From: Candidatus Sulfotelmatobacter sp.
Lineage (GTDB): Bacteria > Acidobacteriota > Terriglobia > Terriglobales > Acidobacteriaceae
NCBI GenBank assembly: GCA_025462865.1
Contig: JAOAPI010000124.1
Location: forward strand, 62,001 to 126,000
DNA length: 64,000 nt
Direction: 5' to 3'
Positions 1 to 64,000 of the stretch are shown here, piece by piece. How positions within the stretch are numbered: the first letter of the stretch is position 1; every line of letters begins with the position of its first letter. The translations under genes were made by a program, and so were the position numbers. The notes under the pieces are model-generated. The model worked only from the letters and a program-made list of their open reading frames with translations. It made no database searches and was not told the DNA's origin.

Positions 1-900
1 AGCGCGGAATTCGGCCTCGCTGATTTGCACCTCATCGAGAAAGATGTGCCCAGTGTCGAGAGAAATGCGTCCCAATGTGGTGTCGCGGACGGCGCGCGGC
101 TGCTCATAAATTTCCTTGAGCATGAAGTGCTTGAAGCCGCCCTTCTCCGCCATGATGGGGTCCCAGGTGACATGCTGCACCTGACGCTCGATGGGTTTCC
201 CATCGAAATCGGTGAGTTGAACGCCCGCGGGGGTAACAACCGCTAAGTCGCCATCTGCGAGGAAAAAAATGTCGCGCGTGTGGTAGAGAATTGCGGGGAC
301 ATCGGAGGCGACAAAATATTCGTCGTTGCCGAGTCCAACCACAAGAGGCGGGCCGTTGCGCGCGGCCACGATCTTGTTGGGTTCGTCGACTGAGATGACT
401 GCCAAAGCGAACACTCCGCTGAGTTCCTTCACAGCTTTGCGAACAGCTTCCTCAAGCGTTGCGTGGTGGCCGTTGCCAGCCTTGAAAAGGTATTTCTCAA
501 TTAAGTGGGCGATGACTTCGGTATCGGTTTCGGTGGAGAACTTGTGGCCTTCCTCGATCAGCTTTTTCTTGAGGCTGAGATAGTTTTCGACGATGCCGTT
601 GTGTACGACAACGATCTTGCCGGTGCAGTCGCGATGGGGATGAGCATTCTCTTCGGTCGGACGCCCGTGGGTTGCCCAACGGGTGTGGCCGATGCCGTAG
701 CTGCCGTCGAGCGGCTTCAGGCGAATTACTTCTTCCAGATTGCGCAGCTTACCTTCGGCGCGGCGGATCTGCAGCTTGTCGCCATTGCCGGCAACGGCGA
801 TTCCCGCCGAGTCGTATCCACGGTACTCGAGGCGTCTCAAGCCCTCGACAATGATCGGGACGACTTCCTTTTTGCCGACATATCCGACGATGCCACACAT
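1..900 (-). CDS. glmS: Glutamine--fructose-6-phosphate aminotransferase (3' part missing)
   Basis: Makes glucosamine-6-phosphate from fructose-6-phosphate and glutamine, the first step towards UDP-GlcNAc for cell wall synthesis. The frame starts with MCGIVGYVG, so Cys2 is the N-terminal nucleophile of the glutaminase domain after Met removal. The conserved [20 protein letters not shown] and HNGIVENY motifs follow. About 300 codons lie in the window, roughly half of the usual 600 or so residues: the glutaminase domain and the linker towards the SIS domains. The frame is still open at base 1, so the gene continues outside the window. It lies 18 bases downstream of purS on the same strand and is probably co-transcribed with it. 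Confidence 0.95.
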
Positions 901-918
901 ACTGAGAGCTCCGGAAAT

Positions 919-1164
919 TCAGTCTGCAAGGGAGCAGCGAAACTCTTCTATCACGGGATTGGTGAGCACTTCGCGAGCTATACGCTCAACTTCTGCCTGC
1001 GCCTCTTCGCGACTGAGACCGCCGTTGAGCGTAAGCTCGAAATACTTTCCCTGACGGACTTCTTCCAGACCCTTGTACCCCATTTTTTTGAGGGCACCCT
1101 GAATGGTCTTTCCCTGCGGATCAAGGACAGTTTTCTTCAGCGAAACGTACACGTATGCGGTCAT
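919..1164 (-). CDS. purS: Phosphoribosylformylglycinamidine synthase subunit PurS
   Basis: An 81-residue protein matching the small PurS subunit of FGAM synthase, which bridges PurQ and PurL in the fourth step of purine synthesis. It begins MTAYVYVSLKKTVLDPQGKT and contains the family's GYKGLEEVRQGKYFEL core. Length and motifs are normal. purQ and purL are not adjacent here. The neighbour downstream is glmS; both pathways consume glutamine. The start is the only ATG that keeps the full N-terminal beta strand. Confidence 0.92.
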   Translation of the reverse strand: MTAYVYVSLKKTVLDPQGKTIQGALKKMGYKGLEEVRQGKYFELTLNGGLSREEAQAEVERIAREVLTNPVIEEFRCSLAD

Positions 1165-1226
1165 GAGATAAAAACATTATACGGCAGTAGGATTGCGCGA
1201 CGAATATACCCGATGGGAGTCAAGAT

Positions 1227-1466
1227 TCATGGGAGACGAGCGATCTCTTGTTCGAGGACGGCCAGAGATTCCTCCAAAATCTTTCGATAGCGGGGATTTT
1301 CGGCTGAGCGAAGCTGCTCCAAGATGCGGCTGCGAGACAGCTCAAGTCCTTGTTTGCGGGAGGCGATTGTTCTTTGTTCGGGCGTCAGACGGGGCCTTTG
1401 TTCCTGTGTGGACTTGGCATCGTCTTGCTGCGATTCAACCGATTTACTCTCCCACCCGCGCGCCAC
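1227..1466 (-). CDS. Small charged protein of unknown function
   Basis: A 79-residue frame, rich in Arg, Glu and Gln and probably helical (segments such as RSRILEQLRSAENPRYRKIL). There is no signal peptide or membrane segment and I recognise no family. It lies 62 bases upstream of purS on the same strand, so it could be the first gene of a purS-glmS transcript. It may be a conserved lineage-specific protein; support is its codon pattern and position only. Confidence 0.5.
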   Translation of the reverse strand: MARGWESKSVESQQDDAKSTQEQRPRLTPEQRTIASRKQGLELSRSRILEQLRSAENPRYRKILEESLAVLEQEIARLP

Positions 1467-1729
1467 ATGACGATTATACGCCGGGGATTGTCTCTTAAGT
1501 TATTACGCGATGGCGGTGCGCCCGACGGATTAGCGCCAGACTGCACGAGTTCCGAGCCGTCGCGGGGGGCGCGAGAGTGCGGTTGTGGCACGACGGGCGT
1601 ACACTGTAGAACGCTTCAGTCCCCAGGGTGCCGGATTTCGGGCGGATCATGCATTTCGGGCCACAGTGCTCCACTACTTCTTGTTCGGCCTATAAATCTT
1701 GAGCAAAAGCGGCGAGGGGATCCGTTCCT

Positions 1730-3691
1730 ATGATCTCTGCAAACGCGGCACTCCACGGCAGCTACGACTATAGCGAAGTAGCGCGCTCGGTGTTGATAGC
1801 CATTGCCGCCTCCTACGGGGCGCTCAACCTTACGGGACGAGTGACGACCGCAAGCGGCCGGGTCCGCCTCCCCTGGTTGAGCGGCGGCGCCGTTGCAATG
1901 GGCATTGGCATCTGGGCAATGCACCTCAAGGCGATGCTAGCTTTCCAGTTGCCAGTGTCCGTCGCGTACCACTGGCCTACAACCTTGGTGGCGTTCCTTG
2001 TGGCTATTCTCGCATCCGCGATCGCGCTGTTTTTTGCGAGCCGCCAAAAGATGGGCCGGCTTGAGGCCGTGACCGGCAGCATATTTATGGGCGCGGGTAT
2101 CGCCGGACTGCACTACCTCTTAATGGCCGCAATGAGGCTACCTGCAACTATTGGATATTCCCCTCTTCTGGTGGCATGTTCCATCTTGCTCGCAGTGTTG
2201 TTCTCCTTGATCGCGCTGCTGCTGGCGTTCGGCCTGCGAGAAGAAACCAGATGGACAATTCAGCGGAGGGCTGGCAGCGCCATAGTAATGGGAACCGCTA
2301 TTTCCGCGATGCATTATACGGGGATGGCTGCCGCAAGTTTCTTCCCCAGTTCGCCTCCGGACCTTTCCCACGCTGTGAACGTCTCCCCTGTCGCCAACAA
2401 CGGAATCGCGATCGTGACCTTGATCGTCATTCTGGCCGCCGTAATGACATCATCGGTTGACCGGCGAGCGAGTGTTGAAATCCAACGGTTGAATAAGGAC
2501 CTGGAGCGGCGCGTAGCCGAGCGGACCCGACAACTTGAAGCAGTCAACCAGAAACTCAGGAACGAAATTGCCGAGCGTGAGCGCGCAGAAGAAGGTGTAC
2601 GGCGAAGTGAAGACCGCCTGCGGCTGGTCATTGACACACTTCCGGCGCTGGTTTGGAGCAAATTGCCCGACGGCTCGGCTGATTTCCTGAATCAACGTTT
2701 TCGGGAGTACACGGGTCTCTCGGTGGACGAAGGATTGGGCTGGGGCTGGATGAGGAAGGCATTCCATCCCGAAGACCAAACCGAGGAGGAATGGCGGGCA
2801 GCCTTTGCAGCGGGACAGCCCTTCGAAAAAGAGGCGAGAATGAGGCGGGCGGACGGAGCATACCGCTGGTTCATGCATCGCGCTGTGCCACTGCGCGATG
2901 AGTTGGGGAACGTCGTTAAATGGTACGGCATAACTACCGACATCGAGGAGCGAAAGCGGTCGGAGACGGCATTGCAGGAAGCGAGGGACAGACTTGCTCA
3001 TGTGACCCGTACGCATGCCATGGGAGAGCTGGCCGCGGCCATTGCCCACGAGATCAATCAGCCTCTTACTGCGATCGTAACCAACGCCAACTTCTCCTTG
3101 CGCCAACTAATAAGTTCCAGCCCCAATCTCGCTGAACTGCAAACCGCGATTACGGAAATTGTGAATGACGGCACGCGCGCGAGCGCCGTGATTTCGAGGA
3201 TCCGCGCCTTGTTGATGAAGGGCGCCCTTAGCAGGGTCCAAGTCGATATCAATGAGATCGTTGAAGATGTAATCTCTTTGTTGCGAAACGAATTGACCAG
3301 GAACCGTGTTAACTTGCGCACCGAACTTGCATCTAATTTGCCAAGGGTGCTAGGGGATTCGGTGCAGTTGCAACAGGTGTTGATTAATCTGATCATGAAT
3401 GCGATTGAGGCTATACGATTTTCTGCGGAACATTCAGGAAGGCTTGTGATCAGGTCCGGGAGGAGCGCAGATGGCGTATGGGTTCAGGTTCAGGATTATG
3501 GTCCAGGAATCGAGCCGGAGCTGGCGGAGCTCGTCTTCGAACCATTCTTTACCACTAAGGTGGAAGGCATTGGAATGGGGCTGTCAATCAGTCGTTCGAT
3601 AATAGAGTCCCATGGAGGGCAATTGTCCCTCGTCTCGAGTCGTCAGGGAGCCCTGTTCGAATTCGTTCTAACGGTTGCGACGAATGACTGA
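1730..3691 (+). CDS. MHYT-PAS sensor histidine kinase
   Basis: A 653-residue membrane sensor. The N-terminal seven-helix MHYT region (about residues 15-240) has one perfect motif, AMHYTGMAA near 193-201, and degenerate copies at AMHLKAM (63-69) and GLHYLLMAA (126-134). A coiled linker (250-295), a PAS domain (about 295-408, ending in TDIEERKRSE) and a kinase core follow. The phospho-acceptor is His440 in AHEINQPL, and the ATPase lobe has an N box (LINLIMNAIEAI) and a G box (DYGPGIEP and GIGMGLSIS). MHYT domains have been proposed to sense diatomic gases through bound metal; the ligand here is not known. Its stop overlaps the next gene, a FixJ-type regulator, which is its likely partner. Confidence 0.9.
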   Translation: MISANAALHGSYDYSEVARSVLIAIAASYGALNLTGRVTTASGRVRLPWLSGGAVAMGIGIWAMHLKAMLAFQLPVSVAYHWPTTLVAFLVAILASAIALFFASRQKMGRLEAVTGSIFMGAGIAGLHYLLMAAMRLPATIGYSPLLVACSILLAVLFSLIALLLAFGLREETRWTIQRRAGSAIVMGTAISAMHYTGMAAASFFPSSPPDLSHAVNVSPVANNGIAIVTLIVILAAVMTSSVDRRASVEIQRLNKDLERRVAERTRQLEAVNQKLRNEIAERERAEEGVRRSEDRLRLVIDTLPALVWSKLPDGSADFLNQRFREYTGLSVDEGLGWGWMRKAFHPEDQTEEEWRAAFAAGQPFEKEARMRRADGAYRWFMHRAVPLRDELGNVVKWYGITTDIEERKRSETALQEARDRLAHVTRTHAMGELAAAIAHEINQPLTAIVTNANFSLRQLISSSPNLAELQTAITEIVNDGTRASAVISRIRALLMKGALSRVQVDINEIVEDVISLLRNELTRNRVNLRTELASNLPRVLGDSVQLQQVLINLIMNAIEAIRFSAEHSGRLVIRSGRSADGVWVQVQDYGPGIEPELAELVFEPFFTTKVEGIGMGLSISRSIIESHGGQLSLVSSRQGALFEFVLTVATND

Positions 3692-4310
3692 GACAGCTTC
3701 CATTGTTTTCGTAGTTGATGACGATCCATCAGTCCGCCGTGCCATAAAACGCCTCGTAGAATCGGTCGGATTGCACGTGGAACTGTTTGGGTCGGCAGCC
3801 GAATTCATGGACAGCAGCCGTCCGAATGTCGTGAGCTGCCTCGTGCTCGATATCCGATTGCCGGGAATCAGCGGACTCCACTTCCAGCGGGAGTTGATCA
3901 AAGCTAAGAATGAAATACCAACGATTTTCATCACTGCCCACGGCGATATTCCGATGACTGTGCGTGCCATGAAGGCGGGGGCTGTCGAGTTCCTCACTAA
4001 GCCTTTTCGCGATCAGGATCTGCTGGATGCGATTCAAGTTGCGCTGGAGCGGGACCGAGCCCGAAGACAGAGGTACGCGGATGTAGCCCTTCTTCGCGAG
4101 CGTCTCGACTCACTAACTCCGCGAGAGCGCGAGGTCCTACCTCTTGTAGTTTCAGGCCTTCTCAACAAGCAGGTTGCCGCGGAAATTGGAACCACCGAAG
4201 GTACGATAAAGGTTCACCGCAGCCAGCTGATGAGGAAAATGGGTGCGGACTCACTGCCAGAGTTAGTAAGAATCGCCGAAAAAGTCGGCATCTCTGGCTC
4301 AAAGCAATAG
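3684..4310 (+). CDS. FixJ-family response regulator 1 (receiver plus LuxR-type HTH)
   Basis: A 208-residue response regulator. The receiver domain has the acidic triad DDD (12-14), phospho-acceptor Asp56 (CLVLDIRLPG), Thr in FITAHGDIP and Lys in FLTKPF. The C-terminal LuxR/GerE helix-turn-helix contains LTPREREVLPLVVSG and TIKVHRSQLMRKMG. I chose the ATG at 3684, which overlaps the histidine kinase stop by eight bases; a TTG nine bases upstream is also open. The overlap argues for translational coupling and a cognate pair. The next gene is a close paralogue. Confidence 0.92.
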   Translation: MTETASIVFVVDDDPSVRRAIKRLVESVGLHVELFGSAAEFMDSSRPNVVSCLVLDIRLPGISGLHFQRELIKAKNEIPTIFITAHGDIPMTVRAMKAGAVEFLTKPFRDQDLLDAIQVALERDRARRQRYADVALLRERLDSLTPREREVLPLVVSGLLNKQVAAEIGTTEGTIKVHRSQLMRKMGADSLPELVRIAEKVGISGSKQ

Positions 4311-4491
4311 CCACCAGCCCTATTTGTTTGCGTCGTCTTCACCAAAGGTAATGAATCTGCACCAACGGATAATAGATTTGACCTATCCTTCCCTGTAGCT
4401 TTGAGCCGGAAAAGGGAGGTGGCTTGGGTTACTCGGGAAATGCCACTTGGGGTTGCTTCTCAATTCCAAGTGCCACAGGCTGCCGCGCGCT

Positions 4492-5136
4492 ATGACCGAG
4501 CGAGCTTCTACAGTCCTGGTCTTGGATGACGATGTCTCTATCCGAAATACTCTTAGGGTTTTACTCCGCTCGGTAGGTCTAAACGCCGAGTTCTTCGACT
4601 CTCCATTTGAATTTATGCAAGAGGTTCCCCGGTTGGATGCTCCAAGCTGCCTCGTCCTCGATGTCCGCTTGCCGGGAAAAAGTGGGCTGGATCTTCAACG
4701 TGAACTGACCGAGAAGGGCATCCCCCTTCCAATTATCTTCCTCACCGCTCACGGCGATATTCCAATGGCCGTGCGCGCGATGAAGGCGGGGGCCGTTGAG
4801 TTTCTTACGAAGCCCTTTCGCGACCAAGATCTGCTGGATGCGATTCAGGTGGCACTTGAGCGTGACCGGGACAGGCGAGAACGACAGGCCAAGGTTGCCA
4901 TTCTTTTGGGGCGTCTCCAATCCCTGACCCCCCGCGAGCGCGAGGTGTTGCCCCTGGTGGTTTCAGGAATGCTCAATAAACAAGTCGCCGCAGAAATCGG
5001 AACCACCGAAGCAACTATAAAGGTCCATCGCAGCCAGCTAATGAAAAAGATGGGTGCCAAGTCAGTGCCGGAGCTAGTAAGAATGGCAGACAAGATGGGT
5101 ATAGATGGTGTGGGTATCAAAGGATCAAACTGGTAA
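4492..5136 (+). CDS. FixJ-family response regulator 2, tandem paralogue
   Basis: A 214-residue receiver-HTH protein of the same build as the previous gene: DDD at 12-14, phospho-acceptor Asp57, FLTAHGDIP, FLTKPF, then a LuxR-type HTH. From DQDLLDAIQVALERDR to the C terminus it is nearly the same as its neighbour, so the two arose by tandem duplication. The ATG at 4492 gives MTERASTVLVLDDD, matching the start of paralogue 1. An upstream in-frame start at 4447 would add 15 unlikely residues. About 180 bases separate the two genes, so this copy may have its own promoter. Confidence 0.9.
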   Translation: MTERASTVLVLDDDVSIRNTLRVLLRSVGLNAEFFDSPFEFMQEVPRLDAPSCLVLDVRLPGKSGLDLQRELTEKGIPLPIIFLTAHGDIPMAVRAMKAGAVEFLTKPFRDQDLLDAIQVALERDRDRRERQAKVAILLGRLQSLTPREREVLPLVVSGMLNKQVAAEIGTTEATIKVHRSQLMKKMGAKSVPELVRMADKMGIDGVGIKGSNW

Positions 5137-5255
5137 ATCTGAGTCACACTAACTTTAGTTAATGTTTTACTAACTATAGTGAATACGTTTATTACAACGC
5201 CTAATGGACTTAGCAGTGTCTTCAAAGTACTTTTGTCGGTTGCTTGGGAGGGGGC

Positions 5256-5693
5256 TTGCGACAAATTCTGCTGGTTGCAGTCATTGTAGGCGATAACTCG
5301 GTGGCTCAGGCAGCAGCCACAGCCATTCGGTCAGCGGGCTTTTCTGCTGAAATCTTCGTATCCGTAGAGGAGTTTATCCGGTCAAATCGAATTCCATGCA
5401 CCGGATGCCTGGTTCTTGATGTGCAACAGCCGGGGATGAATGGAATGCAGCTTCAAAGTCACTTGGCTTCGGCTGGACGCCACATTCCAATCATCTTCAT
5501 TAATGCGTCCGCAACTGAAACAGCACGCGCACTGGCGTTCGAGTTGGGGGCTGTCGACCTTCTAAAAGCGTCCGGCCAGCAAATTCTGCTCAAAGAGATC
5601 GGCTGGCGGTTGAAGCCCCGGGAAGGCGGCGATGTGGCAGGTTCTCGATCGCCGGACAAAGCTGATTCTTACTTGCGAGACGATAAGTTATAA
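5256..5693 (+). CDS. Receiver-only FixJ-like protein
   Basis: A 145-residue protein holding only a receiver domain similar to those of the two FixJ proteins upstream. The phospho-acceptor is kept (Asp55 in CLVLDVQQPG) and so is the Lys of the switch region (DLLKASGQ). The acidic pocket is reduced to GDN and the usual Thr position reads FINASA. There is no HTH. I chose the TTG at 5256 because a GGGAGGGGG tract sits directly upstream; an in-frame TTG at 5244 is the alternative. It may act as a phosphate sink or a protein-interaction partner for the upstream kinase (inference). Confidence 0.75.
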   Translation: MRQILLVAVIVGDNSVAQAAATAIRSAGFSAEIFVSVEEFIRSNRIPCTGCLVLDVQQPGMNGMQLQSHLASAGRHIPIIFINASATETARALAFELGAVDLLKASGQQILLKEIGWRLKPREGGDVAGSRSPDKADSYLRDDKL

Positions 5694-5828
5694 CTTCTGC
5701 CGCGCTTCGCAGTGTTCGGAAAACCGAAATTGAAAGAGGAAAGTAACACTCTTTTCAAACTTGTGCTTATAATCCGCAGTTGCGTGGGCTGCACTTTGAG
5801 GGGGGTACAGCCGCCGGAGTAGAAAGCG

Positions 5829-7922
5829 ATGTACGTCTTAAGCGCGGCCCCCGGGGAACCGGATGCTGGGCCGCACACGGGCGCGCCGTTCGAATCTCGC
5901 AGCCACGAGTTGGCAGATTTGTTTCATGCCATGGCCGCGATTATCGCGACCGAACCTAAGTCGTCCGATTTTGGAAGTCACGCCTCATTTGAAGCTCTTG
6001 CTAAGTCGGAACAGTTATTCACCACCTATTTCGGCGCCTTCCGGATCGGCTTCTGCATCCTAGATGCCGGCTTCCACTATCTCGCGATTAACCGGATGAT
6101 GGCGGAAATGAACGGCATATCTGCCGCGGAGCATTTGGGAAAGACGGTCCGCGAAATGCTGGGCGACTTTGCCGAACTGGTTGAGCCGCAATTCAATCGC
6201 GTGCTGGCTACCGGGCAGCCCATCTTAAACCTCGAAATCAGTTTCATGCTCCATAACCGGCCTGAACCGGGCCATTGGATTGAGCATTACATTCCCATCA
6301 AAGACACGGATGGCAATGTTAAGCAGATCGGCGTTGTGGCCGTGGAAGTAACCGAACAGAAGCGGCTTGAAGAGTCTCTGCATAGCGTTTCACAAAAACT
6401 CAGGCACGAGAAAAAGAGACTGCAAGCGGTGAGCGAAGTCAGCCGCGTGCTTGCAGCGAAGTTGGATGTTCGAAAGGCCTTTCCAAAGATCTCCGCGCAT
6501 CTGCGCCGTGTTCTACGTCAGGAATATGCGGCGCTCGCAGTGCGCGATGAAAAGACCGGTCACTTGGTGCGGCAGTCCATGGATTTTCCTTTAGGGAAAA
6601 GCGTTCCTGTCGCAGGGGAGATCAGCATGGCAAGGGATCCGCGAAGCAAAGCCCTGCGGGAGCGGACTCCCTTGATTTTTAGCGCAACCGAAATGAGGGG
6701 ATTCCCCTCGGGCACGACCGACTATTTTTTGGCTGAGGGTCTGAAGTCGTTGTGCTGCGTGCCCTTGCTTCGGCAGAAGAATCCTTTGGGGGTTCTGGTT
6801 CTGGGCAGCACCCGGCCTGACGCGTTTAATACTGACGACTTGGAGCTCTTAAACCAGATTGCAGCGCAACTGGCGGTCGCTTTGGAGAATGCGCGAATCG
6901 CGCGCGAAGTCAAGCAACTCAGGAGTCAACTGAGTCTGGAGAAAGGCTACCTAAAAGGCGAACCCCTCATTCAGCCCAACTTCGAGGAGATCATCGGGGA
7001 AAGTCCGGCCCTTAAAGAGGTGTTGGAACGAGTTGGAGTGGTGGCGACCAGCGATGCCACGGTTCTGCTGCTGGGAGAAACCGGAACGGGCAAAGGCCTT
7101 GTTGCTCGCGCGATCCACCGCATCAGCAAGCGCAAGGATCGCAGGTTCATTACCTTGAATTGCGCTGCGATTCCTACCGGCCTGCTAGAGAGCGAATTGT
7201 TTGGACACGAAAAGGGAGCGTTCACCGGGGCCGTGAGCCAAAAGATCGGCCGCCTCGAATTGGCCGACAAGGGCACACTCTTCCTGGATGAGATCGGGGA
7301 AATTCCGCTGGAGTTGCAGCCCAAGCTGCTGCGGGTGTTGCAAGATCATGAATTCGAAAGACTGGGAGGAACGCGCACTATTCACATTGATCTGCGCCTG
7401 ATCGCTGCCACAAACCGGGATTTGGCGAAGAGTGTGGTAGAGAAAGAATTTCGCAGCGATTTGTTCTATCGCCTGAACGTCTTTCCGATTCGATTGCCGT
7501 CGCTACGCGAGCGAAGCGAGGACATACCTCTACTGATCCGGTACTTTGTTCGGAAATTCGCGAGTGCGATGAACCGAAAGATTTCCAGTATTCCCCGTCA
7601 GACGATGGATGCTTTAATCAGCTGGCATTGGCCGGGCAATATCCGGGAGTTGGAAAACTTCGTAGAGCGGTCGGTTATTCTGACGGAAGGAACGGCGCTA
7701 CGAGCACCTTTGGCCGAGTTTCACGCAGAAACCTCAACTTCTCCGGAACGTTCGCTGCAAGGGACGGAGAGGGAACATATTATTCGTGTGCTTCGGGAAA
7801 CCCGAGGAACGATCTCAGGGCCCAATGGAGCAGCGAAGCGGCTCGGCATTAAGCGCACAACCCTGCAGTCGAAAATGCAGCGCTTAGGAATCGCCCGGAG
7901 CGACGTGCAGAAACGGGAATAA
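5829..7922 (+). CDS. PAS-GAF sigma-54-dependent transcriptional activator
   Basis: A 697-residue enhancer-binding protein. Order of parts: PAS domain (about 60-175, ending [14 protein letters not shown]), GAF domain (about 200-360), AAA+ domain (about 385-620) and a Fis-type HTH (about 650-690). The AAA+ part has Walker A GETGTGKG (416-423), the sigma-54 contact loop GAFTGA (463-468) and Walker [10 protein letters not shown]. With no receiver domain, it should respond to a small ligand or redox cue through PAS/GAF, as NifA- and FhlA-type proteins do. A TATAAT hexamer at 5768-5773 could be its -10 box. The target promoters are not evident in the window. Confidence 0.92.
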
Positions 7923-8178
7923 ATCCAACTTTAAGAATGAAAATGTATAAGTGCCGATGACGGGCCCCGTTGCCGAGTGGTCGGCAGGACCGCTGCTCTT
8001 CAAGATAATGATTTCTGCCAAGTAGTCCTTTTTCTGCAAGTTATCTCTTTGCCGCTTCTGGAACGAGACGTGCAACATGGTTCTAATCGGGTGATAAGTG
8101 GGGCGGGTTCCCCGAACACGGATAGACGAGCTGCAAACGCCGTCAGGATCTGGCCGCATCCCGGAACAGGGGTAAACC

Positions 8179-9333
8179 GTGTTAGTAGCCAGAAACTACC
8201 AGCCGAATAGTCTCGTACGCCTTCTGCCGGCTTCCAGCAGGCCTTCCGCAAAACCTTTAGTGATTTCAAGGACTGAAGCGTGGCATGACATGCCACCCAT
8301 TCATTCGGAATCCTGGAATGTAGTTACTCGCGGGTTCGAGGGGGGGACCGAGGCAGAACGGCGGCGCGAACAGGTTCTAAACGAAACCAACCCGGAGGCG
8401 AAGGATCCGTTGTATTTATTCGCCTGCCAAATGGAATGGGAGCATCGGGCTGACGCAGGCGCGGCGTGGGAAGTTATTTCGGCCGCGCGCAGCTCGCACG
8501 CAGATACGCGAGCCCACGCCATGGCATTGCTCGAACGATTTCAACAGACCACGCCACAATCTAAGGAAGGCATTTCCGGTGATCGGGCATACCGGAATAA
8601 TCCAAAAACGGAGGCGGGTATGAGAGCTCCCCACGGTCTTGAAATCATCGAGAGCTGCATGGGCTGCAAGGCGAGCCGCGAAGGCTTTTTCTGTCGCCTG
8701 TCTCCCGTCGTGCTGCGGTCACTGGACGTAGTCAGTCACCACACTGTGATGCCCGCCGAAGCCCTGCTGTTTGTGGAGGGGCAGACTCCGCGAGGGGTAT
8801 TTATTCTTTGTTCTGGCAAGGTGAAACTTTCCACGACTTCGAAAGACGGTAAAGTGCTGATCCTTAAACAGGCGGAGGCGGGCGAAGTACTTGGGTTGAG
8901 CGCGGTGATTTCCGGCACTAGTTACGAAATGACTGCTGAGACTGCCACATCGTGCCAGTTGGATTTTTTTGGACGCCAGGACTTCATGTCTCTGCTGCAG
9001 CGCGAAAGTGAAGTGGGAATGCACTCCGCCTTATGGCTAAGCCGGGAGTTCCAAGGCGCCTATCGCGACATCCATGACCTTGTCCTGGCACGTTCTTCAT
9101 CAGGAAAACTGGCAAGACTTTTGTTGTCCTGTGCTCCCCGCGGGGCGCAGCATGCTGAGGAATTGTACCTGCGGTTTGCTATGACTCACGAGGAGATGGC
9201 GCAGCGAATCGGCTCCTCGCGGGAAACAGTTACCCGATTGCTTAGTGATTTGAAGAAGAAACGGCTGATCCGACTGGAAGGTGCGACATGGGTGATTCGC
9301 GACCGAACCGGTTTAGAAGCCCTCGCTATTTGA
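8179..9333 (+). CDS. Crp/Fnr-family regulator with N-terminal extension and Cys cluster
   Basis: The C-terminal 230 or so residues are a Crp/Fnr protein. A CMGC-x8-C cluster precedes the cyclic-nucleotide-type barrel (ALLFVEGQTPRGVFILCSGKVKLS) and a Crp-type HTH (MTHEEMAQRIGSSRETVTRLLSDLKKK). The Cys cluster could hold an Fe-S centre, but its spacing differs from E. coli FNR. The frame stays open upstream to a GTG at 8179 with AGGGG six bases before it, adding about 147 residues with a helical segment (YLFACQMEWEHRADAG). An internal ATG at 8620 has an excellent GGAGG five bases upstream and gives a normal 237-residue Fnr-like protein, so two products are possible. Confidence 0.85.
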   Translation: MLVARNYQPNSLVRLLPASSRPSAKPLVISRTEAWHDMPPIHSESWNVVTRGFEGGTEAERRREQVLNETNPEAKDPLYLFACQMEWEHRADAGAAWEVISAARSSHADTRAHAMALLERFQQTTPQSKEGISGDRAYRNNPKTEAGMRAPHGLEIIESCMGCKASREGFFCRLSPVVLRSLDVVSHHTVMPAEALLFVEGQTPRGVFILCSGKVKLSTTSKDGKVLILKQAEAGEVLGLSAVISGTSYEMTAETATSCQLDFFGRQDFMSLLQRESEVGMHSALWLSREFQGAYRDIHDLVLARSSSGKLARLLLSCAPRGAQHAEELYLRFAMTHEEMAQRIGSSRETVTRLLSDLKKKRLIRLEGATWVIRDRTGLEALAI

Positions 9334-9550
9334 AGACTTTCGCCAGGCCGATTATGCGCCCGAAACGGAACGATTCCCGGTTCTAGAGTTAACATTTTCG
9401 CTATTTGAATCCGAGCAGAAGTGAGTCCGCTTGCATACAGGCACGCTGATTAAAGATCTGATTGCCGTAGTCGAAAGGACGGAGCGCGCCGTCGCGTGCG
9501 CGCCGCGCGAAGCGATTCCGCGAGCGAAACCTCTTGTTCTCACAATTAAC

Positions 9551-10330
9551 TCAGAGGCCGAACAGTTCTCGCAGCCTCTTGGTTTGAGCTCGGCTGACTG
9601 GAATCTCGCTCTGTTTCTTGTCGTCCATGCGCAGTTGATACGAGCTCTTGAACCAGGGAACGACTTCGCGAATTCGGTTAATGTTTACCAGGTAGGAGCG
9701 GTGAGCGCGCCAGAACAATCCAGGGTCCAGACTGTCGAGTAGTTCTTCCAGAGTACGGCAGTTCGAATGTCCTTCCATCCCCGAGGGTCCCGCAGTCACT
9801 ACGGTGATGACGCCGTCCTCAATGGAGGCATAGCAGATTTCCCTCTGGTCCACCAAAAACATCCGACCCAGCGCCTTCAGCAGTATTTTTGAGCTTTGGG
9901 GTTTTGGCGTCTGCAGCATCCGTACCAAGGTGTCAATTTTCTCCGAGGGTAATCCTTCCGCTTCCTGCTGAGAGCGCGCCCTTTGCAAAGATTGCGCCAC
10001 GCGTTTTTTCTCGAAGGGCTTCAGTAAATAATCGACGGCGTTGACTTCGAACGCCTTTACTGCGTATTGGTCGAAAGCGGTTGCGAAGACAATCTGCGGC
10101 AGGGGGATTTTCTTGTCGAGAAGCTTCTTGATGACACCAAAGCCATCAAGTCCCGGCATCTGAACGTCAAGAAAGACGAGGTCAGGATTATGTTCCTTAA
10201 TGAGGTTAATGGCCTCGAGGCCGTTTTTCCCTTGGGCTACTACGTTGACGTCGCCGGCGCTCTTCAGTAAGTAGGCAAGTTCATCGCGGGCAAGTTGCTC
10301 ATCGTCCACGATCACAACAGAAAGGGGCAT
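9551..10330 (-). CDS. LytTR-family response regulator
   Basis: A 259-residue regulator with an N-terminal receiver (VDDE near 8-11, phospho-acceptor Asp55 in LVFLDVQMPG, FATAFDQYAVKAFE, YLLKPF) and a C-terminal LytTR DNA-binding domain (ILLKALGRMFLV, FWRAHRSYLVNINRI, SRAQTKRLRELFGL). The chosen ATG at 10330 has AGGAGACAG directly upstream; a longer in-frame start at 10402 would add 24 unconserved residues. No histidine kinase lies next to it, so its partner is elsewhere. It is convergent with the Crp/Fnr gene. Confidence 0.93.
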   Translation of the reverse strand: MPLSVVIVDDEQLARDELAYLLKSAGDVNVVAQGKNGLEAINLIKEHNPDLVFLDVQMPGLDGFGVIKKLLDKKIPLPQIVFATAFDQYAVKAFEVNAVDYLLKPFEKKRVAQSLQRARSQQEAEGLPSEKIDTLVRMLQTPKPQSSKILLKALGRMFLVDQREICYASIEDGVITVVTAGPSGMEGHSNCRTLEELLDSLDPGLFWRAHRSYLVNINRIREVVPWFKSSYQLRMDDKKQSEIPVSRAQTKRLRELFGL

Positions 10331-10428
10331 TCTGTCTCCTGAAACCGGGCTCTTCCGAAAGTATAGCGACCGCGTTTTGACGGAGTCAACGCGGTCTGCC
10401 ACGGATTAGTTGGGAAGGAACCCGAACT

Positions 10429-11046
10429 TCAGTGCCGCTTCTGCGTGGTGTCACCCATATCCATCTTAGTGAGTCCAGCTGGGACCTCGAAAAGACTCGC
10501 CGGTTGCGGACCTTCCTGGATGTTTCGCAATTCTCCCCCATCGTCTTTGCCCTGCCATTTCACCGGGAACCTCAATTTGGGATCGAGCCAAACGTGGCTG
10601 ACTTCGCTCTTTGCATTCGTGCCTTCGTATTCGACGGTGTTTCGGCCATTGACGGCTTGACTACCTACTTTATGACAGGTTCCACCCTTGTTATTTGCCA
10701 GCTTCAGCCAGTCACCGCAGGCATTGTCCACGTCCGAGGTTTTGAAGAAGCTGAACATTTGCCTCTGCTCCTGAGCCTGAGACGGCATTTCCATATACAT
10801 GTGTTGTTCAGGCATGAGGATAGTCACAGTCTGGCTGGCCAGATTCATGATGAAAGCGGCGCCTTTTGAATCAGGATCCCGAGAGTCGAAACGAATCTTG
10901 TCTTTGGAAAAATAAATCTTCGACTGCGTCTGCGTGCCTTGCTTTTGCGAAGATACAACGTCGGCCGAGAACTCCGTTTGCGCCACCACAAAGGTCGCGG
11001 AAAAGATGACGGCAAAAACACAAAAACGAGCGAACCGGCGAGTCAT
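10429..11046 (-). CDS. Secreted DUF4412-like protein of unknown function
   Basis: A 205-residue exported protein: MTRRFARF, a hydrophobic stretch and VVAQ form a signal peptide. The rest is beta-rich and resembles the DUF4412 group, LolA-like lipocalin folds that often have the pattern seen here (FSADVVSS, KIYFSKDKIRFDS, MNLASQTVTILMPEQHMYMEM). The start at 11046 is set by AAGGAGACTTCC just upstream. The stop lies 98 bases ahead of the LytTR gene start on the same strand, so the two may share a transcript. The family assignment is tentative; the secretion call is firm. Confidence 0.7.
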   Translation of the reverse strand: MTRRFARFCVFAVIFSATFVVAQTEFSADVVSSQKQGTQTQSKIYFSKDKIRFDSRDPDSKGAAFIMNLASQTVTILMPEQHMYMEMPSQAQEQRQMFSFFKTSDVDNACGDWLKLANNKGGTCHKVGSQAVNGRNTVEYEGTNAKSEVSHVWLDPKLRFPVKWQGKDDGGELRNIQEGPQPASLFEVPAGLTKMDMGDTTQKRH

Positions 11047-11182
11047 GGAAGTCTCCTTGATTTGAGTCGGCAGCAATTGGCGCTTAGTTCGCGTTCGGGG
11101 AAGAGCGGTGGAAGCATAACAGAAATAAAGCAGGAATAGACGGAGGACCGGCGCTATTCACCGATGTAACATTCGCAGCCTT

Positions 11183-12361
11183 TCATACAAGATTTTCCAG
11201 CGCCAGCGCCATGCCCATTCCACCGCTTACACAGAGAGTGGCCACGCCTCGCCGGGTATTTCTCTTGAGCATCTCGTGCAACAAGGTGACGACGATTCGC
11301 GTACCGGTGCATCCGATGGGATGCCCAAGAGCGATCGCTCCGCCATTTACGTTGAGTTTATCGCGGTTGAAATTTAATTCGCGGTCGCATGCTAAGACCT
11401 GGGCGGCGAATGCTTCGTTCAACTCAATCAACCCAAAATCCTGAAGCTTAAGGTTGTGCTTTTCGTCGAGCTTCCGCAGAGCCGGGACCGGGCCAATTCC
11501 CATCGTGCGCGGATCGACTCCGGCCGAAGTGACGGCGGAAATTCTTGCGAGCGGCTTCAGGTTGTTCCGTTTCACAAAGTGCTCGTTCGCTAAAACAATG
11601 GCGGCAGCGCCGTCAGTAATGCCCGACGAGTTCCCGGCGGTAACGGTTCCGGTTTTCGAAAACACTGGCGCCAGCTTACTCAGCTTCTCGATGCTCGAAT
11701 CCGCAAACGGATGTTCGTCGCGGTTGAATATTGTCGCGCCCTTCTTGCCTTCGATGGTTACCGGGACGAGTTCGGCGTCGAATCTTCCAGCGGCGATTGC
11801 TCGTCCGGCGCGGGCTTGCGACATGAGCGCATATTCATCCTGCTCCTCACGCGAAATTTTGTAGTGCTCAGCCAGCACTTCGGCGGTTTCGCCCATTACC
11901 ATCTTTGCCATGGGACAGAAGAATCCATCGCGATACATGCCATCGACCAGATCCTGATTGCCTAACCTGTATCCCCAGCGCGCTTCGAGATAGTAAGGAA
12001 CGCGCGACATTGACTCCGCCCCGCCCGCCAGAATGCAATTTGCGTCGCCGAGCAGAATCGCCTGGTAAGCGAGAGCGATGGACTTCAACCCCGAGGCGCA
12101 CGCTTTGTTCACCGTGAACGCCGGCACTTCCTGTGGTACGCCGCTACGAATCGAAATCTGCCGCGCCGGATTCGGTCCGCCCCCCGCCTGCCGTGCATTG
12201 CCGAAGATGGTTTCTTCCACCTGCTTGGGATCAATTGCAGCGCGTTCCATCGCGGCCTTAGCGGCGATTACGCCCATGTCAGCCGCCGTCAGAGAGGCGA
12301 GTGATCCGCCGAATTTTCCGATCGGGGTGCGCACCGCGGAAAGAATGTAGACTGCCTGCAA
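11183..12361 (-). CDS. Acetyl-CoA acetyltransferase (thiolase)
   Basis: A 392-residue thiolase, the normal length for the family. The acylated nucleophile is Cys88 in NKACASGLK. The second catalytic set is the His of [16 protein letters not shown] and the Cys of [10 protein letters not shown] near the C terminus. NEAFA is also present. It can condense two acetyl-CoA molecules or cleave acetoacetyl-CoA; biosynthetic or degradative use cannot be decided from the sequence. No other beta-oxidation genes are adjacent; an acyl-CoA dehydrogenase lies about 45 kb away. Confidence 0.93.
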
Positions 12362-12659
12362 CTTTCACCTCCGAAGCATTTGAGTCTAGCAGGGTGGAGA
12401 AAGATGCTGGCGAGTTCAGATCTGCGAAGAGAAAGGAATTTAATGTGTGTTCATCTCGTCCGGACTGCGGGATCCAGCGGAGCGCACATGCTGGAGACGG
12501 CGCATCATGGCGTCAATTGCAACCCTTCGTCTACGCCGCGTAATTGTGCCGCTACTCACGGAATCTCGCCTTTACAGGCGTGTGCCGCGATCGGGCTGCC
12601 GCGCACGTGTTCACCTGCTTCGGCCCTTCCCGCAGTTCCGCCGAAAGTTTCCCGAGCGC

Positions 12660-13815
12660 TTACTGCACGGTCACTGTCACCGTTCCAGAACTTCCGAGAT
12701 AGTTGCTGCTTCCTTTGTAAGTCCCCTTGATCATGTGCGTGCCGGTACCGACTATCCCCGTGGTGACGAGAGTTGCGGAACTACTCGTTAGGGACGCACT
12801 TCCGAGATTCGTCGTGCCATCACTGAATGAGACCGTGCCCGTTGCCGTGCTGGTCGGAGTAGCCGTAACTGTGGCTGTCAAAGTAACCGACTGTCCCGAG
12901 GTGATTGTCGCTGGATTCGCCGTCATCGCGGTGTTGGTAGCAGCCTTGTTTATGGTCTGCGTGAAGACTGCCGAGGTGCTTCCGGCATGATTCGTATCGC
13001 CGCCGTAGACGGCAGTGATTGAATTGCTTCCGGCAGGAAGCTGCGTTGTCTTAGTCGTAAACGTGGCTGTGCCGCTGCCCAGAGCGCCTTTACCAAGAGT
13101 GGCCGTACCTTTCATGAACGTCACAGTGCCCGCCGGCGTTCCGGCTCCCGCGTCGGTCGTGACGGTCGCGGTAAATGTCACCGCCTGTCCGAACGTAGAT
13201 GGATTGGGGGTAGACCCCGTGATGGTGGCGGTTGTCGCAGCCTTATTCACCGTCTGCACGACTGATCCCGAACTGATGGCGAATTTCGTAGAGCCGCCGT
13301 AGGTCGCAGTAATCGTGGTTGTGCCGGTTGCCAAGGTCGAAGTGCTCAAGGCAGCGACACCGTTGGTAAGAGCGACTGTTCCCAGCAACTTTGTGCCGTT
13401 CTTAAAAGTAGCTTTCCCCGTTGGAGTTCCTTTCGAGGAACTCACGGTTGCGGTAAATGTGACGGACTGACCGAACGTAGAAGGATTCAAGCTGGAAGCA
13501 AGCACGGTAGTGGTCGCGACGCCGTTTACGGTTTGTACGAGGATGCCGGAGTTGCTGGCTGCGTGATTGGCATCGCCAGCGTAGGCTCCTGTCATGTTGT
13601 GCGATCCGGCAGTCAATTTGGAGGTTGCGAAGGAGGCTACTCCAGAAGAGTTCAACGTGCCTGTCCCAATTGTCGCGGTGCCATCTTTAAATGTCACGGT
13701 ACCGGTGGCCGTGGTCGACCCTCCGGTGACCGTCGCACTGAATGTGACGAGGTCCCCCGCGGTCGAAGGATTCTTGCTTGAAGTGATTGTGGTCGTGGTG
13801 GGGCTTATTGAGCAC
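12660..13815 (-). repeat. Four tandem Ig-like (Big_3-type) domain repeats
   Basis: The last 385 or so codons of the BNR/Ig protein consist of four related units of about 90-95 residues. Each opens with NPST or NPAT followed by a Q/D-x-V-T-F/L-x-A-T-V pattern, has a GTVTF-like turn with a short lysine- or aspartate-rich loop, and ends in a Y-x-G-x-x-x-x motif and an alternating Val/Thr strand. The units are diverged at DNA level, so this is an old domain duplication and not a recent tandem repeat. Confidence 0.8.
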
Positions 13816-15644
13816 TGCCCGCGATCCGCCACCAGAGCGGTGAACGGTGTGTTGGTCAGACCTGTGGTGGCTATATTTCTTATTTCCACTCCAGGTTCGC
13901 TGCCCGCGACATCAGTGCCAACGCGGAAGCGCATTTTCACGCTCTGGCCCGCATATTGCGTGCCCAGGTTCACAGTGACGGGCGTGAAAGCAGGATAAGG
14001 AGGATCGTTCAGGCCGGTGTATGCCATTCGGCCCTCCAGCACATTGCCTCCGCCGGTAGCAAGTGTGTGATCGTAGCCGGGGCTGGCAAACTGGCCGATA
14101 TCGCCCCAAGAAGTTCCGCCGTCGGTGCTGATTTCGAGCACCATGCCATCAAACCAATTCCCGTTGAAATCAGTGTCGAAGAAATAACGCTGCTCGAACG
14201 AGAGAGTGAAATTTCCGCTTCCGACCTGCATGGCAGGCGAAACCAACGACTCATCGGAGGCAAGATTGGAATCGACTCCAACCCAGCGGTGCTCGAGCGG
14301 CGTAATCTGCCGTCTTTGCCAATTCACAATGTCGGGTAGAAACTGCGTTGTTCCGGCAATGGTCCACGCACTGTTATTAGCTTCTACGTCGTCGTTGGCT
14401 GACCCGTTGGGAATCTCATCTGTGTTGGCTCGGAATGATGCCAATGCGTTCACCGGTTTGGGCAAACTTAATGAAGGATCCGTGAATGCAATGTTGAAGT
14501 CGATTTGCTGGATCCCGACGGCGCCCGTCAAGGCGACGGTGACAACCGCTGTAGTATCCGCGCCCGCACTGGCCGACGGGAAGTTAACGGCATTGCCGCT
14601 GGGGAAAGTGACGTTGGGATTGCTGGTGGTGATAGTCGCGCTGACCGCGCTGAGCGTTGCTCCGCCGTCGTTGTGTAAGGTGATGGTAAGCGGCCCAGTT
14701 TCTCCGTTATCCAGTACGCCATCCTGGTCGCAGGAATTCCCGGTGTCACTCAGCGTCGCGTTGGCAAAAGCCAGAGAGGGCAACTCCCAGATACCCCGAC
14801 CGTAGGTGGCTGCGCGAAGGAAACTGCCGTCGGCTGGCATGTAAATATCGGATACGCGGACATTGGGCAAGCCGGTATCGTAGGGTACCCAGTTGGCGCC
14901 GCCATCTGTCGATCTGTAAATGCCGAGGTCGCTGGCCGCCAGCAGGGTCTGGTTTGTAGCGTCGCGCTTGTCAAGAATGACTCGAGGAGTAGGAACGTCG
15001 GGAAGGCCGTTATCCGCACGCGCCCAGCTTGCTCCTCCGTCCGCACTTTTAGCGACGCGAACCGCTCCAATCGCCGGTGCTACGGAAGTAACGTAAAGAG
15101 TATTGTTATCCGCCCACGTCACCCCCGATACGAAGTTCTGGAATCCGGGAAGCAGAGTATTGAGAAACTTATCTGACCAGGTCGTTCCTCCATTGGAAGT
15201 GATCTCAAGATGACCAGAGCCGCCCGCAACGGCTATGTGCAGCAGGTCGACGGGACTGACGCCCACCGAGTGCGCATTCGTGCGCAAGGTAACAGTCGAG
15301 GGAATGCCATTGAAGCCGACCTGGCCAATGACCGAGAAAGTGTTGGCGCCGTCAACGGTCTTATCGATTAGTTTCAAAGATGATGTGAAAAAGATCTTGC
15401 CGGAGGGATCTAAACTCGCACTGGGAACCTCGACGGGAACGAAGAATGCGGCGTCGTTAACCGACGGAGCGAACGAATGAATAAACTCTTCCCCCGAGTT
15501 AGGTACCTGATTTGTCCAGTCGACAAAATATTCGTTGCCCTCTACAGTCCCAATGGCAAGGTTGGAGTTCGCCTGACTCCATCCAGTCCCAAAGCCGTCG
15601 CCGCCCCCACTCTCGTTGTAAATGGTCGTGTTGCCCTTTCGCAC
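12660..15644 (-). CDS. BNR/Ig-repeat secreted protein, C-terminal part after a frameshift
   Basis: The C-terminal 994 codons of a large exported protein whose N-terminal part is in the adjoining frame (15542-17275). It continues the beta-propeller BNR/sialidase-like repeats (STDGGANW, SADGGASW), followed by a beta-sandwich domain (about residues 300-600 of this part) and four Ig-like domains of the Big_3 type. The apparent GTG start at 15644 is not a true start: the sequence upstream in the other frame is the natural continuation (FGAQDVGT then RVRKGNTT). One missing base near 15650 explains the break. The intact protein would have about 1,540 residues. A cell-surface or adhesive role is plausible but not shown. 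Confidence 0.8.
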   Translation of the reverse strand: MRKGNTTIYNESGGGDGFGTGWSQANSNLAIGTVEGNEYFVDWTNQVPNSGEEFIHSFAPSVNDAAFFVPVEVPSASLDPSGKIFFTSSLKLIDKTVDGANTFSVIGQVGFNGIPSTVTLRTNAHSVGVSPVDLLHIAVAGGSGHLEITSNGGTTWSDKFLNTLLPGFQNFVSGVTWADNNTLYVTSVAPAIGAVRVAKSADGGASWARADNGLPDVPTPRVILDKRDATNQTLLAASDLGIYRSTDGGANWVPYDTGLPNVRVSDIYMPADGSFLRAATYGRGIWELPSLAFANATLSDTGNSCDQDGVLDNGETGPLTITLHNDGGATLSAVSATITTSNPNVTFPSGNAVNFPSASAGADTTAVVTVALTGAVGIQQIDFNIAFTDPSLSLPKPVNALASFRANTDEIPNGSANDDVEANNSAWTIAGTTQFLPDIVNWQRRQITPLEHRWVGVDSNLASDESLVSPAMQVGSGNFTLSFEQRYFFDTDFNGNWFDGMVLEISTDGGTSWGDIGQFASPGYDHTLATGGGNVLEGRMAYTGLNDPPYPAFTPVTVNLGTQYAGQSVKMRFRVGTDVAGSEPGVEIRNIATTGLTNTPFTALVADRGQCSISPTTTTITSSKNPSTAGDLVTFSATVTGGSTTATGTVTFKDGTATIGTGTLNSSGVASFATSKLTAGSHNMTGAYAGDANHAASNSGILVQTVNGVATTTVLASSLNPSTFGQSVTFTATVSSSKGTPTGKATFKNGTKLLGTVALTNGVAALSTSTLATGTTTITATYGGSTKFAISSGSVVQTVNKAATTATITGSTPNPSTFGQAVTFTATVTTDAGAGTPAGTVTFMKGTATLGKGALGSGTATFTTKTTQLPAGSNSITAVYGGDTNHAGSTSAVFTQTINKAATNTAMTANPATITSGQSVTLTATVTATPTSTATGTVSFSDGTTNLGSASLTSSSATLVTTGIVGTGTHMIKGTYKGSSNYLGSSGTVTVTVQ

Positions 15645-17275
15645 GCGGTTCCCACATCTTGAGCTCCGAAGATCACTGCGGAAGGAAATGAGGGTGTAGA
15701 CGCAAGGGAATAAATCAGAAATGTCTGCAAGCCGCTATTCTTATCGCTGGACCATGTCGTCCCGTTGTCGGTACTGATAAAAAGCCCGCCATCGTTACCG
15801 AATAGGAGGGTTGGCGTCCCCGCTGTACTTAGGGCGGCAGCATGAAAGTCGGCGTGTGCATAGGGCAGACCGAAGCCAATCCCCAAGGCAGGATCGTTGA
15901 TGGTTCCGCCGCCCAGCCAATTCGAAAGCAAAGTCCAGGTAGATCCCCCGTCGGTGCTCTTGGCGCTGCTGAGATTTCCGCCCAGGTAAACGGTGTTGCG
16001 CGTTGCATCGCGCGAGTCTACCAGGATCATTTGGTTGTAATAGGCCTGGCCGTGGAGCAGGTCCATGTTCGGATTATTGCTGTTAGGGTTCGTGGGGATC
16101 TTGCTATTAAGACCCAAGGCGGTCCACGTCTGCCCGCCGTCGGTCGAGCGAAACAGGTCGCGCTGGTCGTCCAAGATGGGGTTCGAGTTCACGTTCTCCG
16201 CGATCGCATAAACGATGCTATCGCCGGGTGCGCCGACGGCCAGCGTAGTACGTCCCGCGCCGGTGTAGACATTTCCCGCATTCGAGATAGGAGCCCATGT
16301 AGCGCCATGATCGGCGGAGAGATAGAGGGTCGCTGGCGTAAGGCAATCCACGGCAGGAACAAGAATGCCGCAGGGTTGCGCGTTCAGCAGCCACCCCGCA
16401 CTGCTGTGCACCAGGCTCCAGGCCGATTGACCTTGAAATCCGAAACCGGTGACCTCAGCATAGCTAACCCCACCGTCGACAGAACGAAACAGACCGAAAT
16501 CTGTAGCCACCAGGACAATGTCCTGTGAAGAGCTAGTGTCCACTTTGACGTCCCGCACCGACATGGCATTTACGAGATCCACGTTGTTTGTCCAGGTCGT
16601 TCCACCATCGACGGATTTAAACATCACGCCGGCGGAGTTGATCAGGTCAAATGGGTCCCCCAGACCCAGGTAGAGAACGTTCGAAGTGCGGCCAAATACT
16701 ACGGATCCGCCACCGGTCGTGGGCAGGGAATCGGTAAGAGGCGTCCAGGTGGTTGAAGTGGAGGTGAAGTTGTGCGTCACCCAAAGGCCGCCGCCTGAAG
16801 TCAGAAAATAGACTGTATTTGCATCGGCCGGGTCCGGCAGTATGGTCCTGGCTCGGCCGCTGTCCTGCACAAATCCGGTAAAGGACTCGTTCTGTTCGTA
16901 ATCGGCGCCCGTAGGCCCAATCGGCACCCACGTCGGACTTCCGCTGCCGGGTGCGTCGGCTCGGGCTTGCGCGGCAGAACGTTCCCGCCGTAAGTTGAGC
17001 ACATGCTCCTTGAACTCGACCGAGGGCATACCCCGGTCGCGGCGTTGCCATTCCATTCGCGCGCGAGGATCGTCCTGTTCTGGTTCCCGGCTCCTACCTT
17101 GAATGCCGCTCTTAGTCTCGGGGGCGTGTGCACGGGCGCGTTGCCGCAGCAGTGGCGAATCCATGCTGTCGCTTTGCTGGCTGACCGCGGGAGTGTTCCG
17201 CTGCGCTAAAACGCCAATCGCAAGCAGAGTGGAAAAAGAGAAGGCTAGAAGGATAGAGCGGGCGATAATACGCAT
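15542..17275 (-). CDS. BNR/Ig-repeat secreted protein, N-terminal part before a frameshift
   Basis: Starts with a signal peptide (MRIIARSILLAFSFSTLLAI, then GVLAQ) and a charged linker, followed by beta-propeller units marked by repeated Asp-box motifs: SVDGGTTW, SADHGATW, STDGGQTW, STDGGSTW, STDNGTTW. These resemble sialidase/VPS10-like BNR repeats used in sugar binding or as structural propellers. The last 35 or so codons (after GAQDVGT) are a frameshifted tail and not homologous sequence; the true frame moves to that of the 12660-15644 part. No sialidase catalytic set was identified, so enzymatic activity is not claimed. Confidence 0.8.
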   Translation of the reverse strand: MRIIARSILLAFSFSTLLAIGVLAQRNTPAVSQQSDSMDSPLLRQRARAHAPETKSGIQGRSREPEQDDPRARMEWQRRDRGMPSVEFKEHVLNLRRERSAAQARADAPGSGSPTWVPIGPTGADYEQNESFTGFVQDSGRARTILPDPADANTVYFLTSGGGLWVTHNFTSTSTTWTPLTDSLPTTGGGSVVFGRTSNVLYLGLGDPFDLINSAGVMFKSVDGGTTWTNNVDLVNAMSVRDVKVDTSSSQDIVLVATDFGLFRSVDGGVSYAEVTGFGFQGQSAWSLVHSSAGWLLNAQPCGILVPAVDCLTPATLYLSADHGATWAPISNAGNVYTGAGRTTLAVGAPGDSIVYAIAENVNSNPILDDQRDLFRSTDGGQTWTALGLNSKIPTNPNSNNPNMDLLHGQAYYNQMILVDSRDATRNTVYLGGNLSSAKSTDGGSTWTLLSNWLGGGTINDPALGIGFGLPYAHADFHAAALSTAGTPTLLFGNDGGLFISTDNGTTWSSDKNSGLQTFLIYSLASTPSFPSAVIFGAQDVGTACERATRPFTTRVGAATALGLDGVRRTPTLPLGL

Positions 17276-17487
17276 TTGGGCTCCCCGAAGAGATTGCTCT
17301 CAACGCATGGTTAGTTTTTATCTTGCGTAAGTCGGGGGAGAAAGAAAGCTGCACTGCGACGCTGAAACGGAGGTCAGCGTTCGAACTTCGGGGATGCTAC
17401 TGCCTTTAGCTTCAATTGTCAACAATTGTAAAAGCGGTGGGGCGGTTCGAGACGATGGTTGAGGCGTCAACGAATGCTCGCCCTCTC

Positions 17488-17516
17488 TTGCCATTCCATC
17501 TAACCTCCGGCATAAT
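17488..17516 (+). promoter_or_regulatory. Probable sigma-70 promoter of the rpsP operon
   Basis: TTGCCA (17488-17493) and CATAAT (17511-17516) are separated by 17 bases, each one mismatch from consensus. The site lies about 50 bases ahead of rpsP and is in the right orientation for the ribosomal operon. Confidence 0.6.
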
Positions 17517-17567
17517 AAGTGTTTGTCTTCACCTCGCCGGACGCTTCCGGAACAAGGATATACATCA

Positions 17568-17825
17568 GTGTTAATGATTCGACTGGCGCGCATGGGTGCG
17601 CGCAAACAACCGCATTACCGCATTGTCGTGATCGAGAAAGCGCGTGCGCGCAACGGCCGGCCGGTGGAAGTTGTCGGGACTTATAACCCGCGTACCAACC
17701 CTGCCAGCGTGGATTTCAAGCGCGAACGCGTCGACTACTGGGTTTCAAAGGGCGCTCAAATGTCGGAGCGTGTCGGCAAGCTTTATTCCAAGCCTGCGGC
17801 TGCCCCTGCGACTTCTGTGGCCTAA
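17568..17825 (+). CDS. rpsP: 30S ribosomal protein S16
   Basis: Ribosomal protein S16 of the small subunit. It shows the family start MIRLARMGARKQPHYRIVV and the core motifs VGTYNPRT and RVDYWVSKGAQ. I chose the GTG at 17568 because AAGGA lies nine bases before it; an ATG two codons later (17574) is possible. First gene of the conserved rpsP-khpA-rimM-trmD-rplS cluster, with a good promoter just upstream. The C-terminal Ala/Pro tail is ordinary. Confidence 0.95.
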   Translation: MLMIRLARMGARKQPHYRIVVIEKARARNGRPVEVVGTYNPRTNPASVDFKRERVDYWVSKGAQMSERVGKLYSKPAAAPATSVA

Positions 17826-17834
17826 ACCAACGCT

Positions 17835-18077
17835 ATGACTGAAACCGTCGCGGACGTCCGTGTTCTTATCGAGAAGATTGCGAAGTGGATCGTTGACGCT
17901 CCTGACGAGGTATTCGTCGATCAGGTCGATGGCGATGTGATCGAACTGGAAGTCGCCGAAGGTGACGTTGGGAAAGTCATCGGACGCCAAGGGCGCAACG
18001 TGCGGGCTTTGAGGGCTCTTCTGAGTGCAGCGGGCGTCCGGGCGCGAAAGAGATACACGCTGGAAGTCATCGACTAG
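17835..18077 (+). CDS. khpA: KH-domain RNA-binding protein KhpA
   Basis: An 80-residue single KH-domain protein. The RNA-binding loop is GRQGRN (GxxG), within VGKVIGRQGRNVRALRALL. KhpA proteins bind RNA, in some bacteria together with KhpB, and influence cell size and small-RNA function. It lies nine bases after rpsP, the usual position in this operon. Confidence 0.92.
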   Translation: MTETVADVRVLIEKIAKWIVDAPDEVFVDQVDGDVIELEVAEGDVGKVIGRQGRNVRALRALLSAAGVRARKRYTLEVID

Positions 18078-18151
18078 CGGATTGTCTGCGGAAACGGATT
18101 ACCAGATTGCTTGGAAGGGCGCGGCTTCGATAAAGCCCTAGTGACTCCTTT

Positions 18152-18847
18152 GTGACGGAGTTCGTAGCAGGGCATGCCTTCAGGCATGCCTCGAACGCTG
18201 ATCATGAGATCTCCTTGAGGCGCTGCGCTGCGGGCAGGGAACCAAACATTCGCGATCCTGAAACAAGTGCTGAATTCATTACCCTGGCCCGGGTAGTGAA
18301 AACGCAGGGCCGCCGCGGCGAAGTCGCGAGTGAGATTCTCAGCGATATTCCCGGGCGATTCAGTATTGGCATGCGCATGTTCGCGCTGCCCAGGGAAGCG
18401 GACAGCCGCCGGGAATTGGAAGTGGAAGAGTTGTGGCCGCACAAAGGGCTGCTGGTGCTGAAGTTCGTTGGTGTGGATTCGATTTCCGAGGCGGAAGCGT
18501 TAATCGGATGCGAATTGCAAGTGCCGCGCAGCGAGCGTTCAGCGTTGCAAGCCGGCTGGAACTATGTGAATGATTTGGTGGGCTGCGAAGTTCTTGACGA
18601 TGACCGAGCGATTGGACACATTGAAGACGTTCAGTTTGGAGCAGGCGAAGCACCGCTGCTGATTGTGAGTCAGGCCGGTGGAAGGCGGTTCGAGGTGCCG
18701 TTCGCAGAAGCGTATCTCGACCGGGTTGATCTCGAGCGGAAGGAAGTGCGCATGAAGTTGCCCGACGGCCTACTGGAAGTGAACGGACCGCTTACGGCGG
18801 ACGAAAAGAGAGAACAGGCGCAACCGGCGAGAAAGAAAAGGCGGTAA
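18152..18847 (+). CDS. rimM: Ribosome maturation factor RimM (start uncertain)
   Basis: RimM assists 30S maturation by binding S19 and the 16S rRNA 3' domain. The conserved part runs from ITLARVVKTQGRRGEV through LVLKFVGVDSISEAEALIG to the PRC-barrel half (DLVGCEVLDDDRAIGHI, VPFAEAYLDRVDLERKEV). The GTG at 18152 is the first start, but the first 20 or so codons run through a palindromic repeat and look non-conserved. An in-frame TTG at 18215 would give a more normal length. Neither has a clear ribosome site, so the N terminus is unresolved. Confidence 0.85.
   Translation: MTEFVAGHAFRHASNADHEISLRRCAAGREPNIRDPETSAEFITLARVVKTQGRRGEVASEILSDIPGRFSIGMRMFALPREADSRRELEVEELWPHKGLLVLKFVGVDSISEAEALIGCELQVPRSERSALQAGWNYVNDLVGCEVLDDDRAIGHIEDVQFGAGEAPLLIVSQAGGRRFEVPFAEAYLDRVDLERKEVRMKLPDGLLEVNGPLTADEKREQAQPARKKRR
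18170..18190. repeat. GC-rich palindromic interspersed repeat
   Basis: Two copies of GGCATGCC, itself a palindrome, separated by TTCA. The sequence can form a strong hairpin and resembles the short REP-like palindromes scattered through acidobacterial genomes. It lies between khpA and the conserved part of rimM. Confidence 0.6.
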
Positions 18848-18912
18848 ACACAGAGGATACGGGGGATCACAGGATAAAACTCTTTATTCTCCTGTGTCCT
18901 TCGTAGTGAAGT
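18848..18912. repeat. Imperfect palindromic element between rimM and trmD
   Basis: Contains CACAGGA (18868-18874) and its exact complement TCCTGTG (18890-18896), with TAAA/TTTA pairing inside the loop, flanked by CACAGAGGAT-like sequence. There is no T tract after it, so it is not a classic terminator. It looks like an interspersed repeat, and could tune expression of trmD relative to rimM. Confidence 0.5.
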
Positions 18913-18923
18913 TTTGATCTGCG

Positions 18924-19733
18924 ATGAAGGCCGACATTGTAACCATTTTTCCGGACTTCTTTCGCGGGCCGCTCGATCACGGCATTACGCGCCGCGCTCA
19001 GGAAATGGGCCTGGCGAAAATTCAAGTCCACGATCTGCGAGAGTTTACTCGTGATCGCCACCGCACTGTGGACGACCGGCCCTTCGGCGGTGGTGAAGGC
19101 ATGGTGCTGAAGCCGGAACCGCTGTTTGAATGTCTGGAGTCGATGAGACTGGCGTCGCAAGAAGACCGCGTCGCGGGGCGAGTGAAGCAGTCAGTGGTGT
19201 TACTTTCGGCCCAGGGACAACGCTTTACGCAGAAAGTTGCGGCAGAATTGGTTTTGCTTGACCGCATCGTCTTTGTTTGCGGACGATACGAAGGCGTCGA
19301 TGAGCGAGTGGCGGACTTTTTGGCCGACCGGGAGCTATCCATCGGCGATTATGTTTTGAGCGGCGGAGAGATAGCCGCTGCTGTGATCGTGGAAGCCGTC
19401 ATGCGTTTGCTTCCTGGGGCGGTTGGAAACGAAGCGTCAACCCAGCAGGAATCTTTTACGGTTGATGCGAAGGTAAGGGGTTCAGAAGGTGCGGATTCGA
19501 CTTGCGGGTCGAATGGATTGCTGGATTATCCGCACTACACGCGGCCCGCGGAATTTCGCGGGATGGCGGTGCCGGAAGCGTTGATGTCCGGAAACCACGA
19601 AGAGATAAGAAAGTGGCGTCGCAAAAGGGCATTGGAGAAAACTTTGCGCAATCGGCCGGATTTGCTGCAGGGTGCGATGCTAAGCGACGAAGACAAAAAA
19701 TTTCTGGCCGGGATCAGAAGGGATCGCGGTTGA
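18924..19733 (+). CDS. trmD: tRNA (guanine-N1)-methyltransferase TrmD
   Basis: A 269-residue SPOUT methyltransferase that makes m1G37 in tRNAs and so prevents frameshifting. Motifs: MKADIVTIFPDFF at the start, DDRPFGGGEGMVLKPEPLF, the trefoil-knot SAM site VCGRYEGVDERV and SIGDYVLSGGE, and the C-terminal YPHYTRP. About 13 extra residues (GSEGADSTCGSNG) lie in the loop before YPHYTRP, a place where length varies. Standard fourth gene of the operon. Confidence 0.96.
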   Translation: MKADIVTIFPDFFRGPLDHGITRRAQEMGLAKIQVHDLREFTRDRHRTVDDRPFGGGEGMVLKPEPLFECLESMRLASQEDRVAGRVKQSVVLLSAQGQRFTQKVAAELVLLDRIVFVCGRYEGVDERVADFLADRELSIGDYVLSGGEIAAAVIVEAVMRLLPGAVGNEASTQQESFTVDAKVRGSEGADSTCGSNGLLDYPHYTRPAEFRGMAVPEALMSGNHEEIRKWRRKRALEKTLRNRPDLLQGAMLSDEDKKFLAGIRRDRG

Positions 19734-19774
19734 GTTTCATTTTAGAATTTAAGAATTGAGAAGGACTAACCATC

Positions 19775-20119
19775 ATGTCGAACTTGATCATCGAAAAACT
19801 GCTGGCGAAAACCCAACGTACCGACATTCCCGCGTTCCACCCAGGCGACACCATTCGCGTTCACGTGAAGATCAGAGAAGGCGACAAGGAACGCTTGCAG
19901 GCGTTTGAGGGCGTTGTAATCAAGCGCGACAATGGGCCGCAGGCCAGCTTTACCGTGCGCAAGATCAGCTTTGGCCAAGGCGTGGAGCGCATTTTCCCCG
20001 TCCACTCGAAGGTGATTGACAAGGTCGATCTGCTGCGCTCGTCCAAAGTGCGGCGCGCAAAGCTCTACTACCTGCGCGGCCTCAAGGGCAAAGCGGCACG
20101 GCTGCGCGACGCGGAATAG
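19775..20119 (+). CDS. rplS: 50S ribosomal protein L19
   Basis: A 114-residue L19 protein at the 30S/50S interface. Family motifs are [42 protein letters not shown] and [35 protein letters not shown] tract supplies the ribosome site. Last gene of the rpsP operon, followed by a convergent PilZ gene. Confidence 0.96.
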
Positions 20120-20179
20120 AGTCATTCGGAAAGCCGCGTGAGTCTGCTATGAATTGTTTGTCGGTGGTCAGAGCGGGTT

Positions 20180-20989
20180 CTACCCCGCGGCCGCAGCTCT
20201 CACTTTCAAATGGTCAGTCATGACTTCGAGGTCAGCGAAGTCGGCGGCGCGCGGCTTTTTCAATTGACGCAGCACATAATCGAGCAGCGGGCGATCCCCC
20301 TGGCGGATCTCCTGAAACTCCACTCCCATGGCGCGGCTCTGTGCGGTATATCTCACGTGCCCACGCAGCGCGACGCTCACATCACACATATTCAGCACCA
20401 GCCTTAGGGCAGTGCCCGGAGCGATTAAGTCGCTGGAACTGATGAGGCAGCCGAATTCCGAAATTTCTTCCAGACGGCCTTCGACACGAGACTGTCCGCC
20501 AATTTCCGCCATATTCGCGCCTCCGTTTACCGGGAAGCGCGGCCGCCGGCGGCGATTTTGCTCTCCACGTCCGAAGGGATTCATTGGTTGCTTCCGGTAT
20601 GGCCAGTCTGGGGCGAGCGGCAGATATTGCTCCTCCATTTGCCGAAGCTCGTCTGCCCAAGGAATTCTATTGCCCTCGACACACTCCACGGTGAACTGGC
20701 CGCGCAAGGGAGAGTCGGGATCGGCTGTCCAAACTACCTGGCAAATCGACTTCGTGCGGCCGCGCTCGACGGTGACCAGATCTCCCACCTTAAGATCGCG
20801 CGAACTGCGTAGCCGCGCGCCACGAGGATGGATGTCGTAAGTGCAAGCCAGTTCCAACCCGCCGCGCTCACCATTTTCCATGTGAATGAGACGCACGGGC
20901 AGCGCAAGGTGGATCAACTTCTCGACCGGCGCGCCATCACGCCGCTCTAGATTTTGATCGGTCCGCGCCTGGATCCCACTTCTGTTCAA
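20180..20989 (-). CDS. Tandem PilZ-domain protein
   Basis: A 269-residue soluble protein with two PilZ-like beta-barrels. The first (about residues 28-105) has DIHPRGARL, a variant of the DxSxxG switch motif. The second (about 138-240) has an RRRRPRFPV arginine cluster, EISEFGCLI and YTAQSRAMGVEF. PilZ domains bind cyclic di-GMP via an RxxxR motif and DxSxxG; here the second domain has a fitting arginine-rich motif but a changed switch, so binding is possible but not certain. No output domain is visible, so it probably acts through protein contacts. Confidence 0.8.
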   Translation of the reverse strand: MNRSGIQARTDQNLERRDGAPVEKLIHLALPVRLIHMENGERGGLELACTYDIHPRGARLRSSRDLKVGDLVTVERGRTKSICQVVWTADPDSPLRGQFTVECVEGNRIPWADELRQMEEQYLPLAPDWPYRKQPMNPFGRGEQNRRRRPRFPVNGGANMAEIGGQSRVEGRLEEISEFGCLISSSDLIAPGTALRLVLNMCDVSVALRGHVRYTAQSRAMGVEFQEIRQGDRPLLDYVLRQLKKPRAADFADLEVMTDHLKVRAAAAG

Positions 20990-21197
20990 AATTACTCCTG
21001 CTTAACTCAACGATTAATCGTCAACATAGCAGTACATGTCCGACTGGACAACGTACGTCCGTACCCAAAGTAATGGTTACTAACCGGCGATGCCTTCACG
21101 GCTCATCGCGAGAACGAACAATGTAAGGCAGCACTCGATAGAGGAGCTTTGGCCTGTGGATTTTGCTCCTTGCAGAAAAGCGTGATGTCGGGCGAAT

Positions 21198-21926
21198 ATG
21201 GTGGGACATACCATCTTCTCAATGCCAGGCACTGCAAAGGTTTCGTCCGACTTTTCTCTTTCTCCAGCGGCGGCAAAGCTGCGGCTACTGAAAAAGCTCC
21301 GTTGCACACTGCGTTATGAAAAAAACGCCTGGGCATCAGGGGCGGTGATGGTGGCCGGGGTGGACGAAGTGGGGCGTGGATCTTTGTTTGGACCCGTAGT
21401 AGCAGCGGCGGTAATTCTCGATCGTGGCTACCGCCTTCGCGGCTTGCGGGATTCTAAGTTGCTACTTCCGGAGCGCCGCGAACTTCTGGCGCCGCGTATT
21501 TGCGAGCACGCGGTCGCGTGGGCGGTTGCGGCGGTCGATGCCGCACGCATCGACCAGATCAATATCTATCAGGCGTCGCGTCTCGCCATGCGCGAGGCTG
21601 TGATGCGTCTTCAGCCTGCGGCCGATCATTTGCTGATTGATGCCGTGCGACTGGATTGCGAGCTGCCGCAGCGGGCGATCATTCATGGGGACGCTCTCTC
21701 CGCTTCAATTGCGGCGGCGTCGATTCTGGCCAAGGTGGAACGCGACCGCATGATGTGCGAATGGGATTCGGTCTTTCCTGAGTATGGCCTTGCTTCGCAC
21801 AAGGGTTACAGCACGCCGCAGCATTTGGCGGCATTGCAGCAGTACGGTCCGACGCCGCTACATCGGCAATCGTTCGCGCCGGTGTGGATGAATCCTGCAG
21901 AGCAGGAAGTTTTCGAGTTCGATTGA
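21198..21926 (+). CDS. rnhB: Ribonuclease HII
   Basis: Removes misincorporated ribonucleotides and RNA from RNA-DNA hybrids. The catalytic acidic residues are visible in AGVDEVGRGSLFGPVVAAAV (Asp and Glu), LRDSKLL, and HLLIDAVRLD. SIAAASILAKVERDR and YGLASHKGYSTPQH are also family signatures. The N terminus is about 45 residues longer than many homologues; ATG codons at 21198 and 21222 are both possible starts. No operon partner is apparent. Confidence 0.93.
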   Translation: MVGHTIFSMPGTAKVSSDFSLSPAAAKLRLLKKLRCTLRYEKNAWASGAVMVAGVDEVGRGSLFGPVVAAAVILDRGYRLRGLRDSKLLLPERRELLAPRICEHAVAWAVAAVDAARIDQINIYQASRLAMREAVMRLQPAADHLLIDAVRLDCELPQRAIIHGDALSASIAAASILAKVERDRMMCEWDSVFPEYGLASHKGYSTPQHLAALQQYGPTPLHRQSFAPVWMNPAEQEVFEFD

Positions 21927-22027
21927 GGCCGCAGTTCTGCTCCCTCAGACTTCCTGCTGATACACATAAATATGAGATGTTTACACATGCACCAGAATTG
22001 TTTGAGTCCTTTTGTTCGAGGTGATGC

Positions 22028-22231
22028 TTGCGGACGAACATTGACATTGACGACCGCTTGATGGTTCAGGCGATGCGGTGCAGTGGCGCGCGCACCAAAA
22101 AGGCGGCCGTGGAAGCAGGACTACGACTACTTGCCAAGACGCACGCTCAACGCTCTATTCGTCGTCTTCGGGGAAAAGTGCCCTGGGATGGCAATCTTGA
22201 TCACTCGCGCCTGAGCCGGGTTCGGAGATAG
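22028..22231 (+). CDS. VapB-like antitoxin without a toxin
   Basis: A 67-residue protein like VapB antitoxins with a ribbon-helix-helix start: RTNIDIDDRLMVQAMRCSG, then KKAAVEAGLRLLAKTHAQRSIRRLRGKVPWDGNL. The start is a TTG preceded by GAGGTGATGC. A vapC gene would be expected to overlap or follow closely, but no PIN-domain frame exists before the convergent peptidase gene. The reading frame stays open for 31 more codons after the TAG (to 22327) without a recognisable domain. It is an orphan antitoxin, possibly a remnant of a decayed pair. Confidence 0.65.
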   Translation: MRTNIDIDDRLMVQAMRCSGARTKKAAVEAGLRLLAKTHAQRSIRRLRGKVPWDGNLDHSRLSRVRR

Positions 22232-22391
22232 CAGGGCGAGGAGATCGTCGTAATTGAGGCGGCCCCACAATTTCCATTCCTTCGAAAGGTGCTCGAACGG
22301 TTAGGTGGTGCACCAGTCATAACTTGAAGGCTGCAAGGAAGGTTGCCTGGCGAGCGACCAGACTAGAGTGTCGGGATGAGTTGCTCGTGCT

Positions 22392-24551
22392 TCAGTTTGA
22401 TTTTGCTCCCTGTGGCGTAGCGAGGCTTAGGTTGGAGTTGAGGTCGTTGACGAGCTTCGTGTTGCTCACGAGCGCATGCCGCAGAATATCCGCCTGGTCT
22501 TTGGCAGTCGCCCAATCCTGCTTCTCCACTGCTTCGGTCAATCCCGGCAACTCCAGATGTGCGTAGGTAAAGCGCGCACCATAGAGGATATGTTTGAACC
22601 ATGGCCGGCCAGGAATGCCGTCAGGGTTCAGCCAGTTGCGTTCGACCGCCATCGCGCCGTGGTTGATAGTTTGGGCAAGCACAGGATCGACCGCACCGGA
22701 GGCTAGCGCGCGAGCGGACGAGTCATCCAGACGCTTCCCAGCAGCTTCGAATTCGTCGATGGCGTCCAGTACCGGCTTGAGATCCAATTGGCTCAAGTCC
22801 TTGCCCTTGCTTAGTTCGTTGACGAATTGACGAACGTTGTTTGCGTAGCTGGCGAAATCAAACGGAAGCAGGTCGGCGTTGGCGAGTCGCAAGGCAAGCA
22901 CTCCCCACAACTGCGACATCAGTGTGTGAAACCGATAGCCAGGATCGCCGAAGTGGTTCATCCAAAAGAAGTCGTCATAGGCCGAGTGGTAGACGCCGTA
23001 TGGGCCCTCAAATCCGAGGCCGAGGACTGGGACACCGACAAAGTTCAGGAACACTGTGTGATCGGATCCGCTGCCAATGCGGGTGTCGGCAAGATTAGAG
23101 TCGGTGACTTCCTCAGCCTGTTTGGCTTCATGCCGCGCGCGAGTGGTGGAAGTCTTCCAGGCTTCATACAGACTCTTGCCGGATGGATCTTTAAGCGTGT
23201 GTGTGGCCTCGAGCAACATGGGCGCGAGCGACGCGACTGCCTGACCATGGAAGTTTGGTCCCGACGTGGCTTCATCGACGTTGATGTAGGCAACTGCTTT
23301 GTTACGCAGTTCGCCGGCGAACTGTTCTCCCCACTCGGTGGAACCGGTGAGCCCAACTTCTTCTCCATCCCAACTGCATACGACGACGGTGCGGCGCGGA
23401 CGCATTCCTGACTTCGCCAGTTTCCCCATCGCGCGAGTCAGTTCCATCATCGACGCAGTGCCGCTGCTGGGATCGACGCCGCCGAACACCCACGCATCGC
23501 GGTGATTGCCGACGACGATCCACTCATCAGGAAATTGCGCGCCGCGAATGCGGCCTTCAACCACGTAGTAAGGTTGCGTCGAATTGTCCATTTCAATTTT
23601 CACGTGCACGCGCACGCGATTACCGCCGAGATGATATTTGATTGGCAATCCGCCTTGCCAGTCCTCGGGAGCAACCGGGCCATCCATGTTCGAGAGAAGC
23701 GGCTTGGCATCATGCCAGGAGAGAGGCAACGCCATGATCTTCGGAATCGAGGTAGCTTGCTCCACTGGAATACGTTTTGCGCCTGGAACGGAGGCCCAAC
23801 CCGGGGTGAGCGGATCGCCGGGCACCATGAAGTCGTAGGTAATTGCGCCGCGCTGAATGTGATACTCCGGACCCCAGGGACCCTTAGGGACGACATTTCC
23901 TTTTTTGTATCCATCTTCGGCAGGATCGCTGTAGATGAGAAGAGCAGCGGCGCCCTCATGTTCCGCAGTGAGGGCTTTGAAGCCGCGGTAGCTGTAGGGA
24001 TTCGAATACCGTACCAGCACTACCTTCCCTTTGACGTCGATGCCTTGCCTACGTAGAAGTTCGTAGTCTTCAGGATTGCCGCTGTGGGCGTACACGAGCG
24101 GTGCTGTTACTTCGCCGGAGGCGGACATTCCGCTCCACGCAGAACTTATATTTTTGTTTTTGGAATCAGGATCGCCGAGCACAGGCATTTCGCGCAGGAC
24201 GGCGCGGTAGTGCACGGGTGCAGTCATTTCCAGAAAGGTAGACTTTGGATTCGAGCCGTAAACGTCGTAGCGGCGAATGACAACGTCTTCGAGACCTTCC
24301 TGACGCCATTCATCCGCGATGTAGCGAGCGAGTTCGTTGTTGCGTGCGGAGCCCGCGACATGGGGTTCGGAAGTGAAGATGTGGTGTTGATGGCGTTCTT
24401 CATCCGGGGTGGGGATGGCTTTGAACTTACTCTCGACATCGGCTTCGTGGGCAGCGGCGGACGGAGTAAATCCGAGGATCGAGGTCTGGGACGCGACGGG
24501 CAGGCCGGCGCAGAGTAGCAGCGGCACCAGCTTGATGAACATTTCCCGCAT
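22392..24551 (-). CDS. Exported M28-family glutamate carboxypeptidase II-like peptidase
   Basis: A 719-residue enzyme with a signal peptide (MFIKLVPLLLCAGLPVASQ), a protease-associated insert (about 110-300), an M28 zinc-peptidase core and a transferrin-receptor-like dimerisation domain. Zinc and catalytic residues are visible in GNHRDAWVFGGVDPSSGTA, WDGEEVGLTGSTEW, NVDEAT and VYHSAYDDFFW. The family removes C-terminal Glu or similar residues from peptides; the substrate here is not known. The start at 24551 has AGGAAATCCCGG before it. The M61 peptidase gene lies 130 bases upstream on the same strand. Confidence 0.9.
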   Translation of the reverse strand: MREMFIKLVPLLLCAGLPVASQTSILGFTPSAAAHEADVESKFKAIPTPDEERHQHHIFTSEPHVAGSARNNELARYIADEWRQEGLEDVVIRRYDVYGSNPKSTFLEMTAPVHYRAVLREMPVLGDPDSKNKNISSAWSGMSASGEVTAPLVYAHSGNPEDYELLRRQGIDVKGKVVLVRYSNPYSYRGFKALTAEHEGAAALLIYSDPAEDGYKKGNVVPKGPWGPEYHIQRGAITYDFMVPGDPLTPGWASVPGAKRIPVEQATSIPKIMALPLSWHDAKPLLSNMDGPVAPEDWQGGLPIKYHLGGNRVRVHVKIEMDNSTQPYYVVEGRIRGAQFPDEWIVVGNHRDAWVFGGVDPSSGTASMMELTRAMGKLAKSGMRPRRTVVVCSWDGEEVGLTGSTEWGEQFAGELRNKAVAYINVDEATSGPNFHGQAVASLAPMLLEATHTLKDPSGKSLYEAWKTSTTRARHEAKQAEEVTDSNLADTRIGSGSDHTVFLNFVGVPVLGLGFEGPYGVYHSAYDDFFWMNHFGDPGYRFHTLMSQLWGVLALRLANADLLPFDFASYANNVRQFVNELSKGKDLSQLDLKPVLDAIDEFEAAGKRLDDSSARALASGAVDPVLAQTINHGAMAVERNWLNPDGIPGRPWFKHILYGARFTYAHLELPGLTEAVEKQDWATAKDQADILRHALVSNTKLVNDLNSNLSLATPQGAKSN

Positions 24552-24682
24552 CCGGGATTTCCTGGTTACTTTGAGCTTCGGAGGGCAGAACAGAGCTTGA
24601 ATCGCGGAGTACGCGAAGAACGAACGCGGAGGGGAATCGTGCCGATCGAAATCCACAGGGTTAGCTCTCCTTGTCGGGAACT

Positions 24683-26560
24683 TTATTTGGCTTTGTAGAT
24701 CTCCGTCAGCAAGTCTGGTTTCGTCTCATCGCGCACAAGGTGCGGGTAACGGTCGCCACCGTGGTAATCGAGCTTGTAGGACTTGTAGTAGTCAGTGTTC
24801 TCCACCAGAAGATCCAGAGGCGCAGTTCCGCTCTTGCCCGACTGCAGCGCGTCGTGCAGCACTTCTGCCGAGTACTTTCGTCCGTTTACTGCGATCAACT
24901 TCATGCCCGGGCCAATGCCAGATTGGGCTGCGGACATCCCTTCGATAGTGTCGGTGATGGTGCCGTCTTCGCGGAGATGTAGTCCTACAGAATAAGATGC
25001 GTCGACGATGTGGTAATTGCTTTCGGCGCCCCGTTCCATTTCAGATTGGGTATCGTCATAAGCAAGTTTCCATCCGCTGCCTTCGATCCCGCCAAGCGGG
25101 GCACCGGGTCCGTGGTTGGTCAGGCGCTCCATCCAAAAGCTACGCCAGTCGTAAGGCACAACTTGATTCAGCGCGTTTATGACGTCATCGAAAGTGTAAG
25201 GTTTGACCATCGGCGGCGTGTTAGGAGCGCCATGGAAAAGATGGCAGAAATCGTCGATTGTCTTCTTGCCTTTGCTTTGCTGACGAATGATGACGTCGAC
25301 CCACAGCCAATTCAGAGTGTCCTCGTCATAGAAGTCAACTCCGCGGCGCCATGAATGCCACGCCTGCGGAGAAAAATAAAGCTGCGGTGCTGCATCGGCT
25401 GTGTCCTGCAAATTGCGCCAGGAGCGCCCGGGTGTATGGTCGAGGGCGGCAGCGGTCAAGGCCAGGTCATCGCGCTCCTGCTCCGGGGTATGCAAGCCGC
25501 TGCGGGCGGTCAGCACTGTGCCCAAATAATTCGTCAAACCCTCATAGACCCAGAGCAGATCGTCCTGCATCGGCTGTTGATAGTCCGGCGTTGCAAGATC
25601 GGCGGGACGACGATATTTTCCATTCCACGAGTGTACGTATTCATGGGGAAGCAGGCTGGCTGACAGTTTGCGCGCGGTGTCGTCAACAAGTCCGCGCTCG
25701 TCGATTCGACTGTCGTCGGACTCGTGGTGTTCCAGACCAAAGTGCGCCACATGATCGCTCAAGCTGAGCAGGAAATGGTAATCGCGGTAGTGGTGCGCTC
25801 CGAACAGTTTGTTCGTTTGCTCGATCAAGCTTTTGTAATGGTCCCAAACTTCCTGCGGAGCAGCTAGCGCAGCGGCGCTGTCCGCGGCGATGTCCATCTC
25901 TGTAAGCGGATCGTCTGCGAGTTTGACGACCTTGAGGAATTCACCGGTAATCACAGGCGAGTCGACCAGGGTGGTAAGTGAGACGGTTGAAAATCGAATT
26001 TCATTGCCGCTCTGATTGGATATTGGCAGGGGCGTTCCAAATTTCCAGCCCTCGGGAAGTTTCAGGCTGGCGCTGTAATTGATGTCGTCCGATTTCCAAC
26101 CTTTGGGATAAAGCAACACCTGGTTCCAACTGATGACTGCCATCTTGTCTGTTGCAGAGGAACCTGCGGAAAATCCGCCCTCGAATGTTGCTGGAGAAAG
26201 GAAATCGAGTTCAACCTCGACCTCATTGACGCCGCTTGGGACCTCGACGTGGATGGTAAAGCCGTCAAGAAGATCGCGACGCCATTTCAGAGTGTTGCCG
26301 CCGGCTCTGAACTTGAGTCCTGCCAAGTCAACAACCGGACCGTCGGGTGCGTGCTCGCCGGGAATCCACTTTGGGTAGTACAGCGTCAGGTCTCCAGCCG
26401 TAGCAGGAATTTTCAGCCTGGCGTGAAAGATTTTTCGTGCGGCGGAGGTCGCGTCCACAAAAATGGTTACGGTTGGAGCGGCGGCTGCCTGACTGAAGGT
26501 TACTGAAAACAGAACGAAGAAGCTAAGACTAACCACTCCCAAGACTCTTGAGAGTTTCAT
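24683..26560 (-). CDS. Exported M61-family (glycyl aminopeptidase-like) metallopeptidase with PDZ domain
   Basis: A 625-residue protein with a signal peptide (VVSLSFFVLFSVTFSQAAAA). It has an N-terminal beta domain, a gluzincin core with zinc motif HEYVHSWNGKYRRP, and a C-terminal PDZ domain (about 510-580, AQSGIGPGMKLIAVNGRKY). WVYEGLTNYLG supplies the third zinc ligand region. M61 enzymes act on small or Gly-rich peptides in the periplasm. It is just upstream of another exported peptidase gene on the same strand, so the two may form a peptide-scavenging operon. Confidence 0.9.
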   Translation of the reverse strand: MKLSRVLGVVSLSFFVLFSVTFSQAAAAPTVTIFVDATSAARKIFHARLKIPATAGDLTLYYPKWIPGEHAPDGPVVDLAGLKFRAGGNTLKWRRDLLDGFTIHVEVPSGVNEVEVELDFLSPATFEGGFSAGSSATDKMAVISWNQVLLYPKGWKSDDINYSASLKLPEGWKFGTPLPISNQSGNEIRFSTVSLTTLVDSPVITGEFLKVVKLADDPLTEMDIAADSAAALAAPQEVWDHYKSLIEQTNKLFGAHHYRDYHFLLSLSDHVAHFGLEHHESDDSRIDERGLVDDTARKLSASLLPHEYVHSWNGKYRRPADLATPDYQQPMQDDLLWVYEGLTNYLGTVLTARSGLHTPEQERDDLALTAAALDHTPGRSWRNLQDTADAAPQLYFSPQAWHSWRRGVDFYDEDTLNWLWVDVIIRQQSKGKKTIDDFCHLFHGAPNTPPMVKPYTFDDVINALNQVVPYDWRSFWMERLTNHGPGAPLGGIEGSGWKLAYDDTQSEMERGAESNYHIVDASYSVGLHLREDGTITDTIEGMSAAQSGIGPGMKLIAVNGRKYSAEVLHDALQSGKSGTAPLDLLVENTDYYKSYKLDYHGGDRYPHLVRDETKPDLLTEIYKAK

Positions 26561-26676
26561 TTAAGCCCCCATTGGTGTCGATGAACCGAATCCTTATTTG
26601 GCCTACGGAATTTTAGACTATAGCAGCCGCGCCCGAGGTGGTACAGAGACTCACCTGCGCTGATATCATCTCGACG

Positions 26677-27366
26677 ATGTCGCGGCGAGGAAAATTCATC
26701 ACCTTCGAAGGGCTCGACGGAACCGGTAAGAGCACGCAGCTGCGGAAGCTGGCGGCCGCTCTGCGTGCGGCCGGACATAAAGTTGTCGAAACACGCGAGC
26801 CCGGAGGAACAGCGACAGGGGAAAAGATTCGCCGTGTCTTGCTGGACTCCGCGACCCGGGGGCTTTCGCCGTTAGCGGAAATGGCTTTGATGTTCGCTTC
26901 GCGAGCGCAGCACATAGCAGAGGTGATTCAGCCGGCATTAGATCAAGGACAGATAATTTTGTGCGACCGTTTCACTGATTCCACAGAAGCTTATCAGGGC
27001 GGCGGCCGCAAGCTGGGCAGTGAAGATGTACTAACTTTGCATCGGGTCCTTTGCGGAAATTTGCAGCCCGACCTGACGATCCTCCTGGATTCGGACCTGG
27101 CAATGAGTGTGGGGCGGGCACGCCGGAGGAACCAGCTTGCAAATGACCGTTCGGATAAGAATGCGACGAAACGGATCGACGAAAACCGATTCGAGCAGCA
27201 GAATCGCGCCTTCTTCGCCCGTGTCCGGGACGGCTACTTGGCGATTGCAGCAAGGGAGCCACAACGTGTGGTAACCGTGGATGCTAGCGGGACGCCTACG
27301 CAGACGCATCGACGGATTATGGAGGTCGTTGGGCGAAAGCTGAAGACGGGGGCGAAGAATGGCTAG
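26677..27366 (+). CDS. tmk: Thymidylate kinase
   Basis: Phosphorylates dTMP to dTDP. The 229-residue frame has the P-loop FEGLDGTGKSTQ, the TREPGGTATGE motif, the DRF motif in LCDRFTDSTEAYQGGGR, and a lid region NRFEQQNRAFFARVRDGYL. I used the ATG at 26677 (MSRRGKFITFEG). holB follows at 27786 with the antitoxin-like gene between; tmk-holB is a common bacterial pairing. Confidence 0.95.
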   Translation: MSRRGKFITFEGLDGTGKSTQLRKLAAALRAAGHKVVETREPGGTATGEKIRRVLLDSATRGLSPLAEMALMFASRAQHIAEVIQPALDQGQIILCDRFTDSTEAYQGGGRKLGSEDVLTLHRVLCGNLQPDLTILLDSDLAMSVGRARRRNQLANDRSDKNATKRIDENRFEQQNRAFFARVRDGYLAIAAREPQRVVTVDASGTPTQTHRRIMEVVGRKLKTGAKNG

Positions 27367-27413
27367 CCGCATTCACGGGCAGGTGGGACCGGCGGTCTGA
27401 CAGATGTCATAAA

Positions 27414-27632
27414 ATGGATTCTGACATGAAGAAAACTGAGAGTCTTACTCGGGTTGATGAAAGCGGGCGGGTTGTGATCCCCGAATCGTTCCGTCGCGCC
27501 CTCGGCATTCAGGCAGGTGACACTGTGGTTTTGAGCATCGAAAACCATGAATTGCGAATGACAACTGTGCGGCTACGTCTGGCCAAAGCCCAACAACTGG
27601 TGCGCAAAATGTGGGGCCCACTACGTCTCTAG
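27414..27632 (+). CDS. AbrB/MazE-type antitoxin-like protein with frameshifted tail
   Basis: A 72-residue frame with an AbrB/SpoVT swapped-hairpin domain: LTRVDESGRVVIPESFRRALGIQAGDTVVL. The last seven or so residues before the TAG at 27630 are out of register. In the -1 frame the sequence reads PTTSLVEDLIAERREA and ends at 27682, the typical tail of this antitoxin type. One base lost near 27607, next to an AAAA run, explains this. No PIN toxin follows. It is inserted between tmk and holB. ATG at 27414 or 27426 may be the start. Confidence 0.7.
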   Translation: MDSDMKKTESLTRVDESGRVVIPESFRRALGIQAGDTVVLSIENHELRMTTVRLRLAKAQQLVRKMWGPLRL

Positions 27633-27785
27633 TGGAGGATCTCATTGCCGAACGTCGAGAGGCCTCCTTCCGGTGTGAATAGATTCAGAATGCTTCCGTG
27701 CGTCTCGCTATTTTCCATAGGAAGCCAGGCGCCAAAATATTCACTCAGCAATTTGATTTACTTGAAAATGCTACTGTGAGTAAAC

Positions 27786-28886
27786 ATGGGATTCTCTGAC
27801 TTTCACGGCAACACCGCGACCGTTCGTCGCCTGCGCGAAATGCTGGCGCGGGAACGCTTTCCGCATGCGGTGGTGCTGTCGGGTGGCCGGGGGTCAGGCA
27901 AATACACGCTGGCGCTGATGGTGGCGCAGGCACTGAATTGCCTGACGCCTACTGAAAGCGATGGTCTGCCCGACTTCTGCGGGCAATGTAAGAACTGTAT
28001 CCGCATTGCCCAGGCGGGCGATCTGGACGCCCGTTTTGCCGAAGCGGTCGAAGCGCGGGAAGGCCTGCGCGAAACCGACAAGAAAGAGACCCGCCTCTTC
28101 GTGCAAACCCATCCGGATGTGTTGATCATTCCACCTGATCCTCCTCAGATGATGATCAAGGTCGATCAGGTCCGGCGCGTGATTGAAACCATCCATTACC
28201 GGCCGTCCGAAGCCAGAGAACGCGTTTATATATTTACCGACTCGGCTTTCATGAAAGAGGCGGCGAATTCGCTACTTAAGGTTCTGGAGGAGCCGCCTGA
28301 CTTCGCTACGATTTTCTTGTTATCGGAAAATCCGGGGGAACTCTTGCCAACCATCCGATCACGGTCGATGGTTTTTTCCCTCAGCGCTTTATCAGTGGAG
28401 GAAGTGGATAGCTATCTTGCCAAGCAGCGTCCGGAATGGAAGCCGGAGCAGCGAGCGCTAGTCGCGCGCTTGTGTGAAGGTGCCCTGGGCCGGGCTCGGA
28501 GCTTCGACCTAGATGGCTATGTGGCCGCCCGCGCCGATGCGCTGAACATCCTTAACTCGGCCTTACAAGGGGGAGAACATACGCAACTTTTTAAAGTTAC
28601 GGAAACGTATCGCGCGGGTGCCGAAGGACGAGAGAAGACAGAACATCTTCTGCGCACGCTTTACTCCCTGCTGCGCGATCTGATGTTTATCAATTCGGAC
28701 TCCCTCGGCCTGGTTCACAACACGGACATTCAAAATCAGCTCAAGAAGCTTGCCGACTCAGCTGACTTTAACTGGATTGCCGGGGCATCTGAACGGATAG
28801 CCGAGGTGGAACGTGGCATGCGCCGCAACCTGCTGCGCTCATTGTCGCTGGATGCCCTTGGTTTGGCTCTGGAAAAGAACGCTTGA
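27786..28886 (+). CDS. holB: DNA polymerase III clamp-loader subunit delta-prime
   Basis: A 366-residue clamp-loader protein. It has a Walker A-like GGRGSGKYTLAL, a zinc-type cluster FCGQCKNC, the phrase IKVDQVRRVIETIHYRP, AANSLLKVLEEPP, and the sensor region FLLSENPGELLPTIRSRS. The usual SRC motif is SRS here. A spacer of about 50 residues follows the zinc cluster (DARFAEAVEAREGLRE), longer than in E. coli. The protein helps load the beta clamp at replication forks. It follows tmk, as in many bacteria. Confidence 0.9.
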   Translation: MGFSDFHGNTATVRRLREMLARERFPHAVVLSGGRGSGKYTLALMVAQALNCLTPTESDGLPDFCGQCKNCIRIAQAGDLDARFAEAVEAREGLRETDKKETRLFVQTHPDVLIIPPDPPQMMIKVDQVRRVIETIHYRPSEARERVYIFTDSAFMKEAANSLLKVLEEPPDFATIFLLSENPGELLPTIRSRSMVFSLSALSVEEVDSYLAKQRPEWKPEQRALVARLCEGALGRARSFDLDGYVAARADALNILNSALQGGEHTQLFKVTETYRAGAEGREKTEHLLRTLYSLLRDLMFINSDSLGLVHNTDIQNQLKKLADSADFNWIAGASERIAEVERGMRRNLLRSLSLDALGLALEKNA

Positions 28887-29107
28887 GCGTTTTCTAATGG
28901 AATCGGCCGCCAGCCCGCTTCTAAAAGCATACATGTCAATAACTTGCAGAGATTACTCTAGTGGTTCTAGTCCCTCTAGATATGTTGATCAGGCCTTCGG
29001 CCACGCCTATAATCGACTCACTCTGGTTTAAGAATTCTCCGTCAGGTTCCGGGTAGCAGGATGCGAGGGTGAAGTCTGCCTTTGCCGATTGGAGATAAAT
29101 CCCGGGA

Positions 29108-29959
29108 ATGCGCAAGCGCCTGCAAATCGTCCTGATGGCCAGCACCATAGCCGCGACCTCTATTTCTTTCATGCCACCTCTTCGCGCCGCCGACAGTGGC
29201 GATGAAGCTTCCGAAAAGATCACCGCATCCGATGAACACGGCCGCAAGATATACATCAACGAATCGACTCCTGCGAGGGCTCGGCATGTGGAACAGTCCG
29301 ACTCACCCCGTCGAAAGTTGATGTACTGGAGTTCCAAAGAGAATCGCTGGAAGCCTGTGCCTTCCGCGAGCGCGGCTTCTATGCGAGCCGCTCGTTCGGC
29401 AGCGGCTGAAGTAAGCGAGTTCCTGGGACGTGAGTCCACGCAGTCGGCAACCGCAAGGATTGTGGCAGCTAATTTCCGTGGTCCCGCGGCAAACCCTCAG
29501 GATATCGATAGCGCGATTGAGCAGGCTGCGGCGCGGCATAACGTCGACCCTAATCTGGTTCGCGCGGTGGTTAAAGTGGAATCGAACTTTAATCCCAACG
29601 CGGTATCACGCAAGGGCGCGATGGGCCTGATGCAGTTGATGCCCTCAACTGCGCGGCAGTTGAATGTAAAGAATCCGTTTGATCCGGAACAGAACGTGGA
29701 TGCCGGAGTGCGCCACTTGAAGCAGCTTCTGCAAAATTATGGCGGCGACATTAAATTGACCCTGGCCGCGTACAACGCAGGCGCAGGCGCGGTGGCGCGG
29801 AGTTCGGGCGTACCACACTATGCCGAGACCCAGAACTACGTGCGGAGAATTACCAACCTGTACAACGCAGGCTCCGTGTTCAACTCGGGCGCTTCACACG
29901 ATCCCGTTAGGGTTCAACGAGATGCGCGCGGCATTCTTTATATCAGCAACACAGACTAG
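29108..29959 (+). CDS. Exported lytic transglycosylase (SLT domain)
   Basis: A 283-residue protein with a signal peptide (MASTIAATSISFMPPLRAA), a linker that includes a short DUF4124-like patch (DEHGRKIYINE), and a C-terminal SLT domain (about 130-250). The catalytic Glu is at about residue 158 in VKVESNFNPNAVSRKGAMG, followed by LMQLMPSTARQL and AYNAGAGAV. It cleaves peptidoglycan between MurNAc and GlcNAc with formation of 1,6-anhydro-MurNAc. The next gene is a peptidoglycan amidase, so the pair fits wall turnover. Confidence 0.92.
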   Translation: MRKRLQIVLMASTIAATSISFMPPLRAADSGDEASEKITASDEHGRKIYINESTPARARHVEQSDSPRRKLMYWSSKENRWKPVPSASAASMRAARSAAAEVSEFLGRESTQSATARIVAANFRGPAANPQDIDSAIEQAAARHNVDPNLVRAVVKVESNFNPNAVSRKGAMGLMQLMPSTARQLNVKNPFDPEQNVDAGVRHLKQLLQNYGGDIKLTLAAYNAGAGAVARSSGVPHYAETQNYVRRITNLYNAGSVFNSGASHDPVRVQRDARGILYISNTD

Positions 29960-30057
29960 GTTTTCAGCATCTGTTTTACCTAATCTCTCTGGCACCCAGG
30001 AAATTGGATCAAAACGAGAGCGATCGAAGGCACGGGCTGGTTATCTTGAGGAGCTCA

Positions 30058-32283
30058 TTGCGCCAGCGTGAGTTGTGGGCTGCGCTGTTGGTGTTCGCCA
30101 TGTTCGGGGCGCTCACTGTCCCTTCAGCGCAAGCACGAGCGCGACATTCCGACGCTTGGGCGCGTGAACACTTTGCCACTGCTGAGCGTCTGCGGGAAGC
30201 GCTGAACGGACGACCTGCCGCCGACCGAACCCGCCGCGATTACCAACGGGTGTTAAACGCTTACCGAAATATTTATATGGGCGCGCCCAATTCGCCCAAA
30301 GCTGATCCGAGCGTGGTTGCGGTAGCAGAAACACTGGTCGAGATGGGCCGGCGCTTCGATGACGACAAGATTCTGCTTTCAGCCATTTCGCAATATAGAT
30401 ATCTGCGACGGGAGTATCCCGGCAGCAAGTATCGCTTCGGTGCATTGTTCACAATTGGTGAAATCTACAAAGACGACCTGAACGATTCCTTCTCCGCGCG
30501 CGCGATTTTTGAGGAATTTCTCGGGCACTATCCCAACAATCGCCTGGCCGACGACGCGCGGCAGGCCATCGCCGAAATAAATCGCGAGGCGAAGGCCGGA
30601 AAAGATACGGGAACGACGCGGGCCGCAGACAAAAAAGAACAGAAAAACGAGAAGAACAATGTCAGCGGTAAGGGTAAGGAAGATGAGGACCGAGGCACGA
30701 GCGAAGTCGCCGGGGACGAAAGTGGATCGCACAAGAATATCGGCAAAGAGGAATCCACGGGTGCGCGCTCACGACATCTGGCGCGCGTAACTGCTGTCCG
30801 TCATTGGTCCACTCCGGACTACACTCGCATTGCCATTGACCTTGAAGGCGATGTTAAGTTTTCCGCGCAGCGAATCGCCAAGCCCGCGCGCATCTTTTTT
30901 GACCTACACGATACGAAACTGGCCTCGACCCTTGTCGGCAAAAGCCTTGATGTGGATGATGGTTTCCTGAAGAAAATTCGCGTCGCTCAATTCGCGCCCG
31001 GCCGCACCCGCGTCGTGCTCGACGTAGCTAACCTTTCCGAATATGACGCCTTCTTGTTGCCTAATCCCTATCGCCTGATTATTGACATTCACGGGAAGGA
31101 TAGCTGGGTAAAGCAACCCAATGATGCCGGCGAAAGCATGGCGGGCGTATCTTCGCCGCCCATCCCGGACGCCGACCATGATGCGTCTTCTGAACCGCAG
31201 TCCCCGACCGGGCAGCCCGAAGCGCCAACCGGGTCTCCGTCAGACACCCTTGCTGTTAATAAGAAGCCACAATCGGCGGTAGTGAAACGGGTAGTAGAAG
31301 CAGACGACGATGATGACGTTTCGCCTGAGACATCGAAGGGGAACTCGCGGAAGGTGAAGACGGTCGCTGCAAAGAAGGATTTATCCGGCGACCCCGACGG
31401 TGAATTGGACGCGTCGGATTCCAAAGTCCTCACGAGTAAGCGAAACCATATTGTCGACTCCCGGCATCGATCTTCACGCGCTGACGAAAAGCTGTCGAAA
31501 GGATCCGATTTTAATATCCGCGAGGCCACTCCCACCGCGAGCGGCGACCGCTCTCTGATTCGGGCTCTGGGATTAAAAATCGGCAGGATCGTGATCGATC
31601 CCGGACATGGTGGCCATGATACTGGCACGATTGGTCCCAACGGGCTGGAAGAAAAAGATCTTGTGCTTGAAGTGGGCAGGCGCCTGGGGAAGCTGCTGGA
31701 GACGCGATTAGGAGCGGAAGTGGTTTACACGCGTAAGAACGATACCTTCATTCCGCTTGAAACCCGAACTGCGGTCGCTAATCAGGCACGCGCTGACCTG
31801 TTCGTCTCAATCCACGCCAACGCCAGCCGCGATAGCGACGCTCGCGGAGTTGAAACCTATTACTTGAATTTCACTTCATCGCCCGAAGCGTTGGAGGTTG
31901 CCGCCCGCGAGAACGCGGTTTCGGAGAAATCGATTTACGAATTGCAGGATCTGGTGAAGAAGATCGCTCTAAAAGAAAAAATCGAGGAATCGCGCGAATT
32001 TGCCTCGGACGTGCAGCAGTCATTGCATAGTGGTCTAGCCACAAAGAGTTCCGCGATTCGTGACCGCGGTGTGAAGAAGGCTCCGTTTATCGTGCTGATC
32101 GGCGCCAATATGCCTTCGATTTTGGCTGAAATCTCTTTCGTCAGCAATCCTACGGACGAGCGCCGCCTTGCCACCAGCGAATATCGCCAGCGCATCGCCG
32201 AGTCACTTTACCGCGGTATTGCGAAATATGTGAACGGATTGAGCGGCGTGAAGATGGCAAGCAAGATGGCCGCCGGACAGTAG
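30058..32283 (+). CDS. amiC: N-acetylmuramoyl-L-alanine amidase with TPR and AMIN domains
   Basis: A 741-residue exported amidase. After the signal peptide (LWAALLVFAMFGALTVPSA) come helical TPR-like repeats (about 30-180), a charged linker, an AMIN domain (about 240-345), a long acidic linker and the amidase_3 domain (about 500-735). Zinc ligands are in IDPGHGGHD, the Glu of NGLEEKDL, and SIHAN, with the catalytic Glu in ILAEISFVSN. The AMIN domain probably targets it to wall or division sites. I chose the TTG at 30058 because GAGGAG is four bases upstream; a TTG at 30004 adds 18 residues. The symbol follows AmiC-like architecture. Confidence 0.88.
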   Translation: MRQRELWAALLVFAMFGALTVPSAQARARHSDAWAREHFATAERLREALNGRPAADRTRRDYQRVLNAYRNIYMGAPNSPKADPSVVAVAETLVEMGRRFDDDKILLSAISQYRYLRREYPGSKYRFGALFTIGEIYKDDLNDSFSARAIFEEFLGHYPNNRLADDARQAIAEINREAKAGKDTGTTRAADKKEQKNEKNNVSGKGKEDEDRGTSEVAGDESGSHKNIGKEESTGARSRHLARVTAVRHWSTPDYTRIAIDLEGDVKFSAQRIAKPARIFFDLHDTKLASTLVGKSLDVDDGFLKKIRVAQFAPGRTRVVLDVANLSEYDAFLLPNPYRLIIDIHGKDSWVKQPNDAGESMAGVSSPPIPDADHDASSEPQSPTGQPEAPTGSPSDTLAVNKKPQSAVVKRVVEADDDDDVSPETSKGNSRKVKTVAAKKDLSGDPDGELDASDSKVLTSKRNHIVDSRHRSSRADEKLSKGSDFNIREATPTASGDRSLIRALGLKIGRIVIDPGHGGHDTGTIGPNGLEEKDLVLEVGRRLGKLLETRLGAEVVYTRKNDTFIPLETRTAVANQARADLFVSIHANASRDSDARGVETYYLNFTSSPEALEVAARENAVSEKSIYELQDLVKKIALKEKIEESREFASDVQQSLHSGLATKSSAIRDRGVKKAPFIVLIGANMPSILAEISFVSNPTDERRLATSEYRQRIAESLYRGIAKYVNGLSGVKMASKMAAGQ

Positions 32284-32354
32284 TTTCCCCGGAAACTTTT
32301 TCTCCTCCCGTGTGGTCTAATAACAGAAGGCACCCTGTGCCAATCGGTTCATCC

Positions 32355-33524
32355 ATGCGTTTTTCAAGGGTCGTAGTTCTTTTACTTTTCGTTATTTCGT
32401 CAGGGGCGCTGTCTTATGCTGCTCCGGACGCAGCCGCTGCGCCGCTGCTTCCAAAGCAGTTTGCCGGATGGCAGGTTCAAGGCGAGCCTCAAAGAAGTAG
32501 AGATGTGACCGCCGCCGATTCCACCCATGCGGCCTTGCTGAAGGAATATGGCTTCACGGATTACGAGGCGGCCACCTACAAGAGTGATAACGGACGCACG
32601 CTCAAGATTCGCGCGGCGCGTTTCAGCGACGCCAGCGGTGCCTTTGGCGCGTACAGCTTTTATCTGCAACCGGAAATGGCGCGCGAACAAATCGGTGACC
32701 AGGGCGCATCGCTAAATGAGAGGGTCCTGTTTTACCGAGGGCACATTTTGATAGACGCAGTATTTAGCCAGTTGTCGGTCATGTCGGCCGCGGGTTTGCG
32801 CGAACTAGCTGGCATGCTGCCGCGTCCTGGAGGAAATGCAGGAAACCTGCCTCCAATTCTTGCTTTCATGCCGCATCATGGGTATGAATCGAACACCGAA
32901 AAATACGCGGAGGGCCCTCTGGCCTTGGGCGCCATTGAGTCTCCGCTGCCCGCGGATCTCGTTGATTTCAGCTCGAACCCTGAAGTGGTGATTGGTCAGT
33001 ATTCCACGCCCAGCGGACCGGCGGCGCTAATGCTGATCCAGTATCCAACCCCGGCTGTGGCCGCTGAGCATTTGCGCCGTATCGATGCTGCTCATCATGC
33101 TCCGGCACCCGAGGCCGGAGTGACCGCCGTGGAAAACGTGGGTCCATTCTTCGATAAGCGCACCGGACCGATCGTCGCCATCGCGGCCGGCCAGATTTCC
33201 CAGAGTGATGCACAGACGCTTCTTGGAGCCGTGAACTATGACGCGAGCGTCACCTGGAACGAGAACACGTACTTCGACAAGAAGAACAACATCGCCAATC
33301 TTTTGGTGAACATCATCGTTTTGTGCATTATTGTCGGCGCGCTGTCTTTAGCAGCCGGCGTTGCGTTTGGTGGTGCTCGGGTTCTGTTGCGAAAGTTTTT
33401 TCCTGGCGCGGTTTTTGGTCGTCCTGACCAAACTGAGTTCATTTCTCTTGACCTGCGAGATCGGGTGGAGCAAGCCTCCGGCAGTGGTAGTACGAATTCC
33501 ACTAAAAGCTCAAAATCTTCTTAA
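32355..33524 (+). CDS. DUF6599-like exported membrane-anchored protein
   Basis: A 389-residue protein with a signal peptide (VVVLLLFVISSGALSYAAPDA), a globular region that resembles DUF6599 proteins common in Acidobacteriota (FAGWQVQGEP, YGFTDYEAATYKSDNGRTL, AYSFYLQP), and a C-terminal transmembrane helix (NLLVNIIVLCIIVGALSLAAGVAF broken here as a single hydrophobic stretch near 310-333). A short Ser/Thr-rich tail ends the protein. Function unknown. The start ATG at 32355 is placed before the signal peptide; an open upstream start at 32310 adds 15 residues. It follows the amidase gene by 71 bases. Confidence 0.75.
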   Translation: MRFSRVVVLLLFVISSGALSYAAPDAAAAPLLPKQFAGWQVQGEPQRSRDVTAADSTHAALLKEYGFTDYEAATYKSDNGRTLKIRAARFSDASGAFGAYSFYLQPEMAREQIGDQGASLNERVLFYRGHILIDAVFSQLSVMSAAGLRELAGMLPRPGGNAGNLPPILAFMPHHGYESNTEKYAEGPLALGAIESPLPADLVDFSSNPEVVIGQYSTPSGPAALMLIQYPTPAVAAEHLRRIDAAHHAPAPEAGVTAVENVGPFFDKRTGPIVAIAAGQISQSDAQTLLGAVNYDASVTWNENTYFDKKNNIANLLVNIIVLCIIVGALSLAAGVAFGGARVLLRKFFPGAVFGRPDQTEFISLDLRDRVEQASGSGSTNSTKSSKSS

Positions 33525-33649
33525 CTGGTTCAGGAATATGGCTTAGAAGGGTAAAGCCAACTTTTTGTCTCAAGTTGAAACAGGGACGATCTATGTTGAT
33601 TGATTCTCTAAGTCATTGAAACCAAAGACATTTATTTCCTACAAATTGC

Positions 33650-33679
33650 TTGACACCCCCCTTTTTCGGCTCATAAGAT
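33650..33679 (+). promoter_or_regulatory. Sigma-70 promoter of a probable small RNA
   Basis: A perfect TTGACA at 33650-33655 is followed after 18 bases by TAAGAT at 33674-33679. No coding frame begins within 240 bases downstream, but an intrinsic terminator lies about 70 bases past the expected start. Confidence 0.6.
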
Positions 33680-33685
33680 TTTGTC

Positions 33686-33780
33686 AGAAAAGTTTTGACG
33701 GGATCTTTTGCCTCCGTTGGAACTATTCTCCCTTGTACAAAGAGAAGGCCGCCCTGTTGCCGGGCGGCTTTTTCGTTTTT
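33686..33780 (+). ncRNA. Candidate small RNA of about 90 nt
   Basis: Predicted from a strong promoter (33650-33679) and an intrinsic terminator (33748-33780) with no credible ORF between. The 5' part can fold as a short hairpin (GTCA...TGAC, about 33684-33699). Two unpaired C-rich stretches, TTGCCTCCG near 33708 and TTCTCCCTT near 33726, could pair with Shine-Dalgarno sequences, as in several regulatory RNAs. I do not recognise a known RNA family. The surrounding 33525-33926 interval holds no protein gene. Confidence 0.5.
33748..33780 (+). terminator. Rho-independent terminator
   Basis: Perfect stem GCCGCCC (33748-33754) / GGGCGGC (33762-33768) with a seven-base loop, followed by TTTTTCGTTTTT. 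It is 220 bases past the DUF6599-like gene, which argues that it ends a separate short transcript. Confidence 0.85.
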
Positions 33781-33926
33781 GTTTCGCAATCGATTCGGAC
33801 TCCAATAAATTTTGTAGTTGCGCCGAGAACGAGCGACGTCAGCGGAACTGTTAAGGTGTTGAGCGCGTATCATCCGTTGACAGTTATCTCTACAGGATCG
33901 GATCACGCATTTGGACGGAGGAAGTC

Positions 33927-34433
33927 ATGTTCTGCGATGGATGCGGCGAGGCAGTGCAACCGGGCCAGGCGTTCTGCAGTCGATGCGGCAAACAAATCGT
34001 CGGGCCCGTCACGGCAATACAGCAGCGTCCGGGACGCGTCCAAACTCATCTTCAGTTACTGGGAATCCTCTGGCTTGCAATTTCTGCCTTCAACACGATC
34101 GGAGGCGTGATTCTGTATATCCTGGCTAACACTTTGCTTGCGCATCTGCATGAGATGGGCGCGCCACCGGAGGCGCCGACGGGATTTCTGCGTCCACTGC
34201 TTAGCGTGGTCGCCATTTTCATCCTGGCCAAAGCTGCCGTCGGATTCATGGCGGGGTGGGGCCTCCTTCATCGCGAGCCTTGGGCCCGCGTCATAGCGCT
34301 GGTGCTGGGGTTCATCTCATTGTTCAACATTCCTTTCGGGACTGCGGTCGGCGTATACACGCTTTGGGTTCTGCTGCCCGCGCAGTCGCAACAGGAATAC
34401 GACTCGCTGGCGGTAGCTCGCGCCGCCGGGTAG
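33927..34433 (+). CDS. Zinc-ribbon membrane protein
   Basis: A 168-residue protein with an N-terminal zinc ribbon (CDGCGEAVQPGQAFCSRCG, a CxxC-x12-CxxC set), then three hydrophobic segments: LLGILWLAISAFNTIGGVIL, FLRPLLSVVAIFILAKAAVG with GFMAGWGLL, and VIALVLGFISLFNIPFGTAV. The ATG at 33927 is close behind GGAGGAAGTC. The design is common for small bacterial membrane proteins of unknown role. No operon partner is obvious. Confidence 0.8.
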   Translation: MFCDGCGEAVQPGQAFCSRCGKQIVGPVTAIQQRPGRVQTHLQLLGILWLAISAFNTIGGVILYILANTLLAHLHEMGAPPEAPTGFLRPLLSVVAIFILAKAAVGFMAGWGLLHREPWARVIALVLGFISLFNIPFGTAVGVYTLWVLLPAQSQQEYDSLAVARAAG

Positions 34434-34661
34434 GTGAATCCAATTGAACAAGGATTTTTGACGCTCCTGACATCCATCTTCTCTCCACACGGCGGCCCTC
34501 CCGTTGGTGGTTAAACGACATCCCTCTCAATGCCCGAAGTATCCACCGGATACCAGCGCAGCTTTCTAGCCGTGCTTTGCATCTCTTCCTAAATCCTCGA
34601 TAGTATCGCAAGGTTGTTAAAATTCTTTTCTGATCATCAAAGGCTTAGGGGCGGAGAGCGA

Positions 34662-35909
34662 ATGAGATTTGAAGGAGCCGTGGTTGGCGAACGAGTTGTG
34701 GCACCGAAGGAAGTCCAGCACTTGAATGCCGCCCGCGAATCGCGACTGCACAGATTCCTAATTGCGTTTCTCGCGGGGTCCGCGGGTGTACTCATCGTTT
34801 GGATCGTCGTGGTTTTTGGCCGCCCTATGCGTGTTTCAGCACAGACGCTTCACTATGCGACCAGTCCGGATGCGACGAATGGAGAAAAAGTCTACAAGGG
34901 TGGATGCATTGCATGTCATGGGCCCGATGGGAAGGGTGCTCCCGTGGAAAATACGGTTTTCAAGCGGCCTGATACGTTTCCGGACTTTACGGACTGCGCC
35001 GGCACCACACCTGAGCCTAACGGTAATTGGAAGGCAGTGATTGTGCATGGCGGGCCATCGCGCGGACTCTCGCAGATTATGCCTGCGTTCGGCGATCTGC
35101 TGACGGACAAGGAAATCAATGATGTCATCGCGTACATGCGTGGGTTTTGCAAGAATGTCCACCACGATCCGCTGGGCGAACTGAATCTGCCACGGGCATT
35201 GGTTACGGAGAAGGCGTTTCCCGAGAACGAAATCGTGGTTTCTACGGCGGCGAGTGCGTCGGGTGCTCCGGCGTGGACTACGGATATCATCGATGAAAGG
35301 ACGATATTCGACGCCCGAACCCAGCTTGAAACCGATGTTCCGGTGAACTATGCGGACCAGGCACACAACTGGACGGCGGGTTTCGGAGATATTACGCTGG
35401 CGCTGAAGCGCGAGATGTTTTCCAGTTTGCGGACGGGTTCGATCCTGAGTCTGCAGGGCGGAGTTTTGTTGCCGACCGGGGACAGCAAGCGAGGGTTCGG
35501 TGCGGGGACGACGCAGTTCGAGCCCTTTGCAGCTTTCGATCAACTGTTCAAGGAGAATACGTTCCTGCAGACCCAGTTGGGGGCGGACCTGCCTGTGGAT
35601 ACGAGCGTGGCTCCGCGCAGCATGTTTTGGCGTGTGGCGGTAGGGCAGGCAATGGCTCCCGACCACATGCTGGGGAGGCTATTTTCGCCGATGGTCGAAT
35701 TTTTGGCGGTACGTGACTTCACGCCGGGGGCCAGCACCAACTGGGATGTTCTGCCTGAAATGCAGATCACGGTAAGCAGGCGACAACACGTCCGGATAGG
35801 CTTTGGCGTAAGGGAGCCGTTCACGAATACCAACGGCCGAACGCCGCAGGTGTTGTTTTATTTCCTCTGGGACCGGGCAGATGGCAAGTTATGGAATGGT
35901 TGGCGATGA
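34662..35909 (+). CDS. c-type cytochrome fused to a probable outer-membrane beta-barrel
   Basis: A 415-residue protein. One transmembrane or signal segment (FLIAFLAGSAGVLIVWIVVV, about 30-50) precedes a monohaem cytochrome c domain (about 70-170) with GGCIACHGPDGKG and an axial Met candidate in QIMPAFGDLL. From about residue 215 it becomes beta-rich with alternating strands, like MetA-pathway/porin-type beta-barrels (WTAGFGDITLALKREMF, GSILSLQGGVLLPTG, FFYLLWD-like end YFLWD). GGAGAG lies before the ATG. It overlaps the next gene, a pentaheme cytochrome, by ATGA. A periplasm-to-outside electron conduit is plausible but not proven. Confidence 0.75.
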   Translation: MRFEGAVVGERVVAPKEVQHLNAARESRLHRFLIAFLAGSAGVLIVWIVVVFGRPMRVSAQTLHYATSPDATNGEKVYKGGCIACHGPDGKGAPVENTVFKRPDTFPDFTDCAGTTPEPNGNWKAVIVHGGPSRGLSQIMPAFGDLLTDKEINDVIAYMRGFCKNVHHDPLGELNLPRALVTEKAFPENEIVVSTAASASGAPAWTTDIIDERTIFDARTQLETDVPVNYADQAHNWTAGFGDITLALKREMFSSLRTGSILSLQGGVLLPTGDSKRGFGAGTTQFEPFAAFDQLFKENTFLQTQLGADLPVDTSVAPRSMFWRVAVGQAMAPDHMLGRLFSPMVEFLAVRDFTPGASTNWDVLPEMQITVSRRQHVRIGFGVREPFTNTNGRTPQVLFYFLWDRADGKLWNGWR

Positions 35910-37555
35910 GACTCCATTGGGTTAGTGCGGTTGTTCTAGCGCTCGCAATAGTCGGGGGTCCGGCCATGCTGCGTGGCCAGTCGCAGACAGAGAACGCGAA
36001 GGGCGACAAGACGCCGCCGGGAACTTTTTTTCTCACATCGGAACGGTGTATGGCTTGTCACAACGGGATGAAGACGAGTCCGGGCGAGGATGTTTCGATC
36101 GGATTCGAGTGGCGCGCGAGCATCATGGCTAACGCGTCTCGGGATCCTTACTGGCAGGGAAGCGTGCGGCGCGAGTCAATGGATCATCCTGAGTCGAAGC
36201 AGGCGATCGAGGATGAATGCTCGATCTGCCACATGCCGGCCGTTCGCTTGGAGGACCGGGATAAGGGAAAACACACGCAGGTGTTTTCGCGCTTTCCGTT
36301 GCAGAAGTTTCCAAAGGGGGACCGCGCGGCAGCGGATGGAGTCACCTGTTCGGTTTGCCACCAGATTGAGAAGACGGGACTGGGGACAGAAGCGACCTTC
36401 GTTGGGAATGTGGTGATCGCGAAACCGGTCCAGAACAACAACACCGAGCGGCCTGAGTACGGGCCTTTCGACATCGACAAAGGGCACCGGACCGTAATGC
36501 ACTCGTCGACGGCGACGTACCTTCCAACCAGAGGCGACCATATACGCGATGCGGGACTTTGTGGGAGCTGCCATACGCTGATTACTTCCGCACTTGGGCC
36601 GAAGGGTGAAAAAGTGGCGAGGTTCCCGGAGCAGGTGCCTTTCCAGGAATGGCAGCATAGCGATTACGCGACCCGGCAGACGTGCCAGGACTGCCATATG
36701 CCGGTGGTCAGTGAGGCTGTACGGGTCACGGCGGTGTACGGCCATCCGCGCGAGGGTATGCACCGGCACACGTTTGTCGGATCGAATTTTGTTATGGAAG
36801 GGATGCTGCAGGATCATCGCGATGAATTGGCGACGGCGGCGCTGCCCGAAGAAATGGATGCGGCGATGAAGCGGACGGCCGAGTTCTTGAAGACGCAAGC
36901 GGCGAAGGTGACGATTACCCGAATGGATGCGACGCCGAATGGGCTAGCCGTGGATGTGCATGTCGAGAATCTGGGCGGGCATAAACTGCCTACGGCGTAT
37001 CCTTCGCGGCGGGCTTGGCTACACCTTGTTGTGAAGGACGGCAGCGGGGGTGTGGTGTTTGAGTCGGGTGCGCTCAATCCGGATGGCTCGATTGTAGGCA
37101 ACGACAATGACGAAGATCCTCTGAAGTTCGAGCCGCATTACCGCGAGATCACGAGTTCGCAACAAGTAGAAATCTACGAACCGATTTTGAAAGATTCGGA
37201 CGGGAAAGTTACGACTGGCCTGCTCCATGCGGTCGGGTACTTGAAGGACAATCGGCTGTTGCCGCATGGCTTCGATAAGGCCACCGCAGAAAAGGACATT
37301 GCAGTCACGGGCGACGCGGCGGATGATCCAGGGTTCACCGACAGCGGAAGTTCCGTGCGGTATGTGGTCTCGACCGGAAATGCAACGGGTCCGTTCACGG
37401 TGGAGGCGGAGCTTTGGTTTCAGCCCATCGGATTTCGCTGGGCGCACAATCTGGCGCCTTACAAAGCTGAGGAACCGGAACGCATGGTTCGATATTACGA
37501 AGAGGCGGCCCGGAAGTCGGCGATGGTGCTGGCCAAGGCTGAGGCTACTCGGTAA
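35906..37555 (+). CDS. Exported pentaheme c-type cytochrome
   Basis: A 549-residue protein with a signal peptide (WVSAVVLALAIVGGPAML) and five CxxCH haem sites at about residues 48 (CMACH), 105 (CSICH), 148 (CSVCH), 219 (CGSCH) and 260 (CQDCH). Several free His residues in between could be axial ligands. The C-terminal half (about 320-549) is a haem-free beta domain (DVHVENLGGHKLPTAYPSRR). It resembles cytochrome c554-like multihaem proteins. The start ATG at 35906 overlaps the stop of the cytochrome-barrel gene, so the two are translated together and likely work in one complex. Confidence 0.88.
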   Translation: MRLHWVSAVVLALAIVGGPAMLRGQSQTENAKGDKTPPGTFFLTSERCMACHNGMKTSPGEDVSIGFEWRASIMANASRDPYWQGSVRRESMDHPESKQAIEDECSICHMPAVRLEDRDKGKHTQVFSRFPLQKFPKGDRAAADGVTCSVCHQIEKTGLGTEATFVGNVVIAKPVQNNNTERPEYGPFDIDKGHRTVMHSSTATYLPTRGDHIRDAGLCGSCHTLITSALGPKGEKVARFPEQVPFQEWQHSDYATRQTCQDCHMPVVSEAVRVTAVYGHPREGMHRHTFVGSNFVMEGMLQDHRDELATAALPEEMDAAMKRTAEFLKTQAAKVTITRMDATPNGLAVDVHVENLGGHKLPTAYPSRRAWLHLVVKDGSGGVVFESGALNPDGSIVGNDNDEDPLKFEPHYREITSSQQVEIYEPILKDSDGKVTTGLLHAVGYLKDNRLLPHGFDKATAEKDIAVTGDAADDPGFTDSGSSVRYVVSTGNATGPFTVEAELWFQPIGFRWAHNLAPYKAEEPERMVRYYEEAARKSAMVLAKAEATR

Positions 37556-37653
37556 GAAAAGTTCGTGCAGTTTAGCTGCGTGGGAAAGCCAAGCGCGTGA
37601 ACCACGGCGGTGCCGATCCGGCGATTTGATAAACTAAAACGACCAATCCAGAA

Positions 37654-37729
37654 GCCGACGTAGCTCAGTTGGTAGAGCAGCCGATTCGTAATCGGCAGGT
37701 CAGCGGTTCAAGTCCGCTCGTCGGCTCCA
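37654..37729 (+). tRNA. tRNA-Thr (anticodon CGT)
   Basis: A full cloverleaf: acceptor GCCGACG/CGTCGGC, D arm with AGCTCAGTTGGTAGAGC, anticodon loop TTCGTAA in the stem CCGAT/ATCGG, T arm with GGTTCAAGTCC, and an encoded CCA end (37727-37729). The anticodon CGT reads ACG, so it is tRNA-Thr. Confidence 0.97.
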
Positions 37730-37824
37730 TTCTTTCTGAAGTTTACGAATCCCTTCATCGAGAGACCCCGTCGCTGAATCGAGCGGTCGTTTTCAGGCAT
37801 CGAAAAACTGTCTGTGGAGCTCGA

Positions 37825-38262
37825 ATGCTTGAATTCCTAAGAAAGTTCGAAGAGGAAGTCTCCACGTGGCCGCATGTATTGACGCAGTCGCACCGTTTTG
37901 GAGGGAAGGAATTTCTCCTTGGCAGCGCAGAGGTTGGACATGTGCATTGGGGTGGGATCGTTGATATTCCCTTTCCCCGCTCGGTTCGGGATGCACTGCT
38001 TGCCGAGAGGCTGGCTGAGGAGCATCGCTGGGTTCCGAACTCAGGTTGGATTACTTTTCGTGTTCGCCGGGAAGCAGACCTCCAGCATGCCCTCTGGCTT
38101 ATGCGCCTATCTTATCTGCGGTATGAGCTGAAAACCGCCGCTGATCCGCGTAAACTGTTTGAAGAGGCGAGTGAACGACTGCAACTGAGTCCGAAGTTCA
38201 AATCGTTGCTCGAACCGTTCGTACCTAAAAACGTCGTCGCGAGAAAGATGGTCTCCGCCTAG
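37825..38262 (+). CDS. DUF5519/luciferase-like domain protein
   Basis: A 145-residue soluble protein like the family named luciferase/DUF5519: WPHVLTQSHRFGGKEFLLG, VGHVHWGGIVDIPFP, HRWVPNSGWITFRVR and a C-terminal WLMRLSYLRY. Despite the family name, no light-producing role is known. Many relatives form small alpha/beta proteins. The next gene, the rhodanese-like one, starts 22 bases downstream behind its own AAGGAG, so the two are probably co-transcribed. Confidence 0.7.
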   Translation: MLEFLRKFEEEVSTWPHVLTQSHRFGGKEFLLGSAEVGHVHWGGIVDIPFPRSVRDALLAERLAEEHRWVPNSGWITFRVRREADLQHALWLMRLSYLRYELKTAADPRKLFEEASERLQLSPKFKSLLEPFVPKNVVARKMVSA

Positions 38263-38284
38263 GCCGATTTTCAAGGAGCTCAGA

Positions 38285-38617
38285 ATGGAAGGCACAATTT
38301 CTACCAAAGACCTGAAAGCCAAACTGGATAGCAAGGAGAGAATTCAGGTGGTTGAGACGCTCGCACCTGAACGGTACCGCGAAGCGCATATTCCCGGAGC
38401 CGTAAATATTCCGCCAGACAAAATTAAGGAACTCGCACCCCGGTTGCTGCCAAACAAGGATGCGGAAATCATTACCTACTGCGCGAACCCGCATTGACAC
38501 GCCAGCGAATACGCCGCCCGTGAATTGGCGGCCATGGGTTATACGAACGTGGCGCATTACCCCGACGGCAAACAGGGATGGATGGAAGCGGGATTTCCAG
38601 TGGAGAAGGCTGCCTAA
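38285..38617 (+). CDS. Rhodanese-like protein with in-frame TGA (candidate selenoprotein)
   Basis: A 110-codon frame with one in-frame TGA at codon 71 (38495-38497). Before it: MEGTISTKDLKAKLD, ERYREAHIPGAVNIPPDKI and ITYCANPH; after it: HASEYAARELAAMGYTNV, HYPDGKQGWMEAGFP and a TAA stop. Both sides match one single-domain rhodanese, and the frame is unbroken through the TGA. The TGA is five residues after Cys66, where related proteins usually have a second Cys (C-x4-C-x-A-S pattern). AAGGAG lies six bases before the ATG. A SECIS-like hairpin starts 15 bases after the TGA. Reading TGA as Sec is one option; a TGC-to-TGA nonsense mutation is the other. selA-D are not in the window. Confidence 0.65.
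38513..38532 (+). promoter_or_regulatory. SECIS-like hairpin after the in-frame TGA
   Basis: Perfect six-base stem GCCGCC/GGCGGC closing the eight-base loop CGTGAATT. The stem starts after 15 spacer bases, and the loop lies 21 bases past the TGA. The loop has a G in its first two positions. These fit the general rules I know for bacterial SECIS elements (G early in the loop, loop about 16-37 bases from the UGA). The hairpin also encodes conserved protein residues, so its GC content could be chance. Confidence 0.45.
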
Positions 38618-38704
38618 GAAATCAGGTCGCCGCCTCCATCCTTAGCCTTTACGCCACGTAAGCCGGATTCGCTCGTGTGAGCGGATCTGACTCACAGTTC
38701 TTCG

Positions 38705-40045
38705 CTACGCCACACCGCGGGCTCTGATTGGCTGCCTGATGTCAACTGCCGGGACTGCGTCGTTCGCCTGCTGAACCGTGCGTGCCGCCACCGGCTTCAG
38801 CCAGAAGAGCGCCAGGAAGGCGGCGATCAGGTCGCAGGCGATCATCGCCCAGAAGACTTTCGTCCACGATCCCGTCTTCTCGAACAACCAAGCGGCGCCG
38901 ACTCCGGCGAACAGAGCGCCCATGCCTTTCGCCGTGTAAACGATGCCGTAATTGGTTGTCGCCCACGTCTTCCCGAATAAATCTCCGGTGATCGACGGGA
39001 AGAGCGAGAAGATTTCGCCCCAGGCAAAGAAGCACAAACCCGACAGCGCAATGAACCACACGGGACGGCTGATCAGTTGCAGTAGCGCGAACACTGCGAT
39101 TGCCTCCAGCGTGAATGCGATGAACATGGTGTTCTCGCGGCCGATGTAATCCGAGACCCATCCCCAAAATGGCCGCGTCAGTCCGTTCAGATAACGGTCG
39201 ACCGTGATCGCCATGACCAGCGCCGTCATGCCGAATGCGACCACGACTTTATCGACGTGATAGGAAACCGCCATGGGATTAAGTTGTGCCGTTACTACCA
39301 GGCCGCCGAACGACAGCATGGTCATCATCAAATAGATGATGTAGAACGATGGCTGCCGCAGCATCTGCCACGGCGTCATGTCAACGTTCGACGTGCGCAC
39401 GTGTTGCTTGATCTTGGCTTCCTTCTCCACCCAGTTCGGAGGCGTCCATTCCACCGGCGGCCGTGCCAGGAATAAAGCCATCATCAGTACGACTACCCCT
39501 TGGATGATGCCCCACACAACGAGCGTGTGTTGGTAGCCAGAGGTCTTAATCATGTTGGCGATTGGAGAAACGGTGAGCGCGGTTCCGATGCCGTACGCGC
39601 CAGCAGTGAGTCCGACGCACAGCCCGCGATGATCAGGAAACCACTTCAGCGCGTTGCCGATGGTCCCGCCGTAGACGATGCCCGCGCCCACGCCGCCAAG
39701 ACAATACCAGAAGTACAAGCTGCGCAGACTCTCGGCCTGGCCGGCAAAGATCCAACTCATGCCTACAAGAATCGCACCCACACCCAGCATCAAACGTGGA
39801 CCGATGCGGTCGACCAGATAACCTTCAAACGGCACCAGCCAGGTTTCGAGAATGATGAAAAGACTGAAAATTCCCTGTATCGCAGTGAGCGTGACATGCA
39901 GATGGGTCTGCATGGGTTTGGTAAAAAGGGTCCAGGCATATTGCAGATTGGCGATCGCCATCATGGCAATAATGCCGGCAACTAACTGGGCCCAACGATT
40001 GATGATTCGCGACGGATGGATCACAGGCGATGCAGATGCGGCCAT
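38705..40045 (-). CDS. MFS transporter, oxalate/formate antiporter (OFA) family
   Basis: A 446-residue, 12-helix major facilitator protein of the OFA type. Typical features: QLVAGIIAMMAIANLQYAWT in helix 1, the helix 2-3 loop GYLVDRIGPRLMLG, GVGAGIVYGGTIGNALKWFPDHRG, and the central loop before MLRQPSFYIIYLMMT. GGAGGG lies seven bases ahead of the ATG at 40045. OFA members exchange oxalate for formate or carry related anions. The nearby oxalate-oxidoreductase-like operon (41061-50098) makes oxalate uptake a sensible role, but the substrate is inferred. Confidence 0.85.
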   Translation of the reverse strand: MAASASPVIHPSRIINRWAQLVAGIIAMMAIANLQYAWTLFTKPMQTHLHVTLTAIQGIFSLFIILETWLVPFEGYLVDRIGPRLMLGVGAILVGMSWIFAGQAESLRSLYFWYCLGGVGAGIVYGGTIGNALKWFPDHRGLCVGLTAGAYGIGTALTVSPIANMIKTSGYQHTLVVWGIIQGVVVLMMALFLARPPVEWTPPNWVEKEAKIKQHVRTSNVDMTPWQMLRQPSFYIIYLMMTMLSFGGLVVTAQLNPMAVSYHVDKVVVAFGMTALVMAITVDRYLNGLTRPFWGWVSDYIGRENTMFIAFTLEAIAVFALLQLISRPVWFIALSGLCFFAWGEIFSLFPSITGDLFGKTWATTNYGIVYTAKGMGALFAGVGAAWLFEKTGSWTKVFWAMIACDLIAAFLALFWLKPVAARTVQQANDAVPAVDIRQPIRARGVA

Positions 40046-40256
40046 GGGAAAACCCTCCCGGGTGATGTTCAGAGAGCAGCCGAACCCCGTATGCACTGCA
40101 AGGGAAGTGATATACTGGTCCGGTTATCGAACCACTTGCGGTAGGGACTTTATCACTGCCGCTTTTGGCTGTCAAGATCGTAAATGCTCGCCAACTGAGC
40201 CTGTTCTAGCCCATAAAAACCCCCGCGACCAGCGACCGTATTAAGGGGCAAAATCG

Positions 40257-41042
40257 ATGGAAGAAAGCCTGCGGACGCAGATCGAAACTTATCTTGCTCA
40301 CCTCGACGGCCTGATTGCTCGAGGCCATCAGCTTCGCGATCAGTTAGCGAGCGACCCCTCCGACGCATCAGCCATCAATGTGACACGGCGCTGGCAGGAA
40401 GACTGCGGCGTCACCATCAATCAACTATCCGGAGGGAGCAAGGCCCATTGGCTTGCTCGGGCATTCAGTGGAGCTTTCCTGATGCGTTCTGCGGATGGCA
40501 GCGCGGCACAAGGGGCGGCGCCGGCTGAGATTGTTCAGCAACTACTTGGCGTTTTAGGTCAAGCTGTAGCTTCGCTCACGCGAACGGATGATGACGCGAT
40601 TAGTTCTGCATCGTCGGCGCAACCTGCTCCTCATCGTTTTGACTTCGTGCACAATCCGGAGATTCGGCCAGTTCTCGAGCAAGCCTATGCAGATAGCCGC
40701 AGCGCGCTCGAAAAAGGGCACTACGATTTTGCGATGAAGACGTCTTGCGGAATTCTGGAAGCGATTGTGACGGATTCGCTGGAGCACAAGGGCGCGAGCT
40801 CGCTGGCCGCTTCGGGCGCGCCTGCGGGCAAGATTGCCGATTGGTCGTTCGAGACGCGACTTGCCGTGGCAGAAAAAGCAGGGCTCATTCGCAGCGGCGC
40901 TGCCCGGTTACCCACAACGGCGCGCGCCTATCGAGATCGTGGCGAAGAAGAGAGACCGAATGAAATAGTTTCGGAGCGCGATGCGAAAACGACGGGCCAA
41001 GTTCTTCACGTCATCATGAGAGACCTGGATCCTGGCAGGTAA
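40257..41042 (+). CDS. Unknown protein with Abi-like C-terminal region
   Basis: A 261-residue soluble protein. The first half is helical (QIETYLAHLDGLIARGHQLRD), with a SAHW-like patch KAHWLARAFSGAFLMR. The second half contains ADSRSALEKGHYDFAMKTSCGILEAIVTD, a pattern seen in the C-terminal domain of some abortive-infection-type and HEPN-like proteins, and ends in DPGR. I cannot name a family with confidence. It is divergent from the OFA transporter gene; 211 bases separate the two starts. Confidence 0.6.
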   Translation: MEESLRTQIETYLAHLDGLIARGHQLRDQLASDPSDASAINVTRRWQEDCGVTINQLSGGSKAHWLARAFSGAFLMRSADGSAAQGAAPAEIVQQLLGVLGQAVASLTRTDDDAISSASSAQPAPHRFDFVHNPEIRPVLEQAYADSRSALEKGHYDFAMKTSCGILEAIVTDSLEHKGASSLAASGAPAGKIADWSFETRLAVAEKAGLIRSGAARLPTTARAYRDRGEEERPNEIVSERDAKTTGQVLHVIMRDLDPGR

Positions 41043-41060
41043 GAGAATTATCGTCTGTGA

Positions 41061-41384
41061 TTAATCTTCCAAATCTTCCCGAAACACCGGTTGCGACGGA
41101 TCCACGCTGCCATCAATGACGCCCACGAGCAAATTCCCATACGCATTGGTCGCCTCGGCCAAGGACGTGTAACCGCGCTCCCGCTGTAGAGCTCCGCTAT
41201 CCGAATAGACAAGTGTGAAATATCGTCCCGAAGAATACTGAATTTCGAGCAGCTTGTCCGGCATATCAGGATCGCCTTTTTGACCCAGCACATCCATCAA
41301 CGCGACGGTCCACTGTCTGCCTTTCGGGTCGGTGACGACCTCGTGCTCAACATATTCCCACTCGTCCATGCCCCACATTGGCAT
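41061..41384 (-). CDS. Small unknown protein at the end of the oxalate-type operon
   Basis: A 107-residue acidic protein without signal peptide or membrane segment: DEWEYVEHEVVTDPKGRQW, VALMDVLGQKGDPDMPDKL, LEIQYSSGRYFTLVYSD. No family recognised. It follows the receiver-domain gene by two bases on the same strand, and is the last gene of the nine-gene operon. Confidence 0.6.
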   Translation of the reverse strand: MPMWGMDEWEYVEHEVVTDPKGRQWTVALMDVLGQKGDPDMPDKLLEIQYSSGRYFTLVYSDSGALQRERGYTSLAEATNAYGNLLVGVIDGSVDPSQPVFREDLED

Positions 41385-41386
41385 CG

Positions 41387-41749
41387 TTATTCAAGTAATT
41401 GCGCCAGCGCTTTTCCTACTTGTGATCCCGTAAACGGTTTCGGCACCAGCAGCACTCTGCGCGCCTTTCGAGAACGAAGGCTCGGATCAGCCAGTTCGGG
41501 CGTGTCGGTGATGATCACCACGGGGAGCTCCGCGTGATGTGGATGGTTACGCACCGCATCGAAGAGGGCTTCGCTCATATCGAAAGCCGAACAATCGAGC
41601 ACCAGCGCGTCTGCGCGGTGCTCGATGACGAGATCGTTAACGGCATTCGTATATCCCGATGCGAACACCTCGTAGCCGAGGTCCCGCAGCGAGAATGTCA
41701 GAAGCTCGGCGATCTCCGGCGTGTCATCGATCAGTAGTACGCGCGGCAA
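41387..41749 (-). CDS. Single-domain response regulator
   Basis: A 120-residue receiver: acidic pair IDDT (8-9), phospho-acceptor Asp52 in LVLDCSAFD, IITDTPELADPS and the Lys of LVPKPFTG. No output domain. It lies directly after the 131-residue unknown gene (one base between) in the oxalate-type operon, where a receiver-only protein is unexpected. It may control an enzyme or transporter directly, or pass phosphate on. Confidence 0.85.
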   Translation of the reverse strand: MPRVLLIDDTPEIAELLTFSLRDLGYEVFASGYTNAVNDLVIEHRADALVLDCSAFDMSEALFDAVRNHPHHAELPVVIITDTPELADPSLRSRKARRVLLVPKPFTGSQVGKALAQLLE

Positions 41750-41750
41750 T

Positions 41751-42146
41751 TTACTTCTTACTCGCCGGGCCCGTTCCGGGCAACCGCTTCTTCTTGCCTT
41801 CCGAGGGTTCCAGATCCATCATCCAGATGCGCCCGCCAGCGGTGTAATACGCACGATGATCATTCTCGATCATCGCGCCCCACGCCTCGAGAGTGCGCAT
41901 GGCAAACGTCACGCCCTCAAAATTATTCCGCGCATGGTCGAACACCTGATTGGTGTGCCAGTTGTCGGTGAGGATGGCATCGCCCGGATGCACGCGGAGA
42001 ACGGTGTAGTAGCGGTCGTAAGCCGCCTCAGTCCGTACATCGCGCGTCGCTCCGCGCTTCTTGCCTTCGGTAACGATGTAACTTTCCTGTCCCTCGGGTT
42101 CGGCCTCAGGCTCGTTTGGAGTTGTAGTAATAGGTTTCGTGTTCAT
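41751..42146 (-). CDS. Unknown protein translationally coupled to the 2-oxoacid oxidoreductase beta gene
   Basis: A 131-residue soluble protein: an acidic N-terminal tail (TTTPNEPEAEPEGQES), a folded middle (AAYDRYYTVLRVHPGDAILTD, WHTNQVFDHARNNFEG, AWGAMIENDHRAYYTAGGRIW) and a Lys-rich end (EGKKKRLPG). The ATG at 42146 overlaps the stop of the beta-subunit gene as ATGA, so it should be made together with the enzyme. I recognise no family. A subunit or assembly role is a guess from position. Confidence 0.65.
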   Translation of the reverse strand: MNTKPITTTPNEPEAEPEGQESYIVTEGKKRGATRDVRTEAAYDRYYTVLRVHPGDAILTDNWHTNQVFDHARNNFEGVTFAMRTLEAWGAMIENDHRAYYTAGGRIWMMDLEPSEGKKKRLPGTGPASKK

Positions 42147-43207
42147 AAAGTTTGCGCCACCGCTTGGGCTTCGGCTGCCGCCGCCATGTTGGTTAAGTTT
42201 TTCGCGTCCGCTGCCTGGATCAAAGCTTCCGGCAATTGAACGCCCATCATCTTCCATTGTTCATTGGCAAACTTCTGCAGATTAGCAATGTGTTCGGCGT
42301 GCAGATGCCCAAAGCGTCCCTGCAATTTAAGGTACTCCGAGACCGGCCGCATGCTGGCCGGCCGGAAGCTGTAATTGAATTCGCGTTTTTCCGGATTCCA
42401 CTCCCACATCGGGTAGAGTCCGCATTCGACAACCAGCCGTCCCAAGTCGATCGAGCGCGGTGTCTCGTAAACGAATCCCTTCTGGCAGGGCGTGTAGATC
42501 ATCAAATATGCCGCGCCCTTGTGGTTGAGTCCCTTGCGGACCTTGTTCATCAAGTCGATAGGATAACCGACGCTCGCGGTCGCCACATAGCAGTGAGGAT
42601 GACCAGCCGCCATCATGCGGGCGAGGTCTTTGGGATAGAGCTTCTTGCCTTCCGGAACTTCCGGGCCGGGAGGTGAGAAGGTCGTCATGCCGCCGTAGGG
42701 CGTTCGCGAAGAAGCTTGTATGCCGGTATTGGCGTACTGCTCATTGTCGTAGCAAATGATGAGGCAATCGTGATTGCGATAGAGTGCACCAGAAATTGAG
42801 GCCAGACCAATGTCAGACGCGCTACCGTCTCCCGCCTCGCAGATAATATTCGGGAACTTTCCCTTCCACTTTCCTTTGCGAATCATTGCTTCATACGCTG
42901 CAGCAACGCCCGCGGTGAAACTACCAGCGCTGCCAATCTGCGTGTGCGCCCAGGGAACGTTATAGGGCGTGCACAAATACGAACTGTTCGCAACGTACAT
43001 GCAGCCCGTCGGTCCGACCAGGATGGTGTTGTCGCCGGCTGCCTTGCTCGTCATCCGATATTGAATGGATGGCCCACAGCCAGCGCAGGTGCGATGTCCG
43101 GGAACGAATGGTTCGGACGACGGCAGTTCCGGGTTATAGAAACGCGCACCCTGATTCGGGCTGTCGAGAATCGGCAAGAGCTGCCGTTGAACTTCTATTG
43201 TTGCCAT
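42143..43207 (-). CDS. 2-oxoacid:ferredoxin oxidoreductase beta subunit (probable oxalate oxidoreductase)
   Basis: A 354-residue thiamine-diphosphate subunit. Cys ligands of the 4Fe-4S cluster are at 41 and 44 (RTCAGCGPS), 69 (GPTGCMYV) and later in YTPCQKGF. The ThDP-binding motif is AGDGSASDIGLASISGALYR followed by CYDNEQYANTGIQ. GGAGG sits before the ATG at 43207. With the alpha subunit it should cleave a 2-oxoacid and pass electrons to ferredoxin; oxalate is proposed as substrate from the alpha subunit's YPIRP motif. A cluster of palindromic repeats separates it from the alpha gene. Confidence 0.88.
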   Translation of the reverse strand: MATIEVQRQLLPILDSPNQGARFYNPELPSSEPFVPGHRTCAGCGPSIQYRMTSKAAGDNTILVGPTGCMYVANSSYLCTPYNVPWAHTQIGSAGSFTAGVAAAYEAMIRKGKWKGKFPNIICEAGDGSASDIGLASISGALYRNHDCLIICYDNEQYANTGIQASSRTPYGGMTTFSPPGPEVPEGKKLYPKDLARMMAAGHPHCYVATASVGYPIDLMNKVRKGLNHKGAAYLMIYTPCQKGFVYETPRSIDLGRLVVECGLYPMWEWNPEKREFNYSFRPASMRPVSEYLKLQGRFGHLHAEHIANLQKFANEQWKMMGVQLPEALIQAADAKNLTNMAAAAEAQAVAQTL

Positions 43208-43240
43208 GATTATTCCTCCAACAAAGATTGTTCTGGCGGC

Positions 43241-43302
43241 CTCGGGGCTAAAGCCCCAGTCTTTTAGCGGCCGCTTAGCGGCGCGGCTGAAGCCACGCCC
43301 TT
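43241..43302. repeat. Cluster of palindromic (REP-like) elements between alpha and beta genes
   Basis: Three short palindromes in a row: GGGGCTAAAGCCCC (43244-43257), AGCGGCCGCT (43266-43275) and GGCTGAAGCC (about 43285-43294, within a larger GGCG...CGCC stem). They fill most of the 104-base gap inside an otherwise tight operon. They resemble other GC-rich interspersed palindromes in the window. Confidence 0.65.
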
Positions 43303-43311
43303 TCAAAGCCT

Positions 43312-44520
43312 TTACTCTTCGAACCCGACCCAATGCGTCCGCTTTTCGATCTTGCCGCGGCGCTGCGCGTCCAGCATTTTTTCAGTCATCCAGTAGAACT
43401 CTTTCAGCACAATGGCCTCGCCACCCATACCGGCCATAAATGAGAGGATCAGCGGCCGCTTCTGGCTTTCGTAAAGCGCGGCGGCGGCTTCGGCATACAG
43501 AACGCCTCCGCTGCTCACGCTGCCGAGCCCCATGTTCGTCTCGATCACGCCGACCACTTTGAATTTGCTGAGCACATCTTTGACGCGGTCCGTTGGATAG
43601 GGACGAATGGTTCTCAACCTCACCATGCCGACCTTCAAACCTCGTTCGCGCATGTGCTGAATTGCGAACCGCGCGGTCACGGCGTGGGCTCCTTGCAGGA
43701 AAAAAACCACCTCGGCATCGTCGGTCATGAACTCTTCGACCCATGGATCGTATTTCCGTCCGAAGATCTTCGCGAACTCTTCGTGGACTTCCTCGATGAC
43801 CGCCATGGATTGTTCCATGGCGCGGGCACGTTCCAACTGCAGCGGCGGACCCTGTTCCGGCATAATCTGCGGACCATGCGATACCGGATGCCGCGGATCA
43901 AGGGGGTACGGATGCTTGTACGGCGGCAGGAATTCTTTCACCTGGCCCGAGTCGGGCAGTTCCACGTCGCCGGTAATGTGCGAAACGAAGAAGCCATCCT
44001 GGCAGACCATTTGCGGCAAGAGAACCCGCGGGTCTTCGCCGATTCGATACGCGATCAGGTGATTGTCGAATGCCTCCTGCGCATCGCACGACCAGCCCAT
44101 GATCCATCCCATATCGCGCGTCGAGAGCGCGTCAGTGTGCTCAGAACCAAAATCGCCGGGAGGATCGAGGGTACGATCGGCGATCATCATCTGAACCGGC
44201 ATGCGGCTGCCCGAGATCGGCGAATAAAGTTCGTATGCAAACTGCACGCCCACGCCGGAGCTACCCGTAAAGACGCGCGCGCCGCTCGAGGATGCGCCGT
44301 GCGCGATGCTTAGTTGCGAGTGCTCGCTGTCAGCCACAATGTATTCGGCATCGAGTTCGCCATTTGCCACCATTTGCGCCAGCGCCATCATGGTCGCCGT
44401 GTAAGGACGGATCGGGTAAGCCGCGATCACATCGACGTCGGCGTACTTGGCCGCCTGAGCCGACGCGACGCAGCCGTTGATTCTTACCGTTCTCTTTTTC
44501 TGCTCTGCAAGCATTGGCAT
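43312..44520 (-). CDS. 2-oxoacid:ferredoxin oxidoreductase alpha subunit with YPIRP motif (probable oxalate oxidoreductase)
   Basis: A 402-residue alpha (domains I/II) subunit. The family motif YPITP reads YPIRP (Arg38). As I recall the Moorella thermoacetica oxalate oxidoreductase structure, Arg replaces Thr at this position and helps bind the second carboxylate of oxalate. Other motifs: EYIVADSEHSQLSIAHGAS, GARVFTGSSGVGVQFAYE, MPVQMMIADRTLDPPGDFG, and a domain II with VGVIETNMGLGSVSSGG. GGAGTGAATT precedes the ATG. Electron acceptor should be ferredoxin, here perhaps the ferredoxin domain of the GltD-like protein encoded upstream. Confidence 0.88.
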   Translation of the reverse strand: MPMLAEQKKRTVRINGCVASAQAAKYADVDVIAAYPIRPYTATMMALAQMVANGELDAEYIVADSEHSQLSIAHGASSSGARVFTGSSGVGVQFAYELYSPISGSRMPVQMMIADRTLDPPGDFGSEHTDALSTRDMGWIMGWSCDAQEAFDNHLIAYRIGEDPRVLLPQMVCQDGFFVSHITGDVELPDSGQVKEFLPPYKHPYPLDPRHPVSHGPQIMPEQGPPLQLERARAMEQSMAVIEEVHEEFAKIFGRKYDPWVEEFMTDDAEVVFFLQGAHAVTARFAIQHMRERGLKVGMVRLRTIRPYPTDRVKDVLSKFKVVGVIETNMGLGSVSSGGVLYAEAAAALYESQKRPLILSFMAGMGGEAIVLKEFYWMTEKMLDAQRRGKIEKRTHWVGFEE

Positions 44521-44575
44521 AATTCACTCCGCACATTCCGCCCGAAGGCGACTGCCACGAGATTGATTGATTACA

Positions 44576-46408
44576 CTAAATATTCTTCGGTGCCCGGTCG
44601 CCCAGATTTTTCAGCTCTTGCGCCTGCCGTCCATGCAGTCCGGGCGAAATGGCGAAAGCCGTATCCATGCGCACGACTCCGGTATCAAAATCGAGCTCGG
44701 GAACACCCTCGAGGCATCCCGTCGGACATTCTTCGATACACACGCGGCAACCCTTGCAATAGTCGACCAGGATTTTGTAAAGTCCGTTCGACCGTTCTGG
44801 ACGCGCGATGCACGGCTCGGGACAAACCAAGTAGCAGTTGTCGCAGGCGTTACACGTGCCGCAACTGAAGCAGCGATTCGCCTCTTCAACCGCTTGCTCT
44901 TCCGTGAATGCCTGAATCACTTCGTCCTGCGTTTTCGTTCTGGTCTTGGTCGACAGCATTTCCTGCTGGACGCGCGGGAAATGCGGGAAGTACGTCATGT
45001 TCATGCGATTCAAATCGAAGATGACATCGACCGGAATGGTGCGCGGCTCCAGCTTTTCTCCGCGTATTACTTTGTCGAGATTGAATGCGACGCGTTTACC
45101 ATCGCCAACGGCGTTGACAACCATGAGCGGCTGACCGGATCCGACCTGAGCGATATCGCCAGCGGCGAAGAAGTTAGTGTCTCCGAGGCGGCCGAACTTG
45201 TCCATCTTGATGGTGCCGCGTTCGTTCTTGAACTCGGCGGGCAGCCAGTTGAGGGATGCACGCTGCCCGACGGCGATGATGACGTTGTCGACAGCGAATC
45301 GCTCCGCCGGAGCTTCACGATCGACTGTGATGGGAGATGCGTTAATTGCTCCCTGAAAACGCGCCTTGTGAAGTTGCAAGGCTTCAGCCTTGCCATTGCC
45401 GAGCACTGCGGTGACGGCGCGGCCATGCATCAACTCGACGCCCTCTTCCAGCATGTCGTGCAGATCTTCCGGCGATGCAGGCATTTCTTTCGCATTGCCC
45501 TCGACCGTAATCATCGTCACTTCTGCAGCGCCTTGCCGCAGCGCTTCGCGGGCACAATCGATGGCCGTATTTCCACCGCCGATCACGGCAACACGGGCTC
45601 CCAGCTTTACTTTCGAGGTACCCATGCCGATATCGCGGAGGAAGGGAAGTCCGTAGAGAACCCCTTTCTTATCTTCCCCTTCAGCCTTCACGCTGTTCGG
45701 CTCAATGAGGCCTACGGCGAGAACGCAGGCGTCGTAATCTTTCTTGAGGCTGTCCCACGACACATCTTTCCCGACCTCGACGCCGGTCTTGATCTCGACG
45801 CCAAGCTGTTCGAGTCGCTCGATTTCGCGATCCAGAATGTTCTGCGGAAGTACCCAATCAGGAATGCCGCCACGATTGAGTCCGCCGGCTTTCGGGGATT
45901 TCTCAAGGATCGTCACTTTATAGCCGAGGCGCGCGAGTTGATACGCGGCGCTGTGGCCTGCGGGACCCGATCCGACCACGGCGACCTTTTTGCCATTCGG
46001 CTTCCCAGGCTTGACTACATCATTCGTGAGTGCCTGTCCGAGATCGCCGAGAAAGCGCTCGACGGCGCGAATCGAAATGGCTTCATCGTACTTTCCCCGG
46101 TTGCAAGCCTGCTCGCACGGGTGATAGCAAACGCGTCCCGTAACCGACGGAAACGGCATGTCTTCTTTAATCAGCGCATAGGCGTCAAGATATTTGCCGC
46201 GCTTCACCAGGTCGAGGTAGCCCTGAATCTTTTCGTTGGTGCCGCAGGCGTTGTTGCAAGGTGGCAACTTGTCGCGATACACCGGGCGGATCGAGCGCCA
46301 GTTGCCGGTAGGAAACAAGTCCTGCCCCTTTTCCTGCGAGGGCGCGGGAGTAATTCCAGCGAACGGGACAGTAAGCCATTCGGGGATATGAGTATTTTTG
46401 GTCGACAT
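44576..46408 (-). CDS. GltD-like NAD(P)H/FAD oxidoreductase with C-terminal 4Fe-4S ferredoxin domain
   Basis: A 610-residue flavoprotein. An N-terminal Cys cluster (LPPCNNACGT, CYHPCEQACNRG) leads to two dinucleotide sites: VAVVGSGPAGHSAAYQLARLG for FAD and VAVIGGGNTAIDCAREALR for NAD(P)H. The C-terminal ferredoxin domain has RCFSCGTCNACDNCYLVCPEPC and YCKGCRVCIEECPTGC. Such subunits link ferredoxin-type Fe-S centres to NAD(P)H. Between the gamma and alpha genes it would take the place of the separate delta (ferredoxin) subunit and connect oxalate oxidation to NAD(P) reduction. Confidence 0.9.
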   Translation of the reverse strand: MSTKNTHIPEWLTVPFAGITPAPSQEKGQDLFPTGNWRSIRPVYRDKLPPCNNACGTNEKIQGYLDLVKRGKYLDAYALIKEDMPFPSVTGRVCYHPCEQACNRGKYDEAISIRAVERFLGDLGQALTNDVVKPGKPNGKKVAVVGSGPAGHSAAYQLARLGYKVTILEKSPKAGGLNRGGIPDWVLPQNILDREIERLEQLGVEIKTGVEVGKDVSWDSLKKDYDACVLAVGLIEPNSVKAEGEDKKGVLYGLPFLRDIGMGTSKVKLGARVAVIGGGNTAIDCAREALRQGAAEVTMITVEGNAKEMPASPEDLHDMLEEGVELMHGRAVTAVLGNGKAEALQLHKARFQGAINASPITVDREAPAERFAVDNVIIAVGQRASLNWLPAEFKNERGTIKMDKFGRLGDTNFFAAGDIAQVGSGQPLMVVNAVGDGKRVAFNLDKVIRGEKLEPRTIPVDVIFDLNRMNMTYFPHFPRVQQEMLSTKTRTKTQDEVIQAFTEEQAVEEANRCFSCGTCNACDNCYLVCPEPCIARPERSNGLYKILVDYCKGCRVCIEECPTGCLEGVPELDFDTGVVRMDTAFAISPGLHGRQAQELKNLGDRAPKNI

Positions 46409-46423
46409 TAAATTAGTCCTCTC

Positions 46424-47071
46424 CTACACCGCCACTGGATTCAGAGGCATGATGTGCAACTCATTGAGCGCTACTTCGAACGCGTGCTTGTTGGCGATCA
46501 TGGGCTCGATTGTTTTCATTTTGACGATGCCCGTGGTCTTGACCACTGCCGCGATAAGCGGCGCGGCGATGTCAGGCGCAATCGATTTATTTCTCTCGGC
46601 GGCACCTTCGGTTGAAAGCCGGTCCAGACCCAGTTCGCCTAGCCGGTAGTAAAGCCACTTGTGGTCAGCAATTTTCGCGGCATCGACGCAAACGAGCTGT
46701 GCCAGCCGTTCGGGGCCGGGGACGAAACGGATCATGTAATCCGGCGTGTAATGTGTGTTAATCACGAGCGTTCCGCCGGGAGGCATGCCGCGCATGTAAT
46801 CCCAACCCTTGACCATCGTTCCCTCGACCAGCACAACGACGTTGGGATGTTCATTTTCGTAAGTCAGTTCGTTTTCGAGCACGTTGTCGCTTACGCGGCA
46901 ATATTTGCGCGTGGGGCAATTGGTGCGATCGGGATTATCGACGTAGTTTTCCATCGCCTGCGCGTACTTGCCCTCGATACGGGCCGAGGCGGAGATGGAG
47001 TTCACAATGTCGCGACCCTCTTTATCCATGATGATGCCGCGAGTCCAGACGGTGAGTTCTGTGTAGGCCAT
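46424..47071 (-). CDS. 2-oxoacid:ferredoxin oxidoreductase gamma subunit
   Basis: A 215-residue protein like the gamma (domain III) subunits: it starts MAYTELTVWTRGII and contains NVVVLVEGTMVKGWDYMRGMPPGG, INTHYTPDYMIRFV, and near the end GIVKMKTIEPMI. The usual glycine-rich GxGGQG start is replaced. A Cys pair (NCPTRKYCRV) is present. It lies 15 bases ahead of the GltD-like gene and completes the alpha-beta-gamma set in this operon. Confidence 0.8.
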   Translation of the reverse strand: MAYTELTVWTRGIIMDKEGRDIVNSISASARIEGKYAQAMENYVDNPDRTNCPTRKYCRVSDNVLENELTYENEHPNVVVLVEGTMVKGWDYMRGMPPGGTLVINTHYTPDYMIRFVPGPERLAQLVCVDAAKIADHKWLYYRLGELGLDRLSTEGAAERNKSIAPDIAAPLIAAVVKTTGIVKMKTIEPMIANKHAFEVALNELHIMPLNPVAV

Positions 47072-47095
47072 AATCAGTCCTCGTTATTCTTGCCG

Positions 47096-49381
47096 CTAAC
47101 TATTTGTAGATACGTCGGAGCACAAATCCCCGGCCCCGTCGGTTAATTCTCTTGCCTGCTTCAACTGCTTCGGACTGCCACGATCAGAATCGAGAACTGC
47201 CAGCAAATCGTCTCGTAAGACCCGCAAAGGCGCGGCGCGCGTGCCGTCCTGGAATTCCGCGATGGCCGAGAGTGCTGCCTTCTTGCAGAGGCTCTCGATA
47301 TCGGCGCCGGTGAAGCCTTCGGTGCGCGCGGCGAAATCGTCGAAATCGACGTCTGACGCCAAGGGCACACGCTGGCAACAAAGCCGCATGATAGCGGCGC
47401 GGTCGGCAGCGTCAGGTTTCGTGAACGACAGGATGTAATCGAAGCGTCCGCTCCGTAACAGCGCCGGCTCGATCCGCTCCGGACGATTCGTCGCCGCCAG
47501 CAGGAGCACACCCTTTACGTCGCGCAAGTTGTCGATCTCGCGCAAAAGCTGACTGAGAATCCTCTGATAGATGTCGGTACCGAATTGATCGGCCCCAAAT
47601 CTGGGCGCGATCGCGTCAATCGTATCGAAGAAAAGAATACAGGGGGCGGCCCTTCGCGCCTTTTTGAAAACCTCCCGCAAGGCTCGCTCGGATTCGCCCA
47701 GCCATTTCGAATAGAGCTGCGGCCCATCGATGGCAATCAGCGGGATCTGTTTTTCGCCCGCTAACGCCCGAGCCATGGCGGTCTTTCCGGTGCCCGAAGG
47801 TCCAGTCAAAAGAATGCCGCGCGGTGGGGTCAGCCCGACTTGCTCGTAGACATCGTCGTGCACGTGCGAATGCTCGACTACGGTATCCAGTAATCGTTTG
47901 ACTTCATTGAGACCGGCCAGCGACGCAAAAGTGGAATTGCTCTTCTCAATAAAGAATTCACGAGTCGCGCTCGGCTCAACTTCCTTCAAGCCTGCGAGGA
48001 AATCTTCACGCGTAACTTGAAGCTTGTCCAGGCGAGCGGAGCCAGCGCCGTCGCTTTCGATGGGGAAGGCTGACAAAAAACTGCGCAGCGCAATCATGCC
48101 AACTTCCTGGCACAAGGCTTCAAGGTCCGCGCCGACGAAGCCGTGAGAATGCTCGGCGATCTCGCGAAGGTCGACGTCATCGGCGAGCGGCATGGCGCGA
48201 GTATGAATTCTCAATATTTGCAATCGCGCCTGAGAATTTGGGACACCGATTTCAATTTCGCGATCAAAACGCCCGGGACGGCGTAAGGCGGGATCAAGAA
48301 CCTCGGGAATATTTGTGGCGCCGATGACGATAACCTGGCCGCGCGCGACAAACCCGTCCATAAGGCTGAGAAGCTGCGCCACCACTCGTTTTTCAACTTC
48401 GCCGGTTACCTCGGCACGCTTGGGAGCCACGGCGTCGATCTCATCGATGAAGAGGATTGCAGGCGCGTGCCGTGCCGCTTCCTCGAAGACCTCGCGGAGC
48501 TTGGCCTCGCTTTCGCCGTAAAACTTGCGCATGATCTCAGGGCCATTGAGATGAATGAAGTGAACCCGGCTTTCCGCCGCAACAGCACGAGCAAGCAGTG
48601 TCTTTCCGGTGCCCGGCGGACCGTACAACAACACACCCTTAGGCGCGAGAATTCCCAAGCGCTCAAAGACGCGCGAATATTTCAACGGCAATTCAACAAT
48701 TTCACGAACCCGCGCGACCTCTCGTTCGAGCCCACCAATATCCTCGTACGATACGGCCGGGGCGCGTGCCGCCGTTTGCTCGCCTTCCACTACTCGTATG
48801 TCAGTGCGCTTCCCGATCACGACAGCGCCCGCGGGAATGGTGCGCACAACCTGGAAGTTCACCGCCTTGGCAAACGTCGGCACGCGAACGACGCAGCCAG
48901 TTGTAACGGGAACGCCGATAAGATCCTCAAGCATCCGCTCGGGAGCGATGGTAGCGGGCGCGGCTCCAATCCATAATGGCGCGAAGCGGACCGCGACTGC
49001 CTCCTGGCGCCCGATTGCAGCCACGGTGACCTGCTCCTGCAAACCCGCGCCACAGTTGCTGCGGCATGTGCCATCCATCTGGATCATGCCTTCATGTCCG
49101 TCGTCGGAAAGTTCGGCGCGGCCAACCGCGACAGTGGCGCCAGTAATTTTGAGTATGTCGCCGATGCGTGCGCCGATCCGCCGCAAGTCGGCGGACGCCA
49201 GGCGCGCGATGGCATGGCCAACATCCTCCACCCGCGCTTCTGCAACGCGCAGCGTGAGGGTCGCGGTTTCTGATGAGGAAGCTTCCGTCATGATGTGACT
49301 GGCAACTTTGCCATGGCCGGCCACGCTCTCGAAGAGCGTCATCTTCTTCTGCGACTCCATATCATCCGGCATGTTGGACAA
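47096..49381 (-). CDS. CDC48/VCP-like AAA+ ATPase, D2 Walker B altered
   Basis: A 761-residue CDC48-type protein: N domain (about 30-200), D1 (about 210-450) and D2 (about 480-720). D1 has GPPGTGKT, the Walker B LFIDEIDAV, and GATNIPEVLDPALRRPGRFD. D2 has GPSGTGKT and ATNRPERIEPALLRSGRFD, but its Walker B reads FFDTIDAI: the catalytic Glu is Thr. So D2 should bind ATP yet hydrolyse it poorly. The start is TTG at 49381 with AAGGA five bases before it. It lies first after the GntR gene in the operon; its client is unknown, perhaps an Fe-S enzyme of the operon. Confidence 0.88.
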   Translation of the reverse strand: MSNMPDDMESQKKMTLFESVAGHGKVASHIMTEASSSETATLTLRVAEARVEDVGHAIARLASADLRRIGARIGDILKITGATVAVGRAELSDDGHEGMIQMDGTCRSNCGAGLQEQVTVAAIGRQEAVAVRFAPLWIGAAPATIAPERMLEDLIGVPVTTGCVVRVPTFAKAVNFQVVRTIPAGAVVIGKRTDIRVVEGEQTAARAPAVSYEDIGGLEREVARVREIVELPLKYSRVFERLGILAPKGVLLYGPPGTGKTLLARAVAAESRVHFIHLNGPEIMRKFYGESEAKLREVFEEAARHAPAILFIDEIDAVAPKRAEVTGEVEKRVVAQLLSLMDGFVARGQVIVIGATNIPEVLDPALRRPGRFDREIEIGVPNSQARLQILRIHTRAMPLADDVDLREIAEHSHGFVGADLEALCQEVGMIALRSFLSAFPIESDGAGSARLDKLQVTREDFLAGLKEVEPSATREFFIEKSNSTFASLAGLNEVKRLLDTVVEHSHVHDDVYEQVGLTPPRGILLTGPSGTGKTAMARALAGEKQIPLIAIDGPQLYSKWLGESERALREVFKKARRAAPCILFFDTIDAIAPRFGADQFGTDIYQRILSQLLREIDNLRDVKGVLLLAATNRPERIEPALLRSGRFDYILSFTKPDAADRAAIMRLCCQRVPLASDVDFDDFAARTEGFTGADIESLCKKAALSAIAEFQDGTRAAPLRVLRDDLLAVLDSDRGSPKQLKQARELTDGAGDLCSDVSTNS

Positions 49382-49390
49382 CGTTGTCCT

Positions 49391-50098
49391 TTAAAACTTG
49401 TTTAGTACGATCTCTTCCACATCTTCCAGATGCCGCCGCATGGCGTCTTTTGCGGCTTCAGCATCGTGGCGCTTGATAGCAGCCAGAATCCGCCTGTGTC
49501 CCTTGAGCGATTTCTCGGGGCGACCCTCAACCTGCAACGAACGCGCCCGCGTATCGCGCAACAAGTCCATGACAGTATCGATCACCTTCAGTACCACGCT
49601 GTTATCGGAAGCCAGCGCAATGCTGTAGTGGAACTCCGCGTCCTCAGCGACGGCGGCGTCTCCTTGATGCTGTCTCTCCTCTTGCCGCCGGAGAATATCC
49701 TCCATCTCCACAACTTCTTCAGGAGAAGCGTGCGCGGCGGCGCGGGCCGCCAACGGCGGTTCGAGCATCTTGCGAAAATCCAAGAGTTCGCTGACTAATT
49801 CTTTGCGCCGCTTCAGGGCGTTCGCAAACGGATTGGCCAATGAACTGGAAGAAGTCTCGCGAACAATCGTTCCCGTCCCCTGCCGAGCTTCCACTAATCC
49901 AAGCAGTTCCAGGCTTCGGATTGCATCGCGAATCGAGCCGCGGCTTACTCGTAGCATCTCGGCCAAATCGCGCTCCGAGGGGAGCTTGTCACCGGGCTGA
50001 AGTTTTTTTAGAATCAGCCTTTCAATTTGCTTGGCGACTTCCTCGTAGACGCGATTCCGGCGCACAACCTCGAATTCGGGTTTCATTGCAGTGGACAT
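49391..50098 (-). CDS. FadR-subfamily GntR transcriptional regulator
   Basis: A 235-residue regulator. The winged HTH is at about 15-80 (LQPGDKLPSERDLAEML, VSRGSIRDAIRSLELLGLV, RQGTGTIV). The FCD ligand domain follows, with metal or ligand-binding candidates in DFRKMLEPPLAARAA, EFHYSIALASDN and GHRRILAAIKRHD. FadR-type members often sense organic acids. It is the first gene of the minus-strand operon, and a perfect inverted repeat (50106-50124) lies eight bases before its ATG, so it probably represses itself and the whole operon. Confidence 0.92.
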   Translation of the reverse strand: MSTAMKPEFEVVRRNRVYEEVAKQIERLILKKLQPGDKLPSERDLAEMLRVSRGSIRDAIRSLELLGLVEARQGTGTIVRETSSSSLANPFANALKRRKELVSELLDFRKMLEPPLAARAAAHASPEEVVEMEDILRRQEERQHQGDAAVAEDAEFHYSIALASDNSVVLKVIDTVMDLLRDTRARSLQVEGRPEKSLKGHRRILAAIKRHDAEAAKDAMRRHLEDVEEIVLNKF

Positions 50099-50105
50099 CT
50101 GTAAG

Positions 50106-50124
50106 TGGTCCGATAAGTGGACCA
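50106..50124. promoter_or_regulatory. Probable GntR operator
   Basis: Perfect inverted repeat TGGTCC-N7-GGACCA just upstream of the GntR start. FadR-type operators typically are TGGT...ACCA palindromes. A -10-like TATACT on the minus strand (50133-50138) puts the operator over the transcription start. Confidence 0.6.
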
Positions 50125-50132
50125 GCCAAAAA

Positions 50133-50162
50133 AGTATACTCCGCTTGTCAAGGAGGGCACAA
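50133..50162 (-). promoter_or_regulatory. Probable promoter of the GntR-oxidoreductase operon
   Basis: On the minus strand TATACT (50133-50138) is preceded after an 18-base spacer by TTGTGC, a modest -35 box. The start would lie near 50127, just ahead of the inverted repeat. The rest of the gap up to the transhydrogenase gene (50163-50483) shows no coding frame or other clear signal. Confidence 0.4.
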
Positions 50163-50483
50163 ATGCAGCCTGTGCATAAAAGGTAGGTGATTTCTGTTCC
50201 ACGCGGCGCTGACAGAACTATCGCCGGCGGGCCAATTCACCGAAGACAGCGAGGAATACAAGGAATGTTCTGCGGAGAGATTTAACGAACTCAGCGATAG
50301 AAATCCTCTCACCATTTACCTCATTCCAGCATCCCTGTCTGGGTGCGAATGCTTTTCAGTACGTCTCTTTATCTGATACTGTTTTGAGTCCATCGGACGC
50401 CGCATTGTCAGTACCGTAACGAGAGTCACAGTTAATCGTGCGTCGAACTGTGTCGTATTCGCTGGTTCAAGGGAAGGACGACC

Positions 50484-51659
50484 GTGATTGTTGGGGTTCC
50501 AAAGGAAAGTTATCCGGGAGAACGGAGAGTCGCGCTCGTTCCCTCAGTGATCCCGGTGCTGGCCAAGGCGGGGCTCGAAGTGGTTGTCGAGTCGGGAGCG
50601 GGGGACGCAGCGGGGTATCCCGATTCGGGGTACGTTGAAAAGGGAGCGAAGATTCTTCCGGATCGCCCCGCCGTGTTCGGATCAGCCGACATCATTGTGC
50701 AAGTGCTTTGCTACGGCTCCAATGACGTTACGGGACAGGCCGACCTTCCTCTGTTGCGTCACGATCAGTTGTTAATTGGATTCTTACGGCCCTTCGGATC
50801 TGCTGAAGTGGTGCAACAGATCGCCGCAGCCGGCGTGACCTCATTCGCGGTTGAACTCGTGCCTCGTACGACGCGGGCTCAAAGCATGGATGCGCTTTCC
50901 TCCATGGGGACAATTTGCGGCTACAAGGCAGTGCTGCTGGCCGCCGAAACGTCCATCAGAATTTTCCCCATGATGACCACAGCTGCGGGCACCATCACAC
51001 CGGCCCGTGTATTCGTGATTGGCGCCGGGGTCGCCGGCCTGCAAGCCATTTCCACCGCTCGGAGGCTCGGTGCCGTGGCTTCCGCTTACGACATGCGGGC
51101 CGCGTCGAAAGAGCAAGTACAGAGCTTAGGCGGCCGTTTCATCGAGTTGCCAATTGAAGCTCAAAACGCTCAGGACGCACGTGGCTACGGGACTGCCCAG
51201 GACGAAACTTTTTATGCCCGGCAACGCGAACTTCTCACGCGTGTGGTTGCTGAGAGCGATGTCGTCATTACGGCTGCTGTGATTCCGGGCAAGAAGTCGC
51301 CAGTGCTGATTACCGCCGACATGGTCAAGGGGATGGCGCCCGGTTCCGTCATCGTAGACCTCGCCTCCGAACGCGGAGGTAACTGCGAACTCACACGCGT
51401 CGGGGAAATGGTGCATGAATATGGCGTCTCGATTATCGGCGCCATTAACCTAGCGAGCAGCGTCCCATATCACGCCAGCCAGATGTACGCCCGCAATGTG
51501 GCGACGTTCATTGCCTACATGGTGAAGGAAGGCCAGTTGCAACTCAATCTGCAGGATGAAATTATCCGCGAGACGATGGTAACGCGCGGCGGTGAAATCG
51601 TGAACCCGAGGGTGCGGGAGTTTTACAAACTGCCGGCTTTGGCATCGGCGGGAGTGTAA
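50484..51659 (+). CDS. pntA: NAD(P) transhydrogenase alpha subunit, part 1
   Basis: A 391-residue NAD-binding domain I protein of the proton-translocating transhydrogenase. Motifs: VGVPKESYPGERRVALVPS at the N terminus, RTTRAQSMDALSSMGTICGY and the dinucleotide fold VFVIGAGVAGLQAISTARRLG. The start is GTG at 50484 with AAGGA about seven bases before it. It lacks the membrane part, which is in the next gene. It is the first gene of a three-gene operon, divergent from the GntR operon. Confidence 0.93.
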   Translation: MIVGVPKESYPGERRVALVPSVIPVLAKAGLEVVVESGAGDAAGYPDSGYVEKGAKILPDRPAVFGSADIIVQVLCYGSNDVTGQADLPLLRHDQLLIGFLRPFGSAEVVQQIAAAGVTSFAVELVPRTTRAQSMDALSSMGTICGYKAVLLAAETSIRIFPMMTTAAGTITPARVFVIGAGVAGLQAISTARRLGAVASAYDMRAASKEQVQSLGGRFIELPIEAQNAQDARGYGTAQDETFYARQRELLTRVVAESDVVITAAVIPGKKSPVLITADMVKGMAPGSVIVDLASERGGNCELTRVGEMVHEYGVSIIGAINLASSVPYHASQMYARNVATFIAYMVKEGQLQLNLQDEIIRETMVTRGGEIVNPRVREFYKLPALASAGV

Positions 51660-51736
51660 ATCCAGAAGCAATCGCTGTCCGAACTGCTAACGTTCCAAGT
51701 GTTGCTGAGAACCGAGACTGAGAACTGGGGTCGCAT

Positions 51737-52030
51737 ATGAATTCCAATCTGATCGACGATCTTTTCATTTTTATGCTGGCCTGCTTCATCGGTTTTGAGG
51801 TCATCCGCCACGTGTCGCCCCTGCTGCACACTCCGCTGATGTCGCTGACCAATGCTCTCGACGCGATCGCCGTTGTGGGCGCGATTGTCCTGGTGGGGGA
51901 GCGCAAGAGCGAATTTGCGACGGTGCTGGGCGTGATCGCCATTGTCGCTGCCACCAGCAACGTGGTTGGTGGATTTTTCATTACTGACCGCATGCTGAAA
52001 ATGTTCAAGAGTAGCCGTCCGAGCAAATAA
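51737..52030 (+). CDS. pntAB: NAD(P) transhydrogenase alpha subunit, part 2 (membrane part)
   Basis: A 97-residue membrane subunit with three or so helices: LFIFMLACFIGFEVI, IAVVGAIVLVG, and VLGVIAIVAATSNVVGGFFI. HVSPLLHTPLMSLTNA is the characteristic transhydrogenase motif. It sits between pntA and pntB and supplies part of the proton channel (domain II). Confidence 0.9.
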   Translation: MNSNLIDDLFIFMLACFIGFEVIRHVSPLLHTPLMSLTNALDAIAVVGAIVLVGERKSEFATVLGVIAIVAATSNVVGGFFITDRMLKMFKSSRPSK

Positions 52031-52059
52031 AGAGTCCGAACGAAATCCTAGAGCAAATC

Positions 52060-53448
52060 ATGAACGAGTTTGCCGGAAGCCAGCACGTCATCGAATTTAT
52101 CTATCTCATTGCCAGCGCGCTTTTTATTCTGTCGCTGAAGTGGATGAGTTCGCCCGCGACCGCTCGCCACGGAATCTTGGCGGGCGAAATCGGCATGGTG
52201 CTGGCCATTGCCGGCACGCTGCTTCATCACGGGATTGTGGACTACAAGTGGATCGCCGTGGGACTGGTCCTGGGCAGCGGCATTGGTATCCCCCTCGGCA
52301 TGGTGCACATGACGGCGGTCCCGCAACGAACTGCCCTCAGCCACGCCTTCGGCGCCCTATGTGTCACTTTGGTCGGAACGGCAGAATTTTATCTGCGGAC
52401 ACCCAACGTCCCGAAATTCATGATGTCGGTGCTCTCGATGGAAGTGATTCTCGGAGGGCTGACATTTACTGGCAGTTTGATGGCTGCGGGAAAGCTGCAG
52501 GAGATTCTTCCCCAGCGGCCTATTACGTATAAGGGACAGAATCTTGTTAACTTCCTTCTGTTCGGCGTGGCCGTGGGCAGCGCAATTTACCTGGTGCTGC
52601 ATCCTGAGGCAAAGCAATTGTTCCCGCTGGTTGTGGGCGTGTCACTGGTCTTCGGAATATTACTGGTTATTCCGATCGGCGGGGCCGATATGCCGACCGT
52701 GATCTCGCTATTGAACGGATATGCCGGATTATCAGCGGCGGCGATGGGTTTCGTCTTGCAGAACAAGTTGTTGATCATTGCTGGCGCGCTCGACGGTTCC
52801 TCCGGGCTGATTCTCTCGGTGATCATGTCGAAGGCGATGAACCGGTCGTTCAGCAATGTTCTGTTCGGAGCTTTTGGCCAGGTTCAGGTGGCGGCGGCCG
52901 GAGGCCAGGAGGCCCGCCCGGTGCACAGTGCCACGGCGGAGGAAGCGGCTGCAATTCTGGCTGCGGCAAACAAAGTCGTGATCGTCCCGGGCTACGGAAT
53001 GGCGGTGGCGCAGGCGCAGCACAAAGTTCGGGAACTTTACGACATTCTCTCGAAGAAGGGAGTCGATGTTCGCTTCGCCATCCATCCCGTGGCCGGACGC
53101 ATGCCTGGCCACATGAATGTGCTGCTGGCCGAAGCCGACATCCCTTACGACCGGCTTATCGAGATGGATGAGATAAACGGCGACTTTCCGCAAACTGACG
53201 TGGCACTGGTAATCGGCGCCAATGATGTCACGAACCCCGCCGCACGCACCGATACCTCCAGCCCCATTTACGGCATGCCCATCCTCGATGTCGATAAGGC
53301 GCACACAGTGATGGTGATTAAACGCAGTATGAGTCCTGGCTTCGCCGGGATCGATAATCCGCTTTACTACCTCGATAACACTCTCATGCTCTTCGGCGAT
53401 GCCAAGCAATTTGTGGGCGCCATTGTCAGGGAGCTCGGGGGCCACTAG
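52060..53448 (+). CDS. pntB: NAD(P) transhydrogenase beta subunit
   Basis: A 462-residue protein: an N-terminal membrane region of eight or nine helices, then the NADP-binding domain III with VVIVPGYGMAVAQAQHKVREL, IHPVAGRMPGHMNVLLAEADIPYD, DVALVIGANDVTNPAARTD and KRSMSPGFAGIDNPLYY. Together with the two upstream subunits it exchanges hydride between NADH and NADP+ driven by the proton gradient. Its place next to the oxidoreductase operon fits a redox link. Confidence 0.95.
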   Translation: MNEFAGSQHVIEFIYLIASALFILSLKWMSSPATARHGILAGEIGMVLAIAGTLLHHGIVDYKWIAVGLVLGSGIGIPLGMVHMTAVPQRTALSHAFGALCVTLVGTAEFYLRTPNVPKFMMSVLSMEVILGGLTFTGSLMAAGKLQEILPQRPITYKGQNLVNFLLFGVAVGSAIYLVLHPEAKQLFPLVVGVSLVFGILLVIPIGGADMPTVISLLNGYAGLSAAAMGFVLQNKLLIIAGALDGSSGLILSVIMSKAMNRSFSNVLFGAFGQVQVAAAGGQEARPVHSATAEEAAAILAAANKVVIVPGYGMAVAQAQHKVRELYDILSKKGVDVRFAIHPVAGRMPGHMNVLLAEADIPYDRLIEMDEINGDFPQTDVALVIGANDVTNPAARTDTSSPIYGMPILDVDKAHTVMVIKRSMSPGFAGIDNPLYYLDNTLMLFGDAKQFVGAIVRELGGH

Positions 53449-53492
53449 AAATTCTCGTGCGGCAATGCTTGATAGCGTGATACCACCCAGAG

Positions 53493-53508
53493 TGATATCA
53501 TGATATCA
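53493..53508. promoter_or_regulatory. Probable FitAB operator
   Basis: The sequence TGATATCATGATATCA is a perfect palindrome made of two palindromic half sites, 20 bases ahead of the antitoxin ATG. A related GTGATACCAC half site lies just upstream. This fits autoregulation by a ribbon-helix-helix antitoxin. Confidence 0.55.
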
Positions 53509-53527
53509 TGGTAGCGGGAGTACAAAC

Positions 53528-53776
53528 ATGGCTCAGCTTCTGGTTCGTAATATCGAGAATGGGGTAAAGGCGCGTCTGCAGCGCCGTGCGCGCCGTAACG
53601 GCCGCAGCATGGAAGAAGAGGTCCGCGACATTTTGCGTGCTGCGGTGCATCAGGAAGAAAGCACTCCCACCGGGGGATTGGGCACCGAAATATCGAAAAT
53701 GTTCGCCAAGCACGGCCTCGACTCCCCAATTCCAGAATTGCATTTCGAGATCAAGCCCCCTTCTTTCGAGGAATGA
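53528..53776 (+). CDS. FitA-like antitoxin
   Basis: An 82-residue antitoxin with a ribbon-helix-helix start (MAQLLVRNIENGVKARLQRR) and ARRNGRSMEEEVRDILRAAV. Its C-terminal tail should wrap the toxin's active site. The stop overlaps the toxin start as ATGA. A palindromic operator lies upstream. It is the only complete toxin-antitoxin pair in the window. Confidence 0.85.
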   Translation: MAQLLVRNIENGVKARLQRRARRNGRSMEEEVRDILRAAVHQEESTPTGGLGTEISKMFAKHGLDSPIPELHFEIKPPSFEE

Positions 53777-54189
53777 TCATTCTCGACACCAACGTGCTGT
53801 CGGAGCTCATGCTCCGTGCGCCGGATGAGAGAGTGGTGACTTGGCTTGACCAACAGCCACGATCATCGATTTGGACCACTGCCGTGACGGTCCTTGAAGT
53901 TCGTTTCGGGTTGGAAAGCATGCCGATCGGCAAACGGCGGACCGCTCTGATTCAAGACTTTGAAAAGACGCTACAAAGCATTGACCGCCGCATCGCACCC
54001 TTCGACACCGAAGCCGCAGAACGCGCGAGCACCTTAATGGCTTTGCGAAAATCTCAAGGCCGTCCTCGTGAAGATCGCGACACCATGATCGCAGGTATCG
54101 TTCTGGCTCGTCATGCCACGCTCGCCACGCGAAATGTATCGCACTTCGACGACCTCTCAGCGCCCCTCCTCAATCCATGGACTGCTTAA
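53773..54189 (+). CDS. FitB/VapC-like PIN-domain toxin
   Basis: A 138-residue PIN ribonuclease. Acidic active-site residues are visible in IILDTNVLSELM (first Asp), VLEVRFGLES (Glu), REDRDTMIAGIVLAR (Asp) and LATRNVSHFDDL (last Asp). VapC-type toxins cut tRNA or rRNA; the target here is unknown. It overlaps the antitoxin gene by four bases. Confidence 0.88.
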   Translation: MIILDTNVLSELMLRAPDERVVTWLDQQPRSSIWTTAVTVLEVRFGLESMPIGKRRTALIQDFEKTLQSIDRRIAPFDTEAAERASTLMALRKSQGRPREDRDTMIAGIVLARHATLATRNVSHFDDLSAPLLNPWTA

Positions 54190-54312
54190 CAGAATCTGTT
54201 GCACACGCGTGATATTCTATTAACTCCAGCTGCGTACCGTTTTGGCGGAAATTCCCCGCAGGTCCTGAAGAAGCTTCCCCGAAGAAGCCTAAAAGAGAAG
54301 AAGCTACAAATC

Positions 54313-55944
54313 ATGCTTTCAGTCAGTAATGTTTCCATGCGCTACGGCGCCAAAATACTGTTCGACGAAGTCTCGGTGGCATTTACGCCGGGCAAGCGCT
54401 ATGGCCTCACTGGACCCAATGGCGCAGGCAAATCCACGTTCATGAAGTTGTTGAGTGGGGAACTTGATCCCCAGAAGGGCACTGTCGTTCGTCCGCGGAA
54501 GGTAGGAGTTTTGAGTCAGGACCAGTACGCCTTCGATGCCTTCACCGCCATCGACACGGTAATCATGGGCAATAAGCGGTTATGGACAGCGATGCAGGAG
54601 CGCGATGCGATTTACTCCAAGCCTGACATGACCGACGAAGACGGCATGAAGCTGGGCGAACTTGAAGGCATTGTTGGCGAGGAAGACGGCTACACGGCGG
54701 AGAGCGATGCGGCAATTCTGCTGCAAGGGTTGGACATTCCCGACGAAGTGCACTCCCGCAAGATGAGCGAATTGCAGGGCGGACAAAAAGTCCGCGTGCT
54801 ATTGGCGCAGGCGTTGTTCGGACATCCCCAGGCGTTGTTGCTGGATGAGCCTACGAACAACCTGGATTTGGATTCGATTCACTGGCTGCAGGGATTTCTC
54901 AATGTCTACGACGGAGTGGTGATTGCGATCTCGCACGACCGCCACTTCCTCAACAGCATTTGTACGCACATCGCCGATATCGATTACGAGACCATCATCA
55001 CCTACACGGGTTCGTATGACGACATGGTTCTGGCGAAGACACAGGTGCGCTCGCAGATTGAATCGCAGAACGCGCAGCGGGAAAAGAAAATCTCTCAGTT
55101 GAACGAATTTATCGCGCGCTTCGCCGCAGGCACGCGGTCAAGCCAGGTGCAGTCGCGGCGGAAGGAAGTGGAACGACTGCAAGTGACGGAACTGGCGAAG
55201 TCGAATATCCAGCGGCCTTACATCAAGTTCGAGCAGAAGCGGCCTTCCGGCAAACACATTTTGGAAATTGAGCATTTGGACAAAGCTTACGGCGATAAGA
55301 GAGTGATTCGTGATTTCACCGCCAGCATCACGCGCGGGGAAAGAATCGCGCTGATGGGCCGCAACGGGGCAGGGAAGACCACGCTAGTGAATTCTCTGCT
55401 GGCCAATTCGCCGACCACACCAGAAGCCGAGTTGCGCAAGACCAGCGGCTACGACGGTCCGTATCTCGACGCCGGCAAAGTGACCTGGGGACATGAAGCG
55501 TCGATCGGCTACTTCGCGCAGGACCATCGGAGCCTGATCGAAGGCGGCATGACGGCGCTGGAGTGGCTGCATCAGTGGAATCCGGCGGCGGTTAGCGAAG
55601 AAATTCGCGGCTTGTTGGGGCAGATGTTGTTTGCCCGCGAGGAAGCTACGAAATCCACCAGCGTGCTTTCCGGCGGCGAAGCGGCGAGGCTGCTCTTCTG
55701 CAAGCTTATGCTGCAGAAACCGAACGTGCTAATACTTGATGAGCCTACGAATCACTTAGATCTTGAGGCAATCAATGCGCTGAACATTTCGCTGCAGCGG
55801 TATCAGGGGACGGTCCTTCTGGTGAGCCACGATCATGACTTGATCGACGAGGTGGCAACACGTGTTTGGCACTTCGAGAGTGATCACAAGATAACGGACT
55901 TCAAAGGGACGTACGAGGAGTATCAGGCCGCTGTCGTGGTGTAG
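54313..55944 (+). CDS. ABC-F family ATPase (YbiT/Uup-like)
   Basis: A 543-residue protein with two ATP-binding cassettes and no membrane part. Cassette 1 has GPNGAGKST, a variant signature LQGGQKVRV and LLLDEPTNNLDLDS; cassette 2 has GRNGAGKTT, LSGGEAARL and LILDEPTNHLDLEA. The charged linker (REKKISQLNEFIARFAAG, RRKEVERLQ) is typical. ABC-F proteins act on the ribosome, some giving antibiotic resistance, others housekeeping. The ATG at 54313 starts MLSVSNVSMRYG; a TTG-like upstream start would add 38 residues. Confidence 0.92.
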   Translation: MLSVSNVSMRYGAKILFDEVSVAFTPGKRYGLTGPNGAGKSTFMKLLSGELDPQKGTVVRPRKVGVLSQDQYAFDAFTAIDTVIMGNKRLWTAMQERDAIYSKPDMTDEDGMKLGELEGIVGEEDGYTAESDAAILLQGLDIPDEVHSRKMSELQGGQKVRVLLAQALFGHPQALLLDEPTNNLDLDSIHWLQGFLNVYDGVVIAISHDRHFLNSICTHIADIDYETIITYTGSYDDMVLAKTQVRSQIESQNAQREKKISQLNEFIARFAAGTRSSQVQSRRKEVERLQVTELAKSNIQRPYIKFEQKRPSGKHILEIEHLDKAYGDKRVIRDFTASITRGERIALMGRNGAGKTTLVNSLLANSPTTPEAELRKTSGYDGPYLDAGKVTWGHEASIGYFAQDHRSLIEGGMTALEWLHQWNPAAVSEEIRGLLGQMLFAREEATKSTSVLSGGEAARLLFCKLMLQKPNVLILDEPTNHLDLEAINALNISLQRYQGTVLLVSHDHDLIDEVATRVWHFESDHKITDFKGTYEEYQAAVVV

Positions 55945-56053
55945 TGGAACCGAAGTCCTGGCTACCTGCGGAAAGACAGTCGTTTTTACGTTGCACTATT
56001 TTCGGTGCATGTAAATCAACCAGGTTCTCCACAGATTTCCACACTGTTTCCTG

Positions 56054-57022
56054 TTGCGTTTAGAGCCTCAAGTTGCAGATAATGACGGCGGGACGTACTT
56101 GCGCAGTCGAGCAGCGCAGGACCGGTGTGGAGTAGTGTACAGTCGAGCCGATTTACTTAGAATTCTTCACCTCACGCCGCGCCAGTTGGCGAACTGGGAG
56201 CGGGCGGGACTGATCGCCGCTTGTCCGGCCTATTCTTTTTCCGATCTACTGAAAATCAAGAAGGTTCGAGACTTGTGTGCCATGAAGGTGCGGCCCGCAG
56301 TCATCCGGGAATCGCTCGAGGCCATGCAGAAACAGGCATCGGGCATGGGCAATCCCTTGATCGATGCAGGAGCGTCATCCACAAATAAGCATCGCGTGGT
56401 TTTCCGGCATGATGGCAGACTGCTTGAGCCTATCGCTGGCCAGTTCCTGATGGATTTCTCCTCGCGAGAAAAAGTTGTGACCAGCACGCCGATTCCGTCT
56501 TCCGAGCCGGGTACCCATGATAATGATGCCGCGGTATGGTTTGCTCGAGGCATCGCGCTGGAAGAGGATCCATCTACGCAGACCGAGGCTCTGGCGGCAT
56601 ACCAGAAAGTGCTCGAGTTTGATCCCCGCCATGCCGCCGCGCACATTAATCTCGGGACCCTGCACTACAATCGCCAGGATTTTACGCTGGCTGAAAAACA
56701 CTACCGCGCAGCTCTGCAGTCTGATCCTCGCTACGCGCTGGCCTATTTCGACTTGGGTAATGTGCTGGACGAGACCGGTCGTGTGCAGGAAGCGATCCAA
56801 ACCTACAAGATGGCAATCCAGTTGGCTCCTACCTATGCCGACGCGCATTACAATCTGGCGCTCGCTTTCGAAAAAATCCGCGAACCTCGAAAAGCCCTGA
56901 AGCATTGGCAGGCGTATATCAAGCTCGACACCACCGGCCCCTGGTCAGTGCATGCGCGGAATCAGATTCAGCGCATTCTGCAGGCGGATACGCTGAAGCT
57001 GGTTCATTCCCGCCCGAGATAG
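56054..57022 (+). CDS. MerR-type HTH fused to TPR repeats
   Basis: A 322-residue protein. Residues 28-95 or so are a MerR-like winged HTH (YSRADLLRILHLTPRQLANWERAGLI, then FSDLLKIKKVRDL). From about 160 three or four TPR units follow: ALAAYQKVLEFDPRHAAAHI, LAEKHYRAALQSDPRYALAY, AIQTYKMAIQLAPTYADAHY, and ALKHWQAYIKLD. No ligand domain is visible, so the TPR part may bind a partner protein. The start is unclear: TTG at 56054 or GTG at 56135. It is transcribed in the same direction as the ABC-F gene. Confidence 0.8.
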   Translation: MRLEPQVADNDGGTYLRSRAAQDRCGVVYSRADLLRILHLTPRQLANWERAGLIAACPAYSFSDLLKIKKVRDLCAMKVRPAVIRESLEAMQKQASGMGNPLIDAGASSTNKHRVVFRHDGRLLEPIAGQFLMDFSSREKVVTSTPIPSSEPGTHDNDAAVWFARGIALEEDPSTQTEALAAYQKVLEFDPRHAAAHINLGTLHYNRQDFTLAEKHYRAALQSDPRYALAYFDLGNVLDETGRVQEAIQTYKMAIQLAPTYADAHYNLALAFEKIREPRKALKHWQAYIKLDTTGPWSVHARNQIQRILQADTLKLVHSRPR

Positions 57023-57047
57023 CAATCCCACTGATTTTCTGGAGGGC

Positions 57048-57093
57048 GTCATCTTGAGCGCAGCCGGTTTTCAGCCGGAGCGAAGGATCTCGC
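57048..57093. repeat. Short interspersed repeat-like sequence
   Basis: Contains TCATCTTGAGCGCAGC, a GCCGG...CCGG stem (CAGCCGGTTTTCAGCCGG) and GAGCGAAGGATCTCG. Motifs like TCATC-TGAGCG...GCGAAGGATCT recur between genes in many acidobacterial genomes, as I recall. It lies between the MerR-TPR gene and the acyl-CoA dehydrogenase gene. Confidence 0.4.
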
Positions 57094-57271
57094 GCGCATC
57101 GGCAACGCGCCAGGATCATCCCAGTGAGATCCTCGTCCCGGTGGTGGAAGCGCTGGTTTCGGGATGAACTCAAATCAGCTCTAGCCCCTCCCCGAAAGAT
57201 CGAGCCACAAGATCAAATGGGTCCGAATGCTAAACTAACTAGTTTGCATTCGTCTTTCTGAAGGAATCCCC

Positions 57272-58450
57272 ATGCCCGAGACCACCCTGCAGCCCGCCAC
57301 TCCCAGTCCGCTGACCACCCTTACAGAAGACGAAGCCCTCTTCCGCGACAACATTCGCCAATTCGCTGACGAGAAGGTCCGTCCACTGGTTCGGGAAATG
57401 GACGAGAAAGGCATTTTCGACAAAGATCTTATTCGTGAATTCTTCCAGCTCGGACTAATGGGGATTGAAATCCCAGAGCAATACGGCGGCGGCGGCGCCA
57501 AGTTTTTCGAAGCGATCCTGGCAGTGGAGGAGTTGTCGCGCGTCGACGCCTCCGCGGGCGTAATCGTGGACGTGCAAAATACCCTGGTAAACAACGCCCT
57601 GTTGCGCTGGGGTAGCGCCGAACAGAAGAAGCACTATCTACCCAAAATGGCGACGGAGACCGTTGGCGCCTACGCTCTGAGCGAGGCGGGTTCCGGTTCA
57701 GATGCCTTTGGGCTGCAGACTCGTGCCCAACTCAAAGGCAGCGATTATGTGCTCGATGGTCGCAAACTCTGGATCACCAATAGCAAGGAGGCGGGGATAT
57801 TCGTGCTGTTTGCAACACTTGATCCGGCCGCCGGGTATAAGGGAATAACCGCATTTCTGGTGGAGAAGAATGTCCCGGGATTCAGCGTCGGAAAGAAGGA
57901 AGATAAACTTGGCATCCGCGCTTCTTCTACCTGCGAATTGATCCTAGAAGATTGCCGCGTTCCCAAGGACAACGTTTTGGGCGAGCCGGGGAAGGGTTAC
58001 AAAATCGCGATTGAAACCTTGAATGAAGGGCGCATCGGAATTGGCGCCCAGATGATTGGCCTGGCTCGCGGGGCCTGGGAGTTCGCCGCGAAGTATGCGC
58101 GCGAGCGCAAGCAGTTCGGCAAGGCCATTGCTGAATTCCAGGGCATCCAGTTCCAAATTGCACAGATGGCTACCGAGATCGAGGCGGCCCGCCTGATGGT
58201 CTATAACGCAGCCCGCATGAAGGACGCGGGAATGAATTTCGTGAAGGAAGCGGCAATGACGAAGCTTTTCGCCTCGCAGGTGGCCGAGCGCGTGACTTCG
58301 CTCGCCATCGAGATCTATGGCGGTTACGGCTTTACCAAGGATTATCCCGTCGAGAAGTACTGGCGCGACGCCAAGATCGGCAAGATCTACGAGGGCACGT
58401 CCAATATGCAGTTGGCGACAATCGCCAAGCTGCTGCTGGGCGGGAAATAG
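57272..58450 (+). CDS. Acyl-CoA dehydrogenase
   Basis: A 392-residue flavoenzyme that desaturates acyl-CoA in fatty acid or amino acid breakdown. FAD contacts are in YALSEAGSGSDAFG and LWITNSKEAG. The catalytic Glu is in IYEGTSNMQLATIAK near the C terminus, the position of short/medium-chain enzymes. Others are SIEIYGG-like IEIYGGYGFTKDYPVEKYWRD and ERKQFGKAIAEFQ. AAGGAATCCCC precedes the ATG. The electron acceptor (ETF) is not encoded nearby. Confidence 0.95.
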   Translation: MPETTLQPATPSPLTTLTEDEALFRDNIRQFADEKVRPLVREMDEKGIFDKDLIREFFQLGLMGIEIPEQYGGGGAKFFEAILAVEELSRVDASAGVIVDVQNTLVNNALLRWGSAEQKKHYLPKMATETVGAYALSEAGSGSDAFGLQTRAQLKGSDYVLDGRKLWITNSKEAGIFVLFATLDPAAGYKGITAFLVEKNVPGFSVGKKEDKLGIRASSTCELILEDCRVPKDNVLGEPGKGYKIAIETLNEGRIGIGAQMIGLARGAWEFAAKYARERKQFGKAIAEFQGIQFQIAQMATEIEAARLMVYNAARMKDAGMNFVKEAAMTKLFASQVAERVTSLAIEIYGGYGFTKDYPVEKYWRDAKIGKIYEGTSNMQLATIAKLLLGGK

Positions 58451-58675
58451 AATCCGATTGTTGCCTTTCCGCGCGTAGCCGCAGCCGAAAACCAGCCAAG
58501 ACACAATAAGCGTTGCTTATTATGTGCATTCAATTGCACTTGTGCGTTTGAAACCGCGCTCAGCGAGCAAGCCTAACCGTAATTAAATCAATATCTTTCG
58601 CCCGCCCTCATCATTGGCTCAAAAGCTGCATTCTGCTCAAGTGCCGGCTTCGGTAAAGCCTGCCTGGAGTTCTAC

Positions 58676-59149
58676 TTGAATACCTTGTTCGGAAATACAG
58701 CGGGGTTACTGATAGCCGCTCCCAAGAAGAAGTACAGCCTTTTGCCAGTACTCACGGTCCTGTTTGTGATCTCCTACGGGCTAATGACCATGCTCATTGT
58801 GGAACAAGGTTCGGTGATCCAATCGCAACGCAATGTAATCAAGGTATTGTCTGCTGACAACACAGAGCTAGCGGCCATCATGGGAAGGGCCGTTGGCGAT
58901 AAGCAAATGGTTAAGGCACCGGCGCAGACCCCGTCGGCCCACGTTCCGGCTCAAACTCTGTCAGGTCTTGCTGCCAAAGCGCAGGCTCCGAAAGCACAGG
59001 TTCCATCAGCCCAACTTCCGTCAGCCGGGATGCCGCAACAGCAACATGCTCCCAGCCGCCCGGGAAAAATTGCGAAACCCGGAGCTCAAGCTCCTCCGGT
59101 GCCCGCCGCAGATTTGGTAGACCACAGGCGCGCTTTACTTACGATTTAG
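58676..59149 (+). CDS. Membrane-anchored Ala/Pro/Gln-rich protein
   Basis: A 157-residue protein with one transmembrane helix (LLPVLTVLFVISYGLMTMLIV, about 22-42), a coiled segment (QSQRNVIKVLSADNTELAAIM) and a low-complexity region (about 80-145) with short near-repeats such as VPAQTLS, APKAQVPSAQLPSAG. The start is a TTG with GGAG six bases ahead. No family recognised. The low-complexity part may span the cell wall or periplasm. Confidence 0.6.
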   Translation: MNTLFGNTAGLLIAAPKKKYSLLPVLTVLFVISYGLMTMLIVEQGSVIQSQRNVIKVLSADNTELAAIMGRAVGDKQMVKAPAQTPSAHVPAQTLSGLAAKAQAPKAQVPSAQLPSAGMPQQQHAPSRPGKIAKPGAQAPPVPAADLVDHRRALLTI

Positions 59150-59189
59150 TGGCGCCTCGCAGTGAGCGTCCCTTAGGGGCGCGGAGAAG

Positions 59190-59441
59190 TTGGCGACAAT
59201 GAAGGTTCTGACCCTAGCCTTGTTGTTTAGTTTTACGGTTGCGAAGCCAGCCCAGCCCGTGCGCCGGCCATCCGGCCAATTGGAACAACCGACTAAGAAC
59301 GGCCGCTGGTACTTCGCTGCCAGCGGCCATGCTGTTTATTGTTATGGGCCCGTGATGACCTTGCCTGAGGCCAATGGCAATCTGCAGAGGGTTGCTACCT
59401 TTTGTCGCGAGGGACAGACTGTCGTCCCGCTGAGAGATTAG
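59190..59441 (+). CDS. Small exported protein of unknown function
   Basis: An 83-residue protein with a signal peptide (MKVLTLALLFSFTVAKPA) and a short mature part with two Cys (HAVYCYG, VATFCREG) that could form a disulphide. TTG at 59190 (GGAG five bases ahead) or ATG at 59199 is the start. It follows the Pro/Ala-rich membrane protein by 40 bases and is probably co-transcribed. No family recognised. Confidence 0.55.
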   Translation: MATMKVLTLALLFSFTVAKPAQPVRRPSGQLEQPTKNGRWYFAASGHAVYCYGPVMTLPEANGNLQRVATFCREGQTVVPLRD

Positions 59442-59523
59442 CCCCGCCGCATTAAACCTGTCGATGCCGCAAAAGTGCCGCGCGTAAACCCGCGCCCTCG
59501 TCTCGCCTTGTAAACTAACACGT

Positions 59524-60447
59524 ATGCCTGAGCTGCCCGAGGTTGAAACTATTGCACGGGGACTGGCGAGTCGTGTTTCCGGAGATGTGATTGAGTCCGT
59601 CTGGCTGGGTCAGAAGCCGGAGCCGCTGAAGTCTCCTGCCGGGGAAATAGTCGCGGCCCTCGAGCACAGCCGGATAGCAACGGTGCGGCGTGTGGGAAAG
59701 CACATTGTCTTTGATCTGGAACGCGACTATGTAGGGCGGGCAGTGCCTTCGGCAAGGACAGGGGCTTCGTCCGCTAAGGGCCGTAAAGCTAAATCATCCG
59801 GTTCGACGAAGTCGCGTCAAACACCAAAGAGAGAGGCACAAACCAATCCCACACAAGCGCAATGGATCGTCCACCTGGGAATGACGGGGCGCTTGCAGGT
59901 GTGCGAACCGCAGTCGGATGTTCTAAAGCACACGCACGCGATTCTGAAGCTGGCTTCGGGAAGGGAACTGCGCTTTGTCGATCCCCGCCGCTTCGGACGG
60001 TTGAGCGTTGCCGACGGCTTCGAAGCGGTGGGAACTGAACCGCTGGAAGCCGACCTCGACCGTTTTCTCGTATTATTTCGCGGACGCAAGACTCCCATCA
60101 AGAGTGCCTTGCTCAATCAGAAACTTCTGCGCGGGGTGGGGAATATTTATGCCGATGAATCTTTGTTTCGCGCCGGGATTCGTCCCCGCCGCCGGGCATC
60201 CACACTTACACGCGAACAGCTGGACAGGCTGCTTTCATCGGTGAAAGAAGTTCTGACGGAGGCGATTGCCGTGGGCGGCTCGTCCATCTCCGACTACGTG
60301 AATGCTGATGGCGAAGAAGGCTTCTTTCAATTTCAGCACCGTGTCTACGGCCGCGAAGGGGAGCCCTGCCTGACCTGCAAGGAGTCCGTTAAACGCATTG
60401 TGATTGCCGGACGCAGCAGCCACTACTGCGCACGATGCCAGAGGTGA
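59524..60447 (+). CDS. mutM: Formamidopyrimidine-DNA glycosylase with an unusual insertion
   Basis: Removes 8-oxoguanine and formamidopyrimidines. The mature N terminus PELPEVET (catalytic Pro and Glu) is intact. The H2TH region has LLNQKLLRGVGNIYADESLF and the C-terminal zinc finger is CLTCKESVKRIVIAGRSSHYCARC. Between DLERDY and IVHLGMTGRLQ, about 40 residues of Ser/Lys/Ala-rich sequence are inserted (about residues 70-110: SSAKGRKAKSSGSTKSRQTP). Most family members have a short loop there. Total length is 307 residues compared with the usual 270 or so. Enzyme residues are otherwise complete. Confidence 0.93.
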   Translation: MPELPEVETIARGLASRVSGDVIESVWLGQKPEPLKSPAGEIVAALEHSRIATVRRVGKHIVFDLERDYVGRAVPSARTGASSAKGRKAKSSGSTKSRQTPKREAQTNPTQAQWIVHLGMTGRLQVCEPQSDVLKHTHAILKLASGRELRFVDPRRFGRLSVADGFEAVGTEPLEADLDRFLVLFRGRKTPIKSALLNQKLLRGVGNIYADESLFRAGIRPRRRASTLTREQLDRLLSSVKEVLTEAIAVGGSSISDYVNADGEEGFFQFQHRVYGREGEPCLTCKESVKRIVIAGRSSHYCARCQR

Positions 60448-60508
60448 AGCGAGAGTAATCGTCGACGGTTGATTGAAATCGTTCCACTGAGAGCTTATCT
60501 TCTGAACC

Positions 60509-61546
60509 ATGTCTGATTTTTCAATCGGAGTCGATCTAGGCGGCACCAACCTACGGATTGCCGCCGTTGCCAGCGACGGACAGCTTCTTGAAAAAGTTAC
60601 TCTCGGGACGAAAGTCGCCCTCGGCCGCGATCACGTAATCAACGAGATGTGCGACGCGATTCAGCGCCTCTCGGCCAAATACAGGGAGGCAGGCAAGCTT
60701 CTTGGAGCCGGCATCGGCATTCCGGGCATTATCGATATGCAAACTGGAATGTTGCGCAAGTCGGCCAATCTTCCAGGCTGGTCGGATTATCCGGTACGAG
60801 CTGAAATCGAGCGCAGGCTGGGCGCGCGGGTAGTCCTCGAAAACGACGCGAATGTTGCCGCGCTAGGCGAGCAGTGGCTGGGCGCTGCTCGGGGCGTCCC
60901 GAATATGGCCGTGGCCACGCTGGGTACGGGGATTGGTGGCGGTATCGTGCTCGGTGGAAAAATTTGGCACGGAATGAACGGCATGGCGGGCGAGTTCGGT
61001 CACGTCACCCTCGAGCCAGAAGGTCATCCCTGTGGTTGCGGCAACCGGGGATGCGCTGAGCAATATGCTTCTGCGAGCGCGATCGTGCGCATGGCTCGCG
61101 AGGCGATCGCCAGCGGTGACGCGCCATCGCTGGCCAACGCCGCATCGTCCGACGCAGAGTTCGGCGCGAAATCGATTTACAACTTGGCCATTCAAGGGGA
61201 CGAGCACGCCCGGCGCATTTTCCGCAGTTTTGGCCGCTACCTGGGAATTCTTCTTTCCGGATTGATCAATGTTCTGAATCTCGAGATGTTCGTCATTGGC
61301 GGCGGGGTTTCCAGCGCGTGGGATGCTTACGCGCCAAACATGTTCGAAGAGCTCAGGGAAAGATCTCTAGTCTATGCGGCAACCGCCCCGGCTGATCCGC
61401 TGATGAGCGATTCCTTAGGAAAAGAAGAGGGCGCTTCGGCGCAGACGGAAAGCCTCACACAACGAAAGACAATCATCACTCGTGCTCTGCTGGGAAGCGA
61501 TGCTGGGCTATATGGTGCTGCGCGGGCGGCGGTGCCGGCCGGTTGA
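60509..61546 (+). CDS. ROK-family sugar kinase (glucokinase-like)
   Basis: A 345-residue ROK kinase. ATP motif IGVDLGGTNLRIAAV, the sugar and catalytic region ENDANVAALGEQW, phosphate motif LGTGIGGGIVLGG, and the zinc site GHPCGCGNRGCAEQYAS. The C-terminal segment has an extra 25 or so residues (ADPLMSDSLGKEEGASAQTE) between helices. Glucose is the likely substrate from the overall match to bacterial ROK glucokinases, but other hexoses or GlcNAc are possible. Confidence 0.9.
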   Translation: MSDFSIGVDLGGTNLRIAAVASDGQLLEKVTLGTKVALGRDHVINEMCDAIQRLSAKYREAGKLLGAGIGIPGIIDMQTGMLRKSANLPGWSDYPVRAEIERRLGARVVLENDANVAALGEQWLGAARGVPNMAVATLGTGIGGGIVLGGKIWHGMNGMAGEFGHVTLEPEGHPCGCGNRGCAEQYASASAIVRMAREAIASGDAPSLANAASSDAEFGAKSIYNLAIQGDEHARRIFRSFGRYLGILLSGLINVLNLEMFVIGGGVSSAWDAYAPNMFEELRERSLVYAATAPADPLMSDSLGKEEGASAQTESLTQRKTIITRALLGSDAGLYGAARAAVPAG

Positions 61547-61548
61547 TT

Positions 61549-62307
61549 TTATTTTGCCAGGGTTTGGACCCAGGTTGCGAACTCGTGCCAGATGGCCGTC
61601 CTGCCGATCGGGATCCGAATCTGTTGTACGAAGATTAGAAAGGCGCCTGCCCAAATCGTGGCGCGATGCACCTTCCGCGTTGACCACAGGTCGTAGGCTG
61701 CCAGAATGGCCAGGAATATGTAGGAGAACAATGCTGCCCTGGCCGGCATGCGGTGAACGATAGCGAAGGGCCAACGAGCAATGGCCGCGACCATCAGTCC
61801 AGTTGTCGAAATGAGGATCAGGCGCTTGTGCGCCGCGGCGTTGGCGCGCGAGCGGAAGGCGAAAAAGACAAGTGTCGCAAAGATCAGTATGTCCGTCAGT
61901 GGGACGATGTAGAAAAATTTCGGGTCCCGCCCCGGGGGCCCGGCTTCACGAACCAGCGAATCGGTAGCCGCCAAAACGCCGAGAATTACCATCAGGCAGG
62001 CCAGGAAGAAGCCGCCAATGCCAAGGCGGCGATGGATGTCCACGCGGCCCGCCGAAACCAAAGACGTCTGCGTGACCAGCAGTAGAATCCAACAAGAGAA
62101 TGCTGCCCCATGCAGGTGAATGATGAAACTGGGTAACGGTGCATGAAATATTCCGGCCAGGTAATAGGTGTGCGCGAAGCCCAAAAATACTGTGCCCAGC
62201 ATCAGTAGCGCCATGGCCGAAAAAAAGAGGTGGTCGAAACGGCGGCCGGGTAGAGTGGCCTCAAACTTCACTGGAGTTTTAAGATCATCCACTACGGCTG
62301 TAGCCAT
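61549..62307 (-). CDS. Multi-pass membrane protein of unknown function
   Basis: A 252-residue protein with about seven hydrophobic helices, for example FFSAMALLMLGTVFLGFAH, WILLLVTQTSLVSAG, FFLACLMVILGVLAA, and TDILIFATLVFFAF. Several His residues occur within or next to helices (HTYYLAG, IIHLHGAAFSCW, DIHRRLG, AAHKRLILIS), a pattern that could bind haem or metal, but this is a guess. Convergent with the ROK kinase gene. No family assigned. Confidence 0.7.
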   Translation of the reverse strand: MATAVVDDLKTPVKFEATLPGRRFDHLFFSAMALLMLGTVFLGFAHTYYLAGIFHAPLPSFIIHLHGAAFSCWILLLVTQTSLVSAGRVDIHRRLGIGGFFLACLMVILGVLAATDSLVREAGPPGRDPKFFYIVPLTDILIFATLVFFAFRSRANAAAHKRLILISTTGLMVAAIARWPFAIVHRMPARAALFSYIFLAILAAYDLWSTRKVHRATIWAGAFLIFVQQIRIPIGRTAIWHEFATWVQTLAK

Positions 62308-62416
62308 TGTCCTCCCTGGCCCAGTGCTTCGACCAAGTTTATCGGATAGCCTCTGGGAAGTGGCACCAAGTGTACGCCTTTTCGTAATCCGTCAATGGAC
62401 TGTTCAAGGAAAGTCT

Positions 62417-63574
62417 CTACATACCTCGCGCCGAACTCGAGACTCGTGGCTCAGTTGCGGCCCTACGCATTCCAAGCTGCCGCGCCGCGCTCAGCAAGGC
62501 CTGGTTCTGTTCGGGCGTGCCAATGGTCACGCGGATACAATTCGGTGCTCCCCAGTGTTCCAACGGACGAACCGCCACGCCTTCTTCCCGCAACCGTTTT
62601 GCGACGACTGCACCAGCTTCGCCGACATCGCAAAACAAAGAGTTCGCCGAGGTCGGGACCACGCGATATCCCAGCGCCGATAATCCTGCGTCAAGCACTT
62701 GGGATTGAATGGCGTTGTTTTCCACGACCCGTCCGATGTGGAGGTTGTCGTGCAGCGCCGCCAGGGCTCCAGCCTGTGCGACTGACGACACTGAGAAGGT
62801 GTTGCGCATGCGCGCGCAATAGGCAAGTAATTCCGCCGGGCCAAGACCGTAGCCAATTCGCAGGCCGGCGAGTCCGTGAGCTTTGGAAAATGTTCGAAGC
62901 ACAACCACACTTGCGCCCTGTCGAACATAATCGAGCGAGTTCGAATATTTAGTTTTGCGCAGTGCCGCGAAATGCTGAGCGAATTCGTAATACGCTTCAT
63001 CCAGAATCAAGACCACATGGCCGGGAAGTCGCGACAGAAAGCTCTCCACGACGGATGCTTCAAGCACGGTGCCGGTAGGATTGTTGGGATTCGCCAGGAA
63101 CACAATGCGAGTGTCCGAATCAATTGCAGCGAGAATAGCTTCCAAATCAAAAGAGTCTTCTCGCATCGGAGCTTCTATGAGAAGCGCCCCCGCCGCCTGC
63201 ACCGCCATGGAATACACAATGAAGGAGCACTGGCTGGTAACCGCGTTGAGGCCCGGAGCAAGCAGCGTCTGGCAGAGCAGGCTCAACAGTGCGGTCGAAC
63301 CGGCGGTGACCAGCACTTGCTCCGTAGGCAGTCCGTGATAGGACGCGAGTTCGCGGCGCAGGGGGCTGCAATCGTCATCGGGATACAAATTCGAGCTGCC
63401 CACAGCGGTCCGCATGGCTTCGAGGGCGCGGGGTGACGGTCCGAAAGGATTTTCGTTGGAATCAAGTTTGATCAGAGCCGACCGATGCTCCGGCGGCGCA
63501 GGGAATATGTTCGGAGCTTTGTGAGTCCCCAGGTCGCGGGCGGGCTTAGAAACCAGATCGAAGAAACGACTCAT
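62417..63574 (-). CDS. hisC: Histidinol-phosphate aminotransferase
   Basis: A 385-residue fold-type I PLP enzyme of the HisC group. KLDSNENPFGPSPRALEAM at the start is diagnostic; VTAGSTALLSLL, FLANPNNPTGT, ILDEAYYEF and the PLP lysine in RTFSKAHGLAGLRIGYG follow. It makes L-histidinol phosphate in histidine synthesis; some members also act on aromatic amino acids. It lies 12 bases after the pseudouridine synthase gene on the same strand and is probably co-transcribed. No other his genes are near. Confidence 0.92.
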   Translation of the reverse strand: MSRFFDLVSKPARDLGTHKAPNIFPAPPEHRSALIKLDSNENPFGPSPRALEAMRTAVGSSNLYPDDDCSPLRRELASYHGLPTEQVLVTAGSTALLSLLCQTLLAPGLNAVTSQCSFIVYSMAVQAAGALLIEAPMREDSFDLEAILAAIDSDTRIVFLANPNNPTGTVLEASVVESFLSRLPGHVVLILDEAYYEFAQHFAALRKTKYSNSLDYVRQGASVVVLRTFSKAHGLAGLRIGYGLGPAELLAYCARMRNTFSVSSVAQAGALAALHDNLHIGRVVENNAIQSQVLDAGLSALGYRVVPTSANSLFCDVGEAGAVVAKRLREEGVAVRPLEHWGAPNCIRVTIGTPEQNQALLSAARQLGMRRAATEPRVSSSARGM

Positions 63575-63586
63575 AATTTCCGCTCA

Positions 63587-64000
63587 TCATGCCACGGAAG
63601 GCTTATTGGACGCTATGGGTTTGTTGCAGGCCGTGCGCAGTCGATCGACTTCCTGCGCAGTCAGGGCGCGAAATTGTCCGGACGGAACGTCAAGGGTAAG
63701 CGGTCCATAACGGACACGCTTAATTTTCTCAACATGGTGGCCGACCTTTTCAAACATGCGGCGGATCTCGCGATTGCGCCCTTCGATCAGCGTGACTTCG
63801 TACCAAGGGTTGTTGGCTTCCTTGATAAGACGAATGCCGGCAGGCGCGGTGCGCACTCGGCGTCCATCTTCGGTCTGGATGGAAACGCCGCCGCGCAGCT
63901 TCTCCAGCGAGTCACCGCTGGGAACGCCCGCTATTTTCACCACATAAGTTTTTGATACTTGCGACGCCGCTTTCATCAGCTTGTTCGCGAGCGAACCATC
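63587..64000 (-). CDS. RluB/RsuA-type rRNA pseudouridine synthase (5' part missing)
   Basis: The C-terminal 137 codons of a pseudouridine synthase. Visible motifs are KTYVVKIAGVPSGD, NPWYEVTLIEGRNREIRRMFEKVGH and RVRYGPLTL, typical of RluB/RsuA. The catalytic Asp and any S4 domain lie beyond the window edge. The frame is open at 64000. Which rRNA it modifies cannot be told from this part. Confidence 0.88.
   Translation of the reverse strand, partial: DGSLANKLMKAASQVSKTYVVKIAGVPSGDSLEKLRGGVSIQTEDGRRVRTAPAGIRLIKEANNPWYEVTLIEGRNREIRRMFEKVGHHVEKIKRVRYGPLTLDVPSGQFRALTAQEVDRLRTACNKPIASNKPSVA

Follow-up and report, generated by a model that had tools for sequence, protein, structure and literature searches.

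A candidate selenium-dependent rhodanese with an elongated C-x4-U active-site loop in Acidobacteriota

Rhodaneses carry sulfane sulfur on a cysteine of the active-site loop, and in the selenoprotein members whose motif starts with selenocysteine (Sec), UxxS and UxxG, we take this first Sec to occupy the catalytic cysteine position. Table 1 of a 2026 review of prokaryotic selenoproteins (PMC13188914), whose own tally is 119 families or subfamilies, gives the rhodanese forms UxxS, UxxG (twice), CxU (NF041203) and UxxxxU (TsoB, NF045694), and the review cites Haft and Tolstoy 2025 for TsoB. No rhodanese with a CxxxxU motif appears in that table, nor in the passages of PMC9312934, PMC1088965, PMC2398784, PMC12013277 and PMC1794560 that we consulted.

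The protein described here resembles each of these forms in part. With the UxxS and UxxG rhodaneses (forms 1, 2 and 4 as tabled in PMC13188914) it shares a rhodanese fold with Sec, but their motifs start with Sec, whereas in the present family Sec would stand at the opposite end of the loop, the active-site cysteine, Cys66, being kept. Form 3, CxU (NF041203, rhodanese_LYCAU), is likewise a single rhodanese domain with Sec beside the active-site Cys, at C+2 rather than at C+5. TsoB (form 5 in the same table), the best NCBIfam match, combines a rhodanese domain having two Sec positions four residues apart with a DsbD-like part; in our family the first of two positions with this spacing is Cys in 28 of 29 TGA genes and there is no fusion, a comparison made at the level of the whole proteins.

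The window, by which we mean the whole 64,000-nucleotide stretch that was analysed of a contig from the soil acidobacterium Candidatus Sulfotelmatobacter sp., carries a rhodanese-like gene on the forward strand at 38285-38617, encoding 110 amino acids if TGA is read as Sec and ending in TAA at 38615-38617. Its frame contains a single internal stop, a TGA at codon 71 (38495-38497, forward strand), the putative selenocysteine codon at C66+5; under translation table 11, in which TGA is a stop, the same start gives a 70-residue open reading frame. A Shine-Dalgarno-like AAGGAG lies on the same strand at 38273-38278, 6 nt 5' of the ATG, and GGAG or GAGG precedes the start in most of the TGA homologues listed. 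With the TGA treated as a residue, the Pfam Rhodanese model PF00581 matched at 63.1 bits against a curated cut-off of 22.2, over the whole domain (residues 7-101) and across the TGA. The single stop, the ribosome-binding site and the rhodanese sequence on both sides of the TGA had all been reported in a first-pass annotation of this DNA, and all three hold.

An AlphaFold2 model with Cys put for Sec had a mean pLDDT of 93.8, and its top solved fold was 3nhv (TM 0.91, 33% identity). This protein, BH2092 of Bacillus halodurans (also PDB 3o3w), has the same long C-x4-C loop but Cys at the Sec position. Codon 66 (TGC, 38480-38482, forward strand) falls directly after strand E61-65 in the model, the place of the active-site Cys of the rhodanese fold. 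Residue 71 follows five residues later, giving the motif C-x4-U-x2-S in a loop that is two residues longer than those of L060, L061, L063-L065 and of 6mxv, 2jtq and 1yt8, and thus longer than the ordinary rhodanese loop. Long loops with C-x4-C were also found in Streptomyces and Leisingera plasmid relatives and in Cys forms from Acidobacteriota.

Bacterial selenoproteins are recognized by a conserved in-frame UGA that is paired with Cys elsewhere. An alignment of homologues at codon 71, proposed as a check in the first-pass annotation, returned this pattern: TGA in 29 distinct genes, the window's included, with identities to the window protein from 85% down to 40%, Cys in ten further relatives and Trp in two. 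The TGA genes are mostly from Acidobacteriota and were taken partly from records titled as metagenome-assembled genomes (MAGs), with further homologues coming from a scan of public genome contigs; TGA was also present in MAGs labelled Armatimonadota (L050), Gemmatimonadota (L056, L059) and Actinomycetota (L058), whose binning is as doubtful as usual. Profile searches at E 1e-25 gave matches in 7 of 399 genomes of the class (seven places, six with TGA) and in 27 of the 398 family genomes, at 28 places, of which 22 carry TGA and six lack a stop. In the genomes of 150 relatives, all full-length matches of at least 53% identity had the TGA, save the frame-shifted L022 at 53%. Since other genomes share the TGA at the same codon, it is no error of this assembly, which had been raised as a possible refutation.

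The 39 residues after the TGA are conserved, and the invariant positions of the protein alignment (A1) include S74, A77, A78, R79, L81, A83, G85, Y86, G95 and K96. The only TGA gene without C66 is L046, which has Trp there. Among the Cys relatives, L089, L104 and L111 are 55%, 53% and 52% identical to the window protein, and the C-x4-C-x-A-S pattern that the first-pass annotation gave for such relatives is indeed present in the nearest of them (YCASPTCHAS in L089, YCAGPACHAS in L111). The two Trp relatives, L109 and L110, have TGG at the Sec-codon site, one base away from TGA. Ordinary rhodaneses at greater distance are gapped at this site or carry a different residue. A 41-row tree, its support rough, required five changes of label at the site, and one genome (G525) holds both a TGA copy (L096) and a Cys copy (L111).

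Some relatives are damaged: L022 is frame-shifted, L019 and L105 show frameshifts, and L058 has TAG at codon 65. L022 was left out of all counts, as was L112, in which the gene is present only from the UGA onward; L019 and L105 were counted within the 29. L019 and L058 were kept out of the protein alignment A1 and included in the DNA alignment A2, with L058 also excluded from the parsimony count, and L027 was outside the count of six pairs given below and inside the SECIS constraint test. Loci that repeated a position or an identical protein were counted once (L010, L040, L042, L044, L047, L048, L053, L084, L085, L087, L088, L092-L100, L103, L107 and L108).

Downstream of the TGA, the window contains a predicted SECIS hairpin at 38513-38532 on the forward strand, composed of GCCGCC (38513-38518), the loop CGTGAATT (38519-38526) and GGCGGC (38527-38532). 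The stem of 6 bp starts 15 nt after the TGA, the 8-nt loop CGUGAAUU has G second and U third, the distance from UGA to loop is 21 nt, and the hairpin alone has a folding energy of -11.1 kcal/mol. The bSECIS model of PMC13188914 takes a loop of 3-9 nt, a stem of 4-16 bp, G at loop position 1-2, a UGA-to-loop distance of 16-37 nt and an MFE of at most -7.5, and the window hairpin lies within all four constraints as given there. The stem, eight-base loop and 15-nt spacing put forward in the first-pass annotation, together with their agreement with the SECIS rules, were thus borne out, but in this one sequence they carry little weight. When the same amino acids were re-coded with the codon usage of the family in 2000 trials, the same six pairs were kept in 19% and some 6-bp hairpin was present in 32%, and a set of 3000 synonymous versions of the window included 559 that satisfied the bSECIS constraints, which makes a hairpin in a single sequence weak evidence. 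With the fold energy of the window also unremarkable against re-codings (z 0.05), we rejected the energy or the SECIS constraints of one sequence as proof; the SECIS test is not specific on its own.

Across the family, the hairpin is strong evidence, judging from third codon positions that are near-fixed in the stem-loop and from one varying pair that is compensated. The bSECIS constraints were satisfied in 28 of the 29 TGA genes, and in every one of the 28 the distance from UGA to loop is exactly 21 nt, so the hairpin is kept in homologues, as the earlier reading required. It is not exclusive to them: two of 12 relatives lacking TGA also satisfied the constraints, namely L089, a Cys form whose loop GGCC lies 23 nt after the codon, and L110, a Trp form with a distance of 18 nt. 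All six original pairs were present in 27/29 TGA genes versus 0/11 of the non-TGA relatives counted, of which L089 keeps five. The TGA gene L020 has five of the six pairs and falls outside the bSECIS constraints. In L101, Ser replaces Ala in the 5' arm and the stem pairs anew in a shifted register, with CGTGA as its loop. The hairpin of the Cys form L089 likewise stands in another register, perhaps after a recent Sec-to-Cys change.

In the DNA alignment, 99.3% of the pairs counted were standard. The pair at columns 21/36 is C-G, U-G or U-A (the latter in L015, L052 and L055), and it is the only one that varies beyond a single mismatch. The covariation score, which rests on this one varying pair, was reached by 8 of 500 pair shuffles, and measures that count pairs or pair types were reached by 314 of 500. 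Fitch counts of third-position changes over 24 genes gave 0 at Ala+7, 2 at Arg+8, 0 at Leu+10 and 2 at Ala+11 within the stem-loop, and 5 at Ala+6, a column limited to C and T; beyond the stem-loop they gave 6 at +2, 10 each at +12, +14, +18 and +24, and 5 at +16, and the 13 upstream columns had 3 to 11. Ala+7 is GCC in 25 of 25 genes, and Arg+8 is CGT in 23 of 25, versus 11 CGT among 103 Arg codons elsewhere in the same genes. It is the conserved position of the hairpin and its conserved codons that carry the case for a predicted selenoprotein, despite the two non-TGA relatives that satisfy the constraints.

The first-pass annotation had further proposed a search for selA, selB, selC and selD, the absence of which would have counted against it. 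All four are present in the window genome (6.08 Mb, 98.45% complete), with selA at 449.1 bits, selB at 358.1 bits (over the cut-off), selD at 367.1 bits and a tRNA-Sec(UCA) at 65.6 bits, with TCA as anticodon. The selD gene (L080, on contig C125 of the same genome) has an in-frame TGA of its own within KAAGUASKLSP, as in Sec-containing SelD. KAAGUASK fits UxxK, the motif given for Sec-containing selenophosphate synthetase SelD in Table 1 of PMC13188914, and a second gene of the genome thus points to the same decoding.

The distribution of these genes was also followed beyond the window genome. A selA over the cut-off was found in 124 of 150 genomes of the clade and a tRNA-Sec in all 11 genomes tested, Cys-form genomes among them, for which reason we rejected co-occurrence with the Sec machinery as proof; neither selA nor selC, by its presence, tells Sec genomes from Cys genomes in this set. 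The tRNA-Sec model also passed its cut-off in five of 14 control genomes. A selB over the cut-off was present in nine of 11 TGA genomes and missing from two. The genome of L059 had no selA match and only a fragment of selB. L046 / L088 retains the TGA and has Trp for Cys66, and its genome carries selA and tRNA-Sec with no selB over the cut-off.

Upstream of the rhodanese, a gene with a Pfam Luciferase domain (PF17648) lies on the forward strand at 37825-38262 and ends 22 nt before the rhodanese ATG; its start was placed at the ATG at 37825 because the longer frame from 37669 overlaps a tRNA-Thr. The two genes are possibly co-transcribed, and the PF17648 gene was not among the 25 largest clusters of neighbours of 25 loci. 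These clusters were built from open reading frames of at least 90 aa around the loci, some of which have short flanks; the 25 largest were examined, with Pfam run on one or two members per named cluster. Apart from the rhodanese itself and shadow frames, no cluster was found at more than three of the 25 loci, and we accepted no neighbour as a functional partner. The clusters included msrA (L015 as a fragment, L016, L046), msrB (L015, L016), VKOR (L045, L086), a methyltransferase (L052, L054, L055) and a few others. In L015, L016 and L046, which are of one lineage, no more than about 1.5 kb separates the Sec rhodanese from the methionine sulfoxide reductase genes msrB and/or msrA. Farther upstream in the window, before the tRNA-Thr and the rhodanese, a cytochrome at 35891-37552 matches MtrC/MtrF-like and cytochrome c7 profiles.

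A second candidate Sec rhodanese, of the CxU type (YCTUP), directly follows the gene as a tandem pair in L013 (1064-1408, reverse strand) and L044 (from 3542, forward strand), and a CxU-type gene also follows in L112. The latter is an IMG/VR contig. Over its positions 1-1575 and 2001-2533 it has a frame that looks, by eye, like a large serine recombinase, then just the 3' part of the rhodanese, beginning with the UGA, and then the CxU-type paralogue with a TGA of its own. This arrangement could stem from insertion of a mobile element at the Sec codon or close to it, or reflect the border of a contig.

From what can be seen in the sequences, namely the gene, the machinery, the conserved UGA and hairpin and the exchange between Cys and Sec, we consider that 38285-38617 encodes a single-domain rhodanese selenoprotein in which the UGA at codon 71 is read as Sec, with a probability of about 0.92 that refers to this claim and not to the chemistry. 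The candidate selenoprotein of the first-pass annotation is in this way supported by the sel genes, the 29 TGA homologues and the hairpin in 28 of them. Decoding would be directed by the hairpin 15 nt 3' of the UGA and carried out with the genome's own SelA, SelB, tRNA-Sec and SelD; in bacteria, the match between SelB and SECIS can differ from one species to another. The TGA might instead be a true stop, through a nonsense mutation, in a pseudogene or in a functional rhodanese truncated to 70 residues, as table 11 would have it and as the frameshifts in L022, L019 and L105 and the TAG in L058 might suggest; with the same TGA in 29 distinct genes, the 39 residues that follow conserved, and the hairpin and third codon positions conserved beyond it, we regard this as very improbable. 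Equally slight is the chance that the UGA is read without selenium as Trp or another near-cognate residue, the inserted residue being the one that the Trp relatives mark. The TGG of L109 and L110 would fit such readthrough, but ten relatives have Cys, some of them fairly close to the window protein (L089, L104 and L111), and the Trp rows keep only three and two of the six pairs (though L110 can form another hairpin); the full Sec machinery and the UxxK-type SelD of the same genome also speak for Sec.

Given a selenoprotein, Sec at the far end of the loop appears well placed, in the linear order of residues, to attack a persulfide or sulfenic acid on Cys66. We propose that Cys66 would take up sulfane sulfur or be oxidised, forming the persulfide or sulfenic form, that Sec71 would then attack it, releasing sulfide or water and leaving a Cys66-Sec71 selenenylsulfide, and that this bond would be reduced by thioredoxin or a low-molecular thiol. 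An enzyme of this type would work as a self-resolving persulfide/thiol reductase and not simply as a sulfurtransferase. The placement suggests this resolution of the Cys66 persulfide only tentatively, at odds we put slightly below even. Sec71 may on the contrary be the nucleophile, or a ligand of selenium or a metalloid (e.g. for selenite, arsenite or Se delivery to SelD), with Cys66 in a supporting role; L046 holds the TGA with Trp at position 66, the Cys form L091 on a Leisingera plasmid adjoins a gene annotated as arsenic resistance, and L052, L054 and L055 precede a methyltransferase gene. This seems less likely, given that Cys66 is kept in 28 of 29 TGA genes, that L046 is a single MAG gene from a genome without selB over the cut-off, and that no neighbour is common to more than three of 25 loci. 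It is more doubtful still that the protein is merely another member of the known CxU or TsoB UxxxxU rhodaneses. NF041203 (50.4 bits) and NF045694 (50.9 bits) are its two best NCBIfam matches, all 23 A1 members match both at E 0.001, and in UxxxxU, too, four residues separate the two positions. These scores are, however, far under the cut-offs of 115 and 805 bits; Sec is at C+5 where NF041203 has it at C+2, and a CxU paralogue with Sec at C+2 lies next to the gene in L013, scoring 106 bits on NF041203, just under 115. TsoB, for its part, is a long rhodanese/DsbD fusion (572 model positions) with UxxxxU, compared with 110 aa and CxxxxU here, and none passed the cut-off in 396 genomes of the phylum, where the hits listed matched the profile after about position 134. 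By the tests made, with TsoB compared by model score and description, the window protein would be a selenoprotein of the rhodanese kind outside any named form.

We favour a selenoprotein with a resolving Sec71, and advance as a speculative overall picture, with the odds somewhat against it, that these proteins form an undescribed class of selenium-dependent rhodaneses, whose elongated C-x4-U loop would enable Sec71 to resolve the persulfide on Cys66 through an internal selenenylsulfide and make the single domain a persulfide/thiol reductase, with Sec, Cys and Trp versions swapped several times among these bacteria.

The CxxxxU rhodanese appears to add a selenoprotein subfamily beyond those in the 2026 table of prokaryotic selenoproteins (Table 1 of PMC13188914). 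Since the window protein scores below every NCBIfam cut-off, annotation may miss genes of this kind or enter them as truncations of 70 aa. With Sec, Cys and Trp all occurring naturally at one position, and with a Sec and a Cys copy both present in the G525 genome, the family offers a convenient system in which to study the benefit of selenium in a sulfur-transfer fold.
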